Notes under the pieces: generated by a model
Seen by the model: only the letters and a program-made list of their open reading frames with translations
What the model was told of the DNA's origin: nothing
Databases searched by the model: none
Position numbers and translations under genes: made by a program
Source: a bacterium
GTDB taxonomy: Bacteria > Oederibacteriota > CAKKQC01
Assembly: GCA_919901855.1 (NCBI GenBank)
Contig: CAKKQC010000042.1
Span: forward strand, 124,001-188,000
Length of the DNA: 64,000 bases
Direction of reading: 5' to 3'
Shown: positions 1 through 64,000 of the stretch, one piece after another
How the letters are laid out: each line of letters begins with the position of its first letter
How positions within the stretch are numbered: position 1 is the stretch's first letter

Positions 1-1
1 G

Positions 2-631
2 GAGTCCCCGGACGCGGGCGCAATCGCGAAGCGGTTCCGCCAGCTCGGGATCACGGCCGTCGTGCTCAACCACGTGACGAGCGAGTACCGGGGTGAGATC
101 ACGCAGATCGCCTTCCCCTGGCCGCCGGCGGCCCTCGCGCGCTGGCGCGAGTTCTGGGGACGGTGGGCCGAGATCCTACCGGCACCCTCTTCGCCCGACG
201 CCGAGAACGGCGGGTTCGCCTTCTACCGCCTGCGCCGCACGCCGGGCGCCCCGGCGAAGGCCCTGGCTTTCCTGCCCGGCACCGAGGGGCTGGGAGTCGA
301 CGCCCGGGGCGAAGGCCCGGCCGCCACGGCCCGACGCCTGGCCGCCGTTCTCCAGTTCGCGCCCGGCGTCGCCCAGCTCCAATCGAGGCTCTGGACCGCC
401 CTGCTGGGCGCGCACGCGTACCGGGAAGCAGAGACCTGGATCCGGAACGGGCTGTCCCTCGGGTTCCGCAGCGCCGACGTCTGGGCCAGCCTGGGCACCG
501 CGCTCCGGGGCCAGGGGCGATTCCGGGAGGCGGCCGATGCCTTTCGCCGGGCGCAGGCCCTCGACCCGGCCCGGCCCCTCTATGCGCGGTTGGCCGCCGA
601 ATGCGAGGCGCAGCCGGCCCAAGACAGGTAG
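2..631 (+). CDS. C-terminal part of a TPR-containing protein (5' end outside window)
   Basis: The reading frame is open from the window edge to a TAG at 629-631, giving 209 visible residues. The first part (LGITAVVLNHV, then a tryptophan-rich stretch with WREFWGRW) resembles the soluble tail of membrane glycosyltransferase-like proteins, but that is only a resemblance. The last ~90 residues form about two tetratricopeptide repeats (AYREAETWIRNGLSLG; GRFREAADAFRRAQALDP). It lies 36 bases before kdsA on the same strand. The catalytic part, if there is one, lies upstream, so no specific function can be given. Confidence 0.6.
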   Translation, partial: ESPDAGAIAKRFRQLGITAVVLNHVTSEYRGEITQIAFPWPPAALARWREFWGRWAEILPAPSSPDAENGGFAFYRLRRTPGAPAKALAFLPGTEGLGVDARGEGPAATARRLAAVLQFAPGVAQLQSRLWTALLGAHAYREAETWIRNGLSLGFRSADVWASLGTALRGQGRFREAADAFRRAQALDPARPLYARLAAECEAQPAQDR

Positions 632-655
632 TTGCAGGTTCCTCTTCCGGGGCGG

Positions 656-661
656 GACAAT
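656..661 (+). promoter_or_regulatory. Possible -10 element for kdsA
   Basis: GACAAT ends 6 nt before the kdsA ATG, the same spacing as the clearer TANNNT elements elsewhere. It lacks the first T, and the upstream gene is only 36 bases away, so read-through is equally possible. Confidence 0.3.
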
Positions 662-667
662 GGACGC

Positions 668-1519
668 ATGCTGACCCGTTCCATCCGTCTCGGCTCGCGC
701 CTGCGCATCGGCGGGGGCGCTCCGCTCGCCCTTATCGCGGGGCCGTGCGTCATCGAGGGCGAGACGTTCACCCTCCGGCTCGCGGAGCGGCTCGCGGCGC
801 TCGCCAGCCGGCGCCGCATCCCGCTTGTCTTCAAAGCATCCTTCGACAAGGCGAACCGGACGTCCGGCGCCTCGTTCCGCGGGCCGGGCCTCGGCGAGGG
901 ACTCCGGATCCTGGCGCGGATTCGTCGTGCAACCGGCCTGCCCGTCACGACCGATGTCCACGAGACCCGCCAGGTCCCGGCGGCGGCCGAAGCCGTGGAC
1001 CTGCTCCAGATTCCCGCGTTCCTCGCCCGGCAGACGGACCTCCTGGCGGCGGCCGGCCGGGCCGGCCGGCCCGTGAACCTCAAGAAGGCCCAGTTCATGG
1101 CGCCCGAGGACATGGCACACGCGGTGGCCAAGGTTCGCGCCGCCGGGGCGCGCGACGTCCTCGTGACCGAGCGGGGCACGAGCTTCGGGTACCACAACCT
1201 CGTCGTGGACATGCGCTCCCTCGAGGCCCTGCGCCGCCTGCCGGCGGCCGTCGTCTTCGACGCCACGCACTCAGTCCAGCGGCCCGCAGGACTGGGCGCG
1301 TCCTCGGGCGGTGACCGCGAATACGTACCGGCCCTCGTCCGGGCCGCGTGCGCGGTCGGCGTGGACGCCCTCTTCCTCGAGGTGCACCCCGACCCCGCGC
1401 GGGCGAAGTCGGACGGCACCAATGCGTGGCCGCTCCGCGACCTCGAGGCACTCTGGGACCAGGCGCTGGCGGCGGACGCGGTGGCCCGTTCCGTGCGGCG
1501 ACCCGGGAGTCGGCCATGA
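668..1519 (+). CDS. kdsA: 3-deoxy-8-phosphooctulonate synthase (Kdo-8-P synthase)
   Basis: Condenses phosphoenolpyruvate with arabinose-5-phosphate to Kdo-8-phosphate, in the cytoplasm, the first committed step of Kdo for the LPS inner core. The 283-residue protein has the family blocks in order: AGPCVIEG (25-32), FKASFDKANRTS, TDVHE, LQIPAFLARQTDLL, NLKKAQFMAPEDM and TERGTSFGYHNLVVDM. Cys27 in the GPC block is the feature of the metal-dependent class of KdsA; non-metal enzymes have Asn there. The ATG at 668 is chosen over an upstream TTG at 632 because family homology starts just after it. Its stop overlaps gmhA by ATGA, starting the LPS core operon. Confidence 0.95.
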   Translation: MLTRSIRLGSRLRIGGGAPLALIAGPCVIEGETFTLRLAERLAALASRRRIPLVFKASFDKANRTSGASFRGPGLGEGLRILARIRRATGLPVTTDVHETRQVPAAAEAVDLLQIPAFLARQTDLLAAAGRAGRPVNLKKAQFMAPEDMAHAVAKVRAAGARDVLVTERGTSFGYHNLVVDMRSLEALRRLPAAVVFDATHSVQRPAGLGASSGGDREYVPALVRAACAVGVDALFLEVHPDPARAKSDGTNAWPLRDLEALWDQALAADAVARSVRRPGSRP

Positions 1520-2094
1520 CCCCCGCCAGGCTCGCCGCCGCCCGGTTGCGCGAGAGCGCCCGGGTCAAGCTCGCGGTGGCCCGGACCCACGGGGCCGTCT
1601 TCGACCGGGCGTCGGCTCTCATCGTGGACGCCCTCCGCGGCGGCCGAACCGTGCTCTTCTGCGGGAACGGCGGCAGTGCCGCCGATGCCCAGCACCTCGC
1701 GACCGAGTTCAGCGGCCGCTTCCTCCGGGAACGGCGGGCGCTCGCCGCAGTCGCGCTCACGACCGACTCGTCCGCGCTGACCGCCATCTCGAACGACTAC
1801 GGGTTCGACCGGGTGTTCGCAAGGCAGATCGAGGCGATCGGCCGTCCGGGGGATGTCCTGGTCGCGCTGTCCACCTCCGGCCGGTCCCCGAACATGCTGA
1901 AGGCGATCCGCGCGGCGCGCCGCCGTGGCATCGCCGTCGTCGGGCTCACGGGCGCGAAGGGCCGGGCGTTCGCCCGGCTCTGCGACGCGGCCTTCGTCGT
2001 GCCTCATGCGCTGTCGCCCCGCATCCAGGAGGCCCATATCGCAATCGGCCACGTGCTCTGCGAGATCGCGGAGACGGCGCTCACCGATGGCTGA
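1516..2094 (+). CDS. gmhA: Sedoheptulose-7-phosphate isomerase
   Basis: Converts sedoheptulose-7-phosphate to D-glycero-D-manno-heptose-7-phosphate, the first step of ADP-heptose synthesis. The 192-residue protein is one SIS domain, the normal length for GmhA. It has LFCGNGGSAADAQHLATEF near residue 48-66, LTTDSSALTAISNDYGF, and LSTSGRSPNMLKAI for the phosphosugar site. The C-terminal EAHIAIGHVLCEIAE carries the Glu/His pair typical of GmhA. It starts inside the kdsA stop (ATGA) and runs 8 bases into the heptose kinase gene, so translation is probably coupled. Confidence 0.93.
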   Translation: MTPARLAAARLRESARVKLAVARTHGAVFDRASALIVDALRGGRTVLFCGNGGSAADAQHLATEFSGRFLRERRALAAVALTTDSSALTAISNDYGFDRVFARQIEAIGRPGDVLVALSTSGRSPNMLKAIRAARRRGIAVVGLTGAKGRAFARLCDAAFVVPHALSPRIQEAHIAIGHVLCEIAETALTDG

Positions 2095-3055
2095 CCGCCG
2101 TCTGGCCTCCCTCCTGTCCCGGTTCGCCGGCAAGAGGATACTCGTGGTGGGCGACGTCATTCTGGACGAGTACCTGCTCGGCGACGTCAGCCGAATCTCG
2201 CCCGAGGCCCCGATCCCGGTAGTTCAGTTGCGCGAAGAATCCGTGACGCTGGGGGCGGCGGGCTACACGGCATCCCACGTCCAGCACCTGGGGGGCCGCG
2301 CCCTCCTCTGCGGTGTGGTCGGCGACGACGACGCCGGGGCCCGGCTCAGGAGCCTGGTGCGCGAGCGCGGGATCGACGCGGCGGGAATCGTGACCGACCG
2401 CTCCCGGCCCACGACCATCAAGACCCGCATCATCGCCCAGCACCAGCAGATGCTGCGCATCGATCGCGAGAACACGTCCCCGGTGTCCGCAGCGGACACC
2501 GGCGCCATGCTTTCATCCATTGAGCGGGCAATGCCCTCCGTCGACGGCGTCATCTGTTCCGACTACGACAAGGGCGCATTCACTCCGGCCCTCATCCGGG
2601 GTATCCTCCGGGCCGCCCGGCGCGCCCGGGTGCCGGTCGCCGTCAACCCGAAGCCGCGGCTCACGCTCGCGTTCCGGGGAGCCACGGTCCTGAGCCTGAA
2701 CCTTTCCGAGGCGTCTGCCGTCCTGCATAATGCCCTGCCGGACCTTGCTGCGCTCGTCCGCGGGGGGGCGGAACTCCGGAAACGGCTCAGGAGCGCGGGC
2801 GTGATCGTCACGCGCCACTCCGACGGCCTCGTCTGCTTCGGCCCGGGACGTCCGCTCGTGATCCCGGCCCGCGCGCGCGAAGTCTTCGACGTCACCGGCG
2901 CGGGCGACACCGTGATCGCCGTGACCGCCATGGGGCTGGCCTCCGGCGGGCGGCTCGCCGACTCCATCCAGCTCGCGAACGTGGCCGCCGGAATCGAGGT
3001 GGGCAAACTCGGTTGCGCCCTCGTGAGCCGGGAGGAGATTGGGAGGGAGCTGTGA
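2087..3055 (+). CDS. hldE1 (rfaE1): D-glycero-beta-D-manno-heptose-7-phosphate kinase (HldE kinase domain as separate protein)
   Basis: Phosphorylates heptose-7-phosphate at C1 with ATP. The 322-residue protein is a PfkB/ribokinase-fold kinase: N-terminal ILVVGDVILDEYLLGDVSRISPEAP, the AGYTASHVQHLG substrate-side motif, and the C-terminal ATP/catalytic motif DVTGAGDTVIA. Escherichia coli fuses this activity to the adenylyltransferase in one HldE polypeptide. Here the two halves are separate genes flanking the FecR/barrel gene. The start overlaps gmhA by 8 bases, and the stop forms GTGA with the next gene. Confidence 0.92.
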   Translation: MADRRLASLLSRFAGKRILVVGDVILDEYLLGDVSRISPEAPIPVVQLREESVTLGAAGYTASHVQHLGGRALLCGVVGDDDAGARLRSLVRERGIDAAGIVTDRSRPTTIKTRIIAQHQQMLRIDRENTSPVSAADTGAMLSSIERAMPSVDGVICSDYDKGAFTPALIRGILRAARRARVPVAVNPKPRLTLAFRGATVLSLNLSEASAVLHNALPDLAALVRGGAELRKRLRSAGVIVTRHSDGLVCFGPGRPLVIPARAREVFDVTGAGDTVIAVTAMGLASGGRLADSIQLANVAAGIEVGKLGCALVSREEIGREL

Positions 3056-4728
3056 CCCGAACCACCGTCCTCATCACGTTCCTGCTCCTCTTCTCAGGCG
3101 GGACCTCCCCCGCATCTGCCGCCGAGCCCGTCGCGACCATCACGGAAATGCACGGCCTGGTCCGGATCGAGCGGGGCGCCGCGCGGGAGATCTCCGCGGC
3201 CGAATTGAGCGCCCCCGTGTTCCCTGGAGACGCCGTCATCACGCTGGCCGAGAGCCGGGCCCGACTGCAGTTCGCCGACGGGACGCGTCTCTCGCTCGGC
3301 CCCTCGAGCCGGATGCATATCGCCCTCCCCTCCGGTCGGACCCGGCGCCTCTCGCTGGCCGCCGGCTTCGCCCGGTTCTGGGCCGCGAAACTGCCCGGGG
3401 GCCTCGAAGTCTCGACGCCGACCGCGATCGCGGCGGTCAAGGGCACGGACTTCGCGCTCGCGGTCTCCGACGCCGCGACGGACATCTCCGTCGTCGAAGG
3501 CGAAGTCCTGTGCCAGGACCGGGAACGCCGGTACGCGGTCGTCATGCGCGGGGGAGAGACCGCACGCTGGGACCGCAACGGGCTGTGGACGCCCGTTCGG
3601 CCCCTTCGTTCCGGCGAGCGCGACGCCCTGGAGGGCGGCCAGGTTTCCACCCCGCCGCCCTCCCTGCGCCTGGGTGGCTACGTCACGTTCGACTACGTCC
3701 GGCCGCTGGCCAAGGGCGCGGCGGACACCTTCTCGAACCCCTGGACGAGCCTCCAGGCTTCATCGACGCTGGGGCCATCGGCCCACACTTTCTGGGAGAT
3801 CTGGCTGACCCAGGGGGGGAACGACCAGCTCCTCTCCGCGGACGGCCACGGGCGCCTGGACCTCCTGCAAGCGTGGGTCGAGGTTTCCCCCTTCGCCTCG
3901 ACCCGCGGTCCCGCGCCCCTGTCCCTGCGGGCCGGCGTCCTCCCGGTCCCCGTGGGACTCCTCAACCGGGACCACGACCTCCCCCGACGGACCTTCACCG
4001 GCTTCCCCGCCTGGAACGACTGGATCGTCCCGGTGCCATGGCGTGACCTCGGTGTGCAGGTGACGTCGGGCTGGGACCTCCCCGCCGGCACGGTCCGCCT
4101 TGAAGCCGCCGTGATCAACGGATTGCAGCTCGAGTCCACGACGATCTTCGACGGGTGGCAACCGGTCCGGTCCCGCCAGCGGTTCCTGTGGTGGGCCCGG
4201 CCCAGCGAGGACGAGCGCTCCTTCGGGCGGGACAACAACGGGAACAAGGCGCTGGCCGGACGGTTCGGCTGGACCGTGCCGGGGCTCGCGGCCGGCCTCT
4301 CTGCGTACTCTGGTCGCGCCGGAGCGTACAACGTCAACCAGATCGCGATCGTTCAGGGCGACCTCGCCGCTGCGATCGAGCTCGGCGGATGGCGGGTGGC
4401 GACCCGGGGCGAGGCGGGCCGGGCGACACTCGCTCTTGCCCCCGGACAACCGGCCGGCCTCTGGGGCGACTGGCCGGTGGCGGGAGGCTACGCCGAACTG
4501 GAGGCAGCCCCACCGTTCGCTCCCATATCGCTCGGCATCGCCGCCGCCCCGATGTTCCATGGCCGCCTGTTCGGCCGGCGCATCCGCGACGATTATCGCG
4601 TCGCCATCGCGATCCGGGCGGTTCCGGGCGCCGTCCTCAAGATCGAAGGCCGGCGCATCCGGTCGCGGGGCCCGGCGGGATGGACGTCGGCCGACCTCCT
4701 GGATTGCCAGGTCTCGGCGTTCTGGTGA
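3052..4728 (+). CDS. FecR-domain protein with C-terminal beta-barrel-like region
   Basis: A 558-residue exported protein starting at GTG 3052 inside the hldE1 stop, with a purine-rich ribosome site at 3041-3049. Residues 1-24 are a signal peptide ending ASAA. Residues ~28-140 match a FecR domain (VFPGDAVITLAESRARLQFADG, then a repeat-like TAIAAVKGTDFAL). From ~210 on, the sequence alternates polar and aromatic residues (LRLGGYVTFDYVRP, LSLRAGVLPVPVGLLNRDHD) like a porin, and it ends in Trp, as outer-membrane barrels often end in an aromatic. It lies inside the heptose operon between the two HldE halves, so a role in outer-membrane or LPS assembly or sensing is inferred. The function is unknown. 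Confidence 0.75.
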   Translation: MTRTTVLITFLLLFSGGTSPASAAEPVATITEMHGLVRIERGAAREISAAELSAPVFPGDAVITLAESRARLQFADGTRLSLGPSSRMHIALPSGRTRRLSLAAGFARFWAAKLPGGLEVSTPTAIAAVKGTDFALAVSDAATDISVVEGEVLCQDRERRYAVVMRGGETARWDRNGLWTPVRPLRSGERDALEGGQVSTPPPSLRLGGYVTFDYVRPLAKGAADTFSNPWTSLQASSTLGPSAHTFWEIWLTQGGNDQLLSADGHGRLDLLQAWVEVSPFASTRGPAPLSLRAGVLPVPVGLLNRDHDLPRRTFTGFPAWNDWIVPVPWRDLGVQVTSGWDLPAGTVRLEAAVINGLQLESTTIFDGWQPVRSRQRFLWWARPSEDERSFGRDNNGNKALAGRFGWTVPGLAAGLSAYSGRAGAYNVNQIAIVQGDLAAAIELGGWRVATRGEAGRATLALAPGQPAGLWGDWPVAGGYAELEAAPPFAPISLGIAAAPMFHGRLFGRRIRDDYRVAIAIRAVPGAVLKIEGRRIRSRGPAGWTSADLLDCQVSAFW

Positions 4729-5221
4729 GCCGCATCGTCCGCCGCGGAGGCGCCGTCCCGCTGGAACGACTCCTCCCTTCCCTTAAGGCCGCCCGGGCTC
4801 GCGGCCGGCGCATCGTCTTCACGAACGGCGTATTCGACCTCCTCCACGTCGGGCACGCCCGCTACCTCGCGGCCGCCCGGGCGACCGGCGACCTCCTGGT
4901 CGTCGGGCTGAACTCCGACGCCTCCGTGCGCCGGATCAAGGGCCCGAAACGGCCCATCGTCCCGGAAGCCGAGCGGGCCGAGATGCTCATGTCCCTGCGC
5001 AGCGTCGACCATGTCGTCGTATTCGGTGACGACACGCCCGAGCGCCTGATCCGCGCGATCCGGCCCGACGTGCTGGTCAAAGGAGCCGACTGGGCTCCGG
5101 GGAAGATCGTGGGAGCCGACGCCGTGAAGGCCGCCGGCGGCCGCGTGGTCCGGGTGCGGCTCGCCCGGGGACGGTCCACGACCGCCCTGGTCGGCCGCAT
5201 CGCGAGCCGGTACACCCGGTG

Positions 5222-5222
<1 letters not shown>
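4725..5222 (+). CDS. hldE2 (rfaE2): D-glycero-beta-D-manno-heptose 1-phosphate adenylyltransferase
   Basis: Transfers AMP to heptose-1-phosphate to give ADP-D-glycero-heptose. The 165-residue protein is a cytidylyltransferase-like nucleotidyltransferase: FTNGVFDLLHVGHARYL (contains the HVGH site), then GLNSDASVRRIKGPKRPI and a late VLVKGADW. The GTG at 4725 overlaps the preceding stop as GTGA, and the family start follows closely (GGAVPLERLL). The phosphatase GmhB, needed between kinase and transferase, is not in the window. Confidence 0.92.
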
Positions 5223-8069
<2,847 letters not shown>

Positions 8070-8071
8070 GG

Positions 8072-8308
8072 ATGGCACGCACCCGCGGTACACGCACCGG
8101 GCACGTGGGAGGGCTCTCCTTCCTGCTGGCCTTCTTCGGGTTCTTCGCGCTTCTTTCGGTGGCGGCGCTGATCCGGCTTCAGGGCAATCCAATCTTCCTG
8201 TTCACGCTCCTGCTCTGCGTCGCCAGCCTGGTCACGATCTGGCGGCTGGACCAGGAAGATGGATCGCGCCCCCGGTCGACGCCCGTTCGCGCCGCCCGCC
8301 GCCGGTAG
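8072..8308 (+). CDS. Small two-helix membrane protein, unknown function
   Basis: A 78-residue protein starting two bases after the RNase H stop. A basic N-terminus (ARTRGTRTGH) is followed by two hydrophobic segments at ~15-35 (GLSFLLAFFGFFALLSVAAL) and ~42-58 (IFLFTLLLCVASLVTIW), then a basic tail. The same codon style and spacing as its neighbours argue that it is real. No family is recognised; it closes the operon. Confidence 0.6.
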   Translation: MARTRGTRTGHVGGLSFLLAFFGFFALLSVAALIRLQGNPIFLFTLLLCVASLVTIWRLDQEDGSRPRSTPVRAARRR

Positions 8309-8691
8309 CCTCCCCGAACCACGATTCCGCTGGCCGCCACGCCCCGGGCGTCCCGCCCGTCGTGTTGAACCCCGCGGTGACATCTGGTATGAGTAGAGGT
8401 GTCATCGCCGTCAGGCCAGAGGGAGGGCTGACAGATGCCGGCGGGCGGGCCTGGAGCCGCTCGCGGGGTTCATCTTCGTGGCGCATCTCGCCAATCCCCC
8501 CTCCTTGGGTGCCCGGCAGTCAGGCGGCATGAGGAGGACCAGGACAACCGGTTTCGTTCTAACGTGGGGTGTCGGCGAGCCCCCGGAGGATCTGCGAGCC
8601 AAGCTCCCTCTCGATCCCACCCAAAGGCTCAGCCACCGGGTGTGTAGTACAACTGCTCCCCAGATTGCTCCCGGCGCCCCCAGCTTCGTAC

Positions 8692-8726
8692 CCGAGGGGG
8701 GGAACCAAATGGTTCCCCCCCTTCGG
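8692..8726. terminator. Strong GC-rich hairpin
   Basis: GGGGGGGAACC (8696-8706) and GGTTCCCCCCC (8711-8721) pair perfectly around an AAAT loop. With one bulged T the stem extends to 8692/8726 (CCGA with TCGG). There is no T-run on either side, so it is either a non-canonical terminator or a repeat-element palindrome. Confidence 0.45.
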
Positions 8727-8810
8727 CGTTCGGCATTTGACATCTGAGTCAGCTGTATGCCTCCCTGCTCCCCCCCTCCTAATTCCAATCTCAATCACAG
8801 CACTCACTGA

Positions 8811-8816
8811 TAAGAT
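8811..8816 (+). promoter_or_regulatory. -10 element of the aldolase gene
   Basis: TAAGAT lies 7 nt before the ATG at 8824, with no ribosome site between them. This fits a leaderless transcript. No clear -35 is seen. Confidence 0.5.
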
Positions 8817-8823
8817 ACGAGCC

Positions 8824-9690
8824 ATGAACACGACGAAATTCGCGGGAGTCTTCGTTGCCACCATCACGCCGTACGACGCGCGGGGAGCCGTGGATGCCGC
8901 CGCCGCGCGAGCGCTGACGCAGTACCTCGTCGGCAATGGGGTCCACGGCATCTGCCCCGTCGGGACGACGGGCGAGTTCCCGCTACTCACCCGGGAGGAG
9001 AAGGCGCTCGCCGGCCGAGCCGCGTGCGAAGGCGCGGCCGGCAGGGTCCCCGTCGTCGCGGGCGCCTGGGGCGCGACGGCCGATGAACGCATCTGGCTCG
9101 CGAAGCAGGCCGAGGCCGCAGGGGCCTCCGCGATCTTCCTCACCGTGCCATATTTCTTCGCGTCCCCGCCCGCGTATCTGCTGGAGTGGTACCGGGGCGT
9201 GCGCCGGGCCGTCTCCCTCCCCCTGCTCGCCTACAACATCCCCCAGTGCACGGCCAACGAGATCCCGCTGGACGTGCTGGACACGCTCGCCGCGGAAGGC
9301 ACCATCCAGGGGTACAAGGATTCCTCGCACGATCCCGGGCGGCTCGAGGCGATCGTGAAGCTACTCAAGGGCCGGATCGCCGTGTTCGGCGGGAGCGAGG
9401 GCCTCTTCGCCCGGTCGCGCGAACTCGGCACGGACGGCGTCATCTCCGGCGCCGCGAACGTATACCCGAAGACGGTCCTGGCCGTCTGGCAGGGCGACCG
9501 GGCGGCCGTCGACCGTCTCGCGCGGATCAAGACCGGCCTCCAGAAACACGGAACCTTCGCGTCCCTGAAATACGTTCTCACCTTGCGGGGCATGGCGGTG
9601 GGAACCACGCGGGAGCCGATTGCCCCCGTCAGCGACGCCGGGAAGAGGGATCTCGAAGCGCTCGAAAAGGAGTTCGGCAAGGACCTTTAA
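8824..9690 (+). CDS. DapA/NanA-family class I aldolase (dihydrodipicolinate synthase-like)
   Basis: A 288-residue TIM-barrel Schiff-base aldolase. Key residues are visible: GTTGE (47-51), Tyr137 in LLAYNIP and the lysine Lys165 in GYKDSS. The family uses pyruvate to form or cleave 2-keto acids. Members include dihydrodipicolinate synthase, N-acetylneuraminate lyase and keto-deoxy sugar-acid aldolases. No lysine-pathway gene is nearby, while many sugar-handling genes are, so sugar-acid metabolism is at least as likely as lysine synthesis. The gene is preceded by TAAGAT and shares 4 bases (TTAA) with the stop of the convergent acyltransferase gene. Confidence 0.85.
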   Translation: MNTTKFAGVFVATITPYDARGAVDAAAARALTQYLVGNGVHGICPVGTTGEFPLLTREEKALAGRAACEGAAGRVPVVAGAWGATADERIWLAKQAEAAGASAIFLTVPYFFASPPAYLLEWYRGVRRAVSLPLLAYNIPQCTANEIPLDVLDTLAAEGTIQGYKDSSHDPGRLEAIVKLLKGRIAVFGGSEGLFARSRELGTDGVISGAANVYPKTVLAVWQGDRAAVDRLARIKTGLQKHGTFASLKYVLTLRGMAVGTTREPIAPVSDAGKRDLEALEKEFGKDL

Positions 9691-10610
9691 GGGACTCTCG
9701 CATCCTCCTGGCGGTCCAGGTCCTTCCAGCGCCGGTGCACCCAGAACCAGGCTCCGGGGTCCTCGCGGATCCACCCCTCGACGCAGGCGGTCAGCCGGGC
9801 CGTGCACGCCGTCAGGGCTTCCCGCGACCGGTCGGCCGGGGGCTCGATCGGAGGATCGATCGTGAGGCGGAACCGGCCCGGCGAGACGCGCGTGAGACGC
9901 ATGGGAACCAGGGGCGCCCCACTCCGGGCGGCGAGGAACGCGGCCCCGATCGCGGTGCGGGCGGGGTGCCCGAAGAACGGCACCACCACGCCGGCCGGGT
10001 AGTGCTGGTCGACCAGGAGGCATACACAACCGCCCCGTCCCAGCGCCTCGAGGCAGCGCCGCCCCGCGAGATGGCGGGGGGCGTCCTCGATGATGCCGCA
10101 CCCCGCCCGCGCCTGCCAGTCGGCGAACAGGGCCGCCACCCGGGGGTTCTTCGGCCGGCGGTAGAGGAAGCTCAGCGGCACGCCAAGCGTGGGCACCGCC
10201 ACGCCCAGCATCGGAAAGGGTCCGAAATGGGCGCTTACGCCCACAACGCCCTTTCCCCGGGCGACCGCGTTCTTGAGGTGCTCCTCGCCTCGCACCTCGA
10301 GCCGGGAGCCGAACCCGTTCGGGGGGAGACGGTAGAGCAGAGCCAGGTCCGTGAACGCGGTTGCGGCATGGACGTAGGCGTCCCGGAGGATGGCCCCGAG
10401 CTCCGGGTCGTTCCGGGACGTCCCGAACGCCCGGCGCAGGTTGCGCATCGCGACGCGGCGGCGCGACGGCACTGCGATCCGGGCCATGCCCGCGGCAGCC
10501 CTGGCGAGCCGGTCCGCGCCGCGATCCCCCAGCCGGCGGAGGACCGCGACCAGGGCGAGCAACACGGACGCCCCCAGCCAGTCGATGCTTCGTTTGATCA
10601 CCTTGGTCAT
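9687..10610 (-). CDS. LpxL/HtrB-family lysophospholipid or lipid A acyltransferase, altered motif
   Basis: A 307-residue inner-membrane acyltransferase of the LpxL/LpxM family, which adds a secondary acyl chain to Kdo-lipid A. An N-terminal hydrophobic helix (DWLGASVLLALVAVL) precedes the conserved RNLRRAFG, VGVSAHFGPFPMLG, SFLYRRPKNP, CLLVDQHYPAGVVVPFFG and WFWVHRRWK blocks. The family motif is H-X4-D/E, but here it reads HFGPFP, so the acidic residue is replaced by Pro. The enzyme may be altered or inactive. It is the last gene of the minus-strand operon 13032-9687; the ATG at 10610 is chosen because homology begins there. Confidence 0.82.
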   Translation of the reverse strand: MTKVIKRSIDWLGASVLLALVAVLRRLGDRGADRLARAAAGMARIAVPSRRRVAMRNLRRAFGTSRNDPELGAILRDAYVHAATAFTDLALLYRLPPNGFGSRLEVRGEEHLKNAVARGKGVVGVSAHFGPFPMLGVAVPTLGVPLSFLYRRPKNPRVAALFADWQARAGCGIIEDAPRHLAGRRCLEALGRGGCVCLLVDQHYPAGVVVPFFGHPARTAIGAAFLAARSGAPLVPMRLTRVSPGRFRLTIDPPIEPPADRSREALTACTARLTACVEGWIREDPGAWFWVHRRWKDLDRQEDARVP

Positions 10611-10647
10611 TATCGCCCAGCGGTCCAGCCACGCGCACGGTCGGCGG

Positions 10648-10911
10648 TCAGTTGTGCCGGGCGACCTTCTCCAGGAAGAGGGCGGGGTCCATGTGCGCCA
10701 GGGCCGGCACGTGGAACTGGGCCGCGAGCCTCGGCAGGATCGTCTTCCGGATGCCGGGCTCGAGCGGCCGGAGGAGCGTGAGCACCCGCAGGTGCCCAAA
10801 CCGGTCGAGGGCCGCCGTCACGTCCGGACTCATGGTCACGGTCCGCACGGCAGGCCCGCTGGACACCTCGATGGCCAGCGTGCCGTTGAGGCGGTCAACG
10901 AGCACCTTCAT
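10648..10911 (-). CDS. Small DUF2283-like protein
   Basis: An 87-residue protein starting at ATG 10911. The first half (MKVLVDRLNGTLAIEV, then FGHLRVLTLL) follows the layout of small DUF2283-like proteins: a short beta-strand repeat ending in G-x-L-x-x-x-x-hydrophobic. The match is by eye only. The second half is helical (IRKTILPRLAAQFHVPAL). It lies between the acyltransferase and the PIG-L gene, 37 and 42 bases away. Function unknown. Confidence 0.5.
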   Translation of the reverse strand: MKVLVDRLNGTLAIEVSSGPAVRTVTMSPDVTAALDRFGHLRVLTLLRPLEPGIRKTILPRLAAQFHVPALAHMDPALFLEKVARHN

Positions 10912-10953
10912 GGCTGTATAACGCGGTTCGGGCGGGAGAAGTTGCCCCGGGCT

Positions 10954-11655
10954 TCAGGGCAACAGGCGGACGGTCCGGGCCAGCGGGTGGTTCAGGACCG
11001 CGCGGAAGCCTTCCGCGTAGGCCACCCCCGCCTGGATGCCGCGAAACCGCGCCTGCACGAGCATGGTGTCCAGCATAGCGACGTTCACGTGCGACCGCAT
11101 CCACGCGAACTGGCTCCGGTGGCACCGCAGCGCCCGCTTCTTCACCCCGATCACGGTCGAGATGTCCACGTATTCGGTGGGCTGGAAGTCCACACCCGCC
11201 ACCGTATCCATCTGGAAGAGCGCGGGCGGCACGCGCACGGCGGGATGCCGTGTACGCACGTGCGGAATGGAGGCCGTAAACACGGCGTCCCAGACCAGCC
11301 GCGCCGCCGCGCGGTGGTTGGGGTGGTAGCAGGCGGGGCTGTGGGCGAGCACGACGTCGGCCTTGGCCTCGCGGATGAGGTCCACGACGACCGTGCGCGT
11401 GGCCTCGTCCTCGAGCAGGAAGGCCCCCCCCACGTCCGGCCAGAGGGGCCTGGCCCCAATGCACTTCGCCGCGGCCCGCATCTCGCGCTCGCGGACGGGA
11501 CCCAGCTTCCCGGGCGGGATCGTGCGATGGCCCGTGTTCCCGTTCATGATCGACGCGATGAACACGCGGTCGCCGCGCTTCGCGCACCGCGCGAGGGTAC
11601 CCGCGCACAGGAGTTCGTTGTCGTCCGGATGGCACCCGATCGCGAGAATGTTCAT
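10954..11655 (-). CDS. PIG-L/LmbE-family N-acetylsugar deacetylase
   Basis: A 233-residue zinc hydrolase of the PIG-L/LmbE (MshB-like) family, which deacetylates GlcNAc-type groups. The N-terminal AIGCHPDDNELLCAG has His and both Asp (catalytic base and zinc ligand) intact, and CYHPNHRAAARL supplies the later His ligand. The substrate cannot be read from sequence; the amino-sugar context of the window fits. The ATG at 11655 overlaps the stop of a six-codon upstream frame (see 11652-11672). Confidence 0.85.
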   Translation of the reverse strand: MNILAIGCHPDDNELLCAGTLARCAKRGDRVFIASIMNGNTGHRTIPPGKLGPVREREMRAAAKCIGARPLWPDVGGAFLLEDEATRTVVVDLIREAKADVVLAHSPACYHPNHRAAARLVWDAVFTASIPHVRTRHPAVRVPPALFQMDTVAGVDFQPTEYVDISTVIGVKKRALRCHRSQFAWMRSHVNVAMLDTMLVQARFRGIQAGVAYAEGFRAVLNHPLARTVRLLP

Positions 11656-11672
11656 GGTTGGGTCACGGCCAT
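11652..11672 (-). CDS. Possible six-codon leader ORF coupled to the PIG-L gene
   Basis: Reads Met-Ala-Val-Thr-Gln-Pro-stop. Its ATG lies exactly 6 nt after TAGACT (11684-11679), and its TGA shares ATGA with the PIG-L start. That is the pattern of a leaderless mini-ORF feeding ribosomes into the main gene. It is too short to judge by coding bias and could be chance. Confidence 0.3.
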   Translation of the reverse strand: MAVTQP

Positions 11673-11678
11673 GCCTAG

Positions 11679-11684
11679 AGTCTA
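11679..11684 (-). promoter_or_regulatory. Possible internal -10 element
   Basis: TAGACT, just before the end of the nitroreductase gene region, 6 nt before the mini-ORF and 23 nt before the PIG-L ATG. It would allow the PIG-L, DUF2283-like and acyltransferase genes to be transcribed separately. Confidence 0.3.
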
Positions 11685-11686
11685 CC

Positions 11687-12196
11687 TCACCACCGGTCGA
11701 ATCCGACGACCTCCTCGAAGCTTTTGCGGGTCTTGACCTCCGGCGTCTCGGCCGGCCAGCCCAATGGCGACATCGCGACGACGCGGGCGCCGTCCGGCAC
11801 GCCCAGAATCCCCCTCACCTTCGGCTCGTCAAAGGAGCCGAGCCAGCAGGTCCCGAGACCCTCGGCGACCGCGGCCAGCGTCACATAGGCGAGCGCGATC
11901 GAGACGTCGATCGGGCCCGCCTTCTGCCCGCACGACATCACATCCGTGTCCTCGGTGGCACAGAAGGCGAGGAGGACGGGGGCCTGCCCGACGAACGTGT
12001 TCCCGCGGAGCGCCTCGACGAGGACGCGCCGGATCCCGAGGTCCCGGACGGCGAGGAACCGCCAGGCCTGCCGGTTCCTCGCGCTCGGCGCGAGCCGGGC
12101 CGCCTCGAGCACCCGGAGCAGGACCTCCTCGGGAATGGGCTGGTCCCGGTAGGCCCGGATCGACCGGCGCAGACGGATGGCCTCCTGGACGTCCAC
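11687..12196 (-). CDS. Nitroreductase-family flavoprotein
   Basis: A 169-residue FMN-binding protein of the nitroreductase fold. It opens with VDVQEAIRLRRSIRAYRDQP (RRS-R phosphate site), then APSARNRQAWRFLAV and YVTLAAVAEGLGTCWLGSFD. At this size it is a compact member of the superfamily, acting on unknown quinones, nitro compounds or flavins. The GTG at 12196 is chosen because family homology begins there; it lies 8 bases after the stop of the isomerase/epimerase gene, so the two are probably co-transcribed. Confidence 0.85.
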   Translation of the reverse strand: MDVQEAIRLRRSIRAYRDQPIPEEVLLRVLEAARLAPSARNRQAWRFLAVRDLGIRRVLVEALRGNTFVGQAPVLLAFCATEDTDVMSCGQKAGPIDVSIALAYVTLAAVAEGLGTCWLGSFDEPKVRGILGVPDGARVVAMSPLGWPAETPEVKTRKSFEEVVGFDRW

Positions 12197-12204
12197 CGGG
12201 AAGC

Positions 12205-13032
12205 TCAGCGGTAGTCGACGCCGGCCTGCTTCAGAAGGCCGGTGAAAGCCTCGTGCGCTTTCTGGAAGAGCCCGGGCCCCGTGAACCCCGAGAACTGTCC
12301 CGCCGACGAGAGGTGCGGCTCGAGGGCCACGACGCCCTCCCAGCCCGCCGCCTTGAGCCCGCCGACGACCTCGGGCCACTCGGCATCGCCCTGGCCGGCC
12401 GGCACCATGGCCTTCGTCTCGCGCTTCCAGTCCTTGACGTGGATGTAGCCGAGATGCTTGCGCGCGAGCTTCCAGCCGTCCGTGAACGGCTTTACCCCGA
12501 TCACGGTGAGGTTGCCGGGATCGTAGCAGAGCTTGAGGGACGGGGACTTCACGGCCGCGATGACGTCCGCGCACCGGTCGATCGTGTCGCCGTAGAGCCC
12601 CTCCTCGTTCTCGAGGACGACGGTGACGCCGGACCCGTCCGCGATCCCGACCAGCTTCTCCATGCGCGACACGACCTCCTTGCGCCACTTCTTCGGGTCG
12701 TCGCCCTTCGGGATGTAGAACGAGAAGAGCCGGATCGCCTTCGCCTTCAGACGCTGCGCGAGCTCGACCGCGCGCTTCATCTGGCCGGCCTGCGGCTCGA
12801 ACGCGTCCGTCACGTCCGCCTTCCCGATCGGGGACGCGATGGCGGCCACCGTGAATCCCTCCCGCTTGGCGACGGAGGCCGCGAACGCCACCTGCTGGTC
12901 GGACAGCTTCATGACGTTCGTCTGGTTGAAACCGCGGAGCTCGAAGGACGTGAGCCCGGCGGCCTTGAGGACCCGGAGCGCTTCCTCCAGGTCGGGGGTG
13001 ATCTCGTCGGCGAACATGCTGAGGGTGATCAT
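12205..13032 (-). CDS. Sugar phosphate isomerase/epimerase-type TIM-barrel protein
   Basis: A 275-residue protein of the xylose isomerase-like/AP endonuclease 2 fold. Visible metal-site blocks are VVLENEEG, LCYDPGN, YIHVKDW and VALEPH. The family includes hydroxypyruvate isomerase, inosose dehydratase and myo-inositol or tagatose epimerases, so the substrate is not fixed. Start ATG 13032 follows an in-frame Ile; TAGCAT lies 10 bases upstream. First gene of the minus-strand operon ending at the acyltransferase. Confidence 0.85.
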   Translation of the reverse strand: MITLSMFADEITPDLEEALRVLKAAGLTSFELRGFNQTNVMKLSDQQVAFAASVAKREGFTVAAIASPIGKADVTDAFEPQAGQMKRAVELAQRLKAKAIRLFSFYIPKGDDPKKWRKEVVSRMEKLVGIADGSGVTVVLENEEGLYGDTIDRCADVIAAVKSPSLKLCYDPGNLTVIGVKPFTDGWKLARKHLGYIHVKDWKRETKAMVPAGQGDAEWPEVVGGLKAAGWEGVVALEPHLSSAGQFSGFTGPGLFQKAHEAFTGLLKQAGVDYR

Positions 13033-13042
13033 GATGGGGCCT

Positions 13043-13048
13043 ATGCTA
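13043..13048 (-). promoter_or_regulatory. -10 element of the isomerase operon
   Basis: TAGCAT on the minus strand, 10 nt before the ATG at 13032. It forms a divergent pair with TACAAT at 13101, within an 80-base gap. Confidence 0.45.
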
Positions 13049-13100
13049 GCACCCTCCGGGCATGGCCGGCCAGTTCCCGTGCGCGGACGCCTGCCGGTGA

Positions 13101-13106
13101 TACAAT
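13101..13106 (+). promoter_or_regulatory. -10 element of the GNAT gene
   Basis: TACAAT ends 6 nt before the GTG start at 13113, placing the expected transcript start on or next to the start codon. Confidence 0.55.
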
Positions 13107-13112
13107 GCGCGC

Positions 13113-14030
13113 GTGAACCCCCCGATGATCCGCGCGTTTCGTCGCGGCGACGAGGACACGGTCGTCCGCCTGTGGAACGGGTCGCTCGCCCGGGACCCGA
13201 TCTCGCCCGCGATCTTCGCCGAGCGCACCCTCGGCGATCCCAGCTTCTCTCCCGACGGGTGCCTGCTCGCCGAGGTGGATGGCGCGCCGGCCGGATTCGC
13301 CCTGGCGGTGCCGCCGGGCGCGTCGCACCGGTTCGCCCCGCCGCCGGGCACCGGACGAATCGCGGGGCTCGGCGTCCTGCCCGGCTGGCGGCGGTCCGGC
13401 GTTGGGAATGCCATGCTGGAGACCGCCCTGGCGTTCCTGAGAAACCGTGGATGCAGGAAGGTGATCTACGCCGCCCACGAGTACTACGTGGCCGGTCTCG
13501 ACCGCGCGTACGCGGAGGGAGTCGCGTTCCTCGAAAAGCGGGGGTTCGCCGTGGGCTACGAGGCCGTCGCGATGGGGCGGGAACTCTACGAGCTGGAATG
13601 GCCAGCGGAGCTCCGGGCACTGGAAGCCAAGCTCGCGGGCGAGGGACTGACGGCCGGGTACTACACCCCCGCACTGAAGCCCGCCGTGGAGGCGTTCTTC
13701 GCCGGGGACTTCCCCGAGTGGGCGCCGTTCTTCCGGGAGAAGATCGACCGGAACGATCCGCACGACGACTTCGCGCTCGCCCTGGACCACGGCAAGGTGG
13801 TTGGTTACTGCCAGAGGCTCGAGGGCGACCACGTCGGACCTTTCGGCGTGGCGGCAGCCTGGCGGAACCGGGGCATCGGCACGGTCATGCTCTACCGCCT
13901 GCTCGAACGGATGCGGCAGAAGGGCTACCGGTTCTGCTGGTTCGGCGAGACCGGCCGCGCTGAAGCCTACTACGCCCGCGCGGGTTTCGTCGTCACCCGC
14001 CGGTATGCCGTCATGACGAGGGCGCTGTGA
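13113..14030 (+). CDS. Tandem GNAT-family N-acetyltransferase
   Basis: A 305-residue protein with two GNAT domains. The first (~5-150) has the acetyl-CoA loop in LGVLPGWRRSGVGNAMLE. The second (~165-300) has FGVAAAWRNRGIGTVMLYRLLE (Q/R-x-x-G-x-G/A motif) and ends YYARAGFVVTRRYAVM. The first domain's loop is also well formed, so both may bind acetyl-CoA. The substrate is unknown. GTG start after TACAAT; the stop overlaps the next gene as GTGA, tying it to a PIG-L deacetylase, so an acetylation/deacetylation pair is possible. Confidence 0.88.
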   Translation: MNPPMIRAFRRGDEDTVVRLWNGSLARDPISPAIFAERTLGDPSFSPDGCLLAEVDGAPAGFALAVPPGASHRFAPPPGTGRIAGLGVLPGWRRSGVGNAMLETALAFLRNRGCRKVIYAAHEYYVAGLDRAYAEGVAFLEKRGFAVGYEAVAMGRELYELEWPAELRALEAKLAGEGLTAGYYTPALKPAVEAFFAGDFPEWAPFFREKIDRNDPHDDFALALDHGKVVGYCQRLEGDHVGPFGVAAAWRNRGIGTVMLYRLLERMRQKGYRFCWFGETGRAEAYYARAGFVVTRRYAVMTRAL

Positions 14031-14755
14031 CGGACGCCGCGGTCCGGGCGGACCGGGCGCCGGACCTCCTCGCGATCGGCGCCCACACGGGCGACGTCGA
14101 GGTCACGATGGGCGCGCTCATCGCCGCTCATACCCGGCGGGGGGCCCGCGCCACGATCTGCCACGTCACGCTCGGTGAGGGCGGGCACAAGACAAAGACC
14201 CCGGCCGAGTACGCGCCCCAGCGGCGGAAGGAAGCCGAGGCCTCGGCCAGGATCCTGGGCGCCGACCTGGTCTGCCTCCCCCATGCGGATATCGGATTCG
14301 CGGGCGGGCCTGAGGTGCTGGCGAACCTCATCGACCTGATCCGGGAGCGCAAGCCCGGCGTCGTCCTCTGCCACTGGCCGGGCAGTTTCCACTCCGGGCA
14401 CTCGCACGCCGCGAACTGCGCCCTCCAGGCCGTCGAGTCCGCGCCCGTGGCCCGGATCAGACCCAAGGCGCCCCCCTGGAAGGTCGGCGCGGTCTGGTGC
14501 CCCGAGAACTGGGAGGACCCCTTCGAGTTCCACCCCTCGCTCTACGTGGACGTCTCGGACGTCATGGACGTCTGGGAGAAGTCGTGCCTGGAACACGAGC
14601 TCTTCCGCGGCGGCGCCCTGTCCTTCCGGTACCTCGACTACTACAAGGGGGCGATGCAGGCCCACGGCGCCGTGGCCGGCTGCCTTTTCGCCGTCGCCGT
14701 GGCCTCCCCCTGGAGCTTCTCCCCCCGGAAGGCCTCCTTTCTCCCCGCCGGCTGA
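14027..14755 (+). CDS. PIG-L/LmbE-family protein with altered active site
   Basis: A 242-residue PIG-L/LmbE homologue. The usual AHPDDxE reads GAHTGDVE (near residue 17-24): the metal-binding His and second Asp remain, but the position of the catalytic-base Asp is Gly. The later His block is SFHSGHSHAANCAL. The protein may be a divergent deacetylase using another base, or have lost that activity. It starts in the GNAT stop (GTGA). The reduced family signature and shared operon are the main clues. Confidence 0.82.
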   Translation: MTDAAVRADRAPDLLAIGAHTGDVEVTMGALIAAHTRRGARATICHVTLGEGGHKTKTPAEYAPQRRKEAEASARILGADLVCLPHADIGFAGGPEVLANLIDLIRERKPGVVLCHWPGSFHSGHSHAANCALQAVESAPVARIRPKAPPWKVGAVWCPENWEDPFEFHPSLYVDVSDVMDVWEKSCLEHELFRGGALSFRYLDYYKGAMQAHGAVAGCLFAVAVASPWSFSPRKASFLPAG

Positions 14756-14819
14756 AAGGCCCAAGGCCAGATGGCAGTTTCCCGCCCGACCGACTGACAC
14801 TTCCCCCCCCCGGTCGTGG

Positions 14820-14825
14820 TAGCAT
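14820..14825 (+). promoter_or_regulatory. Possible -10 element of the large secreted protein gene
   Basis: TAGCAT lies 19 nt before the GTG at 14845. The interval contains GGGGAG (14832-14837), so this would be a leadered transcript with a ribosome site. Confidence 0.35.
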
Positions 14826-14844
14826 CAGGGCGGGGAGACTGAGA

Positions 14845-17800
14845 GTGAAAGCGGGTGGAATTCGACCGGCCCGGCACGGGATCGTTGCCACGGCCGCGCT
14901 GTTGATCATGGTCGGTGCCCTCGCTCCCCGCCCCGCCGCCGCCGACACCTGCCTTCAGGATGTCTGGTACGACGGCGTGGGTTCACCCGGACGCTTCATC
15001 TTCCCGAACTGGACCCAGGCCTTCATGGGCACCTTCACGCTCTGGCTCCAGGTCGAGACCACGGGCGTGACCGAGCAGATCACGGGGTTCACACTCGTGA
15101 ACTTCGGCACCGCGGTCGCCGCCGACATCAAGGGCCTCTACGCCCGGCTGTACTGCAACCCGACCGGGCCCGATCCCGACACCGGGCTGATGACCATGAC
15201 CTACGCCGGCGGGTACACCGAGGACTCGGGCGTCTACCCGGCGTGGACGTGGACCGGGCTGACCCCGGACTTCAGCGGGTGCCCGGACCTCTGCGGGGAC
15301 CCCGTGTGCGGGGCCGCGCTCACGCTCTACGTCTACGCCGACATCGCCGCGTGCCCGACCCCCTGGGCCACCGTCAATTTCGGGCTCCCGAGCAACATCA
15401 ACCTCAGTCCCCTGCGGCCCGGCAGCATCTACGACACGCCGTGGAACTGCACCGCGCCCTGGTACGAGGCGGACATCAACCGCGGCGCGGACGAGGACAC
15501 GATCGTCTGGGCGTACAAGGACGCCGACCGGGCCGACCCGGTATCGGCGGCGCCCGCCGACACGGTCACGTACACGATCTACTACGGGAAGCCCGGCACC
15601 GCGAACCTCTCGAACATCGTCGTGACGGACACCCTCCCGAACTACACGCATTACATCGCGGGCACCGGCTCCGTCGCCCCGGATCCCGGGTGGGACCCGG
15701 ACGTCGGCCCGCCCCAGCGCCTGCGCTGGACGATCCTGACCAACCTCACCGTCGCGGGCGGGGCCACCGACTCGATCACGTTCCAGGTGAGCGTGGACTG
15801 GGGGAACGGCGAGGCGTTCGAGCCGGGATCGGGCGACGTGGGTTCCCCCGAGGCCCTGCCGCTGATCAACCGGGCGAACGTGAGCTGGGGGGGGATCACG
15901 CCGTGCGCCACCAAGGCGCTGACGACCGACCCGGTTTCGACGCCGGTCCGGCGGTTCCTGTTCTGGAAGCTCGGCGACAACGACATCCTCTTCGCCGGCG
16001 CGCTGGGCCAGCCGCCGGACGAGATGATCTACACGGTCTTCCTCAAGAACCTCTCCAGCAGGAAGACCTGGTGGGACGTCCGGATCTGGGACACGGTCCC
16101 CCAGTATCTCGACAGTTGGTGCCAGGACTGCGGCCACGAGGACCCGTGCGTCGGCTGGACGATGACGCCGACCGGATGCGCGGCCGCCAGCCCCGGGTCG
16201 TACGTAAGCGCCACCAAGACGACGGTCCTGACCTGGCGGCTCGACATGCCGCCCGCGATGACGCTCAACCTGCGCTGGAAGAGCCAGGTCCGGGCCACGG
16301 CGCCCAGCGGCGCCACGGCCATCAACCAGGTGGCGATCAAGGGGCTCGGGCGCGTGAACGTCGTGGAAGGCACGGGCGACACCGGGCCGCCCCAGTACTT
16401 CACCCACCTGGCCCTGATCACCCTGCGCACGACGTACATCAGCTACGTCGGATTCGGGGCGTCGACGAACAACCGGGCCTGTCCGGGGTTCTTCATCGAC
16501 TTTTTCCCGCTGAACAAGCAGTCGCAGTTCGAGCTCCGCGGAATCCAGTACGGCGGCGGGGGCACGTGGGCGGACGTCGGGGGCAAGAGCCAGTCGATCG
16601 GGTGCCTGATCGGGGACTGCATCACCGGATTCCCGGGCGACGCGATCTGCACGCTCGGGGCCGGGGTCACGGCGATCCCCGGCGGCGGCTACCCGGGATG
16701 CAAGGTCGAGCGGATCCCGGCCACCTACAACCCGACCGGCTGGATCGACGTCTGCCCGCCATGGCCCTTCAACTTCATCTACAAGCTGACCTCCAACTCC
16801 CCCGTCGTCTGGCAGATGCTGACCCACATCGACAACTGCAACCAGGACCGGCACACGATGGCGCCGGCCACGACCCTGACCTACGCGGGATACATGCTCT
16901 ACACCTGGCGCGGGGACTACGCCAATGGATCGTCGTTCACGATGGTCAACACGGGCATCCCGGCGTCCGGGGTCTTCGACGCGACCCGCCGGACCACCGT
17001 CCACCTCTTCCGGTACGACTACACCGCCAACAACTGGCTCTACATGAAGACCTACGGGATCGCGGGGCACAGCCAGGCGTCGGACATCACCGACTGCCCC
17101 AACAACACCCAGCCGTGCGCCGACACGGCGCCGTGGCGGATCATGTCGTCCGACACCCAGCTCATCGTGGACGTGGGCGAGTACTCGTTCAACACGGCCG
17201 GGTGCTGCTGCTGCTCGGGCGCAGACAACCAGGGCACGTTCGCCCCGACCCGGGAGACCGGGCTCGTCGTCGGCGGCGCCGGGTCCCATTTCTACGGCAC
17301 GGTCGAACCGCAGGGGTGCGGATCGAACATGAGCCTGGTCCTGATCGGCAGCACCATGAACGCCGGGAGCTACACGATCTGGCGGTACACGCCCGACACC
17401 AACATCGGGCCGGCCAAGATTCCGGGCCTCCTCCGCGGCACCAGCGGCAGCTGGCTGCCGGCCGGCGGCGCAAATCCGTTCGCCGCGGCCGGCTCCGGTC
17501 CCGGGGCGCCGCCGAATCCGAACGCGGGGCCCCCGTTCACCGTGGACCTCTACAACGCCGCGCCCTTCAAGCGCGGCAGCAACAACCTCTTCATGATCGA
17601 GGTCAACTCCGGCGGTCCAATCCAGGTACTGTCCGGAACCGATCTCTTCTCCCAGTGGGGCGGCGGAGCGGTCATCCATGACGCCTCGGGCACCGCGCCC
17701 GCGGGCGACACCTTCTGGCACCACCAGACCGCGGGCCGGAACACATGCGAGACCCTCGTCGTCCAGTGGTTCACGCCCAAGCAGGGCATGGCGATCGACG

Positions 17801-18705
17801 CGGTCGCGAACGACGGCCTCTCCGCGCGCTACACGACCGACGGTCCGGATCAGTGCGTCGCGTTCACGCACTTCACCTGCCCGGCCAAGGGGGTCAAGCG
17901 CAGCACGCGGTTCGACATGCTCAGCGGCGGGGCCATGATGGGCCTGTACCAGGACACGCAGGTCACGGAGAAGGGCTACACGGCGTCGTTCCTCTCGAGC
18001 GGCACCCACTACCAGATCATCGCGCCCCAGACCGTGTACATCGGCCAGAGTTTCTGGGTCACGATCATCGTCACGAGCTCGCTGGGCGGCACCGAGGCGG
18101 ACTACTGCGGCACGACGACGTTCACGTCGACCGATCCCGGCGCCAAGATCGCCGGCGTGGGCATGGACGGCTACAACTACACCTGGGACAGCGGCATCAC
18201 CCCGTGCGGAACGTCGCCGTACGACAACGGCATTCATCTCTTCGTGAACGTCAGCATGACCGACATCGGACTCCAGACCATCGTGGCCGTGGACACGACC
18301 GACGGCTCGATCTCGGGGATCACGGCCCTGGTGGTCGTCGGCGCGGACGTCAAGCTGTGGAAGGAACCCAAGCTCTCCGTGATGGCCACCGGCGATACCG
18401 TCAAGTTCAAGGTCTGCTGGAGCAACTACTCCTCCGCGTCCGCGTTCACGTTCGTGGTCACCGACGCGGTCCCCGTGGGCACGACCTTCCTCCCCGAGGC
18501 GTCAGCGGCCGCGCTCGACTGCAAGAGCACGGACGGTGTGCCGATGAACGTGTCCTACTCGACCGCGACGACGCCCACGGTCCCGACCGCCGCCTCGTTC
18601 ACGACGGCCAACCCGGTGGCGGGAACCCGGTGGCTGCGCTGGACCATGCCCATGGCCGGCATCCAGACCACGGGCTGCGCCTGCTACCGCATCCAGATTC
18701 AATAG
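14845..18705 (+). CDS. Large secreted cysteine-rich protein with DUF11-like domains
   Basis: A 1286-residue exported protein. GTG 14845 begins a signal peptide (hydrophobic GIVATAALLIMVGALAP, cleavage near PAAADTC). At ~215-310 lies a DUF11-like surface domain (ADTVTYTIYYGKPGTANLSN, then VVTDTLPNYTHYIAG). A second similar domain lies near the C-terminus (ATGDTVKFKVCWSNYSSASA, VVTDAVPVGTTFLPEA). The middle is rich in Gly, Thr, aromatic residues and Cys, including CCCCSG. No membrane anchor or sorting signal is visible. It is probably surface-exposed or released and disulfide-stabilised. Its last 7 bases overlap the convergent hydrolase gene. Confidence 0.8.
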   Translation: MKAGGIRPARHGIVATAALLIMVGALAPRPAAADTCLQDVWYDGVGSPGRFIFPNWTQAFMGTFTLWLQVETTGVTEQITGFTLVNFGTAVAADIKGLYARLYCNPTGPDPDTGLMTMTYAGGYTEDSGVYPAWTWTGLTPDFSGCPDLCGDPVCGAALTLYVYADIAACPTPWATVNFGLPSNINLSPLRPGSIYDTPWNCTAPWYEADINRGADEDTIVWAYKDADRADPVSAAPADTVTYTIYYGKPGTANLSNIVVTDTLPNYTHYIAGTGSVAPDPGWDPDVGPPQRLRWTILTNLTVAGGATDSITFQVSVDWGNGEAFEPGSGDVGSPEALPLINRANVSWGGITPCATKALTTDPVSTPVRRFLFWKLGDNDILFAGALGQPPDEMIYTVFLKNLSSRKTWWDVRIWDTVPQYLDSWCQDCGHEDPCVGWTMTPTGCAAASPGSYVSATKTTVLTWRLDMPPAMTLNLRWKSQVRATAPSGATAINQVAIKGLGRVNVVEGTGDTGPPQYFTHLALITLRTTYISYVGFGASTNNRACPGFFIDFFPLNKQSQFELRGIQYGGGGTWADVGGKSQSIGCLIGDCITGFPGDAICTLGAGVTAIPGGGYPGCKVERIPATYNPTGWIDVCPPWPFNFIYKLTSNSPVVWQMLTHIDNCNQDRHTMAPATTLTYAGYMLYTWRGDYANGSSFTMVNTGIPASGVFDATRRTTVHLFRYDYTANNWLYMKTYGIAGHSQASDITDCPNNTQPCADTAPWRIMSSDTQLIVDVGEYSFNTAGCCCCSGADNQGTFAPTRETGLVVGGAGSHFYGTVEPQGCGSNMSLVLIGSTMNAGSYTIWRYTPDTNIGPAKIPGLLRGTSGSWLPAGGANPFAAAGSGPGAPPNPNAGPPFTVDLYNAAPFKRGSNNLFMIEVNSGGPIQVLSGTDLFSQWGGGAVIHDASGTAPAGDTFWHHQTAGRNTCETLVVQWFTPKQGMAIDAVANDGLSARYTTDGPDQCVAFTHFTCPAKGVKRSTRFDMLSGGAMMGLYQDTQVTEKGYTASFLSSGTHYQIIAPQTVYIGQSFWVTIIVTSSLGGTEADYCGTTTFTSTDPGAKIAGVGMDGYNYTWDSGITPCGTSPYDNGIHLFVNVSMTDIGLQTIVAVDTTDGSISGITALVVVGADVKLWKEPKLSVMATGDTVKFKVCWSNYSSASAFTFVVTDAVPVGTTFLPEASAAALDCKSTDGVPMNVSYSTATTPTVPTAASFTTANPVAGTRWLRWTMPMAGIQTTGCACYRIQIQ

Positions 18706-21011
18706 AGCAGATACTTCTCCCTCACGGCCTCGAAAGCCGCCTCGTCATCCCGCCATCCCGCCGCGATATCGTCCGGCGAGACCAGCGCCACGAGCGACTC
18801 GCGCGCGGGGGGACACCCCAGGAGGTTGTCCAGCCCCTCGATCCGGAACGACTCGCCGTGGACGCGGCGCAGGACGTCCGCGATCGAGAGCCCGGTCATC
18901 ACGGGGCGGAACGCTTCCCGGTCGGTCAGCTGCAGGCCCACCCCCGGGCACTCCTCGTTCGCGCACGGGCCCGACACTGGCGTGAAGGTCACGGGGTAGA
19001 ACCGGATCCCCGGCAGTTGCCTCGCGTTCAGCTCCCTCGCCACCCGGGCCCCGTCCATCCACGGGGCGCCCAGGTGCTCGAACGGCGCGTCCGTCCCCCG
19101 CCCGACCGAGAGGTTCGTCGCCTCGATCAGCCCGACGGCCGGATACAGGATCGCCTGCGTGAGCGTCCGGATGTTCGGCGAGGGGTTGGCCCACGGCAGG
19201 CCGGTCTCGTCGAACCACATCCCCCGCCGCCAGCCCTTGACCGGGATCACGGTCAGCTTCGCCCCGATGGCGTGCTCGCCGTTCATTAGAAGCCCCAACT
19301 CACCGATGGTCATCCCGTGCCGGACGGTCAGGGACGTGTAGCCCGTGAATCCCCAGCGCTCCTTCGGCAGGCGCGGGCCCTCGACCCGGAGTCCCGTGAT
19401 CGGGTTCGGCCGGTCGAGCACGATGACCTCGAGCCCGGCCGCAATCGCCGCTTCGAGGCAGTGGCCGAGGGTAGCGTGATAGGTGTAGAACCTGACGCCG
19501 ATGTCCGGGAGGTCCACGACAAGGGCGTCGAGACCCTTGAGCCATTCCGGCTTCGGCCGGAACGTCTCGCCGTAGAGGGAGTGGATCGGGACCTTGAGCA
19601 CGGCGTCCTCACCCGAAGGCACCTTCTCGTCGAGCTTCGCCTCGAGCCCGTGCTCGGGGGTGAAGAGCGCGGCGATCGTCACGCCCGGCGCCCGCCGCAG
19701 GACGCTCAGCGTCGTCTCGCCCTTCGCGTTCAGGACCGAGAGGTTCGTGACGACGCCGATCCGCTTCCCCTGCAGGGCCTTGAAGCCATCCGCTTCCAGC
19801 ACGTCGATCCCGGTCAGGACCGCCCCAAGCTTCGGGGCCACCGGTGACCCGGCACTCCGGGCCGGCATGACGGATCGCGCGACGAGGTTAGCGACCCGGC
19901 GGCGCACGGGGTCCGCGTTCCCGCCGCCCGCCGGATGCACCCGGTTCGCGAGGATCACGATGACCGTCCGGCTGCCCGGATCGGCCCAGACCGAGGTCCC
20001 CGTGAATCCCGTATGGCCGAACCCGCCGAATGGAAAGAGGTCTCCCCGCGGCCCGTACCCGTCGGGATCGGTGTCCCACCCCACGAACCGGGGCCGCAGC
20101 CCCCCGGGCGACTGGATGTGCGTGAGCATGGCGGCGGCGCCGGGCGACAGGAACCGCTTCCCCTTCCAGGTCCCGCCGTCCAGCAGGACCTGGGGAATCA
20201 CGCGGACTTCGTCCGCGGTCGAGAAGAGCCCCGCGTGCCCCGCGACGCCGTCCATGTCGTGCGCGCGCGGGTCGTGTACCTCGCCGCGCAGCCAGCGGTC
20301 CCCCAGCCGCTCGGTCGCCGCGCACCGGGCGCACTTCGCCTTCGCCGGCTTGAACCCGGTGTCCGTCAATCCCAGCGGCTTCGCAATACGCTCCGCGAAG
20401 AACCGGTCGAGCGGCATCTTCACCGCGGCCTCGACGACCTTCCCCAACGTGATGTAGTTGTAGTCCGCGTAGAGGTAGGCGGTTCCCGGCGGCACGAACA
20501 GCTCCTTCGTCCACAGGAGGTCGAATACTTTCGCCGTGGTGACCATGGGGCGCTGGGGGTCGTACAGTCCGGCGTCGTTGAGACCCCCCGAGTGCGTGGC
20601 GAGGTCCAGGATCGTGACCGCTTCCTTGCCGCCACCCGTGAACCGCGGAAGCCACCGCGAGACCCGGTCGCGCAGCGTGAGGACGCCCTGGTCCGCGAGG
20701 AGGGCGAGCGCCGTGCCCGTCGCCAGCGGCTTCGTGAGCGAGGCCAGGTCGAAGATCGTGTCCCGGCGCATCGGGACCTTCGACGGCTCGACCTGGGCGT
20801 CCCCGAAGGCCTCGTGGTAGACGACGCGGCCGTCCACGGCCACGAGAATCACGGCCCCGGGGATCTCATGCCGCGCGATCCCGTCCTGGACCGCCACCGC
20901 GATCCCCGCGCGGACGGCGGACGGCAGGGCGGAAGCTCTCACGTCCGGCTCCGGCGCAACCGCGCCGGCCCCGGCTGACGCAAGAGCGAACGCCAGGAAC
21001 AGGAGGGACAC
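18699..21011 (-). CDS. Exported serine hydrolase (beta-lactamase fold) fused to NamZ exo-N-acetylmuramidase
   Basis: A 770-residue two-domain protein. A signal peptide (SLLFLAFALASAGAGA) starts at GTG 21011. Residues ~35-375 are a class C beta-lactamase/DD-peptidase-like domain: Ser91-x-x-Lys94 in ASLTK, YAD (181-183) and HTG (333-335) in place of KTG. Residues ~395-770 are a NamZ (DUF1343) domain, which removes MurNAc from non-reducing ends of peptidoglycan chains; Glu453 in FTPEHG is the expected catalytic acid. It would work in the periplasm or outside on cell-wall fragments, one domain on peptides or esters and the other on sugar. GTG follows the GH18 stop by 5 bases; both belong to one minus-strand operon. 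Confidence 0.9.
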   Translation of the reverse strand: MSLLFLAFALASAGAGAVAPEPDVRASALPSAVRAGIAVAVQDGIARHEIPGAVILVAVDGRVVYHEAFGDAQVEPSKVPMRRDTIFDLASLTKPLATGTALALLADQGVLTLRDRVSRWLPRFTGGGKEAVTILDLATHSGGLNDAGLYDPQRPMVTTAKVFDLLWTKELFVPPGTAYLYADYNYITLGKVVEAAVKMPLDRFFAERIAKPLGLTDTGFKPAKAKCARCAATERLGDRWLRGEVHDPRAHDMDGVAGHAGLFSTADEVRVIPQVLLDGGTWKGKRFLSPGAAAMLTHIQSPGGLRPRFVGWDTDPDGYGPRGDLFPFGGFGHTGFTGTSVWADPGSRTVIVILANRVHPAGGGNADPVRRRVANLVARSVMPARSAGSPVAPKLGAVLTGIDVLEADGFKALQGKRIGVVTNLSVLNAKGETTLSVLRRAPGVTIAALFTPEHGLEAKLDEKVPSGEDAVLKVPIHSLYGETFRPKPEWLKGLDALVVDLPDIGVRFYTYHATLGHCLEAAIAAGLEVIVLDRPNPITGLRVEGPRLPKERWGFTGYTSLTVRHGMTIGELGLLMNGEHAIGAKLTVIPVKGWRRGMWFDETGLPWANPSPNIRTLTQAILYPAVGLIEATNLSVGRGTDAPFEHLGAPWMDGARVARELNARQLPGIRFYPVTFTPVSGPCANEECPGVGLQLTDREAFRPVMTGLSIADVLRRVHGESFRIEGLDNLLGCPPARESLVALVSPDDIAAGWRDDEAAFEAVREKYLLY

Positions 21012-21016
21012 ACGCG

Positions 21017-22153
21017 CTACCGGGAGTCCGGCGCAGGAGCATCCAGCGCCTGCCAGAACGCGGGCTCCTCGGACCCGAGCCGCCAGACCGCGATTCCGGC
21101 GACGCCCGCCGCCCGGACCGCGGCAAGCTTCGCGGGCAGGCACGCCGCATCCTCGTACCAGACGAAGTGCTCGTCCGTGTTCTCGAGGTACGAGAAGTGC
21201 GGCTCCCCCGAATCCGGATCCCGCTGGATCCTGGCCCCCTTCTTCTTCGCGAGCTCCGGCGCCGTCCGCGGCACGACGTCGGTAGCCTTCCCCGTCCTCG
21301 ACCCCGTCCAGTCGTAGCCGTAGGTTGGAATGCCCATCAGGATCTTCTCCTTCGGCACCCGGGCCACCGCGAAGGCGAGGACCTCCTTGAACCACGGCAG
21401 GGCTGCCAGCGGGCCCGCCGGACCGCCCGAGTAATGGTGGTCGTAGGTCATGATACGGAAGGAATCCACCAGCTTGCCGAGCGCCTCCCAGTCCTGGGCC
21501 GACGGCCCCCAGTCGTCCCCGGGCTCCGCGACCTTCGGGTGGAACGCGCCCGCCAGCAGCTTCCCCCGCGCGTGCAGGGCGGCGGAGAGTTCGGTCATGA
21601 AGGCCGTGAACGCCGCCCGGTCGCCGCCCTTCATGAGCTCGTAGTCGATCTCGATGCCGTCGTACCCGTGCGCCGTCACGAGCGTGACCAGCGCCCGCAC
21701 GTGGCTCGTGCGCAGGAGGGGCGTGTTGAGGACCCGGCTCGTCATCTCGGGGTCGAAGGAACGGCCGGGTTGGGAGTTGCTGATGAGCGGCATGAGCCTG
21801 GTCCCGGAGCGCCAGCACACGGCGCGCACGTCGTCCTCGACCGGGCCCACGACCTCGCCCGACTTGCCGTCCGTCACCCGGGCCAGCACCCCGCCGTTCG
21901 GCTCGAGCCAGTACCACACGGGAGACACGCAGGCGAGGCGCGACGCGTTGGTCACGAACGACGGCCACGCGTTCTCGAAGTCCCACGTGGTCGGCAACCA
22001 CGCGGACACCTCGACCACCGGCCCGGACGCGGCGGCCGACCATCCGCAGCTCCCCGCTGTAAGGATGACAGCCAGGACCGTCACGAATGACGCGACTTCG
22101 CGGAAGGGCGAAGGCTGCTTCACGATGCTTTCATGGTATGCGACCAGCTCCAT
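21017..22153 (-). CDS. Exported GH18-family glycoside hydrolase
   Basis: A 378-residue hydrolase with an N-terminal hydrophobic export segment (FVTVLAVILTAGSCGW; the Cys could be lipidated). The GH18 active site DGIEIDYE is at 165-172, with Glu172 the acid and the usual Asp pair before it. The later RIMTYDHHYSGGPAGP and MGIPTYGYDW blocks match the YaaH/spore-cortex-lyase-like branch of GH18, which acts on GlcNAc-containing peptidoglycan or chitin. Its place beside NamZ favours a cell-wall or amino-sugar substrate. TAGCCT lies 8 bases upstream of the ATG. Confidence 0.85.
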   Translation of the reverse strand: MELVAYHESIVKQPSPFREVASFVTVLAVILTAGSCGWSAAASGPVVEVSAWLPTTWDFENAWPSFVTNASRLACVSPVWYWLEPNGGVLARVTDGKSGEVVGPVEDDVRAVCWRSGTRLMPLISNSQPGRSFDPEMTSRVLNTPLLRTSHVRALVTLVTAHGYDGIEIDYELMKGGDRAAFTAFMTELSAALHARGKLLAGAFHPKVAEPGDDWGPSAQDWEALGKLVDSFRIMTYDHHYSGGPAGPLAALPWFKEVLAFAVARVPKEKILMGIPTYGYDWTGSRTGKATDVVPRTAPELAKKKGARIQRDPDSGEPHFSYLENTDEHFVWYEDAACLPAKLAAVRAAGVAGIAVWRLGSEEPAFWQALDAPAPDSR

Positions 22154-22161
22154 CCCTTGAG

Positions 22162-22167
22162 AGGCTA
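22162..22167 (-). promoter_or_regulatory. -10 element of the GH18 operon
   Basis: TAGCCT on the minus strand, 8 nt before the ATG at 22153. It overlaps the stop of the upstream small ORF. Confidence 0.4.
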
Positions 22168-22323
22168 TGGCCGCTCAGCGACCACCTTGCCGTTGCGCCA
22201 GACGTAGATTGGCGTACCGTACATACGGGCAGTCCTGCGCGCCGCACGGGCCGACCGGCGCAGAGCACGGCCAACAGCCAATGCGAACGCGTTGATGCGC
22301 TTCCTACCGTGGTTGTTCTTCAT
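22165..22323 (-). CDS. Small basic partner protein of the zeta-like kinase (candidate antitoxin)
   Basis: A 52-residue protein. ATG 22323 shares ATGA with the kinase stop, so translation is coupled. It is rich in Arg (VGRALRRSARAARRTARM) and ends in a short strand pattern, GTPIYVWRNGKVVAERP. I recall similar short proteins beside zeta-like kinases, but no named family is claimed. A toxin-neutralising or adaptor role is inferred from pairing alone. Order is kinase first, partner second, unlike classical epsilon-zeta. Confidence 0.6.
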   Translation of the reverse strand: MKNNHGRKRINAFALAVGRALRRSARAARRTARMYGTPIYVWRNGKVVAERP

Positions 22324-22844
22324 GGGGCAGTCTCCAGCAATCTCGGCCAATCTTCAGAATTATCATACACCGCCCACGTGTCCGCCAGCGGTCGATAGGC
22401 CACCTCGAAATTGGCCCATCCACGGATGTATCGCCGCACCACGTCGCCACGAGGTACATGGTGGCCGCCCTGCCGAACTCGCGCGGCAACACGTCGGAGC
22501 GCGAGATCCGGAGAAGAGAGACGCAGGTAGACAATCTCGATGCGGTATCCTGCGGCCTTCCACCGTCTCAACCGGGCGAGATGCACAATCCCGCTCAAGG
22601 TGCTCTCGAATGCGAAGTCAGCTCGCTCTCCGGCAAGCCGGTCGAGCTCGGCCAGCAAGAGGCGCCCGGCCTTCAGCGCCGCCAGCTCCGGACGAAGGGG
22701 AGACAGACCACCTGCGATCAGGTCGGCGTTCACGAAGTGAACGATGCCGGTATCCTTGGGCAGGAACTCGCGAGCGAACGTCGTCTTGCCCGCACCGTTG
22801 GGGCCTGCGATGACGATGCAGACCGGTGATCTGCGCGATGGCAT
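22320..22844 (-). CDS. Zeta-toxin-like P-loop kinase
   Basis: A 174-residue kinase. The Walker A loop AGPNGAGKTTFARE is at ~13-26, followed by HFVNADLIAGGLSP, FAFESTLSG and IVYLRLSS, the layout of zeta/AAA_33 kinases. Classical zeta toxins (PezT, zeta) phosphorylate the 3'-OH of UDP-GlcNAc and block wall synthesis. ATG 22844 is chosen over longer upstream starts because it lies 6 nt after a perfect TATAAT and directly before the family start. The gene sits in an amino-sugar salvage region, so an amino-sugar or UDP-sugar substrate is plausible. Confidence 0.85.
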   Translation of the reverse strand: MPSRRSPVCIVIAGPNGAGKTTFAREFLPKDTGIVHFVNADLIAGGLSPLRPELAALKAGRLLLAELDRLAGERADFAFESTLSGIVHLARLRRWKAAGYRIEIVYLRLSSPDLALRRVAARVRQGGHHVPRGDVVRRYIRGWANFEVAYRPLADTWAVYDNSEDWPRLLETAP

Positions 22845-22850
22845 TCGGAC

Positions 22851-22856
22851 ATTATA
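22851..22856 (-). promoter_or_regulatory. -10 element of the zeta-like kinase pair
   Basis: A perfect TATAAT on the minus strand, 6 nt before the ATG at 22844. A weak TTCGAC lies 16 nt further upstream. Divergent from TAGGAT at 22905. Confidence 0.6.
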
Positions 22857-22904
22857 TCCTCCGCGGCTCAACGTCGAATGACGGCCCACTCGCGCTGAGG
22901 CTGT

Positions 22905-22910
22905 TAGGAT
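22905..22910 (+). promoter_or_regulatory. -10 element of anmK
   Basis: TAGGAT, 7 nt before the ATG at 22918; no ribosome site between. Confidence 0.5.
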
Positions 22911-22917
22911 AGTCCCC

Positions 22918-24039
22918 ATGTACGCCGCGGGACTGATGTCGGGCACGTCGTGCGACGGGATGTCGGGGACGCTGATCCGCCTGTCCGCGGCCCATTCCCG
23001 CCCTTCGCTCCTCACCGTCGCCCACGCCGCCTACGCGCCCACGGACCGCCGCCTCCTGCTCGACCTCGCCTCAGGTGGGCCTAGCGGAGCGTCTGTCTTT
23101 GCCCGCGCCGGCGAGATCGTGGCCCGCGCCTCGATCACGTGCGTGCGCGCGTTGCTCAGGAAAGCACGGATTCCAGCCCGGCGGGTCGCCGTCATCGGCG
23201 CCCACGGCCACACGCTCTACCACGGCCCGCACGATCCGGCCGGGCCGGTCACGTTCCAGGCCGGAAACCTGTCCAGGATCGCGGAGGAGACCGGCGTGAC
23301 CGTGGTCGGCGACTTCCGGCCCCGGGACGTCGCGGCCGGCGGCGAGGGGGCCCCGCTGGCCCCCTGGGCCCACTGGCGTCTGCTGACGTCTCCCCGGGAG
23401 CCCCGGCTGATCCTGAACCTCGGCGGGATCGCGAATGTGACCTGGCTCCCAGCCGGGGCCAGGAGTCAGGACGTCGTCGCGTTCGACACCGGCCCGGCCA
23501 ACATGATTCTGGACCTGCTGGCCGCCCGGGCAACGCGCGGCCGCAGGACCTGCGACCGCGGCGGGCGGATGGCCGCCCGGGGCCGCGTGCATCCGCGCGT
23601 CCTCGCCCGACTGCTCGCCCACCCGTACTTCCGGCGGCGGCCGCCCAAGAGCACGGGCCGGGAGGAGTTCGGCGCCCGTCTGCTCCCGGCTTTCCGGGGT
23701 CTCGATGCCGCGGACGCCCTCGCGACCGCGACCGTCTTCACGGCCCGGTCCGTCGAGGCGCAGATCGGGCGCTGGCTACCCGCCGGGTCCCGCCGAGCGA
23801 CCGTCTACGTCGGCGGGGGCGGGGCCCGCAATCCGGTCCTCATGCGCGCGCTCGCGGGCGTGCTGGCCCCCCGGCGCGTCCAGCGCGTCGGCGACCTCGG
23901 TTGGCCCGAGCAGGCGCTCGAGCCCGTCTGCTTCGCCCTCCTCGCGATCGCGCGCCTCAAGGGGCTCCCGAACGTTCTGCCCCGGGTTACGGGGGCCCGG
24001 CGCGCCGTCTGCGCGGGCGTCCTGGTGCCCGCCCGATGA
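22918..24039 (+). CDS. anmK: Anhydro-N-acetylmuramic acid kinase
   Basis: Hydrolyses the 1,6-anhydro ring of anhydroMurNAc and phosphorylates it to MurNAc-6-phosphate, in the cytoplasm. The 373-residue protein has all the family blocks: GLMSGTSCDG (5-14), IGAHGHTLYHGP, ILNLGGIANVTWLP, FDTGPANMILD with the catalytic Asp, and VGGGGARNPVLMRAL. AnhydroMurNAc comes from lytic transglycosylases, so this implies recycling of the cell's own or a neighbour's wall. The stop overlaps the next start as ATGA. Confidence 0.95.
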   Translation: MYAAGLMSGTSCDGMSGTLIRLSAAHSRPSLLTVAHAAYAPTDRRLLLDLASGGPSGASVFARAGEIVARASITCVRALLRKARIPARRVAVIGAHGHTLYHGPHDPAGPVTFQAGNLSRIAEETGVTVVGDFRPRDVAAGGEGAPLAPWAHWRLLTSPREPRLILNLGGIANVTWLPAGARSQDVVAFDTGPANMILDLLAARATRGRRTCDRGGRMAARGRVHPRVLARLLAHPYFRRRPPKSTGREEFGARLLPAFRGLDAADALATATVFTARSVEAQIGRWLPAGSRRATVYVGGGGARNPVLMRALAGVLAPRRVQRVGDLGWPEQALEPVCFALLAIARLKGLPNVLPRVTGARRAVCAGVLVPAR

Positions 24040-25790
24040 TCTACGCGGGGATCGATGCCGGCGGCACCAAGGTCCGCGTGGCGGTGGCCGATGGGCGCGG
24101 CCGGCTGGTCGCGCATCGCGAGGGCCCCGGCGCCAACGCCCTCACGGACGGGCCGGACGCCGCCGTGGAACGGATCGTGGACGCCCTCTCGGGTCTGCGA
24201 CCTGACGCCATCGCGGTCGGGCTCGCGGGCGCCTGGTCGCTCCTCGTCAGCCGCCGAGTGACGACCGGGTTGCGGGCCGCCCTCGGCACCCGCCGGGTTG
24301 TGGTCCGCAACGACGCCGTCGCCGTTCTGGAAGCGCTCGCCCCCCGCGAGCCCGCGGTCCTCGTTGCCGCCGGGACCGGCACCGTCACGATCGGACGCGC
24401 CGCATCGGGCCGCGTGGTCCGCGTGGACGGCTGGGGCCCCGTCCTGGGCGACGAGGGATCCGGACTCTGGATCGGCCGCCGGGCGGTCGAGCATGCGCTC
24501 CGGGCCCACGACGGAAGGGCCCGTCCCTCGACGTTCGCCCGGGCTATCCTGCGCGCGGCCGGACTGGCGAATCCGGAACGCGATATCCGCCGCCTCTACG
24601 CCCCCGGGTTCCGGCCGCAGGCGCTCGCCCGATTCGTGCCGCTGGTCGCCGGGTTCGCGCGCCGCGGTGATCCCGACGCCCGGCGGATCATGCAGGAAGC
24701 CGGGCGTTTACTCACGGAGAGCGCGCTCGTAGCCCGCCGCAAACTCGGCGGTCGGGGGCGCGTCCGCCTCTTTGCGACCGGCGGCCTCACGGGCGTGGTG
24801 CCACTGCGGCCCGGCCGCGCCTTCGTCCTCGACCGGCGCCGGATCATCCCCGAAGCCGCCGCGCTCCGGCTCGCCGCCCGCGCGTTCGGCGGCGCCGCGA
24901 CGGAACGGTTGCTGGAACCCGCGATCACGCGGCTCGACCGGTCCCGGCCCCGCCGGGTCCGCGACGGCTTCGCATCCATCCCGGCGACCGAACGGGCGAA
25001 CCCACTGACGGCGGGATTCTCGCGGATGACCGTGCTGGAGATGGTCCGGGCCATGAACCGCGAGGACGCCCGGGTCGCCTCCGCGATCGCGCGCATCCTG
25101 CCCGCCGTCGCCCGGGCCGTCACACTGGCCGAGCGCAGCCTGCGCCGGGGCGGACGCATGATCTACGTCGGCGCGGGCACGAGCGGAAGACTGGGGGTCC
25201 TGGACGCCTCCGAGGTCCCGCCGACTTTCGGCGTGAAGCCGGGTGTCGTCGTCGGGGTCATGGCGGGCGGCCGGCGGGCCCTGGACTCCTCGATCGAGGG
25301 CGCCGAGGATAACGCCGAGGCCGGAGTTTCCGCGATGCGTAGGATCCGCGTGGGACGCAGGGATTTCGTCGTCGGCCTCTCCGTCAGCGGCGGCGCTCCG
25401 TTCGTGCTGGCCGCGGTCCGGGAGGCCCGGCGGCGCGGCGCGGCCACGGCCGCCATCACCGTCAACGCGGCGTCGCCCCTGGCCCGCGCCGTGCACGTGC
25501 CCCTTGTTCCCGCGGTCGGTCCGGAAGTCGTGGCCGGCTCGTCGCGGCTCAAGGCCGGCACGGCCCAGAAGATGCTGCTGAACATGCTCTCGACCTGCGT
25601 CTTCGCCCTGCTCGGCCGGGTCCGTGGTAACCTGATGTCTCACGTGAAGCCCGTCAACGAGAAGCTCCGGGGCCGCGCCGTGCGCATCGCCGCACGCCTG
25701 CTCTCCGTGCCCGCCGCCGAGGCCGAGGCTCGCTTGAAGCGATCCGGCTGGCGACTCGACGCGGTCCTTGACCGAGTGGTCGGCTCCTGA
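24036..25790 (+). CDS. murQ: BadF/BcrA-type amino-sugar kinase fused to MurNAc-6-phosphate etherase (MurQ)
   Basis: A 584-residue bifunctional protein. Residues 1-~290 are a BadF/BcrA/NagK-type sugar kinase (YAGIDAGGTKVRVAVAD, AGTGTVTIG, GWGPVLGDEGSGLWIGRRA), the family of GlcNAc kinase and clostridial MurK, which phosphorylates MurNAc and GlcNAc. Residues ~310-584 are MurQ: ATERANPLTAGF, then GAGTSGRLGVLDASE (379-393) with Glu393 as the expected general acid/base and EGAEDN (421-426). MurQ splits MurNAc-6-P into GlcNAc-6-P and lactate. One chain could therefore carry MurNAc to GlcNAc-6-P. The frame is unbroken across the junction. NagA, the next enzyme, is absent from the window. Confidence 0.93.
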   Translation: MIYAGIDAGGTKVRVAVADGRGRLVAHREGPGANALTDGPDAAVERIVDALSGLRPDAIAVGLAGAWSLLVSRRVTTGLRAALGTRRVVVRNDAVAVLEALAPREPAVLVAAGTGTVTIGRAASGRVVRVDGWGPVLGDEGSGLWIGRRAVEHALRAHDGRARPSTFARAILRAAGLANPERDIRRLYAPGFRPQALARFVPLVAGFARRGDPDARRIMQEAGRLLTESALVARRKLGGRGRVRLFATGGLTGVVPLRPGRAFVLDRRRIIPEAAALRLAARAFGGAATERLLEPAITRLDRSRPRRVRDGFASIPATERANPLTAGFSRMTVLEMVRAMNREDARVASAIARILPAVARAVTLAERSLRRGGRMIYVGAGTSGRLGVLDASEVPPTFGVKPGVVVGVMAGGRRALDSSIEGAEDNAEAGVSAMRRIRVGRRDFVVGLSVSGGAPFVLAAVREARRRGAATAAITVNAASPLARAVHVPLVPAVGPEVVAGSSRLKAGTAQKMLLNMLSTCVFALLGRVRGNLMSHVKPVNEKLRGRAVRIAARLLSVPAAEAEARLKRSGWRLDAVLDRVVGS

Positions 25791-26680
25791 TGGCGGCAAA
25801 GGTCCCGCTCCTCGAGAACCCGTACACGCCGCGCGGCCGCTGGTACAAGGGCGCCTTCCACTTCCACTCCACCAACTCCGACGGATCACTCACGCCCGCC
25901 GAATCCATCCGCAAGTACGCGGACGCCGGGTTCGACGTCATCGGGCTATCGGACCACGGGTGCGTGAGCGTCGTGCCTCCCGAGTGGTTCCCGGGCAAGC
26001 TCCTGATTCCGACCGGCGAGTTCTCCTGGCCCCACATCCTGCACATCGGCGCGAAGGGCCGCGGCCGCGTGCGCGAAGGCTCGTTCAAACAGGTCCTCGC
26101 CCGCGTCCGGCGCGAGCGCGGGTTCGCCGTCTTCTGCCACCCGGCGTGGTCCAACCACACCTGGCAGGAGACGATGGATGCCTGGCCCGTCGACGCCGTC
26201 GAGGTCCTGAACTACGTGACCGAGATCGAGAACGCGACCGGGTACTCGATAGAGCGGTGGGACATGATGCTCCAGGCGGGACGAAGGGTGTGGGGGTTCG
26301 CGGACGACGATTCCCACTTCCGTCCCGCGTACCCGCAGTACGGCGGCGGGTACGTCATGATCCGGGCCCCGCGGCTGACGCAGGACGCGATCCTGCGCGC
26401 GCTCAAGGGCGGGTCGTTCTACTCGACGATGGGTCCCGAGTTCCACGACATCCGGGTCACCCGGGGGCAGGTCAAGGTGAGGACCTCGCCCGTCGTGGAA
26501 CTCCGCGCGATCGCGGACGGCGTCGGCGCGGGCCAATGCTACTTCTCAAAGCGGCCGTGCCGCGACTGGACCGTGCGCTATGACGGGTGGTGGGCCAAGC
26601 CCCGTCGCTACCTGCGCCTCGAACTCAAGGACACGCGCGGCAGGACCGCGTGGTCCAACCCCCTCTTCGTCAGGCGGTAG
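25790..26680 (+). CDS. PHP-domain metal-dependent phosphoesterase-like protein
   Basis: A 296-residue PHP/CehA-like protein. Metal-binding motifs are in order: GAFHFHSTNSDG, GLSDHGCVSVV, GEFSWPHILHIG, AVFCHPAWSN and GFADDDSHF. There is no signal peptide. PHP proteins hydrolyse phosphate esters, but the substrate is unknown here. Its ATG shares one base with the murQ stop (TGATG), so it belongs to the salvage operon and may act on a phosphosugar. The last 11 bases overlap the convergent GH20 gene. Confidence 0.85.
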   Translation: MAAKVPLLENPYTPRGRWYKGAFHFHSTNSDGSLTPAESIRKYADAGFDVIGLSDHGCVSVVPPEWFPGKLLIPTGEFSWPHILHIGAKGRGRVREGSFKQVLARVRRERGFAVFCHPAWSNHTWQETMDAWPVDAVEVLNYVTEIENATGYSIERWDMMLQAGRRVWGFADDDSHFRPAYPQYGGGYVMIRAPRLTQDAILRALKGGSFYSTMGPEFHDIRVTRGQVKVRTSPVVELRAIADGVGAGQCYFSKRPCRDWTVRYDGWWAKPRRYLRLELKDTRGRTAWSNPLFVRR

Positions 26681-28196
26681 CGCCCCGCTTCGGGGGCTCC
26701 TCGATCCGGTCCGGGCCCGCGGTGATGCCCATCCTCGCCAGCCGGTCGCGGTACGACACCGTCCGAGCCTGAAACTCGGCGAAGTCCTTGCCCGCCGCAG
26801 GCGACCAGAGGTTATCGGCCACCGCGAGCAGACGCGGGAACGCCTGAAGCGCCACGCGCTCGGGCGGGCAGCCCTCGGTCCACAGGCACGCCTCGCCGCC
26901 GAGCAGGCGGGCGGGGTCCGGCAGGACGGCGGGGGTGAGCGCCGTGTGCTCGCCCTCCTCCGTCGGCTCCCACGAGTGCACGTGCTTGAGGTCCATCCAG
27001 GTCGGCGGCTCGTTGAGGTAGACGTGGCTATAGGGCGAGTGGATGACGTCGCGCCCAGCCGCCGCGGCCTTGCTCACGGCCTTCTCGTTCGCTCGCCACG
27101 CCTGCACGATGACCGACTGCGGCGGGCCGCCCTCGAGAATCTCGTCCCAGCAGATCGCGCGCCGGCTCTTGCCCGTCAGGAACCGGATCATGCGGTGGAC
27201 GAACCAGCTCTGGAGCTCGTGCTCGTCCTTGAGCTTCTCCGACTTGATCCGCGCCTGGCACTTGGGGCACGCCTTCCACCGGTCCTTGGGCACCTCGTCG
27301 GCGCCGAGGTGGATGTACGCGGACGGGAAGAGCTCGACGACCTCGCTGAGCACGCCCTCGAGGAACTCGACGACCTTGTCGTTGCCGGCGCAGTATACGT
27401 CCTTGTGGATCCCCCACTCGGTCTGGACCTGGAACGGCCCGCCCGTGCACGACAGCTCCGGGTACGCCGCGAGCGCGGCGACGCAGTGGCCGGGCAGCTC
27501 GATCTCGGGCACGACCTCGATGGACCGGGCGGCCGCGAACGCGACGATCTCCTTCACGTCCGCGTGCGTGTAGAAGCCTCCGTACCGCGCGCCCCCGGCG
27601 GGGGTCCGCCACGACCCGACCGAGGTCAGCTTCGGCCAGCGCTTGATCTCGAGCCGCCACCCCTGGTCCTCGGTCAGGTGCCAGTGGAACCGGTTGAGCT
27701 TGAGCGCGGCCATGGCCTCGATCGTCCGCTTCACGAGATCCAGCGGCTGATAGTGGCGGGCGCAGTCGAGCATGAACCCCCGCCACGCGAACCGGGGACG
27801 GTCCTCGATGCGCACGCAGGGCACCGTCCACGCGCCGGCGGGAGCCTTCTCCCCGCCCTCGATGGCGGCCGGCAGAAGCTGGCGGAGCGTCTGGAGCCCG
27901 TAGAACGCCCCCCTGGTCCCGCGCGTCCGGATCTTGATCTGGGCCGGCGTGACCTCGAGGAGGTACCCCTCCTGCCCGAGGTCGGTCGGCCCGTCCTCGG
28001 TGATCACGATCGGGCCCGTCGAGCCCTCGCGCACGGGCCACGGGAATCCGGTCGCCGCCCGCAGCTTGACGGCCAGGAATTCCACCGACGTGTGGAACCC
28101 GGACATCCCGAACGGGACGACGAAGACGGCCTCGCGGGTGAGGGTGAAAACGCCGGGGAGGAATTCGACCTTCGAGGGGCGGGGGATGAGGTTCAT
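26670..28196 (-). CDS. GH20 beta-N-acetylhexosaminidase
   Basis: A 508-residue hexosaminidase releasing terminal GlcNAc/GalNAc. The N-terminal GH20b-like domain precedes the barrel, which has RGFMLDCARHYQPLDLVKR, HWHLTEDQGWRLEIKRWP, EIELPGHCVAALAAYPEL and the catalytic Asp-Glu pair in HLGADEVP. No signal peptide is seen (MNLIPRPSKVEF), so it probably acts on imported disaccharides or muropeptides in the cytoplasm. It closes the salvage region, divergent from the O-antigen-ligase-like gene, with TAAACT 11 bases before the ATG. Confidence 0.92.
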   Translation of the reverse strand: MNLIPRPSKVEFLPGVFTLTREAVFVVPFGMSGFHTSVEFLAVKLRAATGFPWPVREGSTGPIVITEDGPTDLGQEGYLLEVTPAQIKIRTRGTRGAFYGLQTLRQLLPAAIEGGEKAPAGAWTVPCVRIEDRPRFAWRGFMLDCARHYQPLDLVKRTIEAMAALKLNRFHWHLTEDQGWRLEIKRWPKLTSVGSWRTPAGGARYGGFYTHADVKEIVAFAAARSIEVVPEIELPGHCVAALAAYPELSCTGGPFQVQTEWGIHKDVYCAGNDKVVEFLEGVLSEVVELFPSAYIHLGADEVPKDRWKACPKCQARIKSEKLKDEHELQSWFVHRMIRFLTGKSRRAICWDEILEGGPPQSVIVQAWRANEKAVSKAAAAGRDVIHSPYSHVYLNEPPTWMDLKHVHSWEPTEEGEHTALTPAVLPDPARLLGGEACLWTEGCPPERVALQAFPRLLAVADNLWSPAAGKDFAEFQARTVSYRDRLARMGITAGPDRIEEPPKRGATA

Positions 28197-28207
28197 GGGT
28201 TTGGACT

Positions 28208-28213
28208 AGTTTA
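28208..28213 (-). promoter_or_regulatory. -10 element of the GH20 gene
   Basis: TAAACT on the minus strand, 11 nt before the ATG at 28196, in a 56-base divergent gap. Confidence 0.4.
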
Positions 28214-28235
28214 CGCCTCTTCCGCGCGCCCGGCG

Positions 28236-28241
28236 TATCAT
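28236..28241 (+). promoter_or_regulatory. -10 element of the O-antigen-ligase-like gene
   Basis: TATCAT, 11 nt before the ATG at 28253. A GAGG (28244-28247) lies between, so a very short leader is possible. Confidence 0.4.
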
Positions 28242-28252
28242 GTGAGGAACCG

Positions 28253-30202
28253 ATGCTTGGCTCCTTGTCCCCACGCGCCCGGCGCCTGGTCCTGCTCTGG
28301 GTGGCCGCCTCAACCCCGCTCCTGATCTGGCGCGCCAGCCTGGACTCGTTCGAGGCTCCCAAGGAGCTGGCGCTGACGGCGGCGGCGTTTGCCGCCGCTG
28401 TCAGCGTGCTCCCCGGAACGGGCATCCCGGCGGCCGCCGTATGGCCCATGGCCGCCTTCCTCGCCCTCGCGGCGGTCTCCTCGCTCGCCTCGCCGATCCC
28501 CCTCACGGCGTGGTTCGGCGAGTACACGAGCTACCAGGGCTGGCTCCACTGGCTCGCGTGGGCCACGCTCCTGCTCGCGTTTGCCGGGTGGCTACGGGAT
28601 CCGCGGGAACGACGCCGCGCGCTCGCGGCCGTGGCGCTCTCGCTGGGGGTGGTCTCGGCCTACGCCGTGCTCCAGTTGGCCGGGCTGGACCCGATTCCCT
28701 GGGGCCTCCAGGGGCCCGTCCTGCGCTCGTTCTCGACCGCCGGGAACGCGTACTTCCTAGGCTCCCTGCTCGCGCCGGGCGTGCCCCTCGCTTTCGGGCT
28801 CGCGGTCTCCGCGCGCGGCGGATCCCGCCGCCTCGGCTGGTTCGGCCTGGGCGGGCTCATCCTCGCGGGGCTCCTGTCGTCGGGCAGCCGGAGCGCGCTC
28901 GGGGCCGCCATACTTGGATGTCTCCCGGTCGCCCTGCTTCTGCGGCGCGACCTCGTGAGGCCCCTGGTGGTGGCCGTGAGCGTCCCGGTCGTCCTCGGCC
29001 TCGTGGCTCTGCCCGCCGACCGGAACCCGTTCCCCCTGCTCGCGGAGCGGTTCGGCGAAGTCCTCCGGGGCGGGGACGCGCGGCCCCAGATATGGGCCTC
29101 CGCCGCCCGGCTGATCCGCCAGCGGCCGCTCGTGGGCCACGGACCCGACACCTTCGCGACGCTCTCTCTCGGAGTCCAGACCCGGCGGCTCTGGACGTTT
29201 CTCTGGCACGCCGCCCCCGAGAAGGCCCACAACGAGCCCCTCCAGATGGGCGCGACCGTCGGACTCCTGGGTCTCGGCGCCCTGCTCTGGCTCGCGGCCA
29301 TTCTCGCGCGGCTGGCGCTGGCGACCCGGCGCGTGCCGGATTCCGCGTCCGCCGGAGGCGGCCTGCTCGCCCTCGGATTCACTTCGCTCTTCGGGTTCCT
29401 GACCTGCGGCCCCCAGGCCGTGGCACTGCCGCTCGCCGCCGTCCTGCTCTCGCGACTGCCCGTCCGGCCGCTGCCCCGGCCCGCGACGGCCTCCATCGCC
29501 GCCGTGCTGGCGCTGTCCCTGTTCGCGCATCTCCAGTTCGCGTCGGCCGACGTCGCGCTCAGGCAGGCGATCTCCCGGCAGGGCTCCGGCCTCGAGAGCG
29601 CCCTGCGGCTCGGGACCCCGTGGGCCCAGCGGCTCCTGCGGGCCGGGGACACGCTCGAGCGGCTGTGGTTCGGCGGAACCCTCGGCAGCGCGCCGGCGGC
29701 CGCCGACCCGCGGCGGATCGATTCACTGCGCGGGATCTACACGCGCGCCTGCGCGGTCAATCCCCTGCACCCGTTCGCCTGGAGCGACCTCGGACGACTC
29801 GCGGCGCGCGAGGGCCGGTGGACCGAGGCGGACGAGGATTACCGGCGGGCCCGGGCCCTCGCGCCCATGGACGCCTATCTCGCGCTCGAGCACGCGCAGG
29901 CGCTGCTGGGCGCGGGACGGGACGCCGACGCGATCGCGGTCCTGGAGGAAGCCGCCGCCCTGTACCCGTCGTTCGCCGAGCCGGTCGGGCTCCTCGGCTA
30001 CGCCGCGCTCCGCAAGGGACGGCTGAAGGAGGCCGAGCCGTGGCTCACGAAGAGCCTCGACCTCGACTGGCACGGCAACCTGGGCGCCGCCTACGCGGCC
30101 GCCGGCAACCTCTCCGCGCTCTATCACAAGCTGGGCCGGGAGGACGACGCCCGGTGGGCGGCGACGCAGGCGCAGCGGTTCATGCCCCCCCAGCCGTTCT
30201 GA
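28253..30202 (+). CDS. O-antigen ligase/polymerase-like membrane protein with TPR tail
   Basis: A 649-residue Wzy_C-superfamily protein. Residues ~1-430 contain about ten or more hydrophobic segments. The large periplasmic loop includes GNAYFLGSLLAPGVPLAFG, SSGSRSALGAAILG and the conserved HNEPLQMGATVGLLGL near 330. Residues ~490-640 are TPR-like repeats (FAWSDLGRLAAREGRWTEAD; GYAALRKGRLKEAEPWLTKS). WaaL ligates O-antigen to lipid A-core; Wzy polymerises it. The TPR tail is common in this superfamily outside Proteobacteria. Which glycan it handles is unknown. Confidence 0.85.
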   Translation: MLGSLSPRARRLVLLWVAASTPLLIWRASLDSFEAPKELALTAAAFAAAVSVLPGTGIPAAAVWPMAAFLALAAVSSLASPIPLTAWFGEYTSYQGWLHWLAWATLLLAFAGWLRDPRERRRALAAVALSLGVVSAYAVLQLAGLDPIPWGLQGPVLRSFSTAGNAYFLGSLLAPGVPLAFGLAVSARGGSRRLGWFGLGGLILAGLLSSGSRSALGAAILGCLPVALLLRRDLVRPLVVAVSVPVVLGLVALPADRNPFPLLAERFGEVLRGGDARPQIWASAARLIRQRPLVGHGPDTFATLSLGVQTRRLWTFLWHAAPEKAHNEPLQMGATVGLLGLGALLWLAAILARLALATRRVPDSASAGGGLLALGFTSLFGFLTCGPQAVALPLAAVLLSRLPVRPLPRPATASIAAVLALSLFAHLQFASADVALRQAISRQGSGLESALRLGTPWAQRLLRAGDTLERLWFGGTLGSAPAAADPRRIDSLRGIYTRACAVNPLHPFAWSDLGRLAAREGRWTEADEDYRRARALAPMDAYLALEHAQALLGAGRDADAIAVLEEAAALYPSFAEPVGLLGYAALRKGRLKEAEPWLTKSLDLDWHGNLGAAYAAAGNLSALYHKLGREDDARWAATQAQRFMPPQPF

Positions 30203-30214
30203 TCGTCTTCCGAC

Positions 30215-30220
30215 TATAAT
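30215..30220 (+). promoter_or_regulatory. -10 element of the CopD-like gene
   Basis: A perfect TATAAT, 6 nt before the ATG at 30227; leaderless spacing. Confidence 0.55.
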
Positions 30221-30226
30221 GGCCTC

Positions 30227-30718
30227 ATGTTCTTCGTCGCCGGGCTGACACGCTGGGTGCACCTGTTCGCCGCGTTGGTATGGATCGGCGGGCTCTTCTT
30301 CTACGCGCTCGTGCTCCGGCCGTCGCTCGCCGAGATCGACCCCGGAAACGCGCGGCGGCTGATGCAGATCGCCTCGATGCGGTTCCGGGCCGTGGGGCTC
30401 GCGTGCCTGGCGCTTCTCCTCTTCAGCGGACTCTGGCTCGTCAGCCAGGTTTTGGGCGGCGTCGCAATCCAGGACGCCTTCTTCTCGACGCCGTACCGGC
30501 GCGTCCTCGGGCTCAAGGTCCTGCTGTCCCTGATCGCCATCGCGACCGGCACCTGGGCCGGACTCGTGCTGGCCCCGCGGCTCGTCCTCGCGCTCGAGGC
30601 CCGGGACGAGCTCCGCGCGCGGTCGACCGGCCGGGCCATCACGATCCTGACCATCGCCGGGTTCGTGCTCGGCGTCGCGATCACGGCCTGCGTCGCCGTG
30701 ATGCGCGTCTTCTCCTGA
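30227..30718 (+). CDS. CopD-like four-helix membrane protein
   Basis: A 163-residue integral membrane protein with four hydrophobic segments. The first, RWVHLFAALVWIGGLFFYAL, has the His/Trp/Gly pattern of CopD-type proteins, and the rest (LKVLLSLIAIATG, AITILTIAGFVLG) completes the bundle. Members are linked to copper resistance or are of unknown role. No metal-binding Met/His cluster is visible, so copper handling is not supported directly. It is followed by the candidate 6S RNA on the other strand. Confidence 0.75.
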   Translation: MFFVAGLTRWVHLFAALVWIGGLFFYALVLRPSLAEIDPGNARRLMQIASMRFRAVGLACLALLLFSGLWLVSQVLGGVAIQDAFFSTPYRRVLGLKVLLSLIAIATGTWAGLVLAPRLVLALEARDELRARSTGRAITILTIAGFVLGVAITACVAVMRVFS

Positions 30719-30862
30719 CGCTCCTCGAGCACTGACCACCCCCACCCGAAAACGCAGAGGCCCGGCACACGTCGCCGGTGGCCGCGACCACCCTCATGGG
30801 CGGCCGGCCGGTTTCGTGGCCAGGCCTCGCGTTCGGTTGTGGGACTACTCGGCTTCGAGCGT
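30718..30862 (-). ncRNA. ssrS: Candidate 6S RNA downstream of zapA
   Basis: About 145 nt read on the minus strand fold into one long irregular stem. ACGCTC/GAGCGT pair at the ends, CGAG/CTCG next, then CCCAC with GTGGG. Inside, GAGGCCTGGC pairs with GCCGGGCCTC through a G-U wobble that exists only on the minus strand, and the top contains GGCCGC/GCGGCC around CCC-ATGA-GGG. Position supports the call: 6S RNA is often encoded just after zapA, as here. The 5' arm would overlap the last codons of zapA. No search against a 6S model was run. Confidence 0.42.
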
Positions 30863-31144
30863 GTGATCGATCCGTTTCATCATCGAGTTCGCCGCGGAGT
30901 CCGTGGACTGCTCGAAAGCCGCCTGCCGCTCCCGGAGCCTCGTCAGCTCGTCGAGCAGGTTGAGGGCGACCAGGAGCGCCGCCCGCGTCGGCTGGGCCTG
31001 CAGCCCCGCATCCGCCGCCAGCCGTTTGAGCATCATGTCCAACTCTCCGGCCAGCCGCTCGAGCCGTTCCGGCTCGTCGCCCGTGAGGACCAGCTCCTCC
31101 CCGAGCAGACGGACTCGCGCCTGCGTGAGTGTCGCGGCCTCCAT
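30845..31144 (-). CDS. zapA: Cell division protein ZapA
   Basis: A 99-residue ZapA, which binds and bundles FtsZ at the division ring. It has the family layout: VRLLGEELVLTGDEPERLERLA, then the helix LALQAQPTRAALLVALNLLDELTRL-like region (ALLVALNLLDELTRLRERQ) and a C-terminal coiled coil. It follows a coiled-coil ZapB-like gene and pheT on the same strand. Confidence 0.85.
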   Translation of the reverse strand: MEAATLTQARVRLLGEELVLTGDEPERLERLAGELDMMLKRLAADAGLQAQPTRAALLVALNLLDELTRLRERQAAFEQSTDSAANSMMKRIDHTLEAE

Positions 31145-31158
31145 CGGCCGGAAAGCCG

Positions 31159-31491
31159 TCAGGCCGCCGGCGTCAGGTGTTCTTCCACCTGCCCGAGGAG
31201 CTTGTTGATCCGGTCCTTGATGACGTCACGGTCGGACTTCAGGGACGAGCCTTCGGCCTTGAGAGACGCGTTCTCGTTCTTGAGGTCCACGATCTCGGAC
31301 TTGAGCGCCGCGATCTCCTGCCGCTGCTGCTTGCTCTCGGAGTTGAGGTGCACGATCTCGTCCTTGAGATTCGTGATCTCCTGGCGGAGCCCGGCGTTCT
31401 CCTGCTTGCTGCGCTCGTAGCGGGCGAGAAGGTCCTCGAGTTTACGCTCCAGCGCTTCGATCGGCGAGGCTTCGACGGTGAGGGTGGCCAT
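31159..31491 (-). CDS. zapB: Coiled-coil ZapB-like cell division protein
   Basis: A 110-residue protein that is almost entirely coiled coil, with heptads rich in Leu, Ile, Glu and Lys (LVARYERSKQENAGLR-type; LKDEIVHLNSESKQQRQEIA). ZapB bundles at the division septum with ZapA. The ATG at 31491 is chosen because GGAGG lies 6 bases before it and the coiled coil begins at once; an upstream ATG at 31620 would add a Pro-rich 43-residue tail. It sits 14 bases before zapA. The ZapB name rests on context and structure, not on residues. Confidence 0.65.
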   Translation of the reverse strand: MATLTVEASPIEALERKLEDLLARYERSKQENAGLRQEITNLKDEIVHLNSESKQQRQEIAALKSEIVDLKNENASLKAEGSSLKSDRDVIKDRINKLLGQVEEHLTPAA

Positions 31492-31624
31492 GCAATCCTC
31501 CATGGGAGTTCCGTTGAGCACAGAATCTTCCCCTAGCTGGTGGTGGACACCCGGGAACACTGGAGGTTCCCTGGAGGCGCCCGGTGACGGCGGTGTTTCG
31601 TCAACCCGGCGAACTGACATCCTC

Positions 31625-31630
31625 AGGCTA
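31625..31630 (-). promoter_or_regulatory. Possible -10 element of zapB-zapA
   Basis: TAGCCT on the minus strand, between pheT and zapB, followed by GAGG and an unused ATG (31620). It could start a leader of about 125 nt for zapB. Confidence 0.3.
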
Positions 31631-31672
31631 TCAGAACCGGGCTCGGGGGTTCAACCGGCTGGGGGGCCCCCG

Positions 31673-34051
31673 TCAGCGGAGCTTGGCGGAGAGCCGTTCC
31701 CCCAGCGCCGCCACGATGGCGCGGACGGCTTCGTCGGCCTCGGGCTCGGTCAGCGTCCGGTCGGGAGCCCGGAAGGCCAGCCGGACGGCCAACGACTTCG
31801 TCCCCTCCGGGATCTGCTTGCCCCGGTAACAGTCGAAGATGGCGGCCGACTCGAGCAGGGGCTTCCCCGCCTCCCGGACGGCGGCCTCGAGGGCGGCCGC
31901 CCCCACGGCCTCGGCCACGACGAGCGCGAGGTCGCGCCGGACGGCCGGGAACCGGGCGGGCGGCTCCACGGCGTAGGCCAGGACCGCGGCCTCGACGAGG
32001 GCGGCGAGCTCGATCTCGGCCGCGACCGCGCCCGCCGGGATCTCGTACGCCGCGGCGGTCCCCGGCGCGAGCACGCCCGCCCGGCCGACGACGCGCCCGG
32101 CTAGCCGGAGCTCGGCCGCCGCGGACGCCGAGAACGGGGCCCCTGCGGCCGCCGTCCACTCGATCGCGAGCCCGAGCGCGGCGGTCGCGGACGCGACCGC
32201 ACCCTTGAGGTCGGCGAGGTCGAGGGCGCGTTCCGCGTCAAACGCGTCGGCGGCCAGCCGGCCCGCGACGACGAGCGCGAGACGGTCGCCCTCCACGGGA
32301 ATCCCCGAGGCGTCCGGCGGGCCGAATATCGCCCCAATCTCGAATAGCCGGACGCCCGCCGCCTCGCGGGCGAGGTTGTACCCCGCGGCGCGCAGGAGCC
32401 CCGCCAGGAGCGTGGGCCGGAGGATCCCCAGGTCCTCGTTCAGCGGGTTCGCGAGCGCGGTCACGCCGTCGACGGCAAGCCCGAGCCGGGCCAGGTCCGC
32501 CTTCGCGATCATGCTCAACGTCTGCGCCTCGGACATGCCCGCCGCTCGCAGGGCTTCGCGGATTCGCCGCACGACCACGACCCGCTTCGCTTCGGGCACC
32601 GCGGCCGCCTCCCGCTTTGGCAGCGTCGCGGGCACCCGGTCGTAGCCGTGGATGGTCGCGAACTCCTCCGCAAGGTCGGCGGGAATGTTCACGTCCAGCC
32701 GCCACGACGGCGGCGTCACCGCCAAGACGTCCCCCCGGGGACCCTCGACCGCCGCCTGCATCCGCTCCGCGTACGTCTTCAACTGCGACGCCTCCAGCGC
32801 CACGCCCAGGAGTGACGAGACGTCGGACGCCCGGACCTCGATCGGGCGCCTGACCGGGAGGGTGCCCTCGGCCCGAAGGAGGGGCGAGCCGACGGTCGCC
32901 CCAGCGAGTTCCACCATGAGTTGCGCCGCGCGGTCCGAGGCCTGGACGACGCCGCCGGGGTCCACGCCCCGCTCGAACCGGTAAGACGCCTCGGTCGAGA
33001 GCCCGAGCGACCGGGCCCCGCGCCGGGTCCGGACGGGGTCGAACCACGCGGCCTCGAGCAGGACCTCGTGCGTGCCCGGTCCGATCTCGCTCGACGCGCC
33101 GCCCATGATCCCGGCCGCGGCCACGGCCCCCGCCCCGTCCGCGATCACGAGGACCTCGAGGTTGAGCGGCCGGTCCACGCCGTCGAGCGTCTTCAGCTTG
33201 TCGCCCGCCGCCGCCCGCCTCACGTCGATCCGCTGCCCGGAGAGTTTCGCGGCGTCGAAGGCGTGCAGGGGATGGCCGGTTTCGAGCAGCAGGTAGTTCG
33301 TGATGTCGACGACGTTGTTGATGGGCCGGAGGCCGCACGCCGCGAGCCGCTTCTGCATCCACTCGGGCGAAGGGCCGACCTTGACCCCCGTGAGCAGCCG
33401 GGCCGTGTAGAGCCCGCACCCGGCGGGGTCCGCGATCGTCACCCGCCATGGCGTCCCGCCGGCCGGGTCCGGGATCCCCGGCACGGGCCACGGCAGGGCC
33501 CACGGCAGGCTCAGCGTGGCCGACAGCTGGCGCGCGACCCCGAGTACGGACAGCAGGTCGCCGCGGTTCGGGGTCACCTCGAGGTCGAAGATCCAGTCTT
33601 CGGGGTTGGGCACGAACGGCTCCCCCGTAACGGCGGACGCGGGCAGGGACATGATCCCCGAGGCGTCAGCCCCGAGGCCGAGCTCGGTCTGGGAGCAGAG
33701 CATGCCGTGCGACGCGACGCCCCGGATCGTGGCGGCCTGGATCGTCTTACCCCCGGGCAGTCTCGCCCCCACCAGCGCGAAGGGGGCCTTCATCCCCGCG
33801 ACCACATTGGGGGCCCCGCAGACGACCGAGTACCGCTCACCGCCGGCCTCGACCACGCACAGGCTCAGCCGGTCCGCGTTCGGGTGCTTCTCCCGCGCGA
33901 GCACCTCTCCCACGACGATACCTTCCATGGCCGAGGTCCAGGGCTTGAGCGACTCGACGCCCAGCCCGGCCATCGACAGGTGCCGCGCGAGCTCGCGGGG
34001 TTCGGGGAGCCCGGGCACGAAGGTCTTGAGCCAGCCGTACGAGATCTTCAT
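31673..34051 (-). CDS. pheT: Phenylalanyl-tRNA synthetase beta subunit
   Basis: Part of the alpha2beta2 enzyme charging tRNA-Phe. The 792-residue length is normal. Domains: N-terminal tRNA-binding EMAP-like (HPNADRLSLCVVEAGG, VVCGAPNVVAGM), B3/B4 editing and inactive catalytic core (FDLEVTPNRGDLLSVLGVA, LGLSTEASYRFERGVDP), and a C-terminal anticodon-binding ferredoxin-fold domain ending YRGKQIPEGTKSLAVRLAF. The alpha subunit gene pheS is not beside it, which is unusual. The ATG shares ATGA with the M16 peptidase stop. Confidence 0.95.
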   Translation of the reverse strand: MKISYGWLKTFVPGLPEPRELARHLSMAGLGVESLKPWTSAMEGIVVGEVLAREKHPNADRLSLCVVEAGGERYSVVCGAPNVVAGMKAPFALVGARLPGGKTIQAATIRGVASHGMLCSQTELGLGADASGIMSLPASAVTGEPFVPNPEDWIFDLEVTPNRGDLLSVLGVARQLSATLSLPWALPWPVPGIPDPAGGTPWRVTIADPAGCGLYTARLLTGVKVGPSPEWMQKRLAACGLRPINNVVDITNYLLLETGHPLHAFDAAKLSGQRIDVRRAAAGDKLKTLDGVDRPLNLEVLVIADGAGAVAAAGIMGGASSEIGPGTHEVLLEAAWFDPVRTRRGARSLGLSTEASYRFERGVDPGGVVQASDRAAQLMVELAGATVGSPLLRAEGTLPVRRPIEVRASDVSSLLGVALEASQLKTYAERMQAAVEGPRGDVLAVTPPSWRLDVNIPADLAEEFATIHGYDRVPATLPKREAAAVPEAKRVVVVRRIREALRAAGMSEAQTLSMIAKADLARLGLAVDGVTALANPLNEDLGILRPTLLAGLLRAAGYNLAREAAGVRLFEIGAIFGPPDASGIPVEGDRLALVVAGRLAADAFDAERALDLADLKGAVASATAALGLAIEWTAAAGAPFSASAAAELRLAGRVVGRAGVLAPGTAAAYEIPAGAVAAEIELAALVEAAVLAYAVEPPARFPAVRRDLALVVAEAVGAAALEAAVREAGKPLLESAAIFDCYRGKQIPEGTKSLAVRLAFRAPDRTLTEPEADEAVRAIVAALGERLSAKLR

Positions 34052-35346
34052 ACCGCCGCGAACGCCGGGACCGTGACCCAGTCCACGCGGTAGTCCTCCG
34101 GCGACCCCGGCCCGAGGACCGCGACCGCGAACCGTTCCGGGGCCAGCAGCCGGCGCGCCAGCTCGCGCACCCGCTCCGGCGTGATCTCCTCCACCATCCG
34201 CATGACCACCTTGAGGGGGGTGACCTCCCCGAGGTAGAGCTTCGACGTCGCGAGCCTCGCCATGCGGTTGTACGTGCTCTCGAGCCCGAGGAACAGCCCC
34301 GCCTTCATCTGCTCGCGGGCGCGGAGCGCCTCCTGGTCCGTGACCCCGCCGCCGGCCAGGTCCCGCAGGATGTCCCCGACCACGGCCGCCGCCTCCCGGA
34401 ACTTCGCGGGATCCATGGCCGTATGGACGCCCACGAGCCCGACGTCCCGGTAGGCCTCGGCCCACGAGGCGGCCCCGTAGGCGAGCCCGCGCTGCTCCCG
34501 GACCTCCTGGAAGAGCCGCGAGCTCGCGCTCCCGCCCAGCACGTTGTTCAGCGCGGCGAGCACGAACCGGTCGGGGTGGCCGAACGGCAGGGCCGGTGCC
34601 GCCAGCGTCAGGTGCGCCTGCTCCTGCTCGCGGATAGTGACCCGGAACCGCGAGCGGGCCTGGGGTGCCGGCGCATTCGCCGGGAGGGCCGTCCGGGGCA
34701 GGCCGCCCAGCAGGGGGCCCATGAGTTCGACGAGTTGCGCGTGGTCCACCTGCCCCGCCGCCGAGATCAGGATGCGGTCGGAGGAGTAGTACCGGTCCCG
34801 GTACCCGCGCACGACGTCGTGGCCCGTCCCCCGGATGACCTCCTTGTCGCCGAGCACGGGCCGGGCGATGGGATCGCGGCCGAACAGGGTCTCCATGAGC
34901 TGCTCCATCACGACCTCGCCCGGCTCGTCCTCGTAGGCCCGGATCTCGTCAAGGACGACGCCCTGCTCGAGCCGGACGTCCTCGTCGCGGAACGTCGAGT
35001 GGAGCAGCATGTCGCAGAGCATGTCGCAGGCCAGCGGCAGATGCTCGGCCAGCACGCGGGCGTAGAAGTTCGTGTGCTCCCGGCTAGTCCCGGCGTCGAT
35101 GATGCCACCCACGGCGTCCAGCTCCTCCGCGATCTGCCGCGCGCTGCGGCGCGCGGTACCCTTGAACACCATGTGCTCGAGGAAGTGCGTCATTCCGGCC
35201 TCCCCGGCGATTTCATGCCGGGAGCCCCGCGCGACCCAGACGCCGATGGCGGCGCTGGCGACGTGCGGCAGGAACTCGGACAGGACCACCGCGCCCTGCG
35301 GGGTCACCGTTTCCTGCACGGATTCGGTCAACGAAGGGGACACCAT
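34048..35346 (-). CDS. M16-family zinc metallopeptidase
   Basis: A 432-residue pitrilysin/insulinase-type peptidase. The inverted zinc motif HxxEH is at 54-58 (HFLEHMVFKG). The following GGIIDAGTSREHTNFY region and EQGVVLDEIRAYEDEP supply the third ligand. The C-terminal half (LGGSASSRLFQEVREQRGLAY) is the second M16 domain with the R/Y pair. No signal peptide, so it is probably cytoplasmic or processing-type. TATAAT lies 8 bases upstream, and pheT follows with ATGA overlap. Confidence 0.92.
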   Translation of the reverse strand: MVSPSLTESVQETVTPQGAVVLSEFLPHVASAAIGVWVARGSRHEIAGEAGMTHFLEHMVFKGTARRSARQIAEELDAVGGIIDAGTSREHTNFYARVLAEHLPLACDMLCDMLLHSTFRDEDVRLEQGVVLDEIRAYEDEPGEVVMEQLMETLFGRDPIARPVLGDKEVIRGTGHDVVRGYRDRYYSSDRILISAAGQVDHAQLVELMGPLLGGLPRTALPANAPAPQARSRFRVTIREQEQAHLTLAAPALPFGHPDRFVLAALNNVLGGSASSRLFQEVREQRGLAYGAASWAEAYRDVGLVGVHTAMDPAKFREAAAVVGDILRDLAGGGVTDQEALRAREQMKAGLFLGLESTYNRMARLATSKLYLGEVTPLKVVMRMVEEITPERVRELARRLLAPERFAVAVLGPGSPEDYRVDWVTVPAFAAV

Positions 35347-35354
35347 AGACCTCG

Positions 35355-35360
35355 ATTATA
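35355..35360 (-). promoter_or_regulatory. -10 element of the M16-pheT operon
   Basis: A perfect TATAAT on the minus strand, 8 nt before the ATG at 35346. Divergent from TATCAT at 35392. Confidence 0.55.
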
Positions 35361-35391
35361 CGGGCCCACGCCCGGGAGCCGCCCGGTGGCG

Positions 35392-35397
35392 TATCAT
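35392..35397 (+). promoter_or_regulatory. -10 element of the inositol-phosphatase-family gene
   Basis: TATCAT, 7 nt before the ATG at 35405. Confidence 0.5.
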
Positions 35398-35404
35398 GCT
35401 TTGC

Positions 35405-36190
35405 ATGCCTGACGAACTGGCCGTCGCCCTTCGCGCCGCCGGGGCCGCGGGCGCCGTCGCCATGCGCGCCTTCGGCCGCAAGGTCCGGGTGGAGCGCAAG
35501 GCGGACGACACGCCGGTCACGGTCTTCGACCGGGCCGCCGAGGAGGCCGCCCGCCGGGTCATCGCCCGCGCCTTCCCGTCCGACGGCGTGCTCGGCGAGG
35601 AGCACGGCGCCACCCGCACCGGGGCCGACGCGCGCTGGCTCATCGACCCGATCGACGGCACCAAGAGCTTCATCCGCGGGCTGCCCTACTGGGGCACGCT
35701 GGTCGCCCGCGAGGTCCGCGGCCGCCTCACCGCCGGCGTCATCGCCCTGCCGGCGATGGGGCGCACGATCTGGGCCGCCCGCGGCCGGGGGGCCTTCCTG
35801 AACGGCCGGCGGGTCCGCGTGTCGCGGCAAGGGGCCCTCCGGGGCGCCTGCGTCCTGCATGCCGATCTCGACACCTTCGTCCGGTACCGGGCCCTCGGCG
35901 TCTTCGACGGGATCGCCCGCCGGGGCGCGATCATCAAGGCCATCGGCGACTGTCCCGCCTACGTCTGGCTCGGGTCGGGGTGCGTCGAAGCCATGATCGA
36001 GCCCGAGGTCGATCCCTGGGACATCGCCGCGCCGAGGATAATCATCGAGGAAGCCGGCGGGCGGGTCACGGACTGGAAGGGCCGGAACTCGGGCGGGATC
36101 AGGAACGTGCTCGCGACCAACGGCCGCATCCACGCCGCCCTGCTGAAGATCCTCAGGGCGCACCGGGTCAGAGCTTCGCGGTCAAACTGA
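35405..36190 (+). CDS. Inositol monophosphatase/histidinol-phosphatase family enzyme
   Basis: A 261-residue Mg-dependent phosphatase. It has the family metal residues: GEEHG, DPIDGTKSF (the DPIDGT motif) and VDPWDIAAPRIIIEEAGG (WD motif). It could be an inositol-1-phosphatase, HisN-type histidinol phosphatase or a CysQ-like enzyme; sequence alone does not choose. No signal peptide. The 3' end overlaps the convergent PorV/PorQ-like gene by 23 bases. Confidence 0.88.
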   Translation: MPDELAVALRAAGAAGAVAMRAFGRKVRVERKADDTPVTVFDRAAEEAARRVIARAFPSDGVLGEEHGATRTGADARWLIDPIDGTKSFIRGLPYWGTLVAREVRGRLTAGVIALPAMGRTIWAARGRGAFLNGRRVRVSRQGALRGACVLHADLDTFVRYRALGVFDGIARRGAIIKAIGDCPAYVWLGSGCVEAMIEPEVDPWDIAAPRIIIEEAGGRVTDWKGRNSGGIRNVLATNGRIHAALLKILRAHRVRASRSN

Positions 36191-37082
36191 GCGTCTGCGG
36201 ATACGCTGACGCACGGGACCAGAACTGAATGGCGTAGTCGAACCGCTCAAGAAGAGGCGCTCCCATTCGGCCCCCGTTGACGCCGAAGCCGATGCACAGT
36301 GTCCCCGGCTCTCCGGCAGAACCAGCGTGCATGCCGATCCGGATATCGAGCAAGCTGCGCCATCGATACTCAACACCCATCCTGTACTCGAACGCTCGGT
36401 CGAGGGAGAGGTAGCCGATGTCGCTCGCTACCAAGACGGCATCCCCGCCCGATGACGCCTCACCAATGCGGAAGCCGTATGCAAGGCCGGCCCGAACAGC
36501 CGCAGGCAACGAGAACGTGTCTTCCGAATACCGGATCTGCGCCCCGAGGTTCTGAGCAGCGATGCCGAGCTTCATTGCGTCAGCCACTTCATATTGAAGG
36601 CCAATGTCCCAAACCGCGGTCCTGACACGAAACTCCTCAAGCAGTGAGCTGTAGAGCCCCTTGAGGAGCATCCCCGCAACCAGTCCCGGGACTGGATCCG
36701 TCGCGACCCCCCCGCCGATCATAATTTCCCGCCTGCCAGTCAGGTGCCGGGATGTGCCATCCGAAGCATTGAGCGTTATCTCACCCGAGTCGTAGTAGGA
36801 GAGTCCGGCGCCGACCGTCCAGGGACCAAGCGGAGAGGCGTAGAGACCGAATCCGCTCCCCGCGCCGAATAGTCCCGTGGAACCAGCGACCGTGATCGAA
36901 CGCGTGGCAATCAACCCCATGGCCGCCGGGTTGCTCCAGACAAGCGTCGGGTCCCTGCCAACAGCAGTGCCCGCACCCCCTAGTGCTGAGGCCCGCGCCG
37001 ACTCAACCCGGCCCTCGGAAGCTGTAGCGGCCACGCCAATCCCACATGGCACCACGCTCAAGAGCAGAAGGCTAGCGACCAC
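36168..37082 (-). CDS. PorV/PorQ-like outer-membrane protein
   Basis: A 304-residue exported protein. A signal-like N-terminus (VASLLLLSVVPCGIGVAATA) leads to alternating strand-rich sequence (SALGGAGTAVGRDPTLVWSNPAAMG is a hallmark opening of PorV/PorQ and FadL-like barrels). Later blocks such as LGIAAQNLGAQIRYSED and GRMGAPLLERFDYAIQFW fit a barrel. The N-terminal motif is the main evidence. The gene and its flanks use noticeably less GC than the neighbours, a possible sign of transfer. GTG at 37082 is the only early start seen. Confidence 0.75.
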   Translation of the reverse strand: MVASLLLLSVVPCGIGVAATASEGRVESARASALGGAGTAVGRDPTLVWSNPAAMGLIATRSITVAGSTGLFGAGSGFGLYASPLGPWTVGAGLSYYDSGEITLNASDGTSRHLTGRREIMIGGGVATDPVPGLVAGMLLKGLYSSLLEEFRVRTAVWDIGLQYEVADAMKLGIAAQNLGAQIRYSEDTFSLPAAVRAGLAYGFRIGEASSGGDAVLVASDIGYLSLDRAFEYRMGVEYRWRSLLDIRIGMHAGSAGEPGTLCIGFGVNGGRMGAPLLERFDYAIQFWSRASAYPQTLSLTAKL

Positions 37083-37137
37083 GACCCGGCCCCGATCAGA
37101 AGTGTGGGGATCGCATGAGGGCCTTGTGTAGAATGAA

Positions 37138-37204
37138 ACGCGGGATGAAAGGCGAAGCCCTCGCTGATCTCAAATGCCACGCGAGCGAGCGGAGCATCCC
37201 GCGT
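37138..37204. repeat. Structured inverted repeat, REP-like element candidate
   Basis: ACGCGGGATG (37138-37147) and CATCCCGCGT (37195-37204) form a perfect 10-base inverted repeat around 47 bases that contain a further CTCGC/GCGAG pairing. It lies between the PorV-like gene and the Fe-S gene, in GC-poorer sequence. It could be an RNA hairpin or a palindromic repeat unit. Confidence 0.5.
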
Positions 37205-37229
37205 CTCTCGCAAGGCTTGGAGAGGCCCG

Positions 37230-39281
37230 TCAGGCGGTAGCCTGATCGAGCAGGACCGCGATATCCTTGACCTGCGTGGTCGCGCCGGTCGCGCGCATCC
37301 CGTCGGAGAGCATGGTCGCGCAGAAGGGGCATCCGACCGCGGCGACCGCGGCTCCCGTCCCGGCCAGTTCACCGGCGCGCTCGTCGCTGATCCGGCGCTT
37401 GCCCGTCTCCTCCATGAACATCCTGCCGCCGCCCGCGCCACAGCAGAGGGCATTGCGCGCACCCCTGGGAGGCTCGGTGACCGTCACGCCCGGGATGGCC
37501 CCGAGGACGGCACGGGAAGGCGCGTAGGCGCCGCTCCAACGGCCGAGGTAGCAGGAGTCGTGAATGACCACCCCGAGCGGCGGCCCGCCGGGCCTTGGGC
37601 GGAGACGCCCCTCGCAGACCAGTCTGGCAAGGTACTCGGAGTGGTGCAGCGCTTCGACCTGGGCGCCGAACCCGGGAAACTCCCGGCGGATGGAGTTCAG
37701 GCAGTGCGGGCACGCGGTGACGACCAGCCGGGGCGCGTGCGCCGTAGCGGCGCCGCCGGTCGCGGCGACCGACGCCGCGAGCACGCCCGCGGCCTGCTTC
37801 GCCAGCGCGGCGCCCAGGTACTCGTTGCCGGCGCGGCGGGCCGGATCGCCGGTGCAGCACTCCTCGTTGCCCAGGATCGCGAAGGAGACTCCGGCCTTCT
37901 TCAACAACGAGGCCACGGCGAGGGTCGTCCGTCTGGCCGTCTCGTCGAACGACCCCGCGCAGCCGACCCAGAACAGGACCTCGGCGTCCGGCCGCTCTCT
38001 GATCGTGGGGACCCCCGCGGCGCGCGCCCACGCGCCGCGCTCGTCCGGCGGAAACCCCCACGGGTTCGACTGGTTCTCGAGGTTCGTGAACGTCTGCTGG
38101 AGCTCGGGGGGGAACCTGGACTCCATCAGGACCAGGTGCCGGCGCGCGTCCACGATGAGGTCCAGGTGCCAGATGCCCACCGGGCATGCCTCCTCGCACG
38201 CCCGGCAGGTCGTGCACGCGAAGAGCACCTCCCCGGTGATGCCGGACTCCTCGCGCGCGAGCGGCGGGAGGCCCTCCCCCGCGGACCGGCCGGCCCGCTC
38301 GTTCTCCAGGATCGCTCCCGTCTGCCGCCGCAGCTCGTTGCGGACGTCCACGACCACGCGCTTGGGGCTCAGCCGCTTGCCCGTCAGGCTGGCCGGACAC
38401 ACCGCCTCGCACCGGCCGCACTCGGTGCACGACACCACGTCCAGGACCTGCTTCCACGAGAGATCCCCGGCGGTGCCGAGGCCGGCGGCCTCGCCGCCAT
38501 CGAGGTCGGGCGCGGAGAACGGCCGGCCGGCCGATCCCGCGTTGACCAGCAGGTTCGGGATCGAGGTGAAGATGTGCAGGTGCTTGGAACCGGGAAGGTA
38601 CGCGACGAATCCGAGGATGGACAGAATGTGAAGCCAGTAGACGGCCTCCCGCCCCGCCCGCCGGGCCGCTTCGGGCATGAGGTCCAGCCCGAGCGCGGAG
38701 GCCGCCCGGAACGCGAGCGGATACCGCTCCGCGGCGCCGGGCTCCAGGGCCCGGAACGCGTCGAGCAGGAGGAGCGAACCCACGAGTACGGCCGTGAATA
38801 CGAGTACGAGCCGGGCGTCGAGGTGGTCCGAGAGGGTCGGAAGCCGGGCCGTCCACCGGCGGAGGAACGCATAGGCGAGCCCCGCGAGCACGAGGGCGGC
38901 GAACACCTCGGCCAGCGCGTGGTAACCCCTCGCCGGACCGGGCCAGATCCGGTGCCACGAGAACCCGTACGGCTCCAGGAACGTCTCCAGCGCGTGCGGC
39001 TGGACGGCGAGGAAGCCGAGGAAGATCAGCCAGTGCGCGACCCCGATCCCGCGGACCCGGAGCATGCGCTCGTGGAGGAGGACCTCGCGGACGAGCGTCG
39101 CGATTCGCTCCAGGGCGGCGCGCGGCGCCACCCGCGCCCGGCCGCCCACCGCCCGCATGAGCCGGAGGAGCCGGCCGATCCGCGCGAGGAAGATCGCGCC
39201 GGCGATCCCCGCCGCCACGGGGACGAGAAAGGGATCGAGGCTAAGCGAGGATCCGGGCGCGCCGGGGATCGTAGAGTACAT
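37230..39281 (-). CDS. Membrane (Fe-S) oxidoreductase, HdrD/EMO-like ETF:menaquinone oxidoreductase
   Basis: A 683-residue membrane protein. Residues ~15-235 form several transmembrane helices with His residues like a NarI-type b-heme subunit. Two [4Fe-4S] motifs follow, CTECGRCEAVCP (285-296) and CTTCRACEEACP (356-367). Two CCG domains complete it (EECCTGDPARRAGNEY region; HDSCYLGRW and CCGAGGGR). This is the architecture of the ETF:(methyl)menaquinone oxidoreductase. With EtfAB and a flavin dehydrogenase next to it, a role in passing their electrons to quinone is well supported by context. The ATG at 39281 overlaps the dehydrogenase gene by 41 bases. Confidence 0.85.
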   Translation of the reverse strand: MYSTIPGAPGSSLSLDPFLVPVAAGIAGAIFLARIGRLLRLMRAVGGRARVAPRAALERIATLVREVLLHERMLRVRGIGVAHWLIFLGFLAVQPHALETFLEPYGFSWHRIWPGPARGYHALAEVFAALVLAGLAYAFLRRWTARLPTLSDHLDARLVLVFTAVLVGSLLLLDAFRALEPGAAERYPLAFRAASALGLDLMPEAARRAGREAVYWLHILSILGFVAYLPGSKHLHIFTSIPNLLVNAGSAGRPFSAPDLDGGEAAGLGTAGDLSWKQVLDVVSCTECGRCEAVCPASLTGKRLSPKRVVVDVRNELRRQTGAILENERAGRSAGEGLPPLAREESGITGEVLFACTTCRACEEACPVGIWHLDLIVDARRHLVLMESRFPPELQQTFTNLENQSNPWGFPPDERGAWARAAGVPTIRERPDAEVLFWVGCAGSFDETARRTTLAVASLLKKAGVSFAILGNEECCTGDPARRAGNEYLGAALAKQAAGVLAASVAATGGAATAHAPRLVVTACPHCLNSIRREFPGFGAQVEALHHSEYLARLVCEGRLRPRPGGPPLGVVIHDSCYLGRWSGAYAPSRAVLGAIPGVTVTEPPRGARNALCCGAGGGRMFMEETGKRRISDERAGELAGTGAAVAAVGCPFCATMLSDGMRATGATTQVKDIAVLLDQATA

Positions 39282-41652
39282 CGTCGCCCTTGACGGCCCG
39301 GAACGACTCGCCGAAGCACTCGATCTCGAAGGCGGTCCGCGCCGACTCGGCGGACGGCACGTAGCCCATGGCGATCGCCTTCCCCAGCGTGTGGCCGTAG
39401 CCCCCCGCGGTCAGGACGCCGAGGACCCGGCCGTCCGCTAGGATGGTCTCGCCGCCGAAGAGCGGGACGTACCCCTCCATGGTGAAAGTGCACAGCCGGC
39501 GCTTCGGGCCTCCGGCCTTGGCGCGGACGAGCGCCTCCCGGCCGATGAACTCCCCCTTGTCCAGCCGGACGCAGAACCCCAGCCCCGCCTCGAAGGGGGT
39601 GTAGTCCGGAGTAAGTTCGGCGCTCCAGTACCGGTACCCCTTCTCGAGCCGGCAGGACTCGAGAGCGCGGTATCCGGCATCCGCGACGCCCAGCGGCCCG
39701 CCGGCCTTCACCAGGGCTTCGTAGAGGGCAAGCGCACCCGCCACCGGCACGTGGAGCTCCCAGCCCAGCTCCCCGACGTACGTGACCCGCAGGGCGCGAA
39801 CGGCAAGCCCCGCGACCTCGATCTCCCGGCACGTGCCGAACGGGAATCCAGCGGACGACAGGTCCGCGCCGGTCAGCTTCCCGAGGAGGTCCCGGGAACG
39901 CGGACCGCAGACGTTGATGGCCGAGCGGGTGTCGGTGACGTCCTCGAGGATCACGCTCCCGTCGGCGGGCGCATGGCGCCGGATCCAGTCGAGGTCGTGC
40001 GTCGCGAACGCGGTGCCGGAGACCACGTAGAACCGGTCGGAAGCCAGCCGCCCGATCGTGAGGTCGCACTCGACCCCGCCCCGTTCGTTGCACAGTTGGG
40101 TGTAGGTCAGGGACCCCACGGGGCGGTCCAAGTCGTTGGCGGCCAGCCGCTGGAGGAGCGCGAACGCGCCCGGGCCGCGTACTTCGAACTTCGAGAACGA
40201 GGTCATGTCGATGAGCGCGACCCGCTCGCGGATCGCGCGATGCTCGGCGGCCACCGCGTCGAACCAGTTGGGCTTGCCGAACGAGTTCTCGTCGCGCGGC
40301 TCGACCCCGGGCGGGGCGAACCAGTTGGGGCGCTCCCAGCCGAACTTCTGCCCGAACACGGCGCGGCGGGCCTGGAGCGTCGCGTACAGCGGGGAGGTCC
40401 GGACTTCGCGGGCCGAGTCGTGCTCCTCGTGGGGCCAGGACATCCCGTAGTGCTTCCCGTACAGCTCGCTGGTGCGGGGCACCAGGTACGCGTCGTCCCG
40501 GTGGTACCGCCCGAACCGCCGGATATCTATCGCCCAAAGATCCAGCTCGGGCCGGCCCGCGAGGATCCACTCGGCGAGCATCTTGCCCGCGCCCCCGCCC
40601 GCCGCGATCCCGAACGCGTTGAACCCGGCGCAGACGTAGTAGTTGTCCAGTTCGGGCGCCGGGCCCATGATGCAGTTCCCGTCGGTCGTGAAGCTCTCGG
40701 GCCCGTTGATGAACCGGGCGACGCCGGCCGGCTCGATCGCCGGCGTGCGGAGCAGGGCGCCCCGCATGATCGGCTCGAACTGCTCCAGGTTCGGCTCGAG
40801 GAGCGTGGACTCGAAGTCCGCGGGCGGGCCGTCGGTGTTCCAGGGAATCGGCCCGTGCTCGTAGCCGCCCATGAGCATCCCGCCGCCTTCCGCCTTGTAG
40901 TAGACGAGGTTGTCCGGATCGCGCATGGTGGCATAGCCGCGCGGCGCGCCCGGCATGGGACCCGACACGAGATACTGGTGCTGGACGGGAATCAGGGGGA
41001 CGTTCACGCCCGCCATCAGCCCGAACGCCCTTCCCCACATCCCCGCCGCGTTGACCAGGGTCTCGCACTCGATCGGGCCCCCGGCGGTCTCGACGGCCGT
41101 CACCCGGCGCCCGGACAGGACGACCCCCCGGGCCCGCGTCTTCTCCATGATCCGGACCCCGGCGTTCCGCGCGCCCTTGGCCATCGCCATGGTGAGCTGC
41201 GCCGGATCGGCCTCCCCGTCGGACGGCAGGATGGAGGCGCCCACCACCCCGTCGAGGGACATCAGGGGAAAGTACTTCAGGGCTTCCTGCGGGGAGAGCA
41301 GGTGCATCTCGAGCCCGAACGACCGCGCCATCGTGGCGGCGCGCCGGTTCTCGAGCATCCGCTCCGGCGTCGACGCGAGGCGCAGGCCGCCGCTCGCCTT
41401 CCAGCCGGTCGGCTGGCCGGTCTCGGCCTCCAGCCGGGCGTACAACTCGACGCTGTCCCGGAGCATCCGGGTGATGTTACGCGAAGAGCGCAACTGCCCG
41501 ACGAGTCCCGCCGCGTGCCACGTCGACCCGCCCGTGAGCGAGCCCTGCTCCAGCAGGATCACGTCGGAGCACCCCTCGCGCGCGAGGTGATACGCGATGG
41601 AACAGCCGACGATGCCTCCCCCGACCACGACCACCCGGGCGCGCCCGCTCAT
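39241..41652 (-). CDS. FAD-dependent dimethylglycine/sarcosine dehydrogenase-like enzyme with GcvT-like domain
   Basis: An 803-residue two-domain flavoenzyme that demethylates N-methylglycines. N-terminal Rossmann FAD site VVVVGGGIVGCSIAYHL (7-23) and His46 in GGSTWHAAGL, the residue that covalently binds FAD in mammalian DMGDH/SARDH. The C-terminal ~400 residues are a GcvT-type tetrahydrofolate-binding domain (ALIDMTSFSKFEVRGPGA, GYRALESCRLEKGYR), which captures the methylene unit on THF. The substrate (dimethylglycine, sarcosine or another N-methyl compound) is not determined. ATG overlaps etfA as ATGA. Confidence 0.9.
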   Translation of the reverse strand: MSGRARVVVVGGGIVGCSIAYHLAREGCSDVILLEQGSLTGGSTWHAAGLVGQLRSSRNITRMLRDSVELYARLEAETGQPTGWKASGGLRLASTPERMLENRRAATMARSFGLEMHLLSPQEALKYFPLMSLDGVVGASILPSDGEADPAQLTMAMAKGARNAGVRIMEKTRARGVVLSGRRVTAVETAGGPIECETLVNAAGMWGRAFGLMAGVNVPLIPVQHQYLVSGPMPGAPRGYATMRDPDNLVYYKAEGGGMLMGGYEHGPIPWNTDGPPADFESTLLEPNLEQFEPIMRGALLRTPAIEPAGVARFINGPESFTTDGNCIMGPAPELDNYYVCAGFNAFGIAAGGGAGKMLAEWILAGRPELDLWAIDIRRFGRYHRDDAYLVPRTSELYGKHYGMSWPHEEHDSAREVRTSPLYATLQARRAVFGQKFGWERPNWFAPPGVEPRDENSFGKPNWFDAVAAEHRAIRERVALIDMTSFSKFEVRGPGAFALLQRLAANDLDRPVGSLTYTQLCNERGGVECDLTIGRLASDRFYVVSGTAFATHDLDWIRRHAPADGSVILEDVTDTRSAINVCGPRSRDLLGKLTGADLSSAGFPFGTCREIEVAGLAVRALRVTYVGELGWELHVPVAGALALYEALVKAGGPLGVADAGYRALESCRLEKGYRYWSAELTPDYTPFEAGLGFCVRLDKGEFIGREALVRAKAGGPKRRLCTFTMEGYVPLFGGETILADGRVLGVLTAGGYGHTLGKAIAMGYVPSAESARTAFEIECFGESFRAVKGDDVLYDPRRARILA

Positions 41653-42626
41653 GTCCGGCCTCCTCCTGCCGCCGCCGATTTGAGGGCCGCCGTCAGCGCG
41701 GGCACCGCCGCAAAGAGGTCGGCGACGATGCCGTAATCGCACTTGGCCCAGATCGGGGCGTGCGAATCGTTGTTTATCGCGACGATGACCTTCGACGTCT
41801 TCATGCCCGCGAAGTGCTGGACCGACCCCGAGATGCCGCAGGCGATGTACAGGTCGGGGTTGACCGTCTTGCCCGTGAGACCCACCTGCATCTCGTGGGG
41901 CGCGATCCCGGCGTCCACGGCCGCGCGGGACGCCCCGACCGCGGCGCCGAGCACCGCCGCGCACTCGGACAGGATCCCGAAGTTCTCGGCGGTGGCCATC
42001 GGACGCCCGCCCGAGATCACGACCCGGGCCTCGGTGAGCTCCGGACCGCCGGAACGGTCCTGGCGGTCCACCCGCAGCAGCCGGATCCGCGCGTCCGGGA
42101 CGACGGCGGACCCGAAAGCCGCCCGATCGACCGGCCCGGCGGCGGGAGCGGGAGGAATGGAATTTGGGCGGATCCCCACCACCGCGGGCCGGGCCGAAAT
42201 CGCGAGATCGGCCAGGACCCGGCCGCCGTAGAGGGCCTGCCGGACCGTGCCTGCGCCCGGATCGAACGCGCACGCGTCCGTGACGAGCGGAGCGTCGAGC
42301 AGGGCGGCCGCGCGCGGCAGGACCTCGCGCCCCAGAGGCGTGGCGAGCCCGGTCAGCCAGTCCAGCCCCTCCGCCTTGACCGCCGCCGCCAGGAATGCCG
42401 CGATCCGGCCGGCGCCCCACTCGCCGGCCGGAGTCTCGTCGGGCAGCAGGAGGAGCCGGCCGCCCCCGTGCGCGCCCAGCAGGGCGGCGCAAGGCTCGGC
42501 TTCCGACTCGTATGCGAGCCCGGTCACCGGCGCGCCGCCGGCCCTGGCAGCAGCCAGCGCGCCAGCCAGCGCGGGCCGGGGCTTGCCGCCGGAGGTTTCG
42601 AGGAAGACGCCGACCGAGGGGCTCAC
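41649..42626 (-). CDS. etfA: Electron transfer flavoprotein alpha subunit
   Basis: Accepts electrons from flavin dehydrogenases as an EtfAB dimer. The 325-residue protein has the C-terminal FAD site of EtfA, GLTGKTVNPDLYIACGISGS, followed by VQHFAGMKTSKVIVAINND. GTG at 42626 overlaps the etfB stop as GTGA. It lies directly between etfB and the dehydrogenase in the same transcript. Confidence 0.95.
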   Translation of the reverse strand: MSPSVGVFLETSGGKPRPALAGALAAARAGGAPVTGLAYESEAEPCAALLGAHGGGRLLLLPDETPAGEWGAGRIAAFLAAAVKAEGLDWLTGLATPLGREVLPRAAALLDAPLVTDACAFDPGAGTVRQALYGGRVLADLAISARPAVVGIRPNSIPPAPAAGPVDRAAFGSAVVPDARIRLLRVDRQDRSGGPELTEARVVISGGRPMATAENFGILSECAAVLGAAVGASRAAVDAGIAPHEMQVGLTGKTVNPDLYIACGISGSVQHFAGMKTSKVIVAINNDSHAPIWAKCDYGIVADLFAAVPALTAALKSAAAGGGRT

Positions 42627-43390
42627 AGGACTTTCGCCTCCTCGCGCAGGAGCCGGACCAGCTCGACGGCGGCTGCGCCGAGCTCGCCCTCGAGCACCCG
42701 TGCCGCCCGCCGCGGGGGCGGGAGCTCGAGGCCCTTGACGGCGAGCGCCACCGGCTGGCCCACGCCCGCCAGCGACGCGGGGTCGACCACGCGCACGGGT
42801 TTCTTCTTCGCCCCCATGAGATCGGGCAGCTTCGGGTAGCGCGGCTGGTTCAGCCCGCGGTTGGCTCCGAGGACGCACGGCAGCGGTAGCGACAGGATCT
42901 CGAGGTCGCCCCCGTCGGCCTCGCGCGTCACCGTCGCGACGCCCGGGGACAGCTCCAGCTTCGTGATGCCGTTCACGGCAGGCCACCCGAGGGTCGCAGC
43001 GACGCGATACGGAATCTGGGAGCCGTCGGCGTCGATGGACCGGAGTCCGGCGAGCACGAGACCCGCGCTGCCCTCGTCCGCTATCGCGGCAGCAAGCGCC
43101 CGCCCCACGAACCGCGGATCGGGGAAGGCCAGGTCGCAGGTGACGAGCACGCCCCGGTCCGCCCCCATAGCCAGCCCGGCTCGCAGCGCGCCGTCCGCCG
43201 CCGGAGGCCCGAGCGTGACGAGTACGACCTCCCCGCCGGAACGCTCGCGGATCCGCAGGGCCTCCTCGACCGCGATTTCGTCGTAGGGGTTCAGGACCGG
43301 CTTGACCGACCGGTCGATCGAGGCCGGCCCGGCCAGCTTGATGGCCGCGGCGGAATCGGGCACCTGCTTCACGAGTACGAGAATCTTCAC
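42623..43390 (-). CDS. etfB: Electron transfer flavoprotein beta subunit
   Basis: The 255-residue partner of EtfA. It opens KILVLVKQVPDSAAAIKL, then LNPYDEIAVEEALRIRE, and has the DADGSQIPYRVAATLGWP block of the family. GTG 43390 is chosen because the family starts exactly there. GATAAT lies 10 bases upstream. It is the first gene of the etfB-etfA-dehydrogenase-Fe-S oxidoreductase operon, divergent from mttB. Confidence 0.94.
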   Translation of the reverse strand: MKILVLVKQVPDSAAAIKLAGPASIDRSVKPVLNPYDEIAVEEALRIRERSGGEVVLVTLGPPAADGALRAGLAMGADRGVLVTCDLAFPDPRFVGRALAAAIADEGSAGLVLAGLRSIDADGSQIPYRVAATLGWPAVNGITKLELSPGVATVTREADGGDLEILSLPLPCVLGANRGLNQPRYPKLPDLMGAKKKPVRVVDPASLAGVGQPVALAVKGLELPPPRRAARVLEGELGAAAVELVRLLREEAKVL

Positions 43391-43400
43391 CGCAGGAACG

Positions 43401-43406
43401 ATTATC
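43401..43406 (-). promoter_or_regulatory. Possible -10 element of etfB
   Basis: GATAAT on the minus strand, 10 nt before the GTG at 43390; first base differs from TATAAT. Confidence 0.35.
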
Positions 43407-43453
43407 CATGGCCGGAGACGCCCGTGCAAACGAATTCGGGAGTCGGACCGTGG

Positions 43454-43459
43454 TAGAGT
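43454..43459 (+). promoter_or_regulatory. Possible -10 element of mttB
   Basis: TAGAGT, 12 nt before the ATG at 43472. Divergent from etfB, 81-base gap. Confidence 0.35.
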
Positions 43460-43471
43460 ACCTGTCGAAAC

Positions 43472-44911
43472 ATGAACGGCGAACGCGGCGGCTTGCGGAT
43501 GGGCTATCTCTCCAACGAACAGATCGGGAAGATCCACGGCAACGCCATGGACCTCCTCGCGACCCACGGCTTCGTGGTGGAACACCGCGGCGCCCTCGAG
43601 ATGCTCAGGGACAGCGGCGCCGCCGTCGATTTCACGACGCACGTCGTCAAGGCCAAGCGGGACCTCGTCGAGAAGTGCCTCAGAGCGGGCGTGGACCGGT
43701 TCGTCCTTGGCGCGAGGAACCCCGCGCGGAATCTCACCGTCGAATGCGACGCGCGGAAGCCGGTCTTCCGCAACGGGGGCGGCGTGGACCGGATGCTCGA
43801 CCTCGACTCCGGCGAGATCCGGAACATGAGTCTCGCGGACGTGGCCGCGCTCACCCGGCTCCTGGACGGGTTGGACTTCATCGACGTCGTGTCGCCCCTG
43901 TACGCGCAGGACGTCCCCGAAGGCATCCGGGACCTGGTTGTGTTGCAGACCCTGTTCGAGAACACGTCCAAGCACGTGAACATCCGGACCTTCAGCCGGA
44001 AGAATCTCGAGATCCTGATCAGAATGGGCGAGGTTGTCGCCGGCGGACCAGCGAACCTGCGCAAGGCTCCGGTGTTCAGCCTGTTCGACTCCCCCCTGAG
44101 CCCGCTCAAGTTCCCGGAACTCACCGTCGACGTCTTTCTCGCCGCCGGCCGGCACGGCATCCCGCTCTACATGGCGAACCTGCCGATCGCCGGGGGTACC
44201 GGTCCGTTCACGCTCGCCGGCATGATCCAGCTTATCCACACCGAACTGCTGGCCAGCATCGTCATCTGCCAGACCGCGAACCCCGGCGCCCCCGTGATGC
44301 TGCACCCCTTGGCCATGACCATGGACTGGAAGACCCTCCTCGGCCTCAGCGCCTCGATCGAGTCCACGATCATCACCGCGGCGGCCGTCCAGGCGGCCAA
44401 CGCCGTGTTCCACTGCCCCGTGGACGTGCACGGGCCGTGGTCCGACACCCATGTGGCCGACTCCCAGTCGGCCATCGAGCGGACGTTCCAGACGCTCTTC
44501 CCCGCCCTCAGCGGGGCGGCCAGCATCGCCGGGTTCGGCGACGTGGCCGAGGGGCTGGCCTTCTGTCCGGTCCAGCTCGGCATCGATGCGGAACTGGCCG
44601 GCTACACCCGCAAGGCGCTGGAGCCTATTCCGATGGACGACGACCGGATGGCGGTCGAGGCCATCCGCCGTGTCGGGTTCAACGACGACTTCTCGACCGA
44701 CGAGACCACGATCAGGTACCTGAGGACGGACTACTACCAGCCGGCCATCATGAACCGGATGGGCCGCGACGACTGGCAGCGGGCGGGCAGCAAGGACATC
44801 AACGCCCGGGCCCGGGAGCGGATCCGGGGCCTCATGGCGAGCCACCGGCCCGAACCCCTGGCGGCGGGCCTGGCCAAGGAACTCCAGGCGCTGGTCAAGA
44901 GCGCGGGGTAA
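43472..44911 (+). CDS. mttB: Trimethylamine methyltransferase (MttB) family protein, non-pyrrolysine type
   Basis: A 479-residue MttB-superfamily methyltransferase, which moves a methyl group from a quaternary or tertiary amine to a corrinoid protein. Family blocks are present (FRNGGGVDRMLDLDSGEIRN, MANLPIAGGTGPFTLAG, TGGNTHNW-type regions near the C-terminus reading FSTDETTIRYLRTDYY). No in-frame TAG interrupts the frame, so it is a non-pyrrolysine member like MtgB (glycine betaine). The corrinoid partner is not in the window. ATG 43472 is chosen; 43499 is an alternative. Confidence 0.88.
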   Translation: MNGERGGLRMGYLSNEQIGKIHGNAMDLLATHGFVVEHRGALEMLRDSGAAVDFTTHVVKAKRDLVEKCLRAGVDRFVLGARNPARNLTVECDARKPVFRNGGGVDRMLDLDSGEIRNMSLADVAALTRLLDGLDFIDVVSPLYAQDVPEGIRDLVVLQTLFENTSKHVNIRTFSRKNLEILIRMGEVVAGGPANLRKAPVFSLFDSPLSPLKFPELTVDVFLAAGRHGIPLYMANLPIAGGTGPFTLAGMIQLIHTELLASIVICQTANPGAPVMLHPLAMTMDWKTLLGLSASIESTIITAAAVQAANAVFHCPVDVHGPWSDTHVADSQSAIERTFQTLFPALSGAASIAGFGDVAEGLAFCPVQLGIDAELAGYTRKALEPIPMDDDRMAVEAIRRVGFNDDFSTDETTIRYLRTDYYQPAIMNRMGRDDWQRAGSKDINARARERIRGLMASHRPEPLAAGLAKELQALVKSAG

Positions 44912-44916
44912 TCCGC

Positions 44917-46233
44917 TTGGCGTCGGCTCCCGCGACCGCATCCTCCCCGTTGGCCCGCCTCTGGCGCGGCCGGATCTTCGGCGTCACCTGGCTCCTCTAC
45001 GCCGGGTTCTATCTCTGCCGCAAGAACTACGCGGTCGCCCAGCCGGTGATCATGAAGGAGTTCGGATGGGACGAGGCGGGAGTCGGCATAATCGTCACCG
45101 CGTACCTCACCGTGTACGCCATCGGCCAGTTCCTGAACGGCATTCTGGGCGACCGGTTCAGCGCCCGCCGCATCATCGCGGCGGGCCTCGCGCTGTCGGT
45201 CCTGGCCAACGTCCTCTTCGGCTGGACCGCGTCGATCGGGGTGATGGCCTTCCTCTGGGGGCTCAACGGGTTCGGCCAGTCGTCCGGGTGGCCGGGCATC
45301 GTGAAGACCCTGTCCGCGTGGTTCGGCGTCCGGGAGCGGGGGCGGGTGATGGCGTGGTGGTCCACGTGTTACCAGATCGGCGAAGTCGTCTCGTCCGCCC
45401 TCGCGGCCTGGCTCATCTCCCCGGGAGTCGTCGCGGCGTTCAACGGCGCGCTTCAGGCCACGGGCCGGGCCTGGCAGTACGCATTCTGGGTTCCCGCGCT
45501 GGCCCTGGCCGGCATCGGGGCGGTCTTCTTCTGGGGCCAGCGCAACAGCCCCGAAGATGCAGGTATATCCGGCCCCGCGTCTCCGCGCCCCGCGGCCAAG
45601 CCCGCCCGGCGGCGCGGCGATTCCGTCCGCTCCGAGCCTGGCATCGTCCTTGAAGTGCTCGGCGACCGCTACATCTGGACGCTCGGTTCCGTCTACTTCT
45701 GCGTCAAGTTCGTCCGGTACGCGTTCATGTTCTGGCTGAGCACGTACCTGGTGACCGTCCTCGGGTTTCGCCCCGACAAGGCCGGCTACATGAATATCGT
45801 GCTGCCGCTCGCGGGCTTCCTCGGCGCGGTCGCGGGGGGGTATGCGTCCGATTATCTGTTCGGCTCCCGCCGCGCTCCCGTCAGCGCCGTCATGCTGGTG
45901 GGACTGGCGGGGGCGATCTTCTTCTACAGCCGCGTCGCCGGGGACGCCTGGATGGGCCCGCTCGGGCTGGCGCTCATCGGGTTCATGACCTTCGGACCGG
46001 ACACGCTCGTGTCGGCGACCTCGGCCATGGACTTCGGCTCGCGGCGGGGAGCGGCCACGGCCGCGGGGTTCATCAACGGGTGCGGATCGGTGGGCGCCGC
46101 GATTCAGGGGGTCCTCGTCGGGTACCTCGCGCACCGCGCCGGCTGGCAGGCCGTCTTCTCGCTCTTGATCGTCCTTTCCCTCGTCGCGGCCGCCATCCAG
46201 GCGACGATGTGGAACGCCCGGGGAAAGAATTAG
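44917..46233 (+). CDS. OPA/MFS-family transporter
   Basis: A 438-residue, 12-helix transporter of the organophosphate:phosphate antiporter branch. The N-terminal YAGFYLCRKNYAVAQPVIMK, conserved loop GDRFSARRIIAAGL and SGWPGIVKTLSAWF match GlpT/UhpT-type proteins. A charged cytoplasmic loop (~215-240) separates the two halves. TTG 44917 lies 5 bases after the mttB stop and is the only early start. Co-transcription with mttB suggests it imports the methylated compound or a related substrate, though the family normally takes phosphate esters. Confidence 0.8.
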   Translation: MASAPATASSPLARLWRGRIFGVTWLLYAGFYLCRKNYAVAQPVIMKEFGWDEAGVGIIVTAYLTVYAIGQFLNGILGDRFSARRIIAAGLALSVLANVLFGWTASIGVMAFLWGLNGFGQSSGWPGIVKTLSAWFGVRERGRVMAWWSTCYQIGEVVSSALAAWLISPGVVAAFNGALQATGRAWQYAFWVPALALAGIGAVFFWGQRNSPEDAGISGPASPRPAAKPARRRGDSVRSEPGIVLEVLGDRYIWTLGSVYFCVKFVRYAFMFWLSTYLVTVLGFRPDKAGYMNIVLPLAGFLGAVAGGYASDYLFGSRRAPVSAVMLVGLAGAIFFYSRVAGDAWMGPLGLALIGFMTFGPDTLVSATSAMDFGSRRGAATAAGFINGCGSVGAAIQGVLVGYLAHRAGWQAVFSLLIVLSLVAAAIQATMWNARGKN

Positions 46234-46257
46234 CCGCCCGGGCGGGCCGGCCGGCTA
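46231..46257. terminator. Symmetric hairpin spanning two convergent stop codons
   Basis: TAGCCG (46231-46236) pairs with CGGCTA (46252-46257), and a perfect CCGCCCGGGCGG lies inside. The outer arms contain the stop codons of the converging transporter and methyltransferase genes. No T-run follows; a bidirectional terminator is likely. Confidence 0.45.
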
Positions 46258-46986
46258 CTTGAGCGTGCAGACGAAGAGCAGACCGCGCCGGGAGCGCGTC
46301 ATGCGCCTGAAACTGAGCCGGCCCCGCTCGTAGGTGACGAACCGGAACCCCAGCCGCCGGAGCATCCCCTCGATCACGCCATACCGGTACGACCGCTGGA
46401 GATGCTCCTCGTCGAACCGGCGCCAGAGCGGTCCCCGCTTCACGAACCCCGTGATCCCGATCCTTCCCAGCCGCGCCCTACGGTCGTAGGTCCCCTCCAC
46501 CACCAGCACCGATCCCGGATTCCGCTCGATGTCGGTGTGGTGCCAGAAGGCCTCGTGGGACTCGATCGTGTTCACGTCGAAGAGCAGGACGCCGCCGGGG
46601 GCGAGATGGCGCTTGGCCCGCGCCAGCGCCTGGCCGACGCCGCGCTCCGTCACTATGTAATTAAGGCTGTCGTACATGCAGGTGATGACGTCCCACCGGC
46701 CCGGCACCGCGAACCGGCGGGCGTCCTGACGCCGGAGCAGGGCCCGCGGCGCGTTGCGTCGGGCGAACGCGAGCTGGTGGGCCGAGAGGTCGATGCCCGC
46801 GGTCTCGTAGCCCGCGCGCGCCGCCAGCTTGAGCAGTCCGCCGGTCCCGCAGCAGAGATCCAGCCACCTCCGGCCGCGCGGGGCGCTGAGCCGCGCCAGC
46901 CGCAAGGTGGCGGGCCACACCCGGTCGGTCCACGGCGACCAGGCCCGGTCGTAGATCGCGGCGAAGTCCCGGCCGTACGCGCTCAT
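46255..46986 (-). CDS. Class I SAM-dependent methyltransferase
   Basis: A 243-residue Rossmann-fold methyltransferase. The SAM-binding motif WLDLCCGTGGLLKLAARAG is at ~42-60, with the acidic end AGIDLS, then ITCMYDSLNYIV as motif II. The substrate is unknown. It lies 4 bases after the hydroxyacid dehydrogenase gene, at the end of the isomerase-dehydrogenase-methyltransferase operon. Confidence 0.87.
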   Translation of the reverse strand: MSAYGRDFAAIYDRAWSPWTDRVWPATLRLARLSAPRGRRWLDLCCGTGGLLKLAARAGYETAGIDLSAHQLAFARRNAPRALLRRQDARRFAVPGRWDVITCMYDSLNYIVTERGVGQALARAKRHLAPGGVLLFDVNTIESHEAFWHHTDIERNPGSVLVVEGTYDRRARLGRIGITGFVKRGPLWRRFDEEHLQRSYRYGVIEGMLRRLGFRFVTYERGRLSFRRMTRSRRGLLFVCTLK

Positions 46987-46990
46987 GGCG

Positions 46991-47992
46991 TCAGGCCATC
47001 TTCGCGAGGTCTTCGCGCCGGACCGGGTGCAGCGGCGGCTCCCCGGCGAAGAATCGGCGGAGCTCCTCCGCCGCCGTGGCGCCCAGCTCGAGCCGGCCCC
47101 GGCCGACCGAGCCCGCGATGTGCGGCGTGAGGGTGAGGTTCGGACACCCCAGCAGGATGGAGCCCGGCTGCGGCGGCTCGGGGTCGGTCACGTCGAGGAT
47201 GGCCCAGATCCGCCGGCGCTTGAGTTCGGCCACGAGGGCCGCCTCGTCGATCAGGAGCCCGCGCGCGGTGTTCACGAGCAGGGCACCGTCCCGCATCGAC
47301 GCCAGCCGCGCGGCGTTCACGATGTGCGTGGTCGCGGGCAGCGGCGGTGCATGGAGGCTGACCACGTCCGCGCGGGAAAACAGCTCGTCCAGCTCCACCT
47401 TCTCCGCCCCCAACGCCTTCGCCGCCGCCGCGTCCACGAAGGGATCGCTGAGCAGGACCCGGGCTCCGAAAACGGGGAGGAGCTTGAGGACCTCGCGCCC
47501 CACGGACCCCGCGCCCACGAGGCCGACCGTGGACCCGCGGAGCTCGTCGGGGCCCCTGTGCCCCTTGAGTCCCCACCATCCGCCCGCCGCCACCTGGGGG
47601 CTGAGCTCGAACACGTTCTTGCGCCCCATGATCATCATCGCCACCGCGAATTGCGCCACCGCCACCGCGATTACGGGAGACGCGGTCGTGACTGTGATCC
47701 CGCGCGCCCACAGCGCGTCCGAGACGAACGGCTTCACGGTCCCCGCCGAGTGCGCCAGGATCCTGATCCTGGGCGCCTTAGCCAGGAGCTCGGCCGTCAG
47801 CGCCGGGCTGCCCCACCCGGTCATGACGCCGTCGGCCCCGGCGAGCAACGCCTCGGCCTCGGCGCCTTTCACGTCCCCCGGACCTTTGGGCAGGACAACG
47901 TCGGCCCAGCCCCGCATCGAGTCGATGGTCGCCGGGTCGAGCACCTGCGCGCGGGTCCCCTCGGATATGGGTATCGCGACTATGGGCTTCAT
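46991..47992 (-). CDS. D-isomer-specific 2-hydroxyacid dehydrogenase
   Basis: A 333-residue NAD(P)-dependent enzyme. The dinucleotide site is GLVGAGSVGREVLKLLPVFG, and the catalytic His is in TLTPHIAGSVGRG; the conserved Arg and Glu lie in VNTARGLLIDEAALV. The family covers phosphoglycerate, lactate, glyoxylate and sugar-acid dehydrogenases. The overlap with the isomerase/epimerase gene (ATGA) suggests a sugar-acid route. Confidence 0.88.
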   Translation of the reverse strand: MKPIVAIPISEGTRAQVLDPATIDSMRGWADVVLPKGPGDVKGAEAEALLAGADGVMTGWGSPALTAELLAKAPRIRILAHSAGTVKPFVSDALWARGITVTTASPVIAVAVAQFAVAMMIMGRKNVFELSPQVAAGGWWGLKGHRGPDELRGSTVGLVGAGSVGREVLKLLPVFGARVLLSDPFVDAAAAKALGAEKVELDELFSRADVVSLHAPPLPATTHIVNAARLASMRDGALLVNTARGLLIDEAALVAELKRRRIWAILDVTDPEPPQPGSILLGCPNLTLTPHIAGSVGRGRLELGATAAEELRRFFAGEPPLHPVRREDLAKMA

Positions 47993-48822
47993 GACGCCCA
48001 GACCTCGTCGCGCAGCGCCCGGATCTTCTCGAACTCGTGCCGCGCGATCGCCTCCTCGTTCATGGTCGCGTCCGCGGGCCGGTGGCATTCGGCAGAAAGG
48101 TACCCCCGGTATCCGTGTGCCTTCAACGCCAGAAAAACCTTCCGGTAGTCCACCTGGCCCTCCTCCATGAGGAGGTCGATCCGGTCGCCCTCCCGGTTGC
48201 ATTGCTTGACCTGCACGTTCCGGATCCGGTCCCCGAATGCCGCCACCGCCGCCTCGCCGTAGCCGTCGTCCACGCGGTAGATATTCCCGGGGTCGTAGTT
48301 GAGCCCCACGTTCTTCCGCCCGACGGCCTCGAGTACCCGGAGGGTCCCCGCGACCGTCGCGATCATGCTGAGGTTGTTCTCGAGCACGACGTCCTTGCCC
48401 AGCGGCTCCGCGAGGTCCGCGCACCGGCGTGTCCACTCGGCGAAACGCCGCATCTCCTCCTCCGTCGCCGCCCTGTCGTGACCCAGGTACTTCGGGTTCA
48501 CGCGGATCAGGGCGCAGTCGAGGACGACCGCCATCTCGAGGTATCTCTTGAACAGGTCGATCTGCGCTTCGCATTCGGCGTCCGCCTTCGCTTCGAACTC
48601 GCCCACGTAGGTGTCGAGCACGACGATCCCGACCCCGAGCTGCTTCGCGAGGTTGCCGCACGCGCGGACCGCCGGGATCGGCGTCCTGGGAGGCAGGTGC
48701 CGGTCGATGCCGAAGAGCTCGACGCCACGATACCCGATCTCGTGGGCCTTCGTGATGACGCCGAGGAGGTCCGACTTCGAGAGGATCTTGGAGCAGAGGC
48801 AGAGGGGCGGAACCTTCGCCAT
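47989..48822 (-). CDS. Sugar phosphate isomerase/epimerase-type TIM-barrel protein
   Basis: A 277-residue AP endonuclease 2-like barrel. Metal-site blocks are visible: KDVVLENNLSM, GLNYDPGNIYRVD, VQVKQCNREGDR and LSAECHRPAD. Related enzymes isomerise or epimerise keto sugars and inosose. It differs from the window's other member (12205-13032), sharing only the fold-level motifs. TATGAT lies 9 bases before the ATG. First gene of its operon. Confidence 0.85.
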   Translation of the reverse strand: MAKVPPLCLCSKILSKSDLLGVITKAHEIGYRGVELFGIDRHLPPRTPIPAVRACGNLAKQLGVGIVVLDTYVGEFEAKADAECEAQIDLFKRYLEMAVVLDCALIRVNPKYLGHDRAATEEEMRRFAEWTRRCADLAEPLGKDVVLENNLSMIATVAGTLRVLEAVGRKNVGLNYDPGNIYRVDDGYGEAAVAAFGDRIRNVQVKQCNREGDRIDLLMEEGQVDYRKVFLALKAHGYRGYLSAECHRPADATMNEEAIARHEFEKIRALRDEVWAS

Positions 48823-48831
48823 CGGAGCTCC

Positions 48832-48837
48832 ATCATA
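48832..48837 (-). promoter_or_regulatory. -10 element of the isomerase-dehydrogenase operon
   Basis: TATGAT on the minus strand, 9 nt before the ATG at 48822. Confidence 0.5.
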
Positions 48838-48843
48838 CGATGC

Positions 48844-48864
48844 CGCGACGCCGCAGGCGTCGCG
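48844..48864 (-). terminator. GC-rich hairpin (downstream of the glycosyltransferase-like gene)
   Basis: CGCGACGCC and GGCGTCGCG form a 9-base stem with a GCA loop. It is the second of two hairpins between the stop at 48905 and the next promoter. Confidence 0.4.
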
Positions 48865-48868
48865 TGGC

Positions 48869-48895
48869 GGGTCCGTCCTCGGACACGGCGGACCC
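48869..48895 (-). terminator. Hairpin after the polysaccharide membrane protein
   Basis: GGGTCCG (48869-48875) pairs with CGGACCC (48889-48895), starting 10 bases after the stop of the gene at 48905-51247. Probable transcription end, without a T-run. Confidence 0.4.
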
Positions 48896-48904
48896 GGAAA
48901 ACCG

Positions 48905-51247
48905 TCAGCGCCCACCGGTCCCCTTCGGCACGATCCAACCCGCCGCCAGCGCCGCCCGCCGCCGCTCCGCCGCCTCCGCTCTCCGCCCCTCGAGCTCGGC
49001 CACCCGGGCCATCCGGTCCTGGAGGATCGCCAGCCCTCCGTAGCTCCGCGTCCAGGCCCGGTACGCCGTCGCGGCCGCCCCGACCTTGCCCTCGCCCAGG
49101 GCGCGGTCCCCGGCCCACGTCAGGACCCCCGCGCCCGGAAGGAACGGAAGCCGCCGCGAGAACGAGGCGTCGTACGGCTCGCGGCGCGGGAGCCGCAGGA
49201 ACTCGAACGCGTACCCGCCGTGGAGCCCCTCGCGCGAGTCCGCTTCCCGCACGGCGACGGGCCTCGCGTAGGCGCGCCAGAACGCCTCGACGCGCGCCGC
49301 CGTCGCGGGCGCGAACCGCATCCGCTCGTCCTTCGCCGCGGCGCTCTCGTCCGGCCAGCGCGTCGAGTAGATCATGTGCGTGAACCCGCGCTGACGGATG
49401 CGGACCCGCAACCGGAGCGGGCCTGACGAGGCCTCGGCGGCCCGCCAGAGCCACGGGCTGGACCCGTTCTCGTAGTCGTTGAAGACCCGGCCGCCGAGGT
49501 AGTAGCTGGTGTCGTCGCCGAGGACGTAGACCGTGCCGCGGTGCGGAGCTGCGCGCTCGAGGTCCTTCCGGAGCGGATAGTGGACGGACTTGGGCGGAAG
49601 CCCGTAGTGCAGGTAGTATTCGGGCGTCACGATCCCGAACGCGACATCGCGGGGGCCGAACCGGAAGGTGCCCGCGATGAAGCTGAGCAGGGCGACCACG
49701 AACACGGTGAAGCAGAGGACGCCGCGCACCAGGGACCGGTGGGCCCCGGACAGCGCCCCCAGCACGCCCACGAGCCCCGTCGTCCACATCCCCGCGAGCC
49801 CCATGACGTAGTGCGGCGAGATGCCGCCGAAGAGCGTGAACCAGAGCACGGAGCTGCCCGCCGCGAAAGCCACGAGCATGCGCACCGCCGGCGCGAGCGC
49901 GTCGAAGTAGAGCACGGCCGGCAGGGCGAGGACGGGGAGGGCCGGCCCCGGGTGCTCCCAGAACCCCCCGTGCGCGCCCATGAAGTTCACGGGCACCCAG
50001 AGCAGGGTGTCGGGCTTCGCCAGCCATGCCCGCTGGATTTCGCCCATGAACTGGTAGTAGGCCTTGAGTTCGTATTTCGAACTGCTGTCGAGAGTGTGGA
50101 ATCCGAACTTCGCCAGGTACGGAGAGAACGGATCGCCCGTCCACATCCAGCGCACGCCGGCCCAGCCCGCGAGCGGGACCGCGAACAGCGCGAGGAGGCT
50201 CCAGCGGCGCCGCACGAGCGCCGCCCCCCACGCGCCGCGGTCCTCACGAACGGCCGTGAGCGCCGCCAGTCCGGCCAGCCCGAAGACGGCCGTGTACTTC
50301 GCCGAGAACGCGAGCGCGAGCAGGACCACGCCCTCGCGCAGCCGGGCCGCGCGACCGCCCTGCCGGGTCATCACCGCCTCGACGGCCAGCAGGACCGGCA
50401 GCCAGCACCCGTGCTCGCCGAACGCGGAGGCCGTGATCAGCATGAGCCCCGGCGCCGCCACCGCCAGCCCGAGCGCAAGCCCGAGATCGGCGGTCCCCAA
50501 CCCGGCGAGCCGCCCGATGCGGGCCATGGCGAGCAGGCTCCCGAGCCCGAGGGCGACGTTCACCGCCCGCGCGGCGAGGTCGCCCCCGAGCGCGAGCGCC
50601 GCCGCGTTCAGCATGTGCTGGGTGCCCATGTAGGACCAGAAGAAGTAGCGCTCGACGAAGACGAACTTGTGCACGAGCAGGAACTGCCGGGGCAGGAAGA
50701 GGTGGTAGCGCATGGCGTCCTGGAACACCTCGGGGGCGAGGCAGATGAGGAGCAGGAGCCAGCCCAGGAGCGCCGCCGGCCACGCGAACTCCCGGACCCG
50801 CCACAACGGCCCCGTCCCGGCCCTATATGCCCGCCGCCGGACGAGAACGACGGTCCCCCACGCGGCCGCCGGCACGATCACGGCCGCCATGACGGGAACG
50901 AACCAGCACCCCGTCAGCCCCAGCCCGAGAAGCGCGAGCGCGACGGCGCTCCAGCCGGCGACGAGGTCGCGCCCGATCGGGCCGGGGGCCAGCCGCAGCC
51001 AGCGGGCCACCGCCCGCCCCGTCCCCGCCCCCGCGGCCGCGAGCACGGCGAGCGCGGCCGCGAACCCGGCCGTCCGGACCAGGAAGTAACCGAGGTGGGG
51101 CGCCGAGGTCGCGCCGAACCACGGGAGGCCCCACTTCACGATCTTGGGCATGAACCAGACTTTGAGCGACCAGACGTACCAGCCGGTGACGATCACGGCC
51201 CAGTATGGGACCGCCCGCTTCGCGAGGCCGCCGGCCGAGATGCTCAC
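48905..51247 (-). CDS. Large polytopic membrane protein, glycosyltransferase (GT-C)-like
   Basis: A 780-residue protein with about twelve hydrophobic segments in the first ~570 residues and a soluble C-terminal part. FRYHLFLPRQFLLVHKF-type text near 230 and YMGTQHMLNAAALALGG resemble dolichyl-phosphate-mannose-type (GT-C) polysaccharide enzymes, but no catalytic motif is certain. Late residues (EGLHGGYAFEFLRLPRREPY) are globular. GTG 51247 overlaps the methyltransferase stop. A role in surface-glycan synthesis is inferred from context. Confidence 0.7.
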   Translation of the reverse strand: MSISAGGLAKRAVPYWAVIVTGWYVWSLKVWFMPKIVKWGLPWFGATSAPHLGYFLVRTAGFAAALAVLAAAGAGTGRAVARWLRLAPGPIGRDLVAGWSAVALALLGLGLTGCWFVPVMAAVIVPAAAWGTVVLVRRRAYRAGTGPLWRVREFAWPAALLGWLLLLICLAPEVFQDAMRYHLFLPRQFLLVHKFVFVERYFFWSYMGTQHMLNAAALALGGDLAARAVNVALGLGSLLAMARIGRLAGLGTADLGLALGLAVAAPGLMLITASAFGEHGCWLPVLLAVEAVMTRQGGRAARLREGVVLLALAFSAKYTAVFGLAGLAALTAVREDRGAWGAALVRRRWSLLALFAVPLAGWAGVRWMWTGDPFSPYLAKFGFHTLDSSSKYELKAYYQFMGEIQRAWLAKPDTLLWVPVNFMGAHGGFWEHPGPALPVLALPAVLYFDALAPAVRMLVAFAAGSSVLWFTLFGGISPHYVMGLAGMWTTGLVGVLGALSGAHRSLVRGVLCFTVFVVALLSFIAGTFRFGPRDVAFGIVTPEYYLHYGLPPKSVHYPLRKDLERAAPHRGTVYVLGDDTSYYLGGRVFNDYENGSSPWLWRAAEASSGPLRLRVRIRQRGFTHMIYSTRWPDESAAAKDERMRFAPATAARVEAFWRAYARPVAVREADSREGLHGGYAFEFLRLPRREPYDASFSRRLPFLPGAGVLTWAGDRALGEGKVGAAATAYRAWTRSYGGLAILQDRMARVAELEGRRAEAAERRRAALAAGWIVPKGTGGR

Positions 51248-52284
51248 GGAAGCCGGTCCCGGGTGCCCGAGAACACGACCAGCCCGCCCTGGTTCCGGAA
51301 CCAGGGCACCCGGCCGGCCACGGCGTTCGTGGCCCGCATGAGCCGCCCCGCGCCGGCGGCCGAAAGCAGGTTGAAGAGGTGCGGCGGCAGGAAGACCTCC
51401 GTCCACACGCGCGGCGACACGCCGACGCCCGTTAGCCACGAGGCCAACACGTCCCGGGACACGACACCCCGGGCCGGGTACGACTTCGCCACCCAGCTCT
51501 TCCGCACGGACATGAGGAGGTCGAACCAGGGACGGAACGCGCTCCGGTTGTTCTCCTCCCCCATAACGCATCCTCCCGGCGCCAGGATGCGGACGGCTTC
51601 CGCGATCGCGTGCTGCGGAGCAGCCAGGTAACTCAGGACGCCGGCGAAGAGCGCCCCATCGGCGACGCCCATCCGGACCGGCAGGTTCCCGGCGTCCGCG
51701 ACGAGATGGAGGACGGACCCCGCCGTCCCCGCCGCCTTCGCCATGGCGACGCGGGTCATCTCCTCGGACAGGTCGACGCTCAGGAGCACGCGGCAGCGTC
51801 CCGCCAGCCGGGAACAGAACCGGCCCGTGCCCGCGCCGATCTCGACCAGCACCCCGCCCGTCCGGCAGGTCCGCTCGACCATGTCCAGGAAGATCCGGTC
51901 GAAGGCGTTCCAGAACGGCGAGTCCGCGATCCGGTGGTCGTAGACCGTGGCCTGGCCGCGAAAGAACCGGATCTGGTCCATCTTCAGTGCGTCGGTCGCG
52001 GACGGCGGGGCTGGAGGCCCCGCGGCCCGGCTCCACCCGTCCCAGCGCGAGCGGAACCGCGCCGCGAACGCCCCGGTCCGGTCGGGATCGCGCAGCGGCG
52101 GCAGGAGCAGTTCGGGCAGGCGGTCCTCGACGCGGTACCAGCCGCGGCACCGGTCGCACACGAGGACGCCGTGGACCAGCCCCAAGCCGTCGCGCTCGAA
52201 GGGCACCGTCTCGAACGCGCCCTCCCGGCAGGCGGGGCAGATCAGGTACTCCCGGACCGCCGCGTCGTCCAGCGGATGCGTCAT
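51244..52284 (-). CDS. SAM-dependent methyltransferase with zinc-ribbon-like N-terminus
   Basis: A 346-residue protein. The N-terminus (EYLICPACREGAFET, then VLVCDRCRGWYRVEDRLPELL) is a Trm112-like Cys4 zinc-binding module. The SAM motif VLVEIGAGTGRFCSRLAG follows at ~145, with VDLSEEMTR and the motif GVLSYLAAPQHAI. This fusion is frequent in polysaccharide clusters. ATG 52284 is chosen with TATGCT 7 bases upstream; an ATG four codons further up is possible. Confidence 0.85.
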   Translation of the reverse strand: MTHPLDDAAVREYLICPACREGAFETVPFERDGLGLVHGVLVCDRCRGWYRVEDRLPELLLPPLRDPDRTGAFAARFRSRWDGWSRAAGPPAPPSATDALKMDQIRFFRGQATVYDHRIADSPFWNAFDRIFLDMVERTCRTGGVLVEIGAGTGRFCSRLAGRCRVLLSVDLSEEMTRVAMAKAAGTAGSVLHLVADAGNLPVRMGVADGALFAGVLSYLAAPQHAIAEAVRILAPGGCVMGEENNRSAFRPWFDLLMSVRKSWVAKSYPARGVVSRDVLASWLTGVGVSPRVWTEVFLPPHLFNLLSAAGAGRLMRATNAVAGRVPWFRNQGGLVVFSGTRDRLP

Positions 52285-52291
52285 CGCCCAA

Positions 52292-52297
52292 AGCATA
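52292..52297 (-). promoter_or_regulatory. -10 element of the methyltransferase operon
   Basis: TATGCT on the minus strand, 7 nt before the ATG at 52284. Divergent partner of TACTAT at 52321 in a 48-base gap. Confidence 0.5.
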
Positions 52298-52320
52298 GCA
52301 CAGGGCGCGCGCGAACCCGT

Positions 52321-52326
52321 TACTAT
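52321..52326 (+). promoter_or_regulatory. -10 element of the glycosyltransferase operon
   Basis: TACTAT, 6 nt before the GTG at 52333. Confidence 0.5.
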
Positions 52327-52332
52327 ATTGGC

Positions 52333-53115
52333 GTGGAAGCGCGTGCGGCACCTGGCGGGAAGTCCGTGGACCTGAGTCTCGTGCTCGCCTGCTACAACGA
52401 GGAGCCCTGGCTGGCGGACTCGGTCCGGGAGATCGTCCGCGTCCTCGACTTCTCGCCGCTGACCTACGAGCTCATCCTCGTGGACGACGCCAGCCGGGAC
52501 CGGACGCGCGACGTCATCGGCGGACTGGCCGCCGCCCATCCGCACACGGCCATCCGCACCGTGTTCCACGAGCACAACTCCGGCCGCGGCGGCGCGGTCG
52601 CCGACGGCATGCGCGCCGCGACGGGCGGGATCGTCGGGTTCCTCGACGTCGATCTCGAGGTGCATCCCCGCCATATCCCCGCGTGCTGCCTGGCCATCCG
52701 GCAGGGCGCCCAGGTAGCCGTCGGGGCCCGGGTCTTCGCCCTCGTCCCCCGGGGCCTGCTGCGCCAGTTCCTGAGCTGGGGCTACGCCGGACTCGTGCAC
52801 GCCCTCCTGCCGGCCGGCGGCATCCGCGACACGGAAGCGGGATGCAAGTTCTTTCGCCGCGACGCCATCCTCCCGGTACTCGACCTCGTCCGGGACCGCG
52901 GCTGGTTCTGGGACACCGAGATCATGATCCGGTGCCGGCTGGCCGGCCTCGTCATCGCCAACGTGCCCTGCATCTACGTCCGGAACCCGGTCAAGCCGTC
53001 GTCGGTGAGCCTCGGCCGGGACATAGTCGAAAGCCTGTGGAAGCTCCTGGCGTTCAGGCGGGAGTTGCGCCGGTCCGGCCTGCTCCGGGGCCGGCGGGCC
53101 CCGTCGCCCGTATGA
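52333..53115 (+). CDS. Family 2 glycosyltransferase
   Basis: A 260-residue GT-A enzyme, DPM/GtrB-like. SLVLACYNEEPWLADSV is the nucleotide-sugar site, LILVDDASRDRT and GIVGFLDVDLEVHP (the DxD-like motif) follow, and GIRDTEAGCKFFRRDAI is the acceptor loop. No transmembrane tail is visible. It would move a sugar from a nucleotide donor to a lipid or glycan. GTG follows the -10 element by 6 bases; the stop overlaps the aminotransferase as ATGA. Confidence 0.9.
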   Translation: MEARAAPGGKSVDLSLVLACYNEEPWLADSVREIVRVLDFSPLTYELILVDDASRDRTRDVIGGLAAAHPHTAIRTVFHEHNSGRGGAVADGMRAATGGIVGFLDVDLEVHPRHIPACCLAIRQGAQVAVGARVFALVPRGLLRQFLSWGYAGLVHALLPAGGIRDTEAGCKFFRRDAILPVLDLVRDRGWFWDTEIMIRCRLAGLVIANVPCIYVRNPVKPSSVSLGRDIVESLWKLLAFRRELRRSGLLRGRRAPSPV

Positions 53116-54284
53116 ACCACCGGCCGGCCGTCATGTTCGGGGCTCCCCGGATCGGCCGGGACGAGATCCGGGAAGTCGTGGCCACCCTCCGCGGCGGATG
53201 GATCGGGACCGGCCCGAGGACCGCGGAGTTCGAATCCGCCTTCCGCACCTACCTGGGAGCCCGGCACGCGGTCGCGACCGGCTCGGGGACGGCCGCGCTC
53301 CACCTGGCTCTCGTGGCGGCGGGCATCCGCCCCGGCGACGAAGTCGTCACCACCCCCCTCACCTTCGCGGCCACCGCGAACGCTATCCTCGCGGCCGGCG
53401 CCGTCCCCCGGTTCGCCGACGTCGGGCTCGAGACGCAGAACATCGATCCGGAGCGGGCGGCCCGCGCCGTGACAAAACGGACGCGCGCGCTCCTCCCCGT
53501 CCACCTCGCAGGACGGCCTTGCGAGATGCCGGCCCTTCTCGCGCTGGCGAGGCGCCGGCACCTGGTCCTCGTCGAGGACGCGTCCCATGCGATCGAGGCC
53601 CTCGTCCGGGGCCGGCACGCGGGCACGCTCGGCGACTTCGGCTGTTTCAGCTTCACCCACAACAAGAACATCACCGCGGGGGAGGGCGGCGCGGTCGTCA
53701 CCCGCTCGGCGGGCTCGGCCCGACTCATCCGGATGGTCGCCGGGCAGGGCATGACCGCGAACGCCTGGCAGCGGTCCCGGCGGGGTGGATCGAGCGGCTA
53801 CCGGATCGTGGCGCCGGGGTTCAAGTACGGCATGACCGACCTCAACGCCGCGATCGGCCTGCACCAGTTGAAGCGCATCGACCGCTGGTGGCGCCGGCGG
53901 CGGGCCGTCTGGACGTATTACACGGAGCGCCTCCGGGGCCTGCCGGTCTGGCTGCCGTCATCCGGGGTCCCCGGCGGCCGCCACGCGCTTCATCTCTTTA
54001 CCGTGCACCTCGACCTCGCCCGCCTGAACGCCGGCCGGGACCGGATCCGCGCGGAACTCGCCGCCCGCGGCATCGGGACGGGTGTTCACTACGTCTCGCT
54101 TCATCTTCATCCCTACTACCGGAGCCGGTTCGGGCTTCGTCCGGACGACTTCCCGAACGCCCGCCGCATCTCCGAGCGCACGCTCTCCCTGCCGCTCTCG
54201 CCCCACCTGACCGGCGGCGAGGTGGAACGGGTCGCCGGAACGTTCCGGACCGTGCTCGAGCGCCACGCGCGCCCGGGGCGGTGA
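53112..54284 (+). CDS. DegT/DnrJ/EryC1/StrS-family sugar aminotransferase
   Basis: A 390-residue PLP enzyme that aminates keto sugars on nucleotide carriers. It has GTGPRTAEFESAF, the TGSGTAALHLALVAAGIRPG cofactor loop, LVEDASHAIEA (PLP Asp), and the Schiff-base lysine in SFTHNKNITAGEGGAVV. The aminosugar is not identified. Between the glycosyltransferase and the next membrane protein, it argues that the surface glycan carries an amino sugar. Confidence 0.92.
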   Translation: MNHRPAVMFGAPRIGRDEIREVVATLRGGWIGTGPRTAEFESAFRTYLGARHAVATGSGTAALHLALVAAGIRPGDEVVTTPLTFAATANAILAAGAVPRFADVGLETQNIDPERAARAVTKRTRALLPVHLAGRPCEMPALLALARRRHLVLVEDASHAIEALVRGRHAGTLGDFGCFSFTHNKNITAGEGGAVVTRSAGSARLIRMVAGQGMTANAWQRSRRGGSSGYRIVAPGFKYGMTDLNAAIGLHQLKRIDRWWRRRRAVWTYYTERLRGLPVWLPSSGVPGGRHALHLFTVHLDLARLNAGRDRIRAELAARGIGTGVHYVSLHLHPYYRSRFGLRPDDFPNARRISERTLSLPLSPHLTGGEVERVAGTFRTVLERHARPGR

Positions 54285-54291
54285 AGACCCC

Positions 54292-55968
54292 TTGAGCCGG
54301 CGGACCGAGCTCCTCGCCGCCGTCCTGGTGGCGGCGACGATCAGCGCCGGATGGGTCTTCGTCAACGCGGACAAGCCCCTGTCCATCGACGACCCCTTCT
54401 TCGTCTACTGGGCCCGCGCGATCTCGCCCCTGCCGGACGACCGGCCGGCGCGGTACGTGAACTGGATCAGGTTCGAGGAGCCCCTCGTCGCCGAGACCAC
54501 GCACTACATGCCGGGGTGGTCGATCCTGCTGGCGGCCGCGCGGCACGCCGTCGGGGAACGAGAGCGGGTCCTGCACTGGCTCCAGTGGCCCTTCGCGACC
54601 ATGTTTCTCTCCGCCGTGTTCCTGATCGCCCGCACGGTCGGCGCGCCCCCGTGGGCCTCGATGTTCCTGTGCGCCTCCAGCGGGGCCTTCCTCCTGCCCA
54701 CGGCGAGCCTCATGGCCGACATGCCGGCCATGGGTCTCGGCATCCTCGGGCTCGCGCTCTGGATCGCGACCCCCTCGCTCGCGGGCCGGATCGCCGGGGG
54801 CCTCCTCCTCGCGCTCGCGGGGTGGATGAAGCAGTCCGTCCTGGTCCTGTACCCGCTGCTCCTCCTGGACCCCGCCGGCGGCTTCGTGCGGCGGCCCCGG
54901 GACTGGATCATCGCCCTGATCTCGTTCGTCCTCGCCGGGCGGTACCCGGACGTGCCCCCGCACGATCCCGAGCGCTCGTCGGTCGTGGGCCACGTCCTCT
55001 GGATCCTGCAGTCCACGTGGAATCCCCTCCTGATCCGGGCCAAGATCAGCTACCTGCTGGCCGCGTCCGGCGCGTTGCTGCTCACCCCGGCGGCCTACGC
55101 GTTCGCCCTCGCGGTCCGTCGCCGGACGGAGATGCCGCGGGAGCGCCTGCGGTACCTGATGTTGTGCATTCTGTGCATACCCGTCCTCTCCGCGTTGGGT
55201 TTCTGGAAGGCCAGGCACCTGGGGGGCATGCGGCTCGCGTCCACCCCGGGCACGCTCAATGACCTCTGGTTCTACGGCGCCATCGCCCTGTTCCTCGCCT
55301 GGAGCCTCGCCGCGCTGTGGCCGTCCCGGAGCGCGACGGTCCGTTGGCTGGTCGCGTGGTTCCTGCTGGACGCCGTGGGTTCCGTGATCGGCACGTGGCT
55401 CCCCGGCGTCCGCCACCTGATCCCCGCGCTCCCGCCCCTGGTCATGTTCTTCCTCGTCGACCTGGAGCGCTCCTGCGGGGAGCGGCGGGCGCGGGCCGTG
55501 GTCGCGGTCGCGATCACCGCGAACCTGTGGCTGGGCCTGAGCCTCGCCCGCCACGACTACGCCTTCGCGGCGTGGTGCCGCGACGCCGCCGTCCGGGGCG
55601 CCGCCCGGGCCTCCGCCGCACGCGTGCCGCTCCTGACGACGGGCTCCTGGGGCCTGCGGTACTACACGGAACGCGCGGGCGGGCGAATTCTCGACCGCCC
55701 GACGGAGACGCTCCCGGCCGGCGCCCTGTTCCTGGTCCCGACCCTGACCGACCGCCGCGAACTCCCCGCCGCCCTCCGCCGACGGAGCCGCCTGGTCGAA
55801 ACCCTCGTCTCCCCGCCGTCGCGGTTCCGGGCCTGGCTCCTCCCCGTGCTCACGGTCCCGCCGGTCAGGGCGATGAGCGCCTTCCACGGCGGCAACGTCT
55901 GGTTCCCCTATGCGTTTTCCCGGGCCCCCTCGGAAACCATCCGGCTCCTGCTCATCCGTCCGCGTTGA
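54292..55968 (+). CDS. Polytopic GT39-like membrane protein
   Basis: A 558-residue membrane protein with about ten hydrophobic segments, from VLVAATISAGWVFVNA to LPPLVMFFLVDLE. It has the DDPFFVYWARAI pattern of GT-C (ArnT/PMT-like) enzymes early on, where an acidic pair is expected in the first loop. The soluble tail (~430-558) is short. TTG at 54292 is the only early start. It sits downstream of the aminotransferase and may transfer sugar from a polyprenyl donor. Confidence 0.75.
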   Translation: MSRRTELLAAVLVAATISAGWVFVNADKPLSIDDPFFVYWARAISPLPDDRPARYVNWIRFEEPLVAETTHYMPGWSILLAAARHAVGERERVLHWLQWPFATMFLSAVFLIARTVGAPPWASMFLCASSGAFLLPTASLMADMPAMGLGILGLALWIATPSLAGRIAGGLLLALAGWMKQSVLVLYPLLLLDPAGGFVRRPRDWIIALISFVLAGRYPDVPPHDPERSSVVGHVLWILQSTWNPLLIRAKISYLLAASGALLLTPAAYAFALAVRRRTEMPRERLRYLMLCILCIPVLSALGFWKARHLGGMRLASTPGTLNDLWFYGAIALFLAWSLAALWPSRSATVRWLVAWFLLDAVGSVIGTWLPGVRHLIPALPPLVMFFLVDLERSCGERRARAVVAVAITANLWLGLSLARHDYAFAAWCRDAAVRGAARASAARVPLLTTGSWGLRYYTERAGGRILDRPTETLPAGALFLVPTLTDRRELPAALRRRSRLVETLVSPPSRFRAWLLPVLTVPPVRAMSAFHGGNVWFPYAFSRAPSETIRLLLIRPR

Positions 55969-55981
55969 CCGCCCGCGGCGG
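55969..55981. terminator. Weak hairpin between convergent genes
   Basis: CCGCC and GGCGG flank a CGC loop just after the stop at 55968. Only 5 bases of stem, so low confidence. Confidence 0.25.
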
Positions 55982-55996
55982 GCCGGCCCCCTTCGG

Positions 55997-56737
55997 TCAG
56001 GGCTTGCGCACCAGGCAACAGAGGGACAGCCCGACCGGCAGGGACCCGAATCGCAGGATCACCCACTCCGACCGGAATACCGCACGGAACACGGCGTTCA
56101 GCCAGCGCGGCAGTATCAGGTTGAAGTCCGTGGTCACCGCCTTCCCCCGCACGATCCGGTCCCGGACCCACCGGACCGGCACGATCAGGGGCAGGAGGAA
56201 TCCGTCGAGGTAGGTGACGCGGACGGTCGTCAGCCCGGCCTCCCGGATCGCGCCCAGCAGACCGGCTTTACGGTACCGGCGCCGGTGGTGCGCCGCCTCG
56301 TCGTGCACGCTCCAGAGCGCGGGGAACGCGGGGACGCTCAGGAGCGCGACGCCGCCGGGCTTGAGCACGCGCCCGATCTCGCGCAGCAGGCCGACATCGT
56401 CGCCCGCGTGTTCGAGCACCTCGAGCGCCGTCACCAGATCGAACCGGCCGTCGGGGAACGGGAGCCGCTGCGGGTCCGGCTGGTGCACGATGTCGTCCAG
56501 CCCCCGCCCCTTAGCGTAGGCGACGGCCTCGGCCGAGATGTCGCACCCCGTGGCGGGTCCGAACCGGCGCAGGGCCAGCAGATTGCCCCCGGTCCCGCAG
56601 CCGATGTCCAGGATCTCGAGCGGACCCCGGGGCTTGATCCAGTGCCGGATGATCCGCACGACGATCTCGCGTTTCGCCACGTACCACCAGTACGTCTCCT
56701 CGATCGCGTACATGAGGTCGTATTCGCGCGGTTCCAT
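55997..56737 (-). CDS. Class I SAM-dependent methyltransferase
   Basis: A 246-residue methyltransferase resembling those in glycan clusters. EILDIGCGTGGNLLALRRFG is the SAM site, with ALEVLEHAGDDVGLL and SVPAFPALWSVHDEAAHH following. A hydrophobic C-terminal part (LDGFLLPLIVPVRWV) suggests a membrane-associated substrate. CATAAT lies 6 bases before the ATG. It is a single gene on its strand, divergent from the next methyltransferase. Confidence 0.88.
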   Translation of the reverse strand: MEPREYDLMYAIEETYWWYVAKREIVVRIIRHWIKPRGPLEILDIGCGTGGNLLALRRFGPATGCDISAEAVAYAKGRGLDDIVHQPDPQRLPFPDGRFDLVTALEVLEHAGDDVGLLREIGRVLKPGGVALLSVPAFPALWSVHDEAAHHRRRYRKAGLLGAIREAGLTTVRVTYLDGFLLPLIVPVRWVRDRIVRGKAVTTDFNLILPRWLNAVFRAVFRSEWVILRFGSLPVGLSLCCLVRKP

Positions 56738-56743
56738 CAGCGC

Positions 56744-56749
56744 ATTATG
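56744..56749 (-). promoter_or_regulatory. -10 element of the methyltransferase gene
   Basis: CATAAT on the minus strand, 6 nt before the ATG at 56737. Confidence 0.4.
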
Positions 56750-56802
56750 GCATGGCCGGCCGGTGGACAGCCGGGCGCACCGGAGGGGAGAATCAGCTCA
56801 CC

Positions 56803-57414
56803 GTGATCCGACTCCTGCGAACCGGCATCGAACGCCTCGTGGCCTCGCCGGGCGCCTACGCGTGGTCGCAATCCCTGAGCGATCCGTTCCGGCTCGTCCC
56901 GCTTCGCCGCGTCGTGGCCGGCATCCCCCACTCCTCCCTCCTCGATCTGGGATGCGGCAGCGGGGATCTATGCGCCATGACCGCGTCCGCCTATACCGGC
57001 GTCGACGGCTCCCCCGCCAACATCGCGTACGCCCGGCGGCATCACGGGGCCCCGGGGCGCCGGTTCGAGGTCGGGGACCTCCTCGCCCTGGACGGGAGCC
57101 TCGGCGCGCACGAGCTCGTCGTCATGGCCAGCGTGCTCCACCATCTCGCCGACGACGAGGTCCGCCGGTGCCTCGCCGGCCTCGCCGTCGTGCGGCCCGG
57201 GAGGCTCCTGGTCGTGGACATCGCCCTCGAGCGGACAGGCCCGGTCTTCCGGCGGACGATCACCCCGCTCGATCGCGGCCGCCACTTCCGGACGACCTCC
57301 GCGATTCGGGAACTGCTCACGGCGGCCGGCTGGCGAACGGAGCGCGAGACCGGATGGACCAGCTACAACCGGCTCTTCCCCTACGTGGGCCTCCTCGCGA
57401 CGCCGCCCCCATGA
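56803..57414 (+). CDS. Class I SAM-dependent methyltransferase
   Basis: A 203-residue methyltransferase. The SAM motif SLLDLGCGSGDLCAMTASAY and VDGSPANIAYA follow the fold; MASVLHHLADDEV is motif II. GTG 56803 is chosen because homology begins there and GGAGGGGAG lies upstream; ATG at 56752 would give a 51-base extension with poor residues. ATGA links it to the YfhO-like gene. Confidence 0.82.
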   Translation: MIRLLRTGIERLVASPGAYAWSQSLSDPFRLVPLRRVVAGIPHSSLLDLGCGSGDLCAMTASAYTGVDGSPANIAYARRHHGAPGRRFEVGDLLALDGSLGAHELVVMASVLHHLADDEVRRCLAGLAVVRPGRLLVVDIALERTGPVFRRTITPLDRGRHFRTTSAIRELLTAAGWRTERETGWTSYNRLFPYVGLLATPPP

Positions 57415-59705
57415 CCACGGAAGGGCCACAGCCGGTCACCGACCGCGTCGCCGTCGCCGCGCTCCTGTTCCTGTCCCTCGCCGCGTACGGACCCGGGTTG
57501 TGGCCCGGCCGGGTCCGCGCGCCGTCCGAGATCCTCGAGGGCTTCGCGCCGTGGCGCACCCCGGAGGGGCCGTCAAAGACCACCGACCCCGTACTGGCCG
57601 ATCTCACTTCCCAGTTCCATCCGTGGCTGATCCGCGCCGCGCGCGAGGTCCGCCTTGGGCGGCTCCCGCTCTGGAACCCGGATGCCTACTGCGGCCATCC
57701 CTTCGTCGGCTCGATGCAGACCGGAGTCTTCTCGCCGTTCACGGCGTTCGCTTACGTCCTGCCCCTGGCCTTCGCGATCGGGCTCGCGGCCGTGGCCCAG
57801 GCGGCCGTCGCGGGGCTGTCCATGTACTGGTTCCTGCGACTCCTGGCAGTGCCGCCACTCGCCGGACTGCTGGGAGCCATGGCGTTCATGTTCAACGGAT
57901 TCCTGGCCGGCTGGATGGGATGGTCGCTCGCGGCCAGCGCCGCCTGGACCCCGGCGCTGTTTGCCGGGATCGAGCTCATCCGCCGGGACAGGGGCTGGCG
58001 GTCCACGGTCCCGCTCTCACTCGCGACCGCCGGCCTGATCCTCGGGGGACACCCCGAGACCGCATTCCACGCCGGGTGCGTGGCGGCCTTCTACTGGCTC
58101 GTGCTGGCGTGGCGCGCGGGCGGACGGTTCCTCCTGCTGGCGGGCGCCGGCTTCGGCACCGGCCTCCTCCTCGCCGCCATCCAGATCCTGCCGTTTCTCG
58201 AGTACCTGCCGTACACGCAGACGTTCCATTGCCGGACCGACGGCGGCATCCTGTCCGTCCTTCCGCTGAAGGGCGCCCTGCTCCTGCTGACGCCCCGCTA
58301 CTTCGGCCACGCGGGTGTCGGAACCGCGTGGGACACCGACTTCTCGTCGAACTACACGGAGGTCAGCGGCACGGTGGGGCTGGTGCCGCTCCTCCTGCTC
58401 CCGGCCGCGGTCGCGGGGCTGCGCCGCGCCCGCGCCCCCTTCTTCCTCGTCCTCGCCGCCCTCGTCTTCCCCTGCGTCTACGTGCTTCCCGGCCTGCCGT
58501 TCGGCGCCTTCCTGCTCGGGATCCCCGGCTTCGCGGTCTCGGTCAACCACCGGCTCCTGCTGCTGCTGGCCTTCGCGCTTTCCGTCCTCGGCGCGTTCGG
58601 GATGGAGCGCCTGCTGGCCGGCGCCGCGTCGCCCCGGCTCCGGCGTGCCACAACGCTGTGGGCGGCCACGCTGGCGCTCATCCTCCTGGCGTCGACCCTC
58701 GGCGACCGCCCCCTGATGGAGACGGCGGATGCCTGGACCCGTGTCGGACCCCGCATCCTCCTCTCTGCAGCCCTGATCGCGGCGGGGGCGCTCCTGGTTC
58801 GCCGGATGGCGTCCCGGCCGGGTGCCGCCGGCGCCGCGCTCCTCCTGCTGGGCCTCGAGGCCGCGAGCGTCGTCCCATTCGCAGCTACCTACTGCCCCGT
58901 CGTCGCGCGCGACCGGTTCTACCCCAGGACGCCCGGTCTGGAATTCCTGGCCGCGCACGCGGGCCGGTCGCGGGTCATGATGCCGCTGGTGAACCTTCTC
59001 CAGGTATGGGAACTTGCCGAGCCGGGCGGCTACGACGCGATGAACCCCACGATCATCTCCGACCTTCTGGGCGCGCCGCCCACGGCGGGTACGCCCTGCA
59101 ACACCTTCGTCACCTGGCGTCGCCCGTGGGACTCCCCCGCGTTCGGCCTGCTCGGCGTCCGGTACGTCCTGACGCCGCCGGGATCGGCGAAGCCCGGGAC
59201 GCGGTTCCGGCTGGTCCATGACGGTCCGGATGGCCGCGTCTGGGAGTGCCTGATGGCCTTCCCGCGGGCCTTCCTCGTCCCGCACGCGGTGCGGTTCGCC
59301 ACGCGGGAGGAAGAACTCGCCGCGATCGTGGCGGGACGCGTCGACCTGCGCCGCACGGTCAGCCTGTCGGCCGGAGATGAAGACCCGGCGCCACCGGGGA
59401 CTGCGGGGCCCGACGGCCACGCCAGGATCGTGGCGTACGCGCCCAGCCGTGTCGCGATCCGGACGACCTCGTCCCATCCCGCGTACCTCGTCCTCACCGA
59501 CGCGTTCTTCCCCGGCTGGCAGGCCTCCGTGGACGGCAGACCCGGCCGCATCCTCAGGGCCGACTACGCCTTCCGCGCGGTCCGGGTGCCGGCCGGCGCC
59601 CACGAAGTCACCTTCCGATACGCGCCCGTACCCCTCCGAATCGGCGTGTGGCTGAGCATCCTGGGGCTTCTGCTCGTCGGGTTGGCGCTGTTCCTCAAAC
59701 CGTGA
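57411..59705 (+). CDS. YfhO-family polytopic membrane protein
   Basis: A 764-residue integral membrane protein. About twelve helices span the first ~490 residues, with the YfhO-type loop AFMFNGFLAGWMGWSLAAS and GGHPETAFHAGC. The C-terminal ~200 residues are a soluble domain ending YLVLTDAFFPGWQASVDGRP, the hallmark of this family, and a final helix. YfhO proteins are thought to be GT-C enzymes that modify surface polymers. The gene follows a methyltransferase (ATGA) and precedes the SGNH protein (GTGA). Confidence 0.85.
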   Translation: MTTEGPQPVTDRVAVAALLFLSLAAYGPGLWPGRVRAPSEILEGFAPWRTPEGPSKTTDPVLADLTSQFHPWLIRAAREVRLGRLPLWNPDAYCGHPFVGSMQTGVFSPFTAFAYVLPLAFAIGLAAVAQAAVAGLSMYWFLRLLAVPPLAGLLGAMAFMFNGFLAGWMGWSLAASAAWTPALFAGIELIRRDRGWRSTVPLSLATAGLILGGHPETAFHAGCVAAFYWLVLAWRAGGRFLLLAGAGFGTGLLLAAIQILPFLEYLPYTQTFHCRTDGGILSVLPLKGALLLLTPRYFGHAGVGTAWDTDFSSNYTEVSGTVGLVPLLLLPAAVAGLRRARAPFFLVLAALVFPCVYVLPGLPFGAFLLGIPGFAVSVNHRLLLLLAFALSVLGAFGMERLLAGAASPRLRRATTLWAATLALILLASTLGDRPLMETADAWTRVGPRILLSAALIAAGALLVRRMASRPGAAGAALLLLGLEAASVVPFAATYCPVVARDRFYPRTPGLEFLAAHAGRSRVMMPLVNLLQVWELAEPGGYDAMNPTIISDLLGAPPTAGTPCNTFVTWRRPWDSPAFGLLGVRYVLTPPGSAKPGTRFRLVHDGPDGRVWECLMAFPRAFLVPHAVRFATREEELAAIVAGRVDLRRTVSLSAGDEDPAPPGTAGPDGHARIVAYAPSRVAIRTTSSHPAYLVLTDAFFPGWQASVDGRPGRILRADYAFRAVRVPAGAHEVTFRYAPVPLRIGVWLSILGLLLVGLALFLKP

Positions 59706-61810
59706 AGACCGCACGCCGGCGTAACCGGACCGTCCGGATGAAACACCTCGTGATCGGGACGGCATTCTTCCTGGTCTCCCTCGCCGTCGCCACCGCGACA
59801 GCCGAAGTGGTGTTCCGGTGGTATGAGCGCGCGATCCTGACCCGAAAGCCCGGACTCGGATCGGCGGAAGTGGACCTCGCCCGCCTCGGGTTCAACGACG
59901 CCTCCGTCCCGCGCCGCAAACCGCAGGGCGAGTTCCGGGTCCTGAGCTTCGGGGATTCCTTCGCCCTGGGGATAGTCCGCTATCCCTCGACCTACCACGG
60001 CGTGGCCGCAAAACTGCTCCGCCGTGCGACGGGGAGGCCGGTGCGCATCGTCAACCTGGGCGAAGGCGGCACGACGTTCCAGCACTACATCCAGGCGTAT
60101 CGGTATTGGGCCCCGCGCCTTGAGCATGACGCCGTGATCTTCAACACCTTCATGGGCAACGACCTTCCGGAGGCCGAAACCCTTCCGCCGATGGGTGATC
60201 TGGCCAACGCCGCGATCCACACGCCCATGGGCGCCGAGCCGCCCGAACTCGCGAAGCCGGTGGCCAGGGTGCCGCACCGGTATCCTCTGCGGATGCTGGA
60301 TTACCTGCACGGCCACCTGATGGCCCTCCTCCATCCCGGGCTGGCTCGCGGCCCGGGGAGCGAGGAGGGCCTCTACCCGTGGGCCCATCCAATCCCGGGC
60401 GACCGCGAGGCCGTGTACCTGATCGAGAGCATGATGACCGTGACGTATTCCCCGGCGGAGTCGCGGAGGCTCACGACCGGCTACGGTCAGTTCGTCCGGC
60501 TCCTGCGGGTCATGGCGGACATCCGGACCCGGGGCACCCCCGTCCTCCTCGTCCTGTCGCCGAGCCAATTCCAGGTCGACCCCCGGTTCATGGACCGCGT
60601 CTCGAAGGAGAAGTCGGGGCTGGACTTCGACCTCCCGGTCTATCTCGCGCAGGACGCAGTGCGCCGGATCGACTCCGGCATCACGGTCCTGAACCTCGTC
60701 ACCGTGTTCCGCTGTGCCGCCTCCCACCGCACCAGCCTGTACGTCCGGGACAACACCCACTGGAACGTCGAGGGCAACCGGCTCGCCGGCCTCGTGATCG
60801 CCCGGTTCATGGCGAGCCACTGGCTCGGCGGCAGAGCGCCGATTCCGGCCGATCCCGTCGAGGGCTCGTGTGACCCACCCCTGCGGGGCCGTGTCGAGGA
60901 CCGGTCGCCCGCCCGGCTCGCGTCGGCCCGGATCCTGCTGGACCCCCTCCTCCTGCGAGATGCGCCGTCCGCCGGGCGGCTCGGCACCCCGTACGCGGAG
61001 CTGGTCGGAACCCCGGTCAAGGAGATCGAGGCGGGCGGACGCGTGGACGCGGTCGTGATACCCGATCCCGGGTGGGGCCGGGAAGGCCGCTTCACGGGCC
61101 GGATCGTCGCGCTGCCGGCCGCGGCCGACGGCGCCGTCGTCGGCCTCTCCCGGGGTGGCGTACTGGAGGCCGTGGTCCGCGCCCCGCGCACGGCGCCCGG
61201 GGCCTGCCGGTTCGTCGCCCGGCTGGCGGACGGCGGACCGGACGTCGAGGTCCACCTCGTATCGGTCGAGGAGGGGACGTTCCACCTCCAGCTCTTCCAG
61301 ACCGCCTCGGTGCGCCTGCCCGACGCCCGGTTGGTCCGGGATCCCGAGTCCGGGATCGAGGGCGTCCGGACGGCGGACGGCGGCGAGATGCAGATCATGC
61401 CCGGCGCGCTCCGCGCGATGCTCGAGCACGCCGTGGACCACGGGGATTTCATCGACCTGGAAGGGATCGCGGCGGTGGCGGCCCCGAGGCTCCGGCGGCC
61501 CGACGCTCTCCTCGTCTTCGCCGCCAACCGCCTTGTCTACCACGGGTGGACGGCCCGCGAGCGTCCCGGACTGGCCCAGGCCATGGGGGTGGCGGGAACC
61601 GGGTTCCGGTTCAGGATCTCGAAACGGTTTTCGGGCGATCCCGTCGCCGCCGGGATCCGCGTCTTCGCCGTCGTCGCGCCCGGTGTCGTGTCCGAGCTCC
61701 CCTACCACAAGGGCTACGCGTGGGGCCGCCCCGCCGGCCCGACCTCGATCTTCACCGACGACGTCAGGAACGCCATCCTGGCCCCGGCCCCGGCGCCCGC
61801 ACCCCGCTGA
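59702..61810 (+). CDS. SGNH-hydrolase-like membrane-anchored protein
   Basis: A 702-residue protein with one N-terminal anchor helix (HLVIGTAFFLVSLAVATA). The SGNH block is FRVLSFGDSFALGIVRYPS with the nucleophile Ser, and VRDNTHWNVEGNRLAG carries the Asp/His pair, as in AlgX/AlgJ-type O-acetyltransferases and esterases. Residues ~470-700 form a separate, unassigned region. Activity on a surface polysaccharide (O-acetylation or deacetylation) is inferred from the cluster. GTG starts in the YfhO-like stop. Confidence 0.78.
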   Translation: MKTARRRNRTVRMKHLVIGTAFFLVSLAVATATAEVVFRWYERAILTRKPGLGSAEVDLARLGFNDASVPRRKPQGEFRVLSFGDSFALGIVRYPSTYHGVAAKLLRRATGRPVRIVNLGEGGTTFQHYIQAYRYWAPRLEHDAVIFNTFMGNDLPEAETLPPMGDLANAAIHTPMGAEPPELAKPVARVPHRYPLRMLDYLHGHLMALLHPGLARGPGSEEGLYPWAHPIPGDREAVYLIESMMTVTYSPAESRRLTTGYGQFVRLLRVMADIRTRGTPVLLVLSPSQFQVDPRFMDRVSKEKSGLDFDLPVYLAQDAVRRIDSGITVLNLVTVFRCAASHRTSLYVRDNTHWNVEGNRLAGLVIARFMASHWLGGRAPIPADPVEGSCDPPLRGRVEDRSPARLASARILLDPLLLRDAPSAGRLGTPYAELVGTPVKEIEAGGRVDAVVIPDPGWGREGRFTGRIVALPAAADGAVVGLSRGGVLEAVVRAPRTAPGACRFVARLADGGPDVEVHLVSVEEGTFHLQLFQTASVRLPDARLVRDPESGIEGVRTADGGEMQIMPGALRAMLEHAVDHGDFIDLEGIAAVAAPRLRRPDALLVFAANRLVYHGWTARERPGLAQAMGVAGTGFRFRISKRFSGDPVAAGIRVFAVVAPGVVSELPYHKGYAWGRPAGPTSIFTDDVRNAILAPAPAPAPR

Positions 61811-61828
61811 CGGCGTCCGCGGCGGCGC

Positions 61829-61834
61829 TACAAT
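61829..61834 (+). promoter_or_regulatory. -10 element of the redoxin gene
   Basis: TACAAT, 36 nt before the ATG at 61871. Unlike most here, this transcript would have a real leader with a strong ribosome site. Confidence 0.45.
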
Positions 61835-61857
61835 GACGTCTGTATACGTTCATCCCT

Positions 61858-61865
61858 GAGGAGGT
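61858..61865 (+). promoter_or_regulatory. Strong ribosome binding site of the redoxin gene
   Basis: GAGGAGGT, 5 nt before the ATG at 61871. It is the clearest Shine-Dalgarno site in the window. Confidence 0.75.
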
Positions 61866-61870
61866 ATCCC

Positions 61871-62467
61871 ATGGCATTCACGCTCGAGATCGGCCGGACC
61901 TGCCCGGACTTCAAACTTCCCGCCACCGACGGCAAGGCGTATTCGCTCGCGGACTTCCAGGACGCGAATGCGCTCGTCGTCTTCTTCACCTGCAACCACT
62001 GCCCCTACGTGACCGGGTCGGACGAGCACACCCGGCGAACCGCGGAGCGATTCGCCGCCAAGGGCGTCCGGTTCGCCGGGATCAACGCCAACAGCCAGCG
62101 CACATACGCCGAGGACGGGTTCTCGCACATGGTCGCCCGGATGAAGGAGAAGAAGTTCCCCTGGGTCTACCTTCGCGACGAGGCCCAGGACGCCGCCCGC
62201 GCGTTCGGCGCCCTGCGCACGCCGCACTTCTACGTCTTCGACCGCGCCCGGAAACTCGTCTACACGGGCCGCGGGATGGATAACCCCATGCGCCCCGTGG
62301 AGTCGACCACGTTCGACCTCGACCGCGCGCTCGACGAGGTTACCTCGGGGAAGCCCGTGAGCGTGCCCCTCAGCAATCCGGTCGGGTGCAACGTGAAGTG
62401 GGACGGCAAGGCCGAACACTGGATGCCGCCCGACGCCTGCGATCTCGTCCTCCCGAAGAAGAAGTAG
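61871..62467 (+). CDS. Thioredoxin-like (AhpC/TSA family) protein
   Basis: A 198-residue redoxin. [16 protein letters not shown] opens the domain, [16 protein letters not shown] carries the CxxC-type active site (CNHC), and [21 protein letters not shown] gives the cis-Pro end. Peroxiredoxin or thiol oxidoreductase activity is likely. It has its own promoter and strong ribosome site and stands alone between convergent genes. Confidence 0.9.
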
Positions 62468-62470
62468 CAC

Positions 62471-62488
62471 CGCGCCCCTTCGGGCGTG
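62471..62488. terminator. Probable bidirectional terminator
   Basis: A seven-base stem (CGCGCCC with GGGCGTG, including one G-T pair) and a CTTC loop between converging stops at 62467 and 62492. Confidence 0.45.
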
Positions 62489-62491
62489 CCC

Positions 62492-63538
62492 TTACCGCCC
62501 CGTCTTGAAGTGCGCGACGAACTTGGGGGCCGCGACCTGCATGTGGGTGGCCTTGCGGCCCTTCAGCACCGCCAGGACGTCGTCCACGGTCCACCGGCCG
62601 ATCGTGTGCATCGCCTCGAACATGGCCCCCGCCTTGTGCGACGATAGGACCGCCCAGGGCGCCCGCCGGATCGGGTGGGACTTCGGCAACGGCTCCTTGG
62701 GGTAGACGTCGATCCCGGCCCGGAACCTCTTCCGCCGCACCATGTCCGTGAGCGCGTCGAAGTCGACGAGATGGGACCGGCTGATGAGGATGAGCGTGGC
62801 GTCGCGCCGGATGAGCGAGAGCCGGCGGCGGTCGAGCAGGCCCCGGTTCTTGGGCGACGGGATCGCGAGGACGTAGATCACGCGAGCGCGACGGAGGAGC
62901 GCGTCCAGTCCGCATGGCTCCGCGCCCTGGGCGCGCAGGTATGAGGGCTTGAGCCAGGGATCGTAGGCCAGCACCTTGACCCCGAACGGGTCGAGCAGGG
63001 GCTTGAGGTTCCGCGCCAGCCCCCCGAACCCGATGAACCCGACGGTCTGGTCGAAGAGCATGAAGCTTTCCTCATTCGCCTCGAACTGCCACCGCTCGTT
63101 GCCCCGGCGAAACGCCCGGTCGGTCTCCACCACGGTGCGGGAACAGGCCAGCGTGAGCGCGAGCGCCAGCTCGGCCACGGCCGGGCCGAATGCGGGCGCG
63201 CAGGAAGCCACCGTGATCCCCCGCCGGAAGCACTCGTCGTAGTCCAGGTACTGGGGGCTCGGGAGGTTGCCGCCGACCTCGAAGACGCCCTGGAGCTTCG
63301 GGAACATCGCCGGCGAGCCGTGGTGCCACCAGCCGCAGATGATCGCGGCGGCGTCCCGGTGCTTCTCGAGTTCCTTCGCTGGGATCTCCCCCTGGACGGC
63401 CCACACCACGTTCGCGGCGGCTCTCAGCCTCCGCAGATCCTCCGGCGTGAACAGCCTCTCCATCGGCCGATAGATCGGCTCCAGCAGAACCTTGGGCTTG
63501 CCGGTGCGCATCGTGGCTCCCACGCCGGGCATGGTCAC
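62492..63538 (-). CDS. D-isomer-specific 2-hydroxyacid dehydrogenase
   Basis: A 348-residue NAD-dependent dehydrogenase. The nucleotide site is TVGFIGFGGLARNLKPLLDPFG, followed by the conserved ISRSHLVDFDALTDM. The catalytic His is probably in LSSHKAGAMFEAMH. GTG at 63538 overlaps the stop of the upstream gene (GTGA); ATG 63532 or 63511 would shorten it. It is a divergent member compared with 46991-47992. Substrate unknown. Confidence 0.82.
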   Translation of the reverse strand: MTMPGVGATMRTGKPKVLLEPIYRPMERLFTPEDLRRLRAAANVVWAVQGEIPAKELEKHRDAAAIICGWWHHGSPAMFPKLQGVFEVGGNLPSPQYLDYDECFRRGITVASCAPAFGPAVAELALALTLACSRTVVETDRAFRRGNERWQFEANEESFMLFDQTVGFIGFGGLARNLKPLLDPFGVKVLAYDPWLKPSYLRAQGAEPCGLDALLRRARVIYVLAIPSPKNRGLLDRRRLSLIRRDATLILISRSHLVDFDALTDMVRRKRFRAGIDVYPKEPLPKSHPIRRAPWAVLSSHKAGAMFEAMHTIGRWTVDDVLAVLKGRKATHMQVAAPKFVAHFKTGR

Positions 63539-63999
63539 TCGCCCCGATCCAGCCAGGGCCGGGGAGCGAGCCGCCGGATGCCCGCCAGCCGCCGCCGCCA
63601 CGCCGCCGGATCGGGCCCCAGGTCGCGGCCGGTCACGGCGACCAGTTCCGCGCGCGCGTGCGCCGCGAGGTAGCCCCTGGCGTCGCCGAGGTAACCCGCC
63701 AGGATCCGCGCGCCCGCCACGGAGCCGCACCGGGCCATCGCCCGGCCGATCGCGACCTCGAGGTACCCGGACCGCTCGTCCCAGACCCCGGACTGGAACG
63801 ACCGCGCCCCCAGCCCGCGGAGTCCCGGCTTGGCATGGAGAATCTCGAGGGCGGGGAGCGCCTCCGGCCGCCCCAGCCGCTCGGCAGCGAGGCAGATCGC
63901 CTGGGTGTAGTAGAACGCGCCGGACGGATAGCGCGCGAGATTGCCCCGCGAGCCGTCGAGCAGTTCCGCCACCCGCCGCAGGTGCGCTATGACCCGGGG
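63535..63999 (-). CDS. C-terminal part of a helical-repeat (HEAT-like) protein (5' end outside window)
   Basis: The frame is open to the window edge (about 154 residues visible). Helix-loop repeats such as RYLEVAIGRAMARCGSVAG-like text and GARILAGYLGDARGYLAAHA suggest HEAT or armadillo repeats, though no clean consensus is seen. The stop overlaps the dehydrogenase start as GTGA. The start and any enzymatic part lie beyond the window. Confidence 0.6.
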   Translation of the reverse strand, partial: PRVIAHLRRVAELLDGSRGNLARYPSGAFYYTQAICLAAERLGRPEALPALEILHAKPGLRGLGARSFQSGVWDERSGYLEVAIGRAMARCGSVAGARILAGYLGDARGYLAAHARAELVAVTGRDLGPDPAAWRRRLAGIRRLAPRPWLDRGE

Positions 64000-64000
64000 G

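Follow-up and report, generated by a model that had tools for sequence, protein, structure and literature searches.

The closest described systems for the recovery of N-acetylmuramic acid (MurNAc) are those of Bacillus subtilis, Tannerella forsythia and Escherichia coli. In B. subtilis, the genes lie in the operon murQ-murR-murP-amiE-nagZ-namZ (PMC5061867), and amiE is listed under the PF00144 family (PMC10653849). A fused architecture, DD-peptidase (PF00144)-DUF1343, had already been tabulated in a survey of 2008 as a single entry, with DUF1343 then a domain without known function (PMC2605481). As for the sugar kinases, those that exclude MurNAc carry Glu or His at the lactyl-site position, and human NagK, in which the lactyl site is open, phosphorylates muramyl dipeptide (PMC10465942).

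Here we describe a cell-wall sugar region at positions 18699-28196 of a 64,000-nucleotide stretch of DNA (the window) from an uncultured, little-known groundwater bacterium, a relative of Candidatus Coatesbacteria, whose assembly comprises 4.68 Mb in 91 contigs and is 93% complete. When the region is re-read on both strands and searched against Pfam and NCBIfam, every gene named in an earlier note on this DNA is found in it, and domain search likewise recovers the two fused enzymes of that note, PF00144-NamZ and kinase-MurQ. Pfam E-values for the main catalytic domains run from 1e-20 to 1e-108, with 1e-11 for a zeta-like kinase and an NCBIfam value of 3e-29 for a PHP protein; chance is thereby excluded for all of these assignments. 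The genes form one stretch, yet they fall into three or four transcription units. Judged from its sequence, the core of this cluster is quite probably a module for the salvage of MurNAc and anhydroMurNAc in a Coatesbacteria-type genome.

The MurNAc role of the module is favored because the core is kept in the sister genus, although a convincing MurQ was not found in any of the 43 other sampled genomes of the phylum. The sister genome (G001), the sole family relative of the host in the genome collection and an 83% complete assembly, carries at locus L041 the same arrangement, in which the pair GH18 and PF00144-NamZ is transcribed away from the pair AnmK and kinase-MurQ. Identity between the two cores is 56-72% per domain (64% for GH18, 70% for AnmK, and 63% for the kinase-MurQ fusion). 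AnmK, sought in ten of the 43 genomes, was not found there either.

On the minus strand, the PF00144-NamZ fusion (18699-21011) is a protein of 770 residues with a GTG start. Its NamZ part matches PF07075 (5e-68) and PF20732 (2e-45) and aligns end to end with its best PDB relatives, 4k05 (226 bits) and 4jja; with NamZ_N and NamZ_C both present, it is a predicted exo-β-N-acetylmuramidase. The PF00144 part has SLTK, YAD and HTG as the SxxK, Tyr and HTG/KTG motifs of AmiE/PBP4B-type serine hydrolases. The nearest model is that of PBP4B, at 152 bits against an equivalog cut-off of 385, so that the subgroup of this domain is unproven. The two domains and their order are those of the 2008 entry (PMC2605481), and five more genomes contain such a fusion (G126, G128, G183, G316 and G320). 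In G126 a single frame of 1390 residues (L127:2053-6222, plus strand) reads GH3-PF00144-NamZ, its GH3 domain bearing the NagZ motif KHFPGHGDTATDSH, and thus mirrors in one protein the separate amiE, nagZ and namZ genes of B. subtilis. By the logic of such Rosetta-stone fusions, it is likely that the PF00144 domain has a role like that of AmiE. A longer open frame for the fusion, extending to 22043 and overlapping GH18, was rejected as the gene. At its other end, the fusion gene converges with a gene for a long, secreted-type, DUF11-containing protein (14497-18705, plus strand), the two 3' ends overlapping by 7 bp.

The GH18 gene (21017-22153, minus strand) lies just upstream of the fusion on the same strand, with a spacing of 5 bp. 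It was assigned by domain search to the YdhD/YaaH/SleL type, that is, to peptidoglycan N-acetylglucosaminidases, and its structural matches are 3cz8 (YdhD, 3e-36), 4s3k (YaaH) and 4s3j (a cortical-lytic enzyme). By these relationships it falls nearest to the spore-cortex glucosaminidases, not the chitinases. The proposal that the NamZ fusion and GH18 are exported is borne out to the extent that each has a hydrophobic N-terminus, as judged by eye. The sister NamZ fusion apparently has as its start a GTG that overlaps the stop codon of GH18, and no signal peptide, and the PF00144-NamZ fusions of G183 and G320 also look unexported.

The genes for the two presumably cytoplasmic branches of the proposed module lie on the plus strand. 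AnmK (22918-24039), the anhydroMurNAc kinase, matches PF03702 at 297 bits (2e-88), aligns end to end with 3cqy (3e-62) and 3qbw, and keeps the active-site motif FD.GP.N as FDTGPAN; its best NCBIfam score, 373.5, falls just below the cut-off of 387. Its gene overlaps that of the kinase-MurQ fusion (24036-25790) by ATGA, and the latter overlaps the PHP gene by TGATG, so that all three look translationally coupled. The fusion comprises a BcrAD_BadFG domain (residues 1 to ~290) and a MurQ domain (residues ~317-578), and its predicted structure is moderately confident (pLDDT 77, pTM 0.50). The MurQ domain passes NF003915 (320 bits, cut-off 168) and just misses TIGR00274 (287, cut-off 302). Its E393 (DASE) and E424 (EGAED), invariant in all five kinase-MurQ fusions, match the catalytic Glu83 and Glu114 of E. 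coli MurQ. The second SIS loop reads SVSGGAPF, versus AASGRTPY. The C-terminal helical part is ~30 residues short, the profile match stopping at position 258 of 291; these residues are missing from the fusions of both family members and kept in those of G131, G183 and G320, and another open MurQ, in G219, is shortened likewise.

The kinase domain, with the BcrAD_BadFG fold, has D93 as its catalytic Asp and GTGT as its phosphate loop. Its nearest solved relatives are the hexokinase of S. tokodaii (2e2n/2e2o, the best match), Clostridium acetobutylicum MurK (8zo3), and NagK; T. forsythia MurK (8oqw) is a more distant match. The C. acetobutylicum enzyme acts on both MurNAc and GlcNAc. The residue before the catalytic Asp is Asn92, as in GlcNAc kinases and C. 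acetobutylicum MurK, and not the Thr of T. forsythia MurK. Under published rules (PMC10465942), the lactyl site, D131-G132-W133, is permissive, as in human NagK and C. acetobutylicum MurK, Gly132 leaving room for the lactyl group. Given the open lactyl site and Asn92, it is plausible that the kinase domain can phosphorylate MurNAc, and likely that it can phosphorylate GlcNAc too.

The most probable of the rival readings is that the kinase serves mainly GlcNAc or glucosamine, drawn from chitin or wall via GH18 and GH20, with the fusion belonging to general hexosamine catabolism and MurNAc being one input among others. The broad specificity of the best-matching hexokinase, the closeness of NagK, and Asn92 all speak for it, as do the presence of NagB, GH20 and several GH3 genes. 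On the other hand, the kinase is fused to MurQ and coupled to AnmK, the GH18 is of the peptidoglycan type, and NagA, which hexosamine catabolism would call for as well, was not found. We thus regard this reading as a serious one that is nonetheless rather unlikely, and favor a salvage module for MurNAc and anhydroMurNAc. Weighing against that module are the negative searches for NagA and AmpG, the unexported look of the related NamZ fusions, the short MurQ with its TIGR00274 score and divergent SIS loop, the AnmK score and Asn92.

The NagA result bears equally on where such a module would lead. NagB is present in both the host and the sister genome, and neither NagA (TIGR00221) nor AmpG (TIGR00901) has a match in these two incomplete assemblies; nor was a NagA seen adjoining NagB when the neighborhood of the latter was checked. 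Two other members of the phylum (G002 and G008) do have NagA. With NagA not found, GlcNAc-6-P catabolism is itself incomplete. The earlier claim that these genes could turn wall fragments into GlcNAc-6-P is therefore upheld in part: the intact catalytic motifs and conserved core sustain the route itself, and the usability of its end product is in doubt, NagB having been found without NagA or AmpG. The host has five GH3 genes, and a NagZ-like motif occurs in only one of them, KHFPGSGSTEMDQH. Near the cluster lie two genes of the PIG-L (GlcNAc-PI/bacillithiol-type) deacetylase family, at 10954-11655 (minus strand) and 14027-14755 (plus strand); that either protein acts on GlcNAc-6-P is speculation. 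A fuller proposal, in which the fusion channels MurNAc to GlcNAc-6-P, arose more than once, and is complemented by a non-homologous deacetylase (PIG-L or PHP, for example) that replaces NagA beside NagB, strikes us as improbable. Were a non-homologous NagA truly to exist, the GlcNAc-6-P step would matter.

The neighborhood survey called for by the earlier note extends beyond the sister genus, in which the core is conserved, to unfused versions elsewhere. The survey covered 384 genomes, the majority chosen from all over the domain, and in 65 of them the curated MurQ cut-off is exceeded. Among 80 MurQ-bearing genomes examined further, NamZ occurs in 45, a convincing AnmK in 59, and both in 31; it is thus common for a genome to combine the anhydroMurNAc branch with the one for free MurNAc, and the view that this combination is remarkable is not supported. 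Unfused clusters of kinase, MurQ and NamZ are found in G090, G365, G057, G367, G179 and G263. In G057, PF00144, AnmK, NamZ, MurQ and kinase are separate genes within ~11 kb; G370 has AnmK, MurQ, kinase and NamZ, unfused; G170 has PF00144, AnmK, kinase and MurQ unfused in a row; and G045 has a comparable unfused neighborhood. Three loci from unrelated families (L084, L134 and L138) hold unfused PF00144, NamZ, kinase and MurQ within ~8 to 14 kb, with AnmK in L084 and L138.

Nor is the kinase-MurQ fusion unique to this family, as single-frame fusions also occur in G131, G183 and G320, the last two of which hold both fusion types on different contigs. A contig scan with two short peptide patterns, which was not exhaustive, matched only the sister genome (JAHFSL010000112.1) and two unfused Nocardia MurQ genes. 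No description of a MurK-MurQ fusion was found in the literature covered, from which key NamZ papers were absent. Whether trees are built from the MurQ or from the kinase domains, the fusions fall into three groups, and the best trees need three changes each. A single origin is not rejected by the AU test (p = 0.065 for all five fusions, 0.12 for four), so repeated fusion is likely rather than proven. Within its phylum the salvage module is restricted, and it is unusually fused. Because the same enzymes, neighborhoods and fusions recur in unrelated bacteria, the cluster is best seen as a neat variation on an established pathway, and its novelty is limited, since both fusions and the unfused neighborhoods all occur elsewhere.

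The zeta-like kinase, the PHP protein and GH20 stand apart from this core. The first (22320-22844, minus strand; 174 residues) is a zeta-toxin/AAA_33-type P-loop kinase scoring 45 bits against PF06414 (cut-off 22), followed, with an ATGA overlap, by a 52-residue open reading frame (22167-22325, minus strand) that the earlier note did not list. The pair has 63% G+C, versus 70-75% in the flanking genes, and sits in a GH18-AnmK gap of 764 bp that measures 66-84 bp in the sister genome, where the kinase is absent. Homologues occur in a further 11 genomes, of which eight belong to the phylum, three do not, and none has a convincing MurQ. At all 11 clear homologues (L142-L152) a small open reading frame lies downstream, overlapping (mostly by 4 bp) or adjacent, and the small partners share a G-R-P-L-x-V-W-x-N-G-K-like motif. 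The gene order is reversed relative to epsilon-zeta. The conserved pairing, patchy occurrence and absence from the sister genome indicate an inserted two-gene module with the look of a toxin-antitoxin pair, and on these grounds the idea that the kinase phosphorylates amino sugars in the pathway was rejected.

The PHP protein (25790-26680, plus strand) is a CehA/McbA-family metallohydrolase with a C-terminal β-sandwich, scoring 102 bits against NF038032 (cut-off 80). Its metal ligands H24xH26, D55-H56, E77, H82, H117 and D174xH176 are invariant in 12 homologues. The predicted structure is confident (pLDDT 92) and matches PHP phosphoesterases first, namely 3e38 (Z 21.4) and 2anu, so that its fold does not make it a NagA or sugar enzyme. 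The sister genome lacks the gene; a second copy occurs elsewhere in the host, on contig C14. In the sister locus (L041:1-849, minus strand), a GH5-like glycosidase gene occupies the third operon position, likewise overlapping the kinase-MurQ stop. GH20, a β-N-acetylhexosaminidase identified by domain search (26670-28196, minus strand), is convergent with the PHP gene. With neither an upstream in-frame start codon nor a signal peptide, it looks cytoplasmic, and its membership of the salvage module is unproven.

That the PHP protein and zeta-like kinase, which the earlier note left unexplained, belong to the salvage region is not supported, given that both are absent from the sister genome and the zeta-like gene belongs to a self-contained pair; neither is part of the conserved core. 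It is accordingly very improbable that the whole stretch works as a single unit in which PHP, zeta-like kinase and GH20 all take part, even though the PHP gene overlaps the kinase-MurQ stop codon and zeta-family toxins act on the thematically related UDP-GlcNAc (PMC3062530, PMC4179160): in the sister, the place of PHP in the operon is filled by a GH5-like gene, and the kinase and its partner recur in 11 other sampled genomes that lack a convincing MurQ, eight of these within the phylum. Least credible of all is a decayed or non-functional cluster, as might be read from the short MurQ C-terminus and the failure to find AmpG and NagA, since the frames are open in two genera at 56-72% identity with invariant catalytic residues, and the open MurQ of G219 is equally short.

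For the salvage module that we favor, we infer substrates, cellular locations and order of steps as follows. Outside the cytoplasmic membrane, GH18 (YaaH type) would cut GlcNAc off glycan fragments. Terminal MurNAc would lose its stem peptide through the AmiE-like domain and be set free by the NamZ domain of the same protein. Following uptake of the released sugars by some transporter, AnmK would open and phosphorylate anhydroMurNAc to MurNAc-6-P, free MurNAc would be turned into MurNAc-6-P by the kinase half of the fusion (which would probably phosphorylate GlcNAc too), and the fused MurQ domain would convert MurNAc-6-P to GlcNAc-6-P and D-lactate, possibly with channeling between the fused domains. 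Fusions in separate families join an AmiE-like domain to NamZ, a NagZ-like domain to these two, and a MurK-like domain to MurQ; they link the enzymes functionally and are also ready-made natural constructs for asking whether coupling speeds MurNAc use.

The MurNAc-salvage route of B. subtilis, T. forsythia and E. coli would thus exist in a compact version within an uncultured phylum, the other sampled members of which lack MurQ. The B. subtilis operon, like the window, brings together MurQ, an AmiE-type PF00144 hydrolase and NamZ for MurNAc recovery. There, however, import and phosphorylation fall to the PTS protein MurP, whereas in the window a BadF-type kinase would phosphorylate; the B. subtilis operon has no AnmK, whereas the window cluster has AnmK and neither MurR nor MurP; and PF00144-NamZ and kinase-MurQ, separate genes in B. 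subtilis, are here fused. In T. forsythia, too, a BadF-type MurNAc kinase lies beside MurQ, in murT-murK-murQ, and NamZ, as NamZ1 and NamZ2 and alongside ampG, serves wall scavenging, but the genes are separate, there are dedicated transporters, and the kinase, with a Ser-Pro-Leu lactyl pocket and Thr94, differs from that of the window. In E. coli, with anmK and murQ-murP-yfeW, AnmK and MurQ converge on GlcNAc-6-P and a PBP4B-type PF00144 protein lies beside murQ, as in the window; unlike the window, E. coli has anmK unlinked, takes up its sugar by a PTS, and has neither NamZ nor fusions.

Follow-up and report, generated by a model that had tools for sequence, protein, structure and literature searches.

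A predicted sugar kinase–MurQ fusion protein in a putative bacterial peptidoglycan-recycling locus

A stretch of bacterial DNA of 64,000 nucleotides (hereafter, the window) carries a gene in which a BadF/NagK-type sugar kinase and a MurQ-type etherase are joined in one open reading frame. We consider it likely that the product is a bifunctional cytoplasmic recycling enzyme, a MurNAc (and probably GlcNAc) 6-kinase and MurNAc-6-P etherase that makes GlcNAc-6-P. The N-terminal NagK/MurK-type kinase would phosphorylate C6 of MurNAc, giving MurNAc-6-P, and probably that of GlcNAc, giving GlcNAc-6-P, and the C-terminal MurQ would cleave the lactyl ether of MurNAc-6-P to give GlcNAc-6-P and D-lactate. 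The MurQ half could receive MurNAc-6-P from its own kinase half, or from AnmK acting on anhydro-MurNAc. The entry routes of MurNAc, anhydro-MurNAc and GlcNAc would then converge on GlcNAc-6-P. Here, we describe the gene and its neighbors, and we infer from them the catalytic activity, the sugar specificity and the order of the steps.

The fusion gene and its two halves

The gene occupies positions 24036–25790 of the forward strand. Translation from the ATG at 24036 to the TGA at 25788–25790 is free of stops and gives 584 residues, as an earlier note on this DNA had claimed. The same note had placed a BadF/NagK-type kinase and MurQ in one protein, which the Pfam and NCBIfam profiles confirm; Pfam matches BcrAD_BadFG at residues 5–252, together with SIS/GKRP domains. 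The two parts are separated by a linker (24891–24983, forward strand; residues 286–316) whose modeled confidence falls below a pLDDT of 50 at residues 306–314. There is no ATG between the kinase and MurQ parts; the first is at residue 331, within MurQ and beyond the conserved TERANP motif, meaning that a separately translated MurQ would have no obvious start.

The only same-family relative available for comparison, genome G001, carries the same in-frame fusion (locus L002) with 63% identity overall: 57% in the kinase half, 72% in the MurQ half and 39% in the linker. Differences between the two genes at codon positions 1/2/3 are 0.31/0.30/0.55 for the kinase and 0.20/0.20/0.49 for MurQ; both halves are under purifying selection. 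For the linker the values are 0.46/0.36/0.54, with no clear third-position bias. In the L002 protein, EGAEDN and SEVPPT near the MurQ active site are replaced by ERAEDR and SEARPT, with the catalytic glutamates kept, and GDEGSG in the kinase is replaced by GDAGSG. We give almost no credence to the idea that an assembly error, or a recent stop loss, produced the continuous frame from two ordinary genes. Kinase and murQ genes do adjoin in many genomes, and the window's assembly consists of 91 contigs, but the fusion in an independent genome of the same family, and the missing start for a separate MurQ, both speak against it. Indeed, L002 already refutes assembly error unless both assemblies carry one shared error.

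The MurQ domain (24984–25754, forward strand; residues 317–573) scores above the cut-offs of two NCBIfam models, NF003915 (319.7 bits, cut-off 168) and NF009222 (289.7 bits, cut-off 255). Its score against the stricter equivalog TIGR00274, 286.8 bits, is under the cut-off of 302, which fits a missing C-terminal tail: the match runs out at profile position 263 of 300, and the protein is ~30 residues shorter at this end than the E. coli form. Thus, the description of this MurQ as complete holds for its catalytic motifs and fails for the E. coli-type C-terminus. The acidic residues that had been claimed are present, namely Glu393 (25212–25214, in LDASE) and Glu424 (25305–25307, in GAED), which we take to be the counterparts of the E. 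coli MurQ catalytic residues Glu83 and Glu114. Because Bacteroidota MurQs and most other kinase–MurQ fusions are equally short at the C-terminus, a full-length C-terminus does not define the family; judged by its sequence, the window MurQ is a natural short form. In comparisons with solved structures, H. influenzae and Y. enterocolitica MurQ are the best Foldseek matches, and a phmmer sequence search gives an E-value of 2.7e-67 to the MurQ in 4s12. The MurQ proteins of H. influenzae, E. coli and Y. enterocolitica (PDB 4lzj, 4m0d and 4s12) are 43–47% identical to the window half and have its fold and both catalytic glutamates; they differ from it in being free of a kinase and in having the ~30 C-terminal residues. 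With both motif glutamates intact, the window half is a predicted etherase.

The kinase domain (24048–24791, forward strand; residues 5–252) matches PF01869 with an E-value of 7e-24 and a score of 85.2 bits, above the gathering cut-off of 31.5. Every kinase motif is intact, including the catalytic Asp93 (codon 24312–24314), GTGT at 113–116 and GWGPVLGDEGSG at 132–143; D93 is invariant among 24 aligned kinases. In alignment A1, stand-alone kinases were placed onto the MurQ half, and six fused rows made up the kinase part of the full-length model, so the kinase was re-modeled by itself from alignment A2. This AlphaFold model has a pLDDT of 94.6 and an ASKHA sugar-kinase fold, with Z scores to sugar kinases of 23–30: 29.8 to S. 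tokodaii hexokinase, 28.2 to C. acetobutylicum MurK, 27.8 to human NAGK and 23.0 to T. forsythia MurK. The hexokinase (2e2n) and NAGK (2ch5) share this fold but have no MurQ domain, and no kinase–MurQ fusion was among the matches listed in PDB sequence and Foldseek searches. The full-length model of the fusion (pLDDT 87.3) has a pTM of 0.62, a value that leaves the relative placement of the domains unfixed.

Gene neighborhood

In established pathways, NamZ frees MurNAc, AnmK produces MurNAc-6-P, and MurQ uses MurNAc-6-P up. Genes for the first two lie near the fusion. Immediately upstream is anmK, for anhydro-MurNAc kinase (22918–24039, forward strand; PF03702, E-value 2e-88), whose stop codon overlaps the ATG of the fusion by four bases (ATGA); anmK lies upstream of the fusion in L002 too. 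Further away, on the reverse strand (18699–21020, start approximate), a single frame encodes a secreted serine hydrolase of the beta-lactamase family (AmiE/PBP4B-like) fused to NamZ, with E-values of 1e-66 for PF00144, 5e-68 for NamZ_N and 2e-45 for NamZ_C. This is a second in-frame fusion at the locus, again of two plausible consecutive recycling steps. Adjacent to it is a GH18 family glycosidase gene (21017–22153, reverse strand; PF00704, E-value 2e-28); GH18-like sequence is also found beyond anmK in L002. Between the glycosidase gene and the fusion, a possible zeta-toxin-type P-loop kinase with a GPNGAGKTT motif (22320–23015, reverse strand) occupies a frame that overlaps the start of anmK in antisense.

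Downstream, the start codon of a CehA/McbA-family metallohydrolase gene (25790–26680, forward strand; NCBIfam NF038032, 102 bits, cut-off 80) overlaps the fusion's stop codon by one base; no such gene was seen at the corresponding place in L002. It is followed by a GH20 beta-hexosaminidase gene (26670–28196, reverse strand; PF00728, E-value 4e-108), whose product has no obvious signal peptide when its N-terminus is inspected by eye. These neighbors support a peptidoglycan-recycling setting, and we take the surroundings of the fusion to be a recycling locus. Elsewhere, the window's genome encodes NagB and further BadF and ROK kinases; the assembly, which is 93% complete, has no canonical NagA match. 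The metallohydrolase is, speculatively, a candidate for GlcNAc-6-P deacetylation in this genome that has no NagA match. A plasmid nucleotide search returned nothing close.

Substrate of the kinase half

Kinases for MurNAc and for GlcNAc are hard to distinguish from sequence. The top NCBIfam match of the kinase half is a NagK, at 59.8 bits, far under the cut-off of 370. In T. forsythia, where the murTKQ operon has the MurK kinase gene beside murQ (PMC5790795), the preference of MurK for MurNAc has been ascribed to S133/P134/L135, which give the lactyl group room, and to T94 (PMC10465942). That protein (PDB 8oqw and 8ow9) belongs to the same superfamily as the window kinase, and the same two activities are encoded adjacently, although by separate genes. 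Its lactyl-pocket residues are unlike those of the window kinase, which has D131/G132/W133 in place of S133/P134/L135 and N92 in place of T94. The C. acetobutylicum MurK likewise does without the T. forsythia residues and yet phosphorylates GlcNAc and MurNAc alike at C6 (PMC4432640), meaning that these residues do not define the activity. It is a stand-alone protein (PDB 8zo3) that resembles the window kinase in family and fold, with 25% identity, and has the same N-D-A catalytic motif and a GWG-type pocket, but at the positions of D131 and W67 it carries G and D. For human NAGK, phosphorylation of MurNAc is similar in level to that of GlcNAc (PMC9477735). To judge from these residues, the window pocket is of the type seen in NagK and C. 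acetobutylicum MurK, not of the T. forsythia MurK type. Since both the clostridial and the human enzyme accept MurNAc, such a pocket is compatible with MurNAc, without proving its use. By analogy, MurNAc, and probably also GlcNAc, would be the sugar of the kinase half, which is genetically linked to murQ by the fusion itself.

It is also conceivable, though rather improbable, that the kinase half takes GlcNAc only. The protein would then run no relay from MurNAc to GlcNAc-6-P but would join two branches at GlcNAc-6-P, with GlcNAc entering through the kinase and anhydro-MurNAc through AnmK and then MurQ. The overlapping anmK would yield MurNAc-6-P on its own, the nearby GH20 enzyme would set GlcNAc free, and the best profile match, far under its cut-off, is the NagK; moreover, the carboxylate of the lactyl group could be repelled by D131, whose position faces that group, as may be reasoned from the T. 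forsythia work (PMC10465942). However, C. acetobutylicum MurK and human NAGK have the same pocket type and take MurNAc, the adjoining NamZ implies free MurNAc, and D131 and the DGWG motif recur in actinobacterial kinases that are linked to MurQ. We regard as very unlikely a further alternative, in which the kinase half mainly regulates MurQ or supports it structurally, comparable to the pairing of animal glucokinase with the MurQ-related regulator GKRP. MurQ is homologous to GKRP, and an Acidobacteriota fusion (L045) has GSG for the kinase motif GWG, suggesting that a kinase half can drift. In the window, by contrast, all kinase motifs are intact and this half is under purifying selection, and unfused tandem kinase–murQ pairs are common.

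Distribution, origin and meaning of the fusion

In a search of mostly open-access literature, we found no paper that describes a kinase–MurQ fusion or characterizes a member, in agreement with the earlier statement that no characterized enzyme of this layout was known. The architecture is not a one-off: a search of public genomes found it repeatedly. A contig scan detected in-frame fusions from Verrucomicrobiota, from one Pyrinomonadaceae genome (Acidobacteriota) and from Psychrosphaera. Among the Verrucomicrobiota, 39 of 288 sampled genomes matched, ~18 of them over the whole fused length and nearly all of these in one open frame; among the Acidobacteriota, matches in 104 of 297 genomes included two intact fusions and two more with internal stops. 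The fusions of these two phyla (L031, L132–L139, L045 and L142) are ~35% identical to that of the window, with the same domain order, single frame and short MurQ tail. Even divergent fusions retain the MurQ motifs and the majority of the kinase motifs. Long open frames in L050, L064 and L075 were rejected as fusions, their N-terminal parts being low-complexity, out-of-frame sequence.

A single origin of all fusions is rejected by the AU test for MurQ (p = 0.029), whereas neither MurQ (p = 0.725) nor the kinase (p = 0.467) rejects an origin shared between the window fusion and those of Verrucomicrobiota and Acidobacteriota. Psychrosphaera groups beside gammaproteobacteria that carry both genes in tandem, unfused and in the same order, which points to an origin of the Psychrosphaera fusion by stop loss. 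Tandem kinase and murQ genes also occur in Thermomicrobium, Arthrobacter, Rhizobium and Deinococcus, and a BadF-family kinase gene adjoins murQ in many unrelated genomes. Other pairings were encountered as well. A Longilinea metagenome-assembled genome (L053:2648–4720) has a different kinase–MurQ fusion, an in-frame AnmK–MurQ with a BadF kinase gene directly downstream. On a Deinococcus peraridilitoris plasmid (L121:2869–4440), a MurQ frame adjoined by a BadF kinase gene runs, by eye, into NanE-like (ManNAc-6-P epimerase) sequence, and in a Pyrinomonadaceae contig (L127:1384–3219) a BadF kinase gene is directly followed by a gene for a SIS-domain protein. Within the window's own phylum, only two of 45 genomes, the window's and that of L002, had a match to the fusion at 1e-20; no murQ was detected in the others by this search. 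This makes the gene an uncommon one in the lineage, where it may be an acquisition.

The reading of the protein as a two-step enzyme is supported by strong family matches, intact motifs, purifying selection and a MurK/NAGK-like fold, as well as by kinase genes beside murQ in unrelated genomes, the NamZ neighbor and NagB in the genome. Against it stand the absence of the T. forsythia pocket residues, which C. acetobutylicum MurK lacks too, the ability of AnmK to supply MurNAc-6-P without a MurNAc kinase, the lack of a NagA match in the 93%-complete assembly, the short MurQ tail and a domain arrangement that the model does not fix. We are doubtful of the stronger proposal of an uncharacterized, one-protein converter of MurNAc to GlcNAc-6-P that passes MurNAc-6-P between its sites and has arisen at least twice. 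Since each half is of a known family and the fusion is found repeatedly in public genomes, we see in it an apparently uncharacterized variant of a known pathway step, not a system of a new kind.

A covalent link to MurQ flags candidate MurNAc kinases across several phyla. In the window, the fusion completes a plausible recycling locus consisting of a secreted hydrolase–NamZ, AnmK and kinase–MurQ. More broadly, that two enzymes acting consecutively in recycling have been fused repeatedly suggests selection for their co-expression or for the hand-over of MurNAc-6-P.
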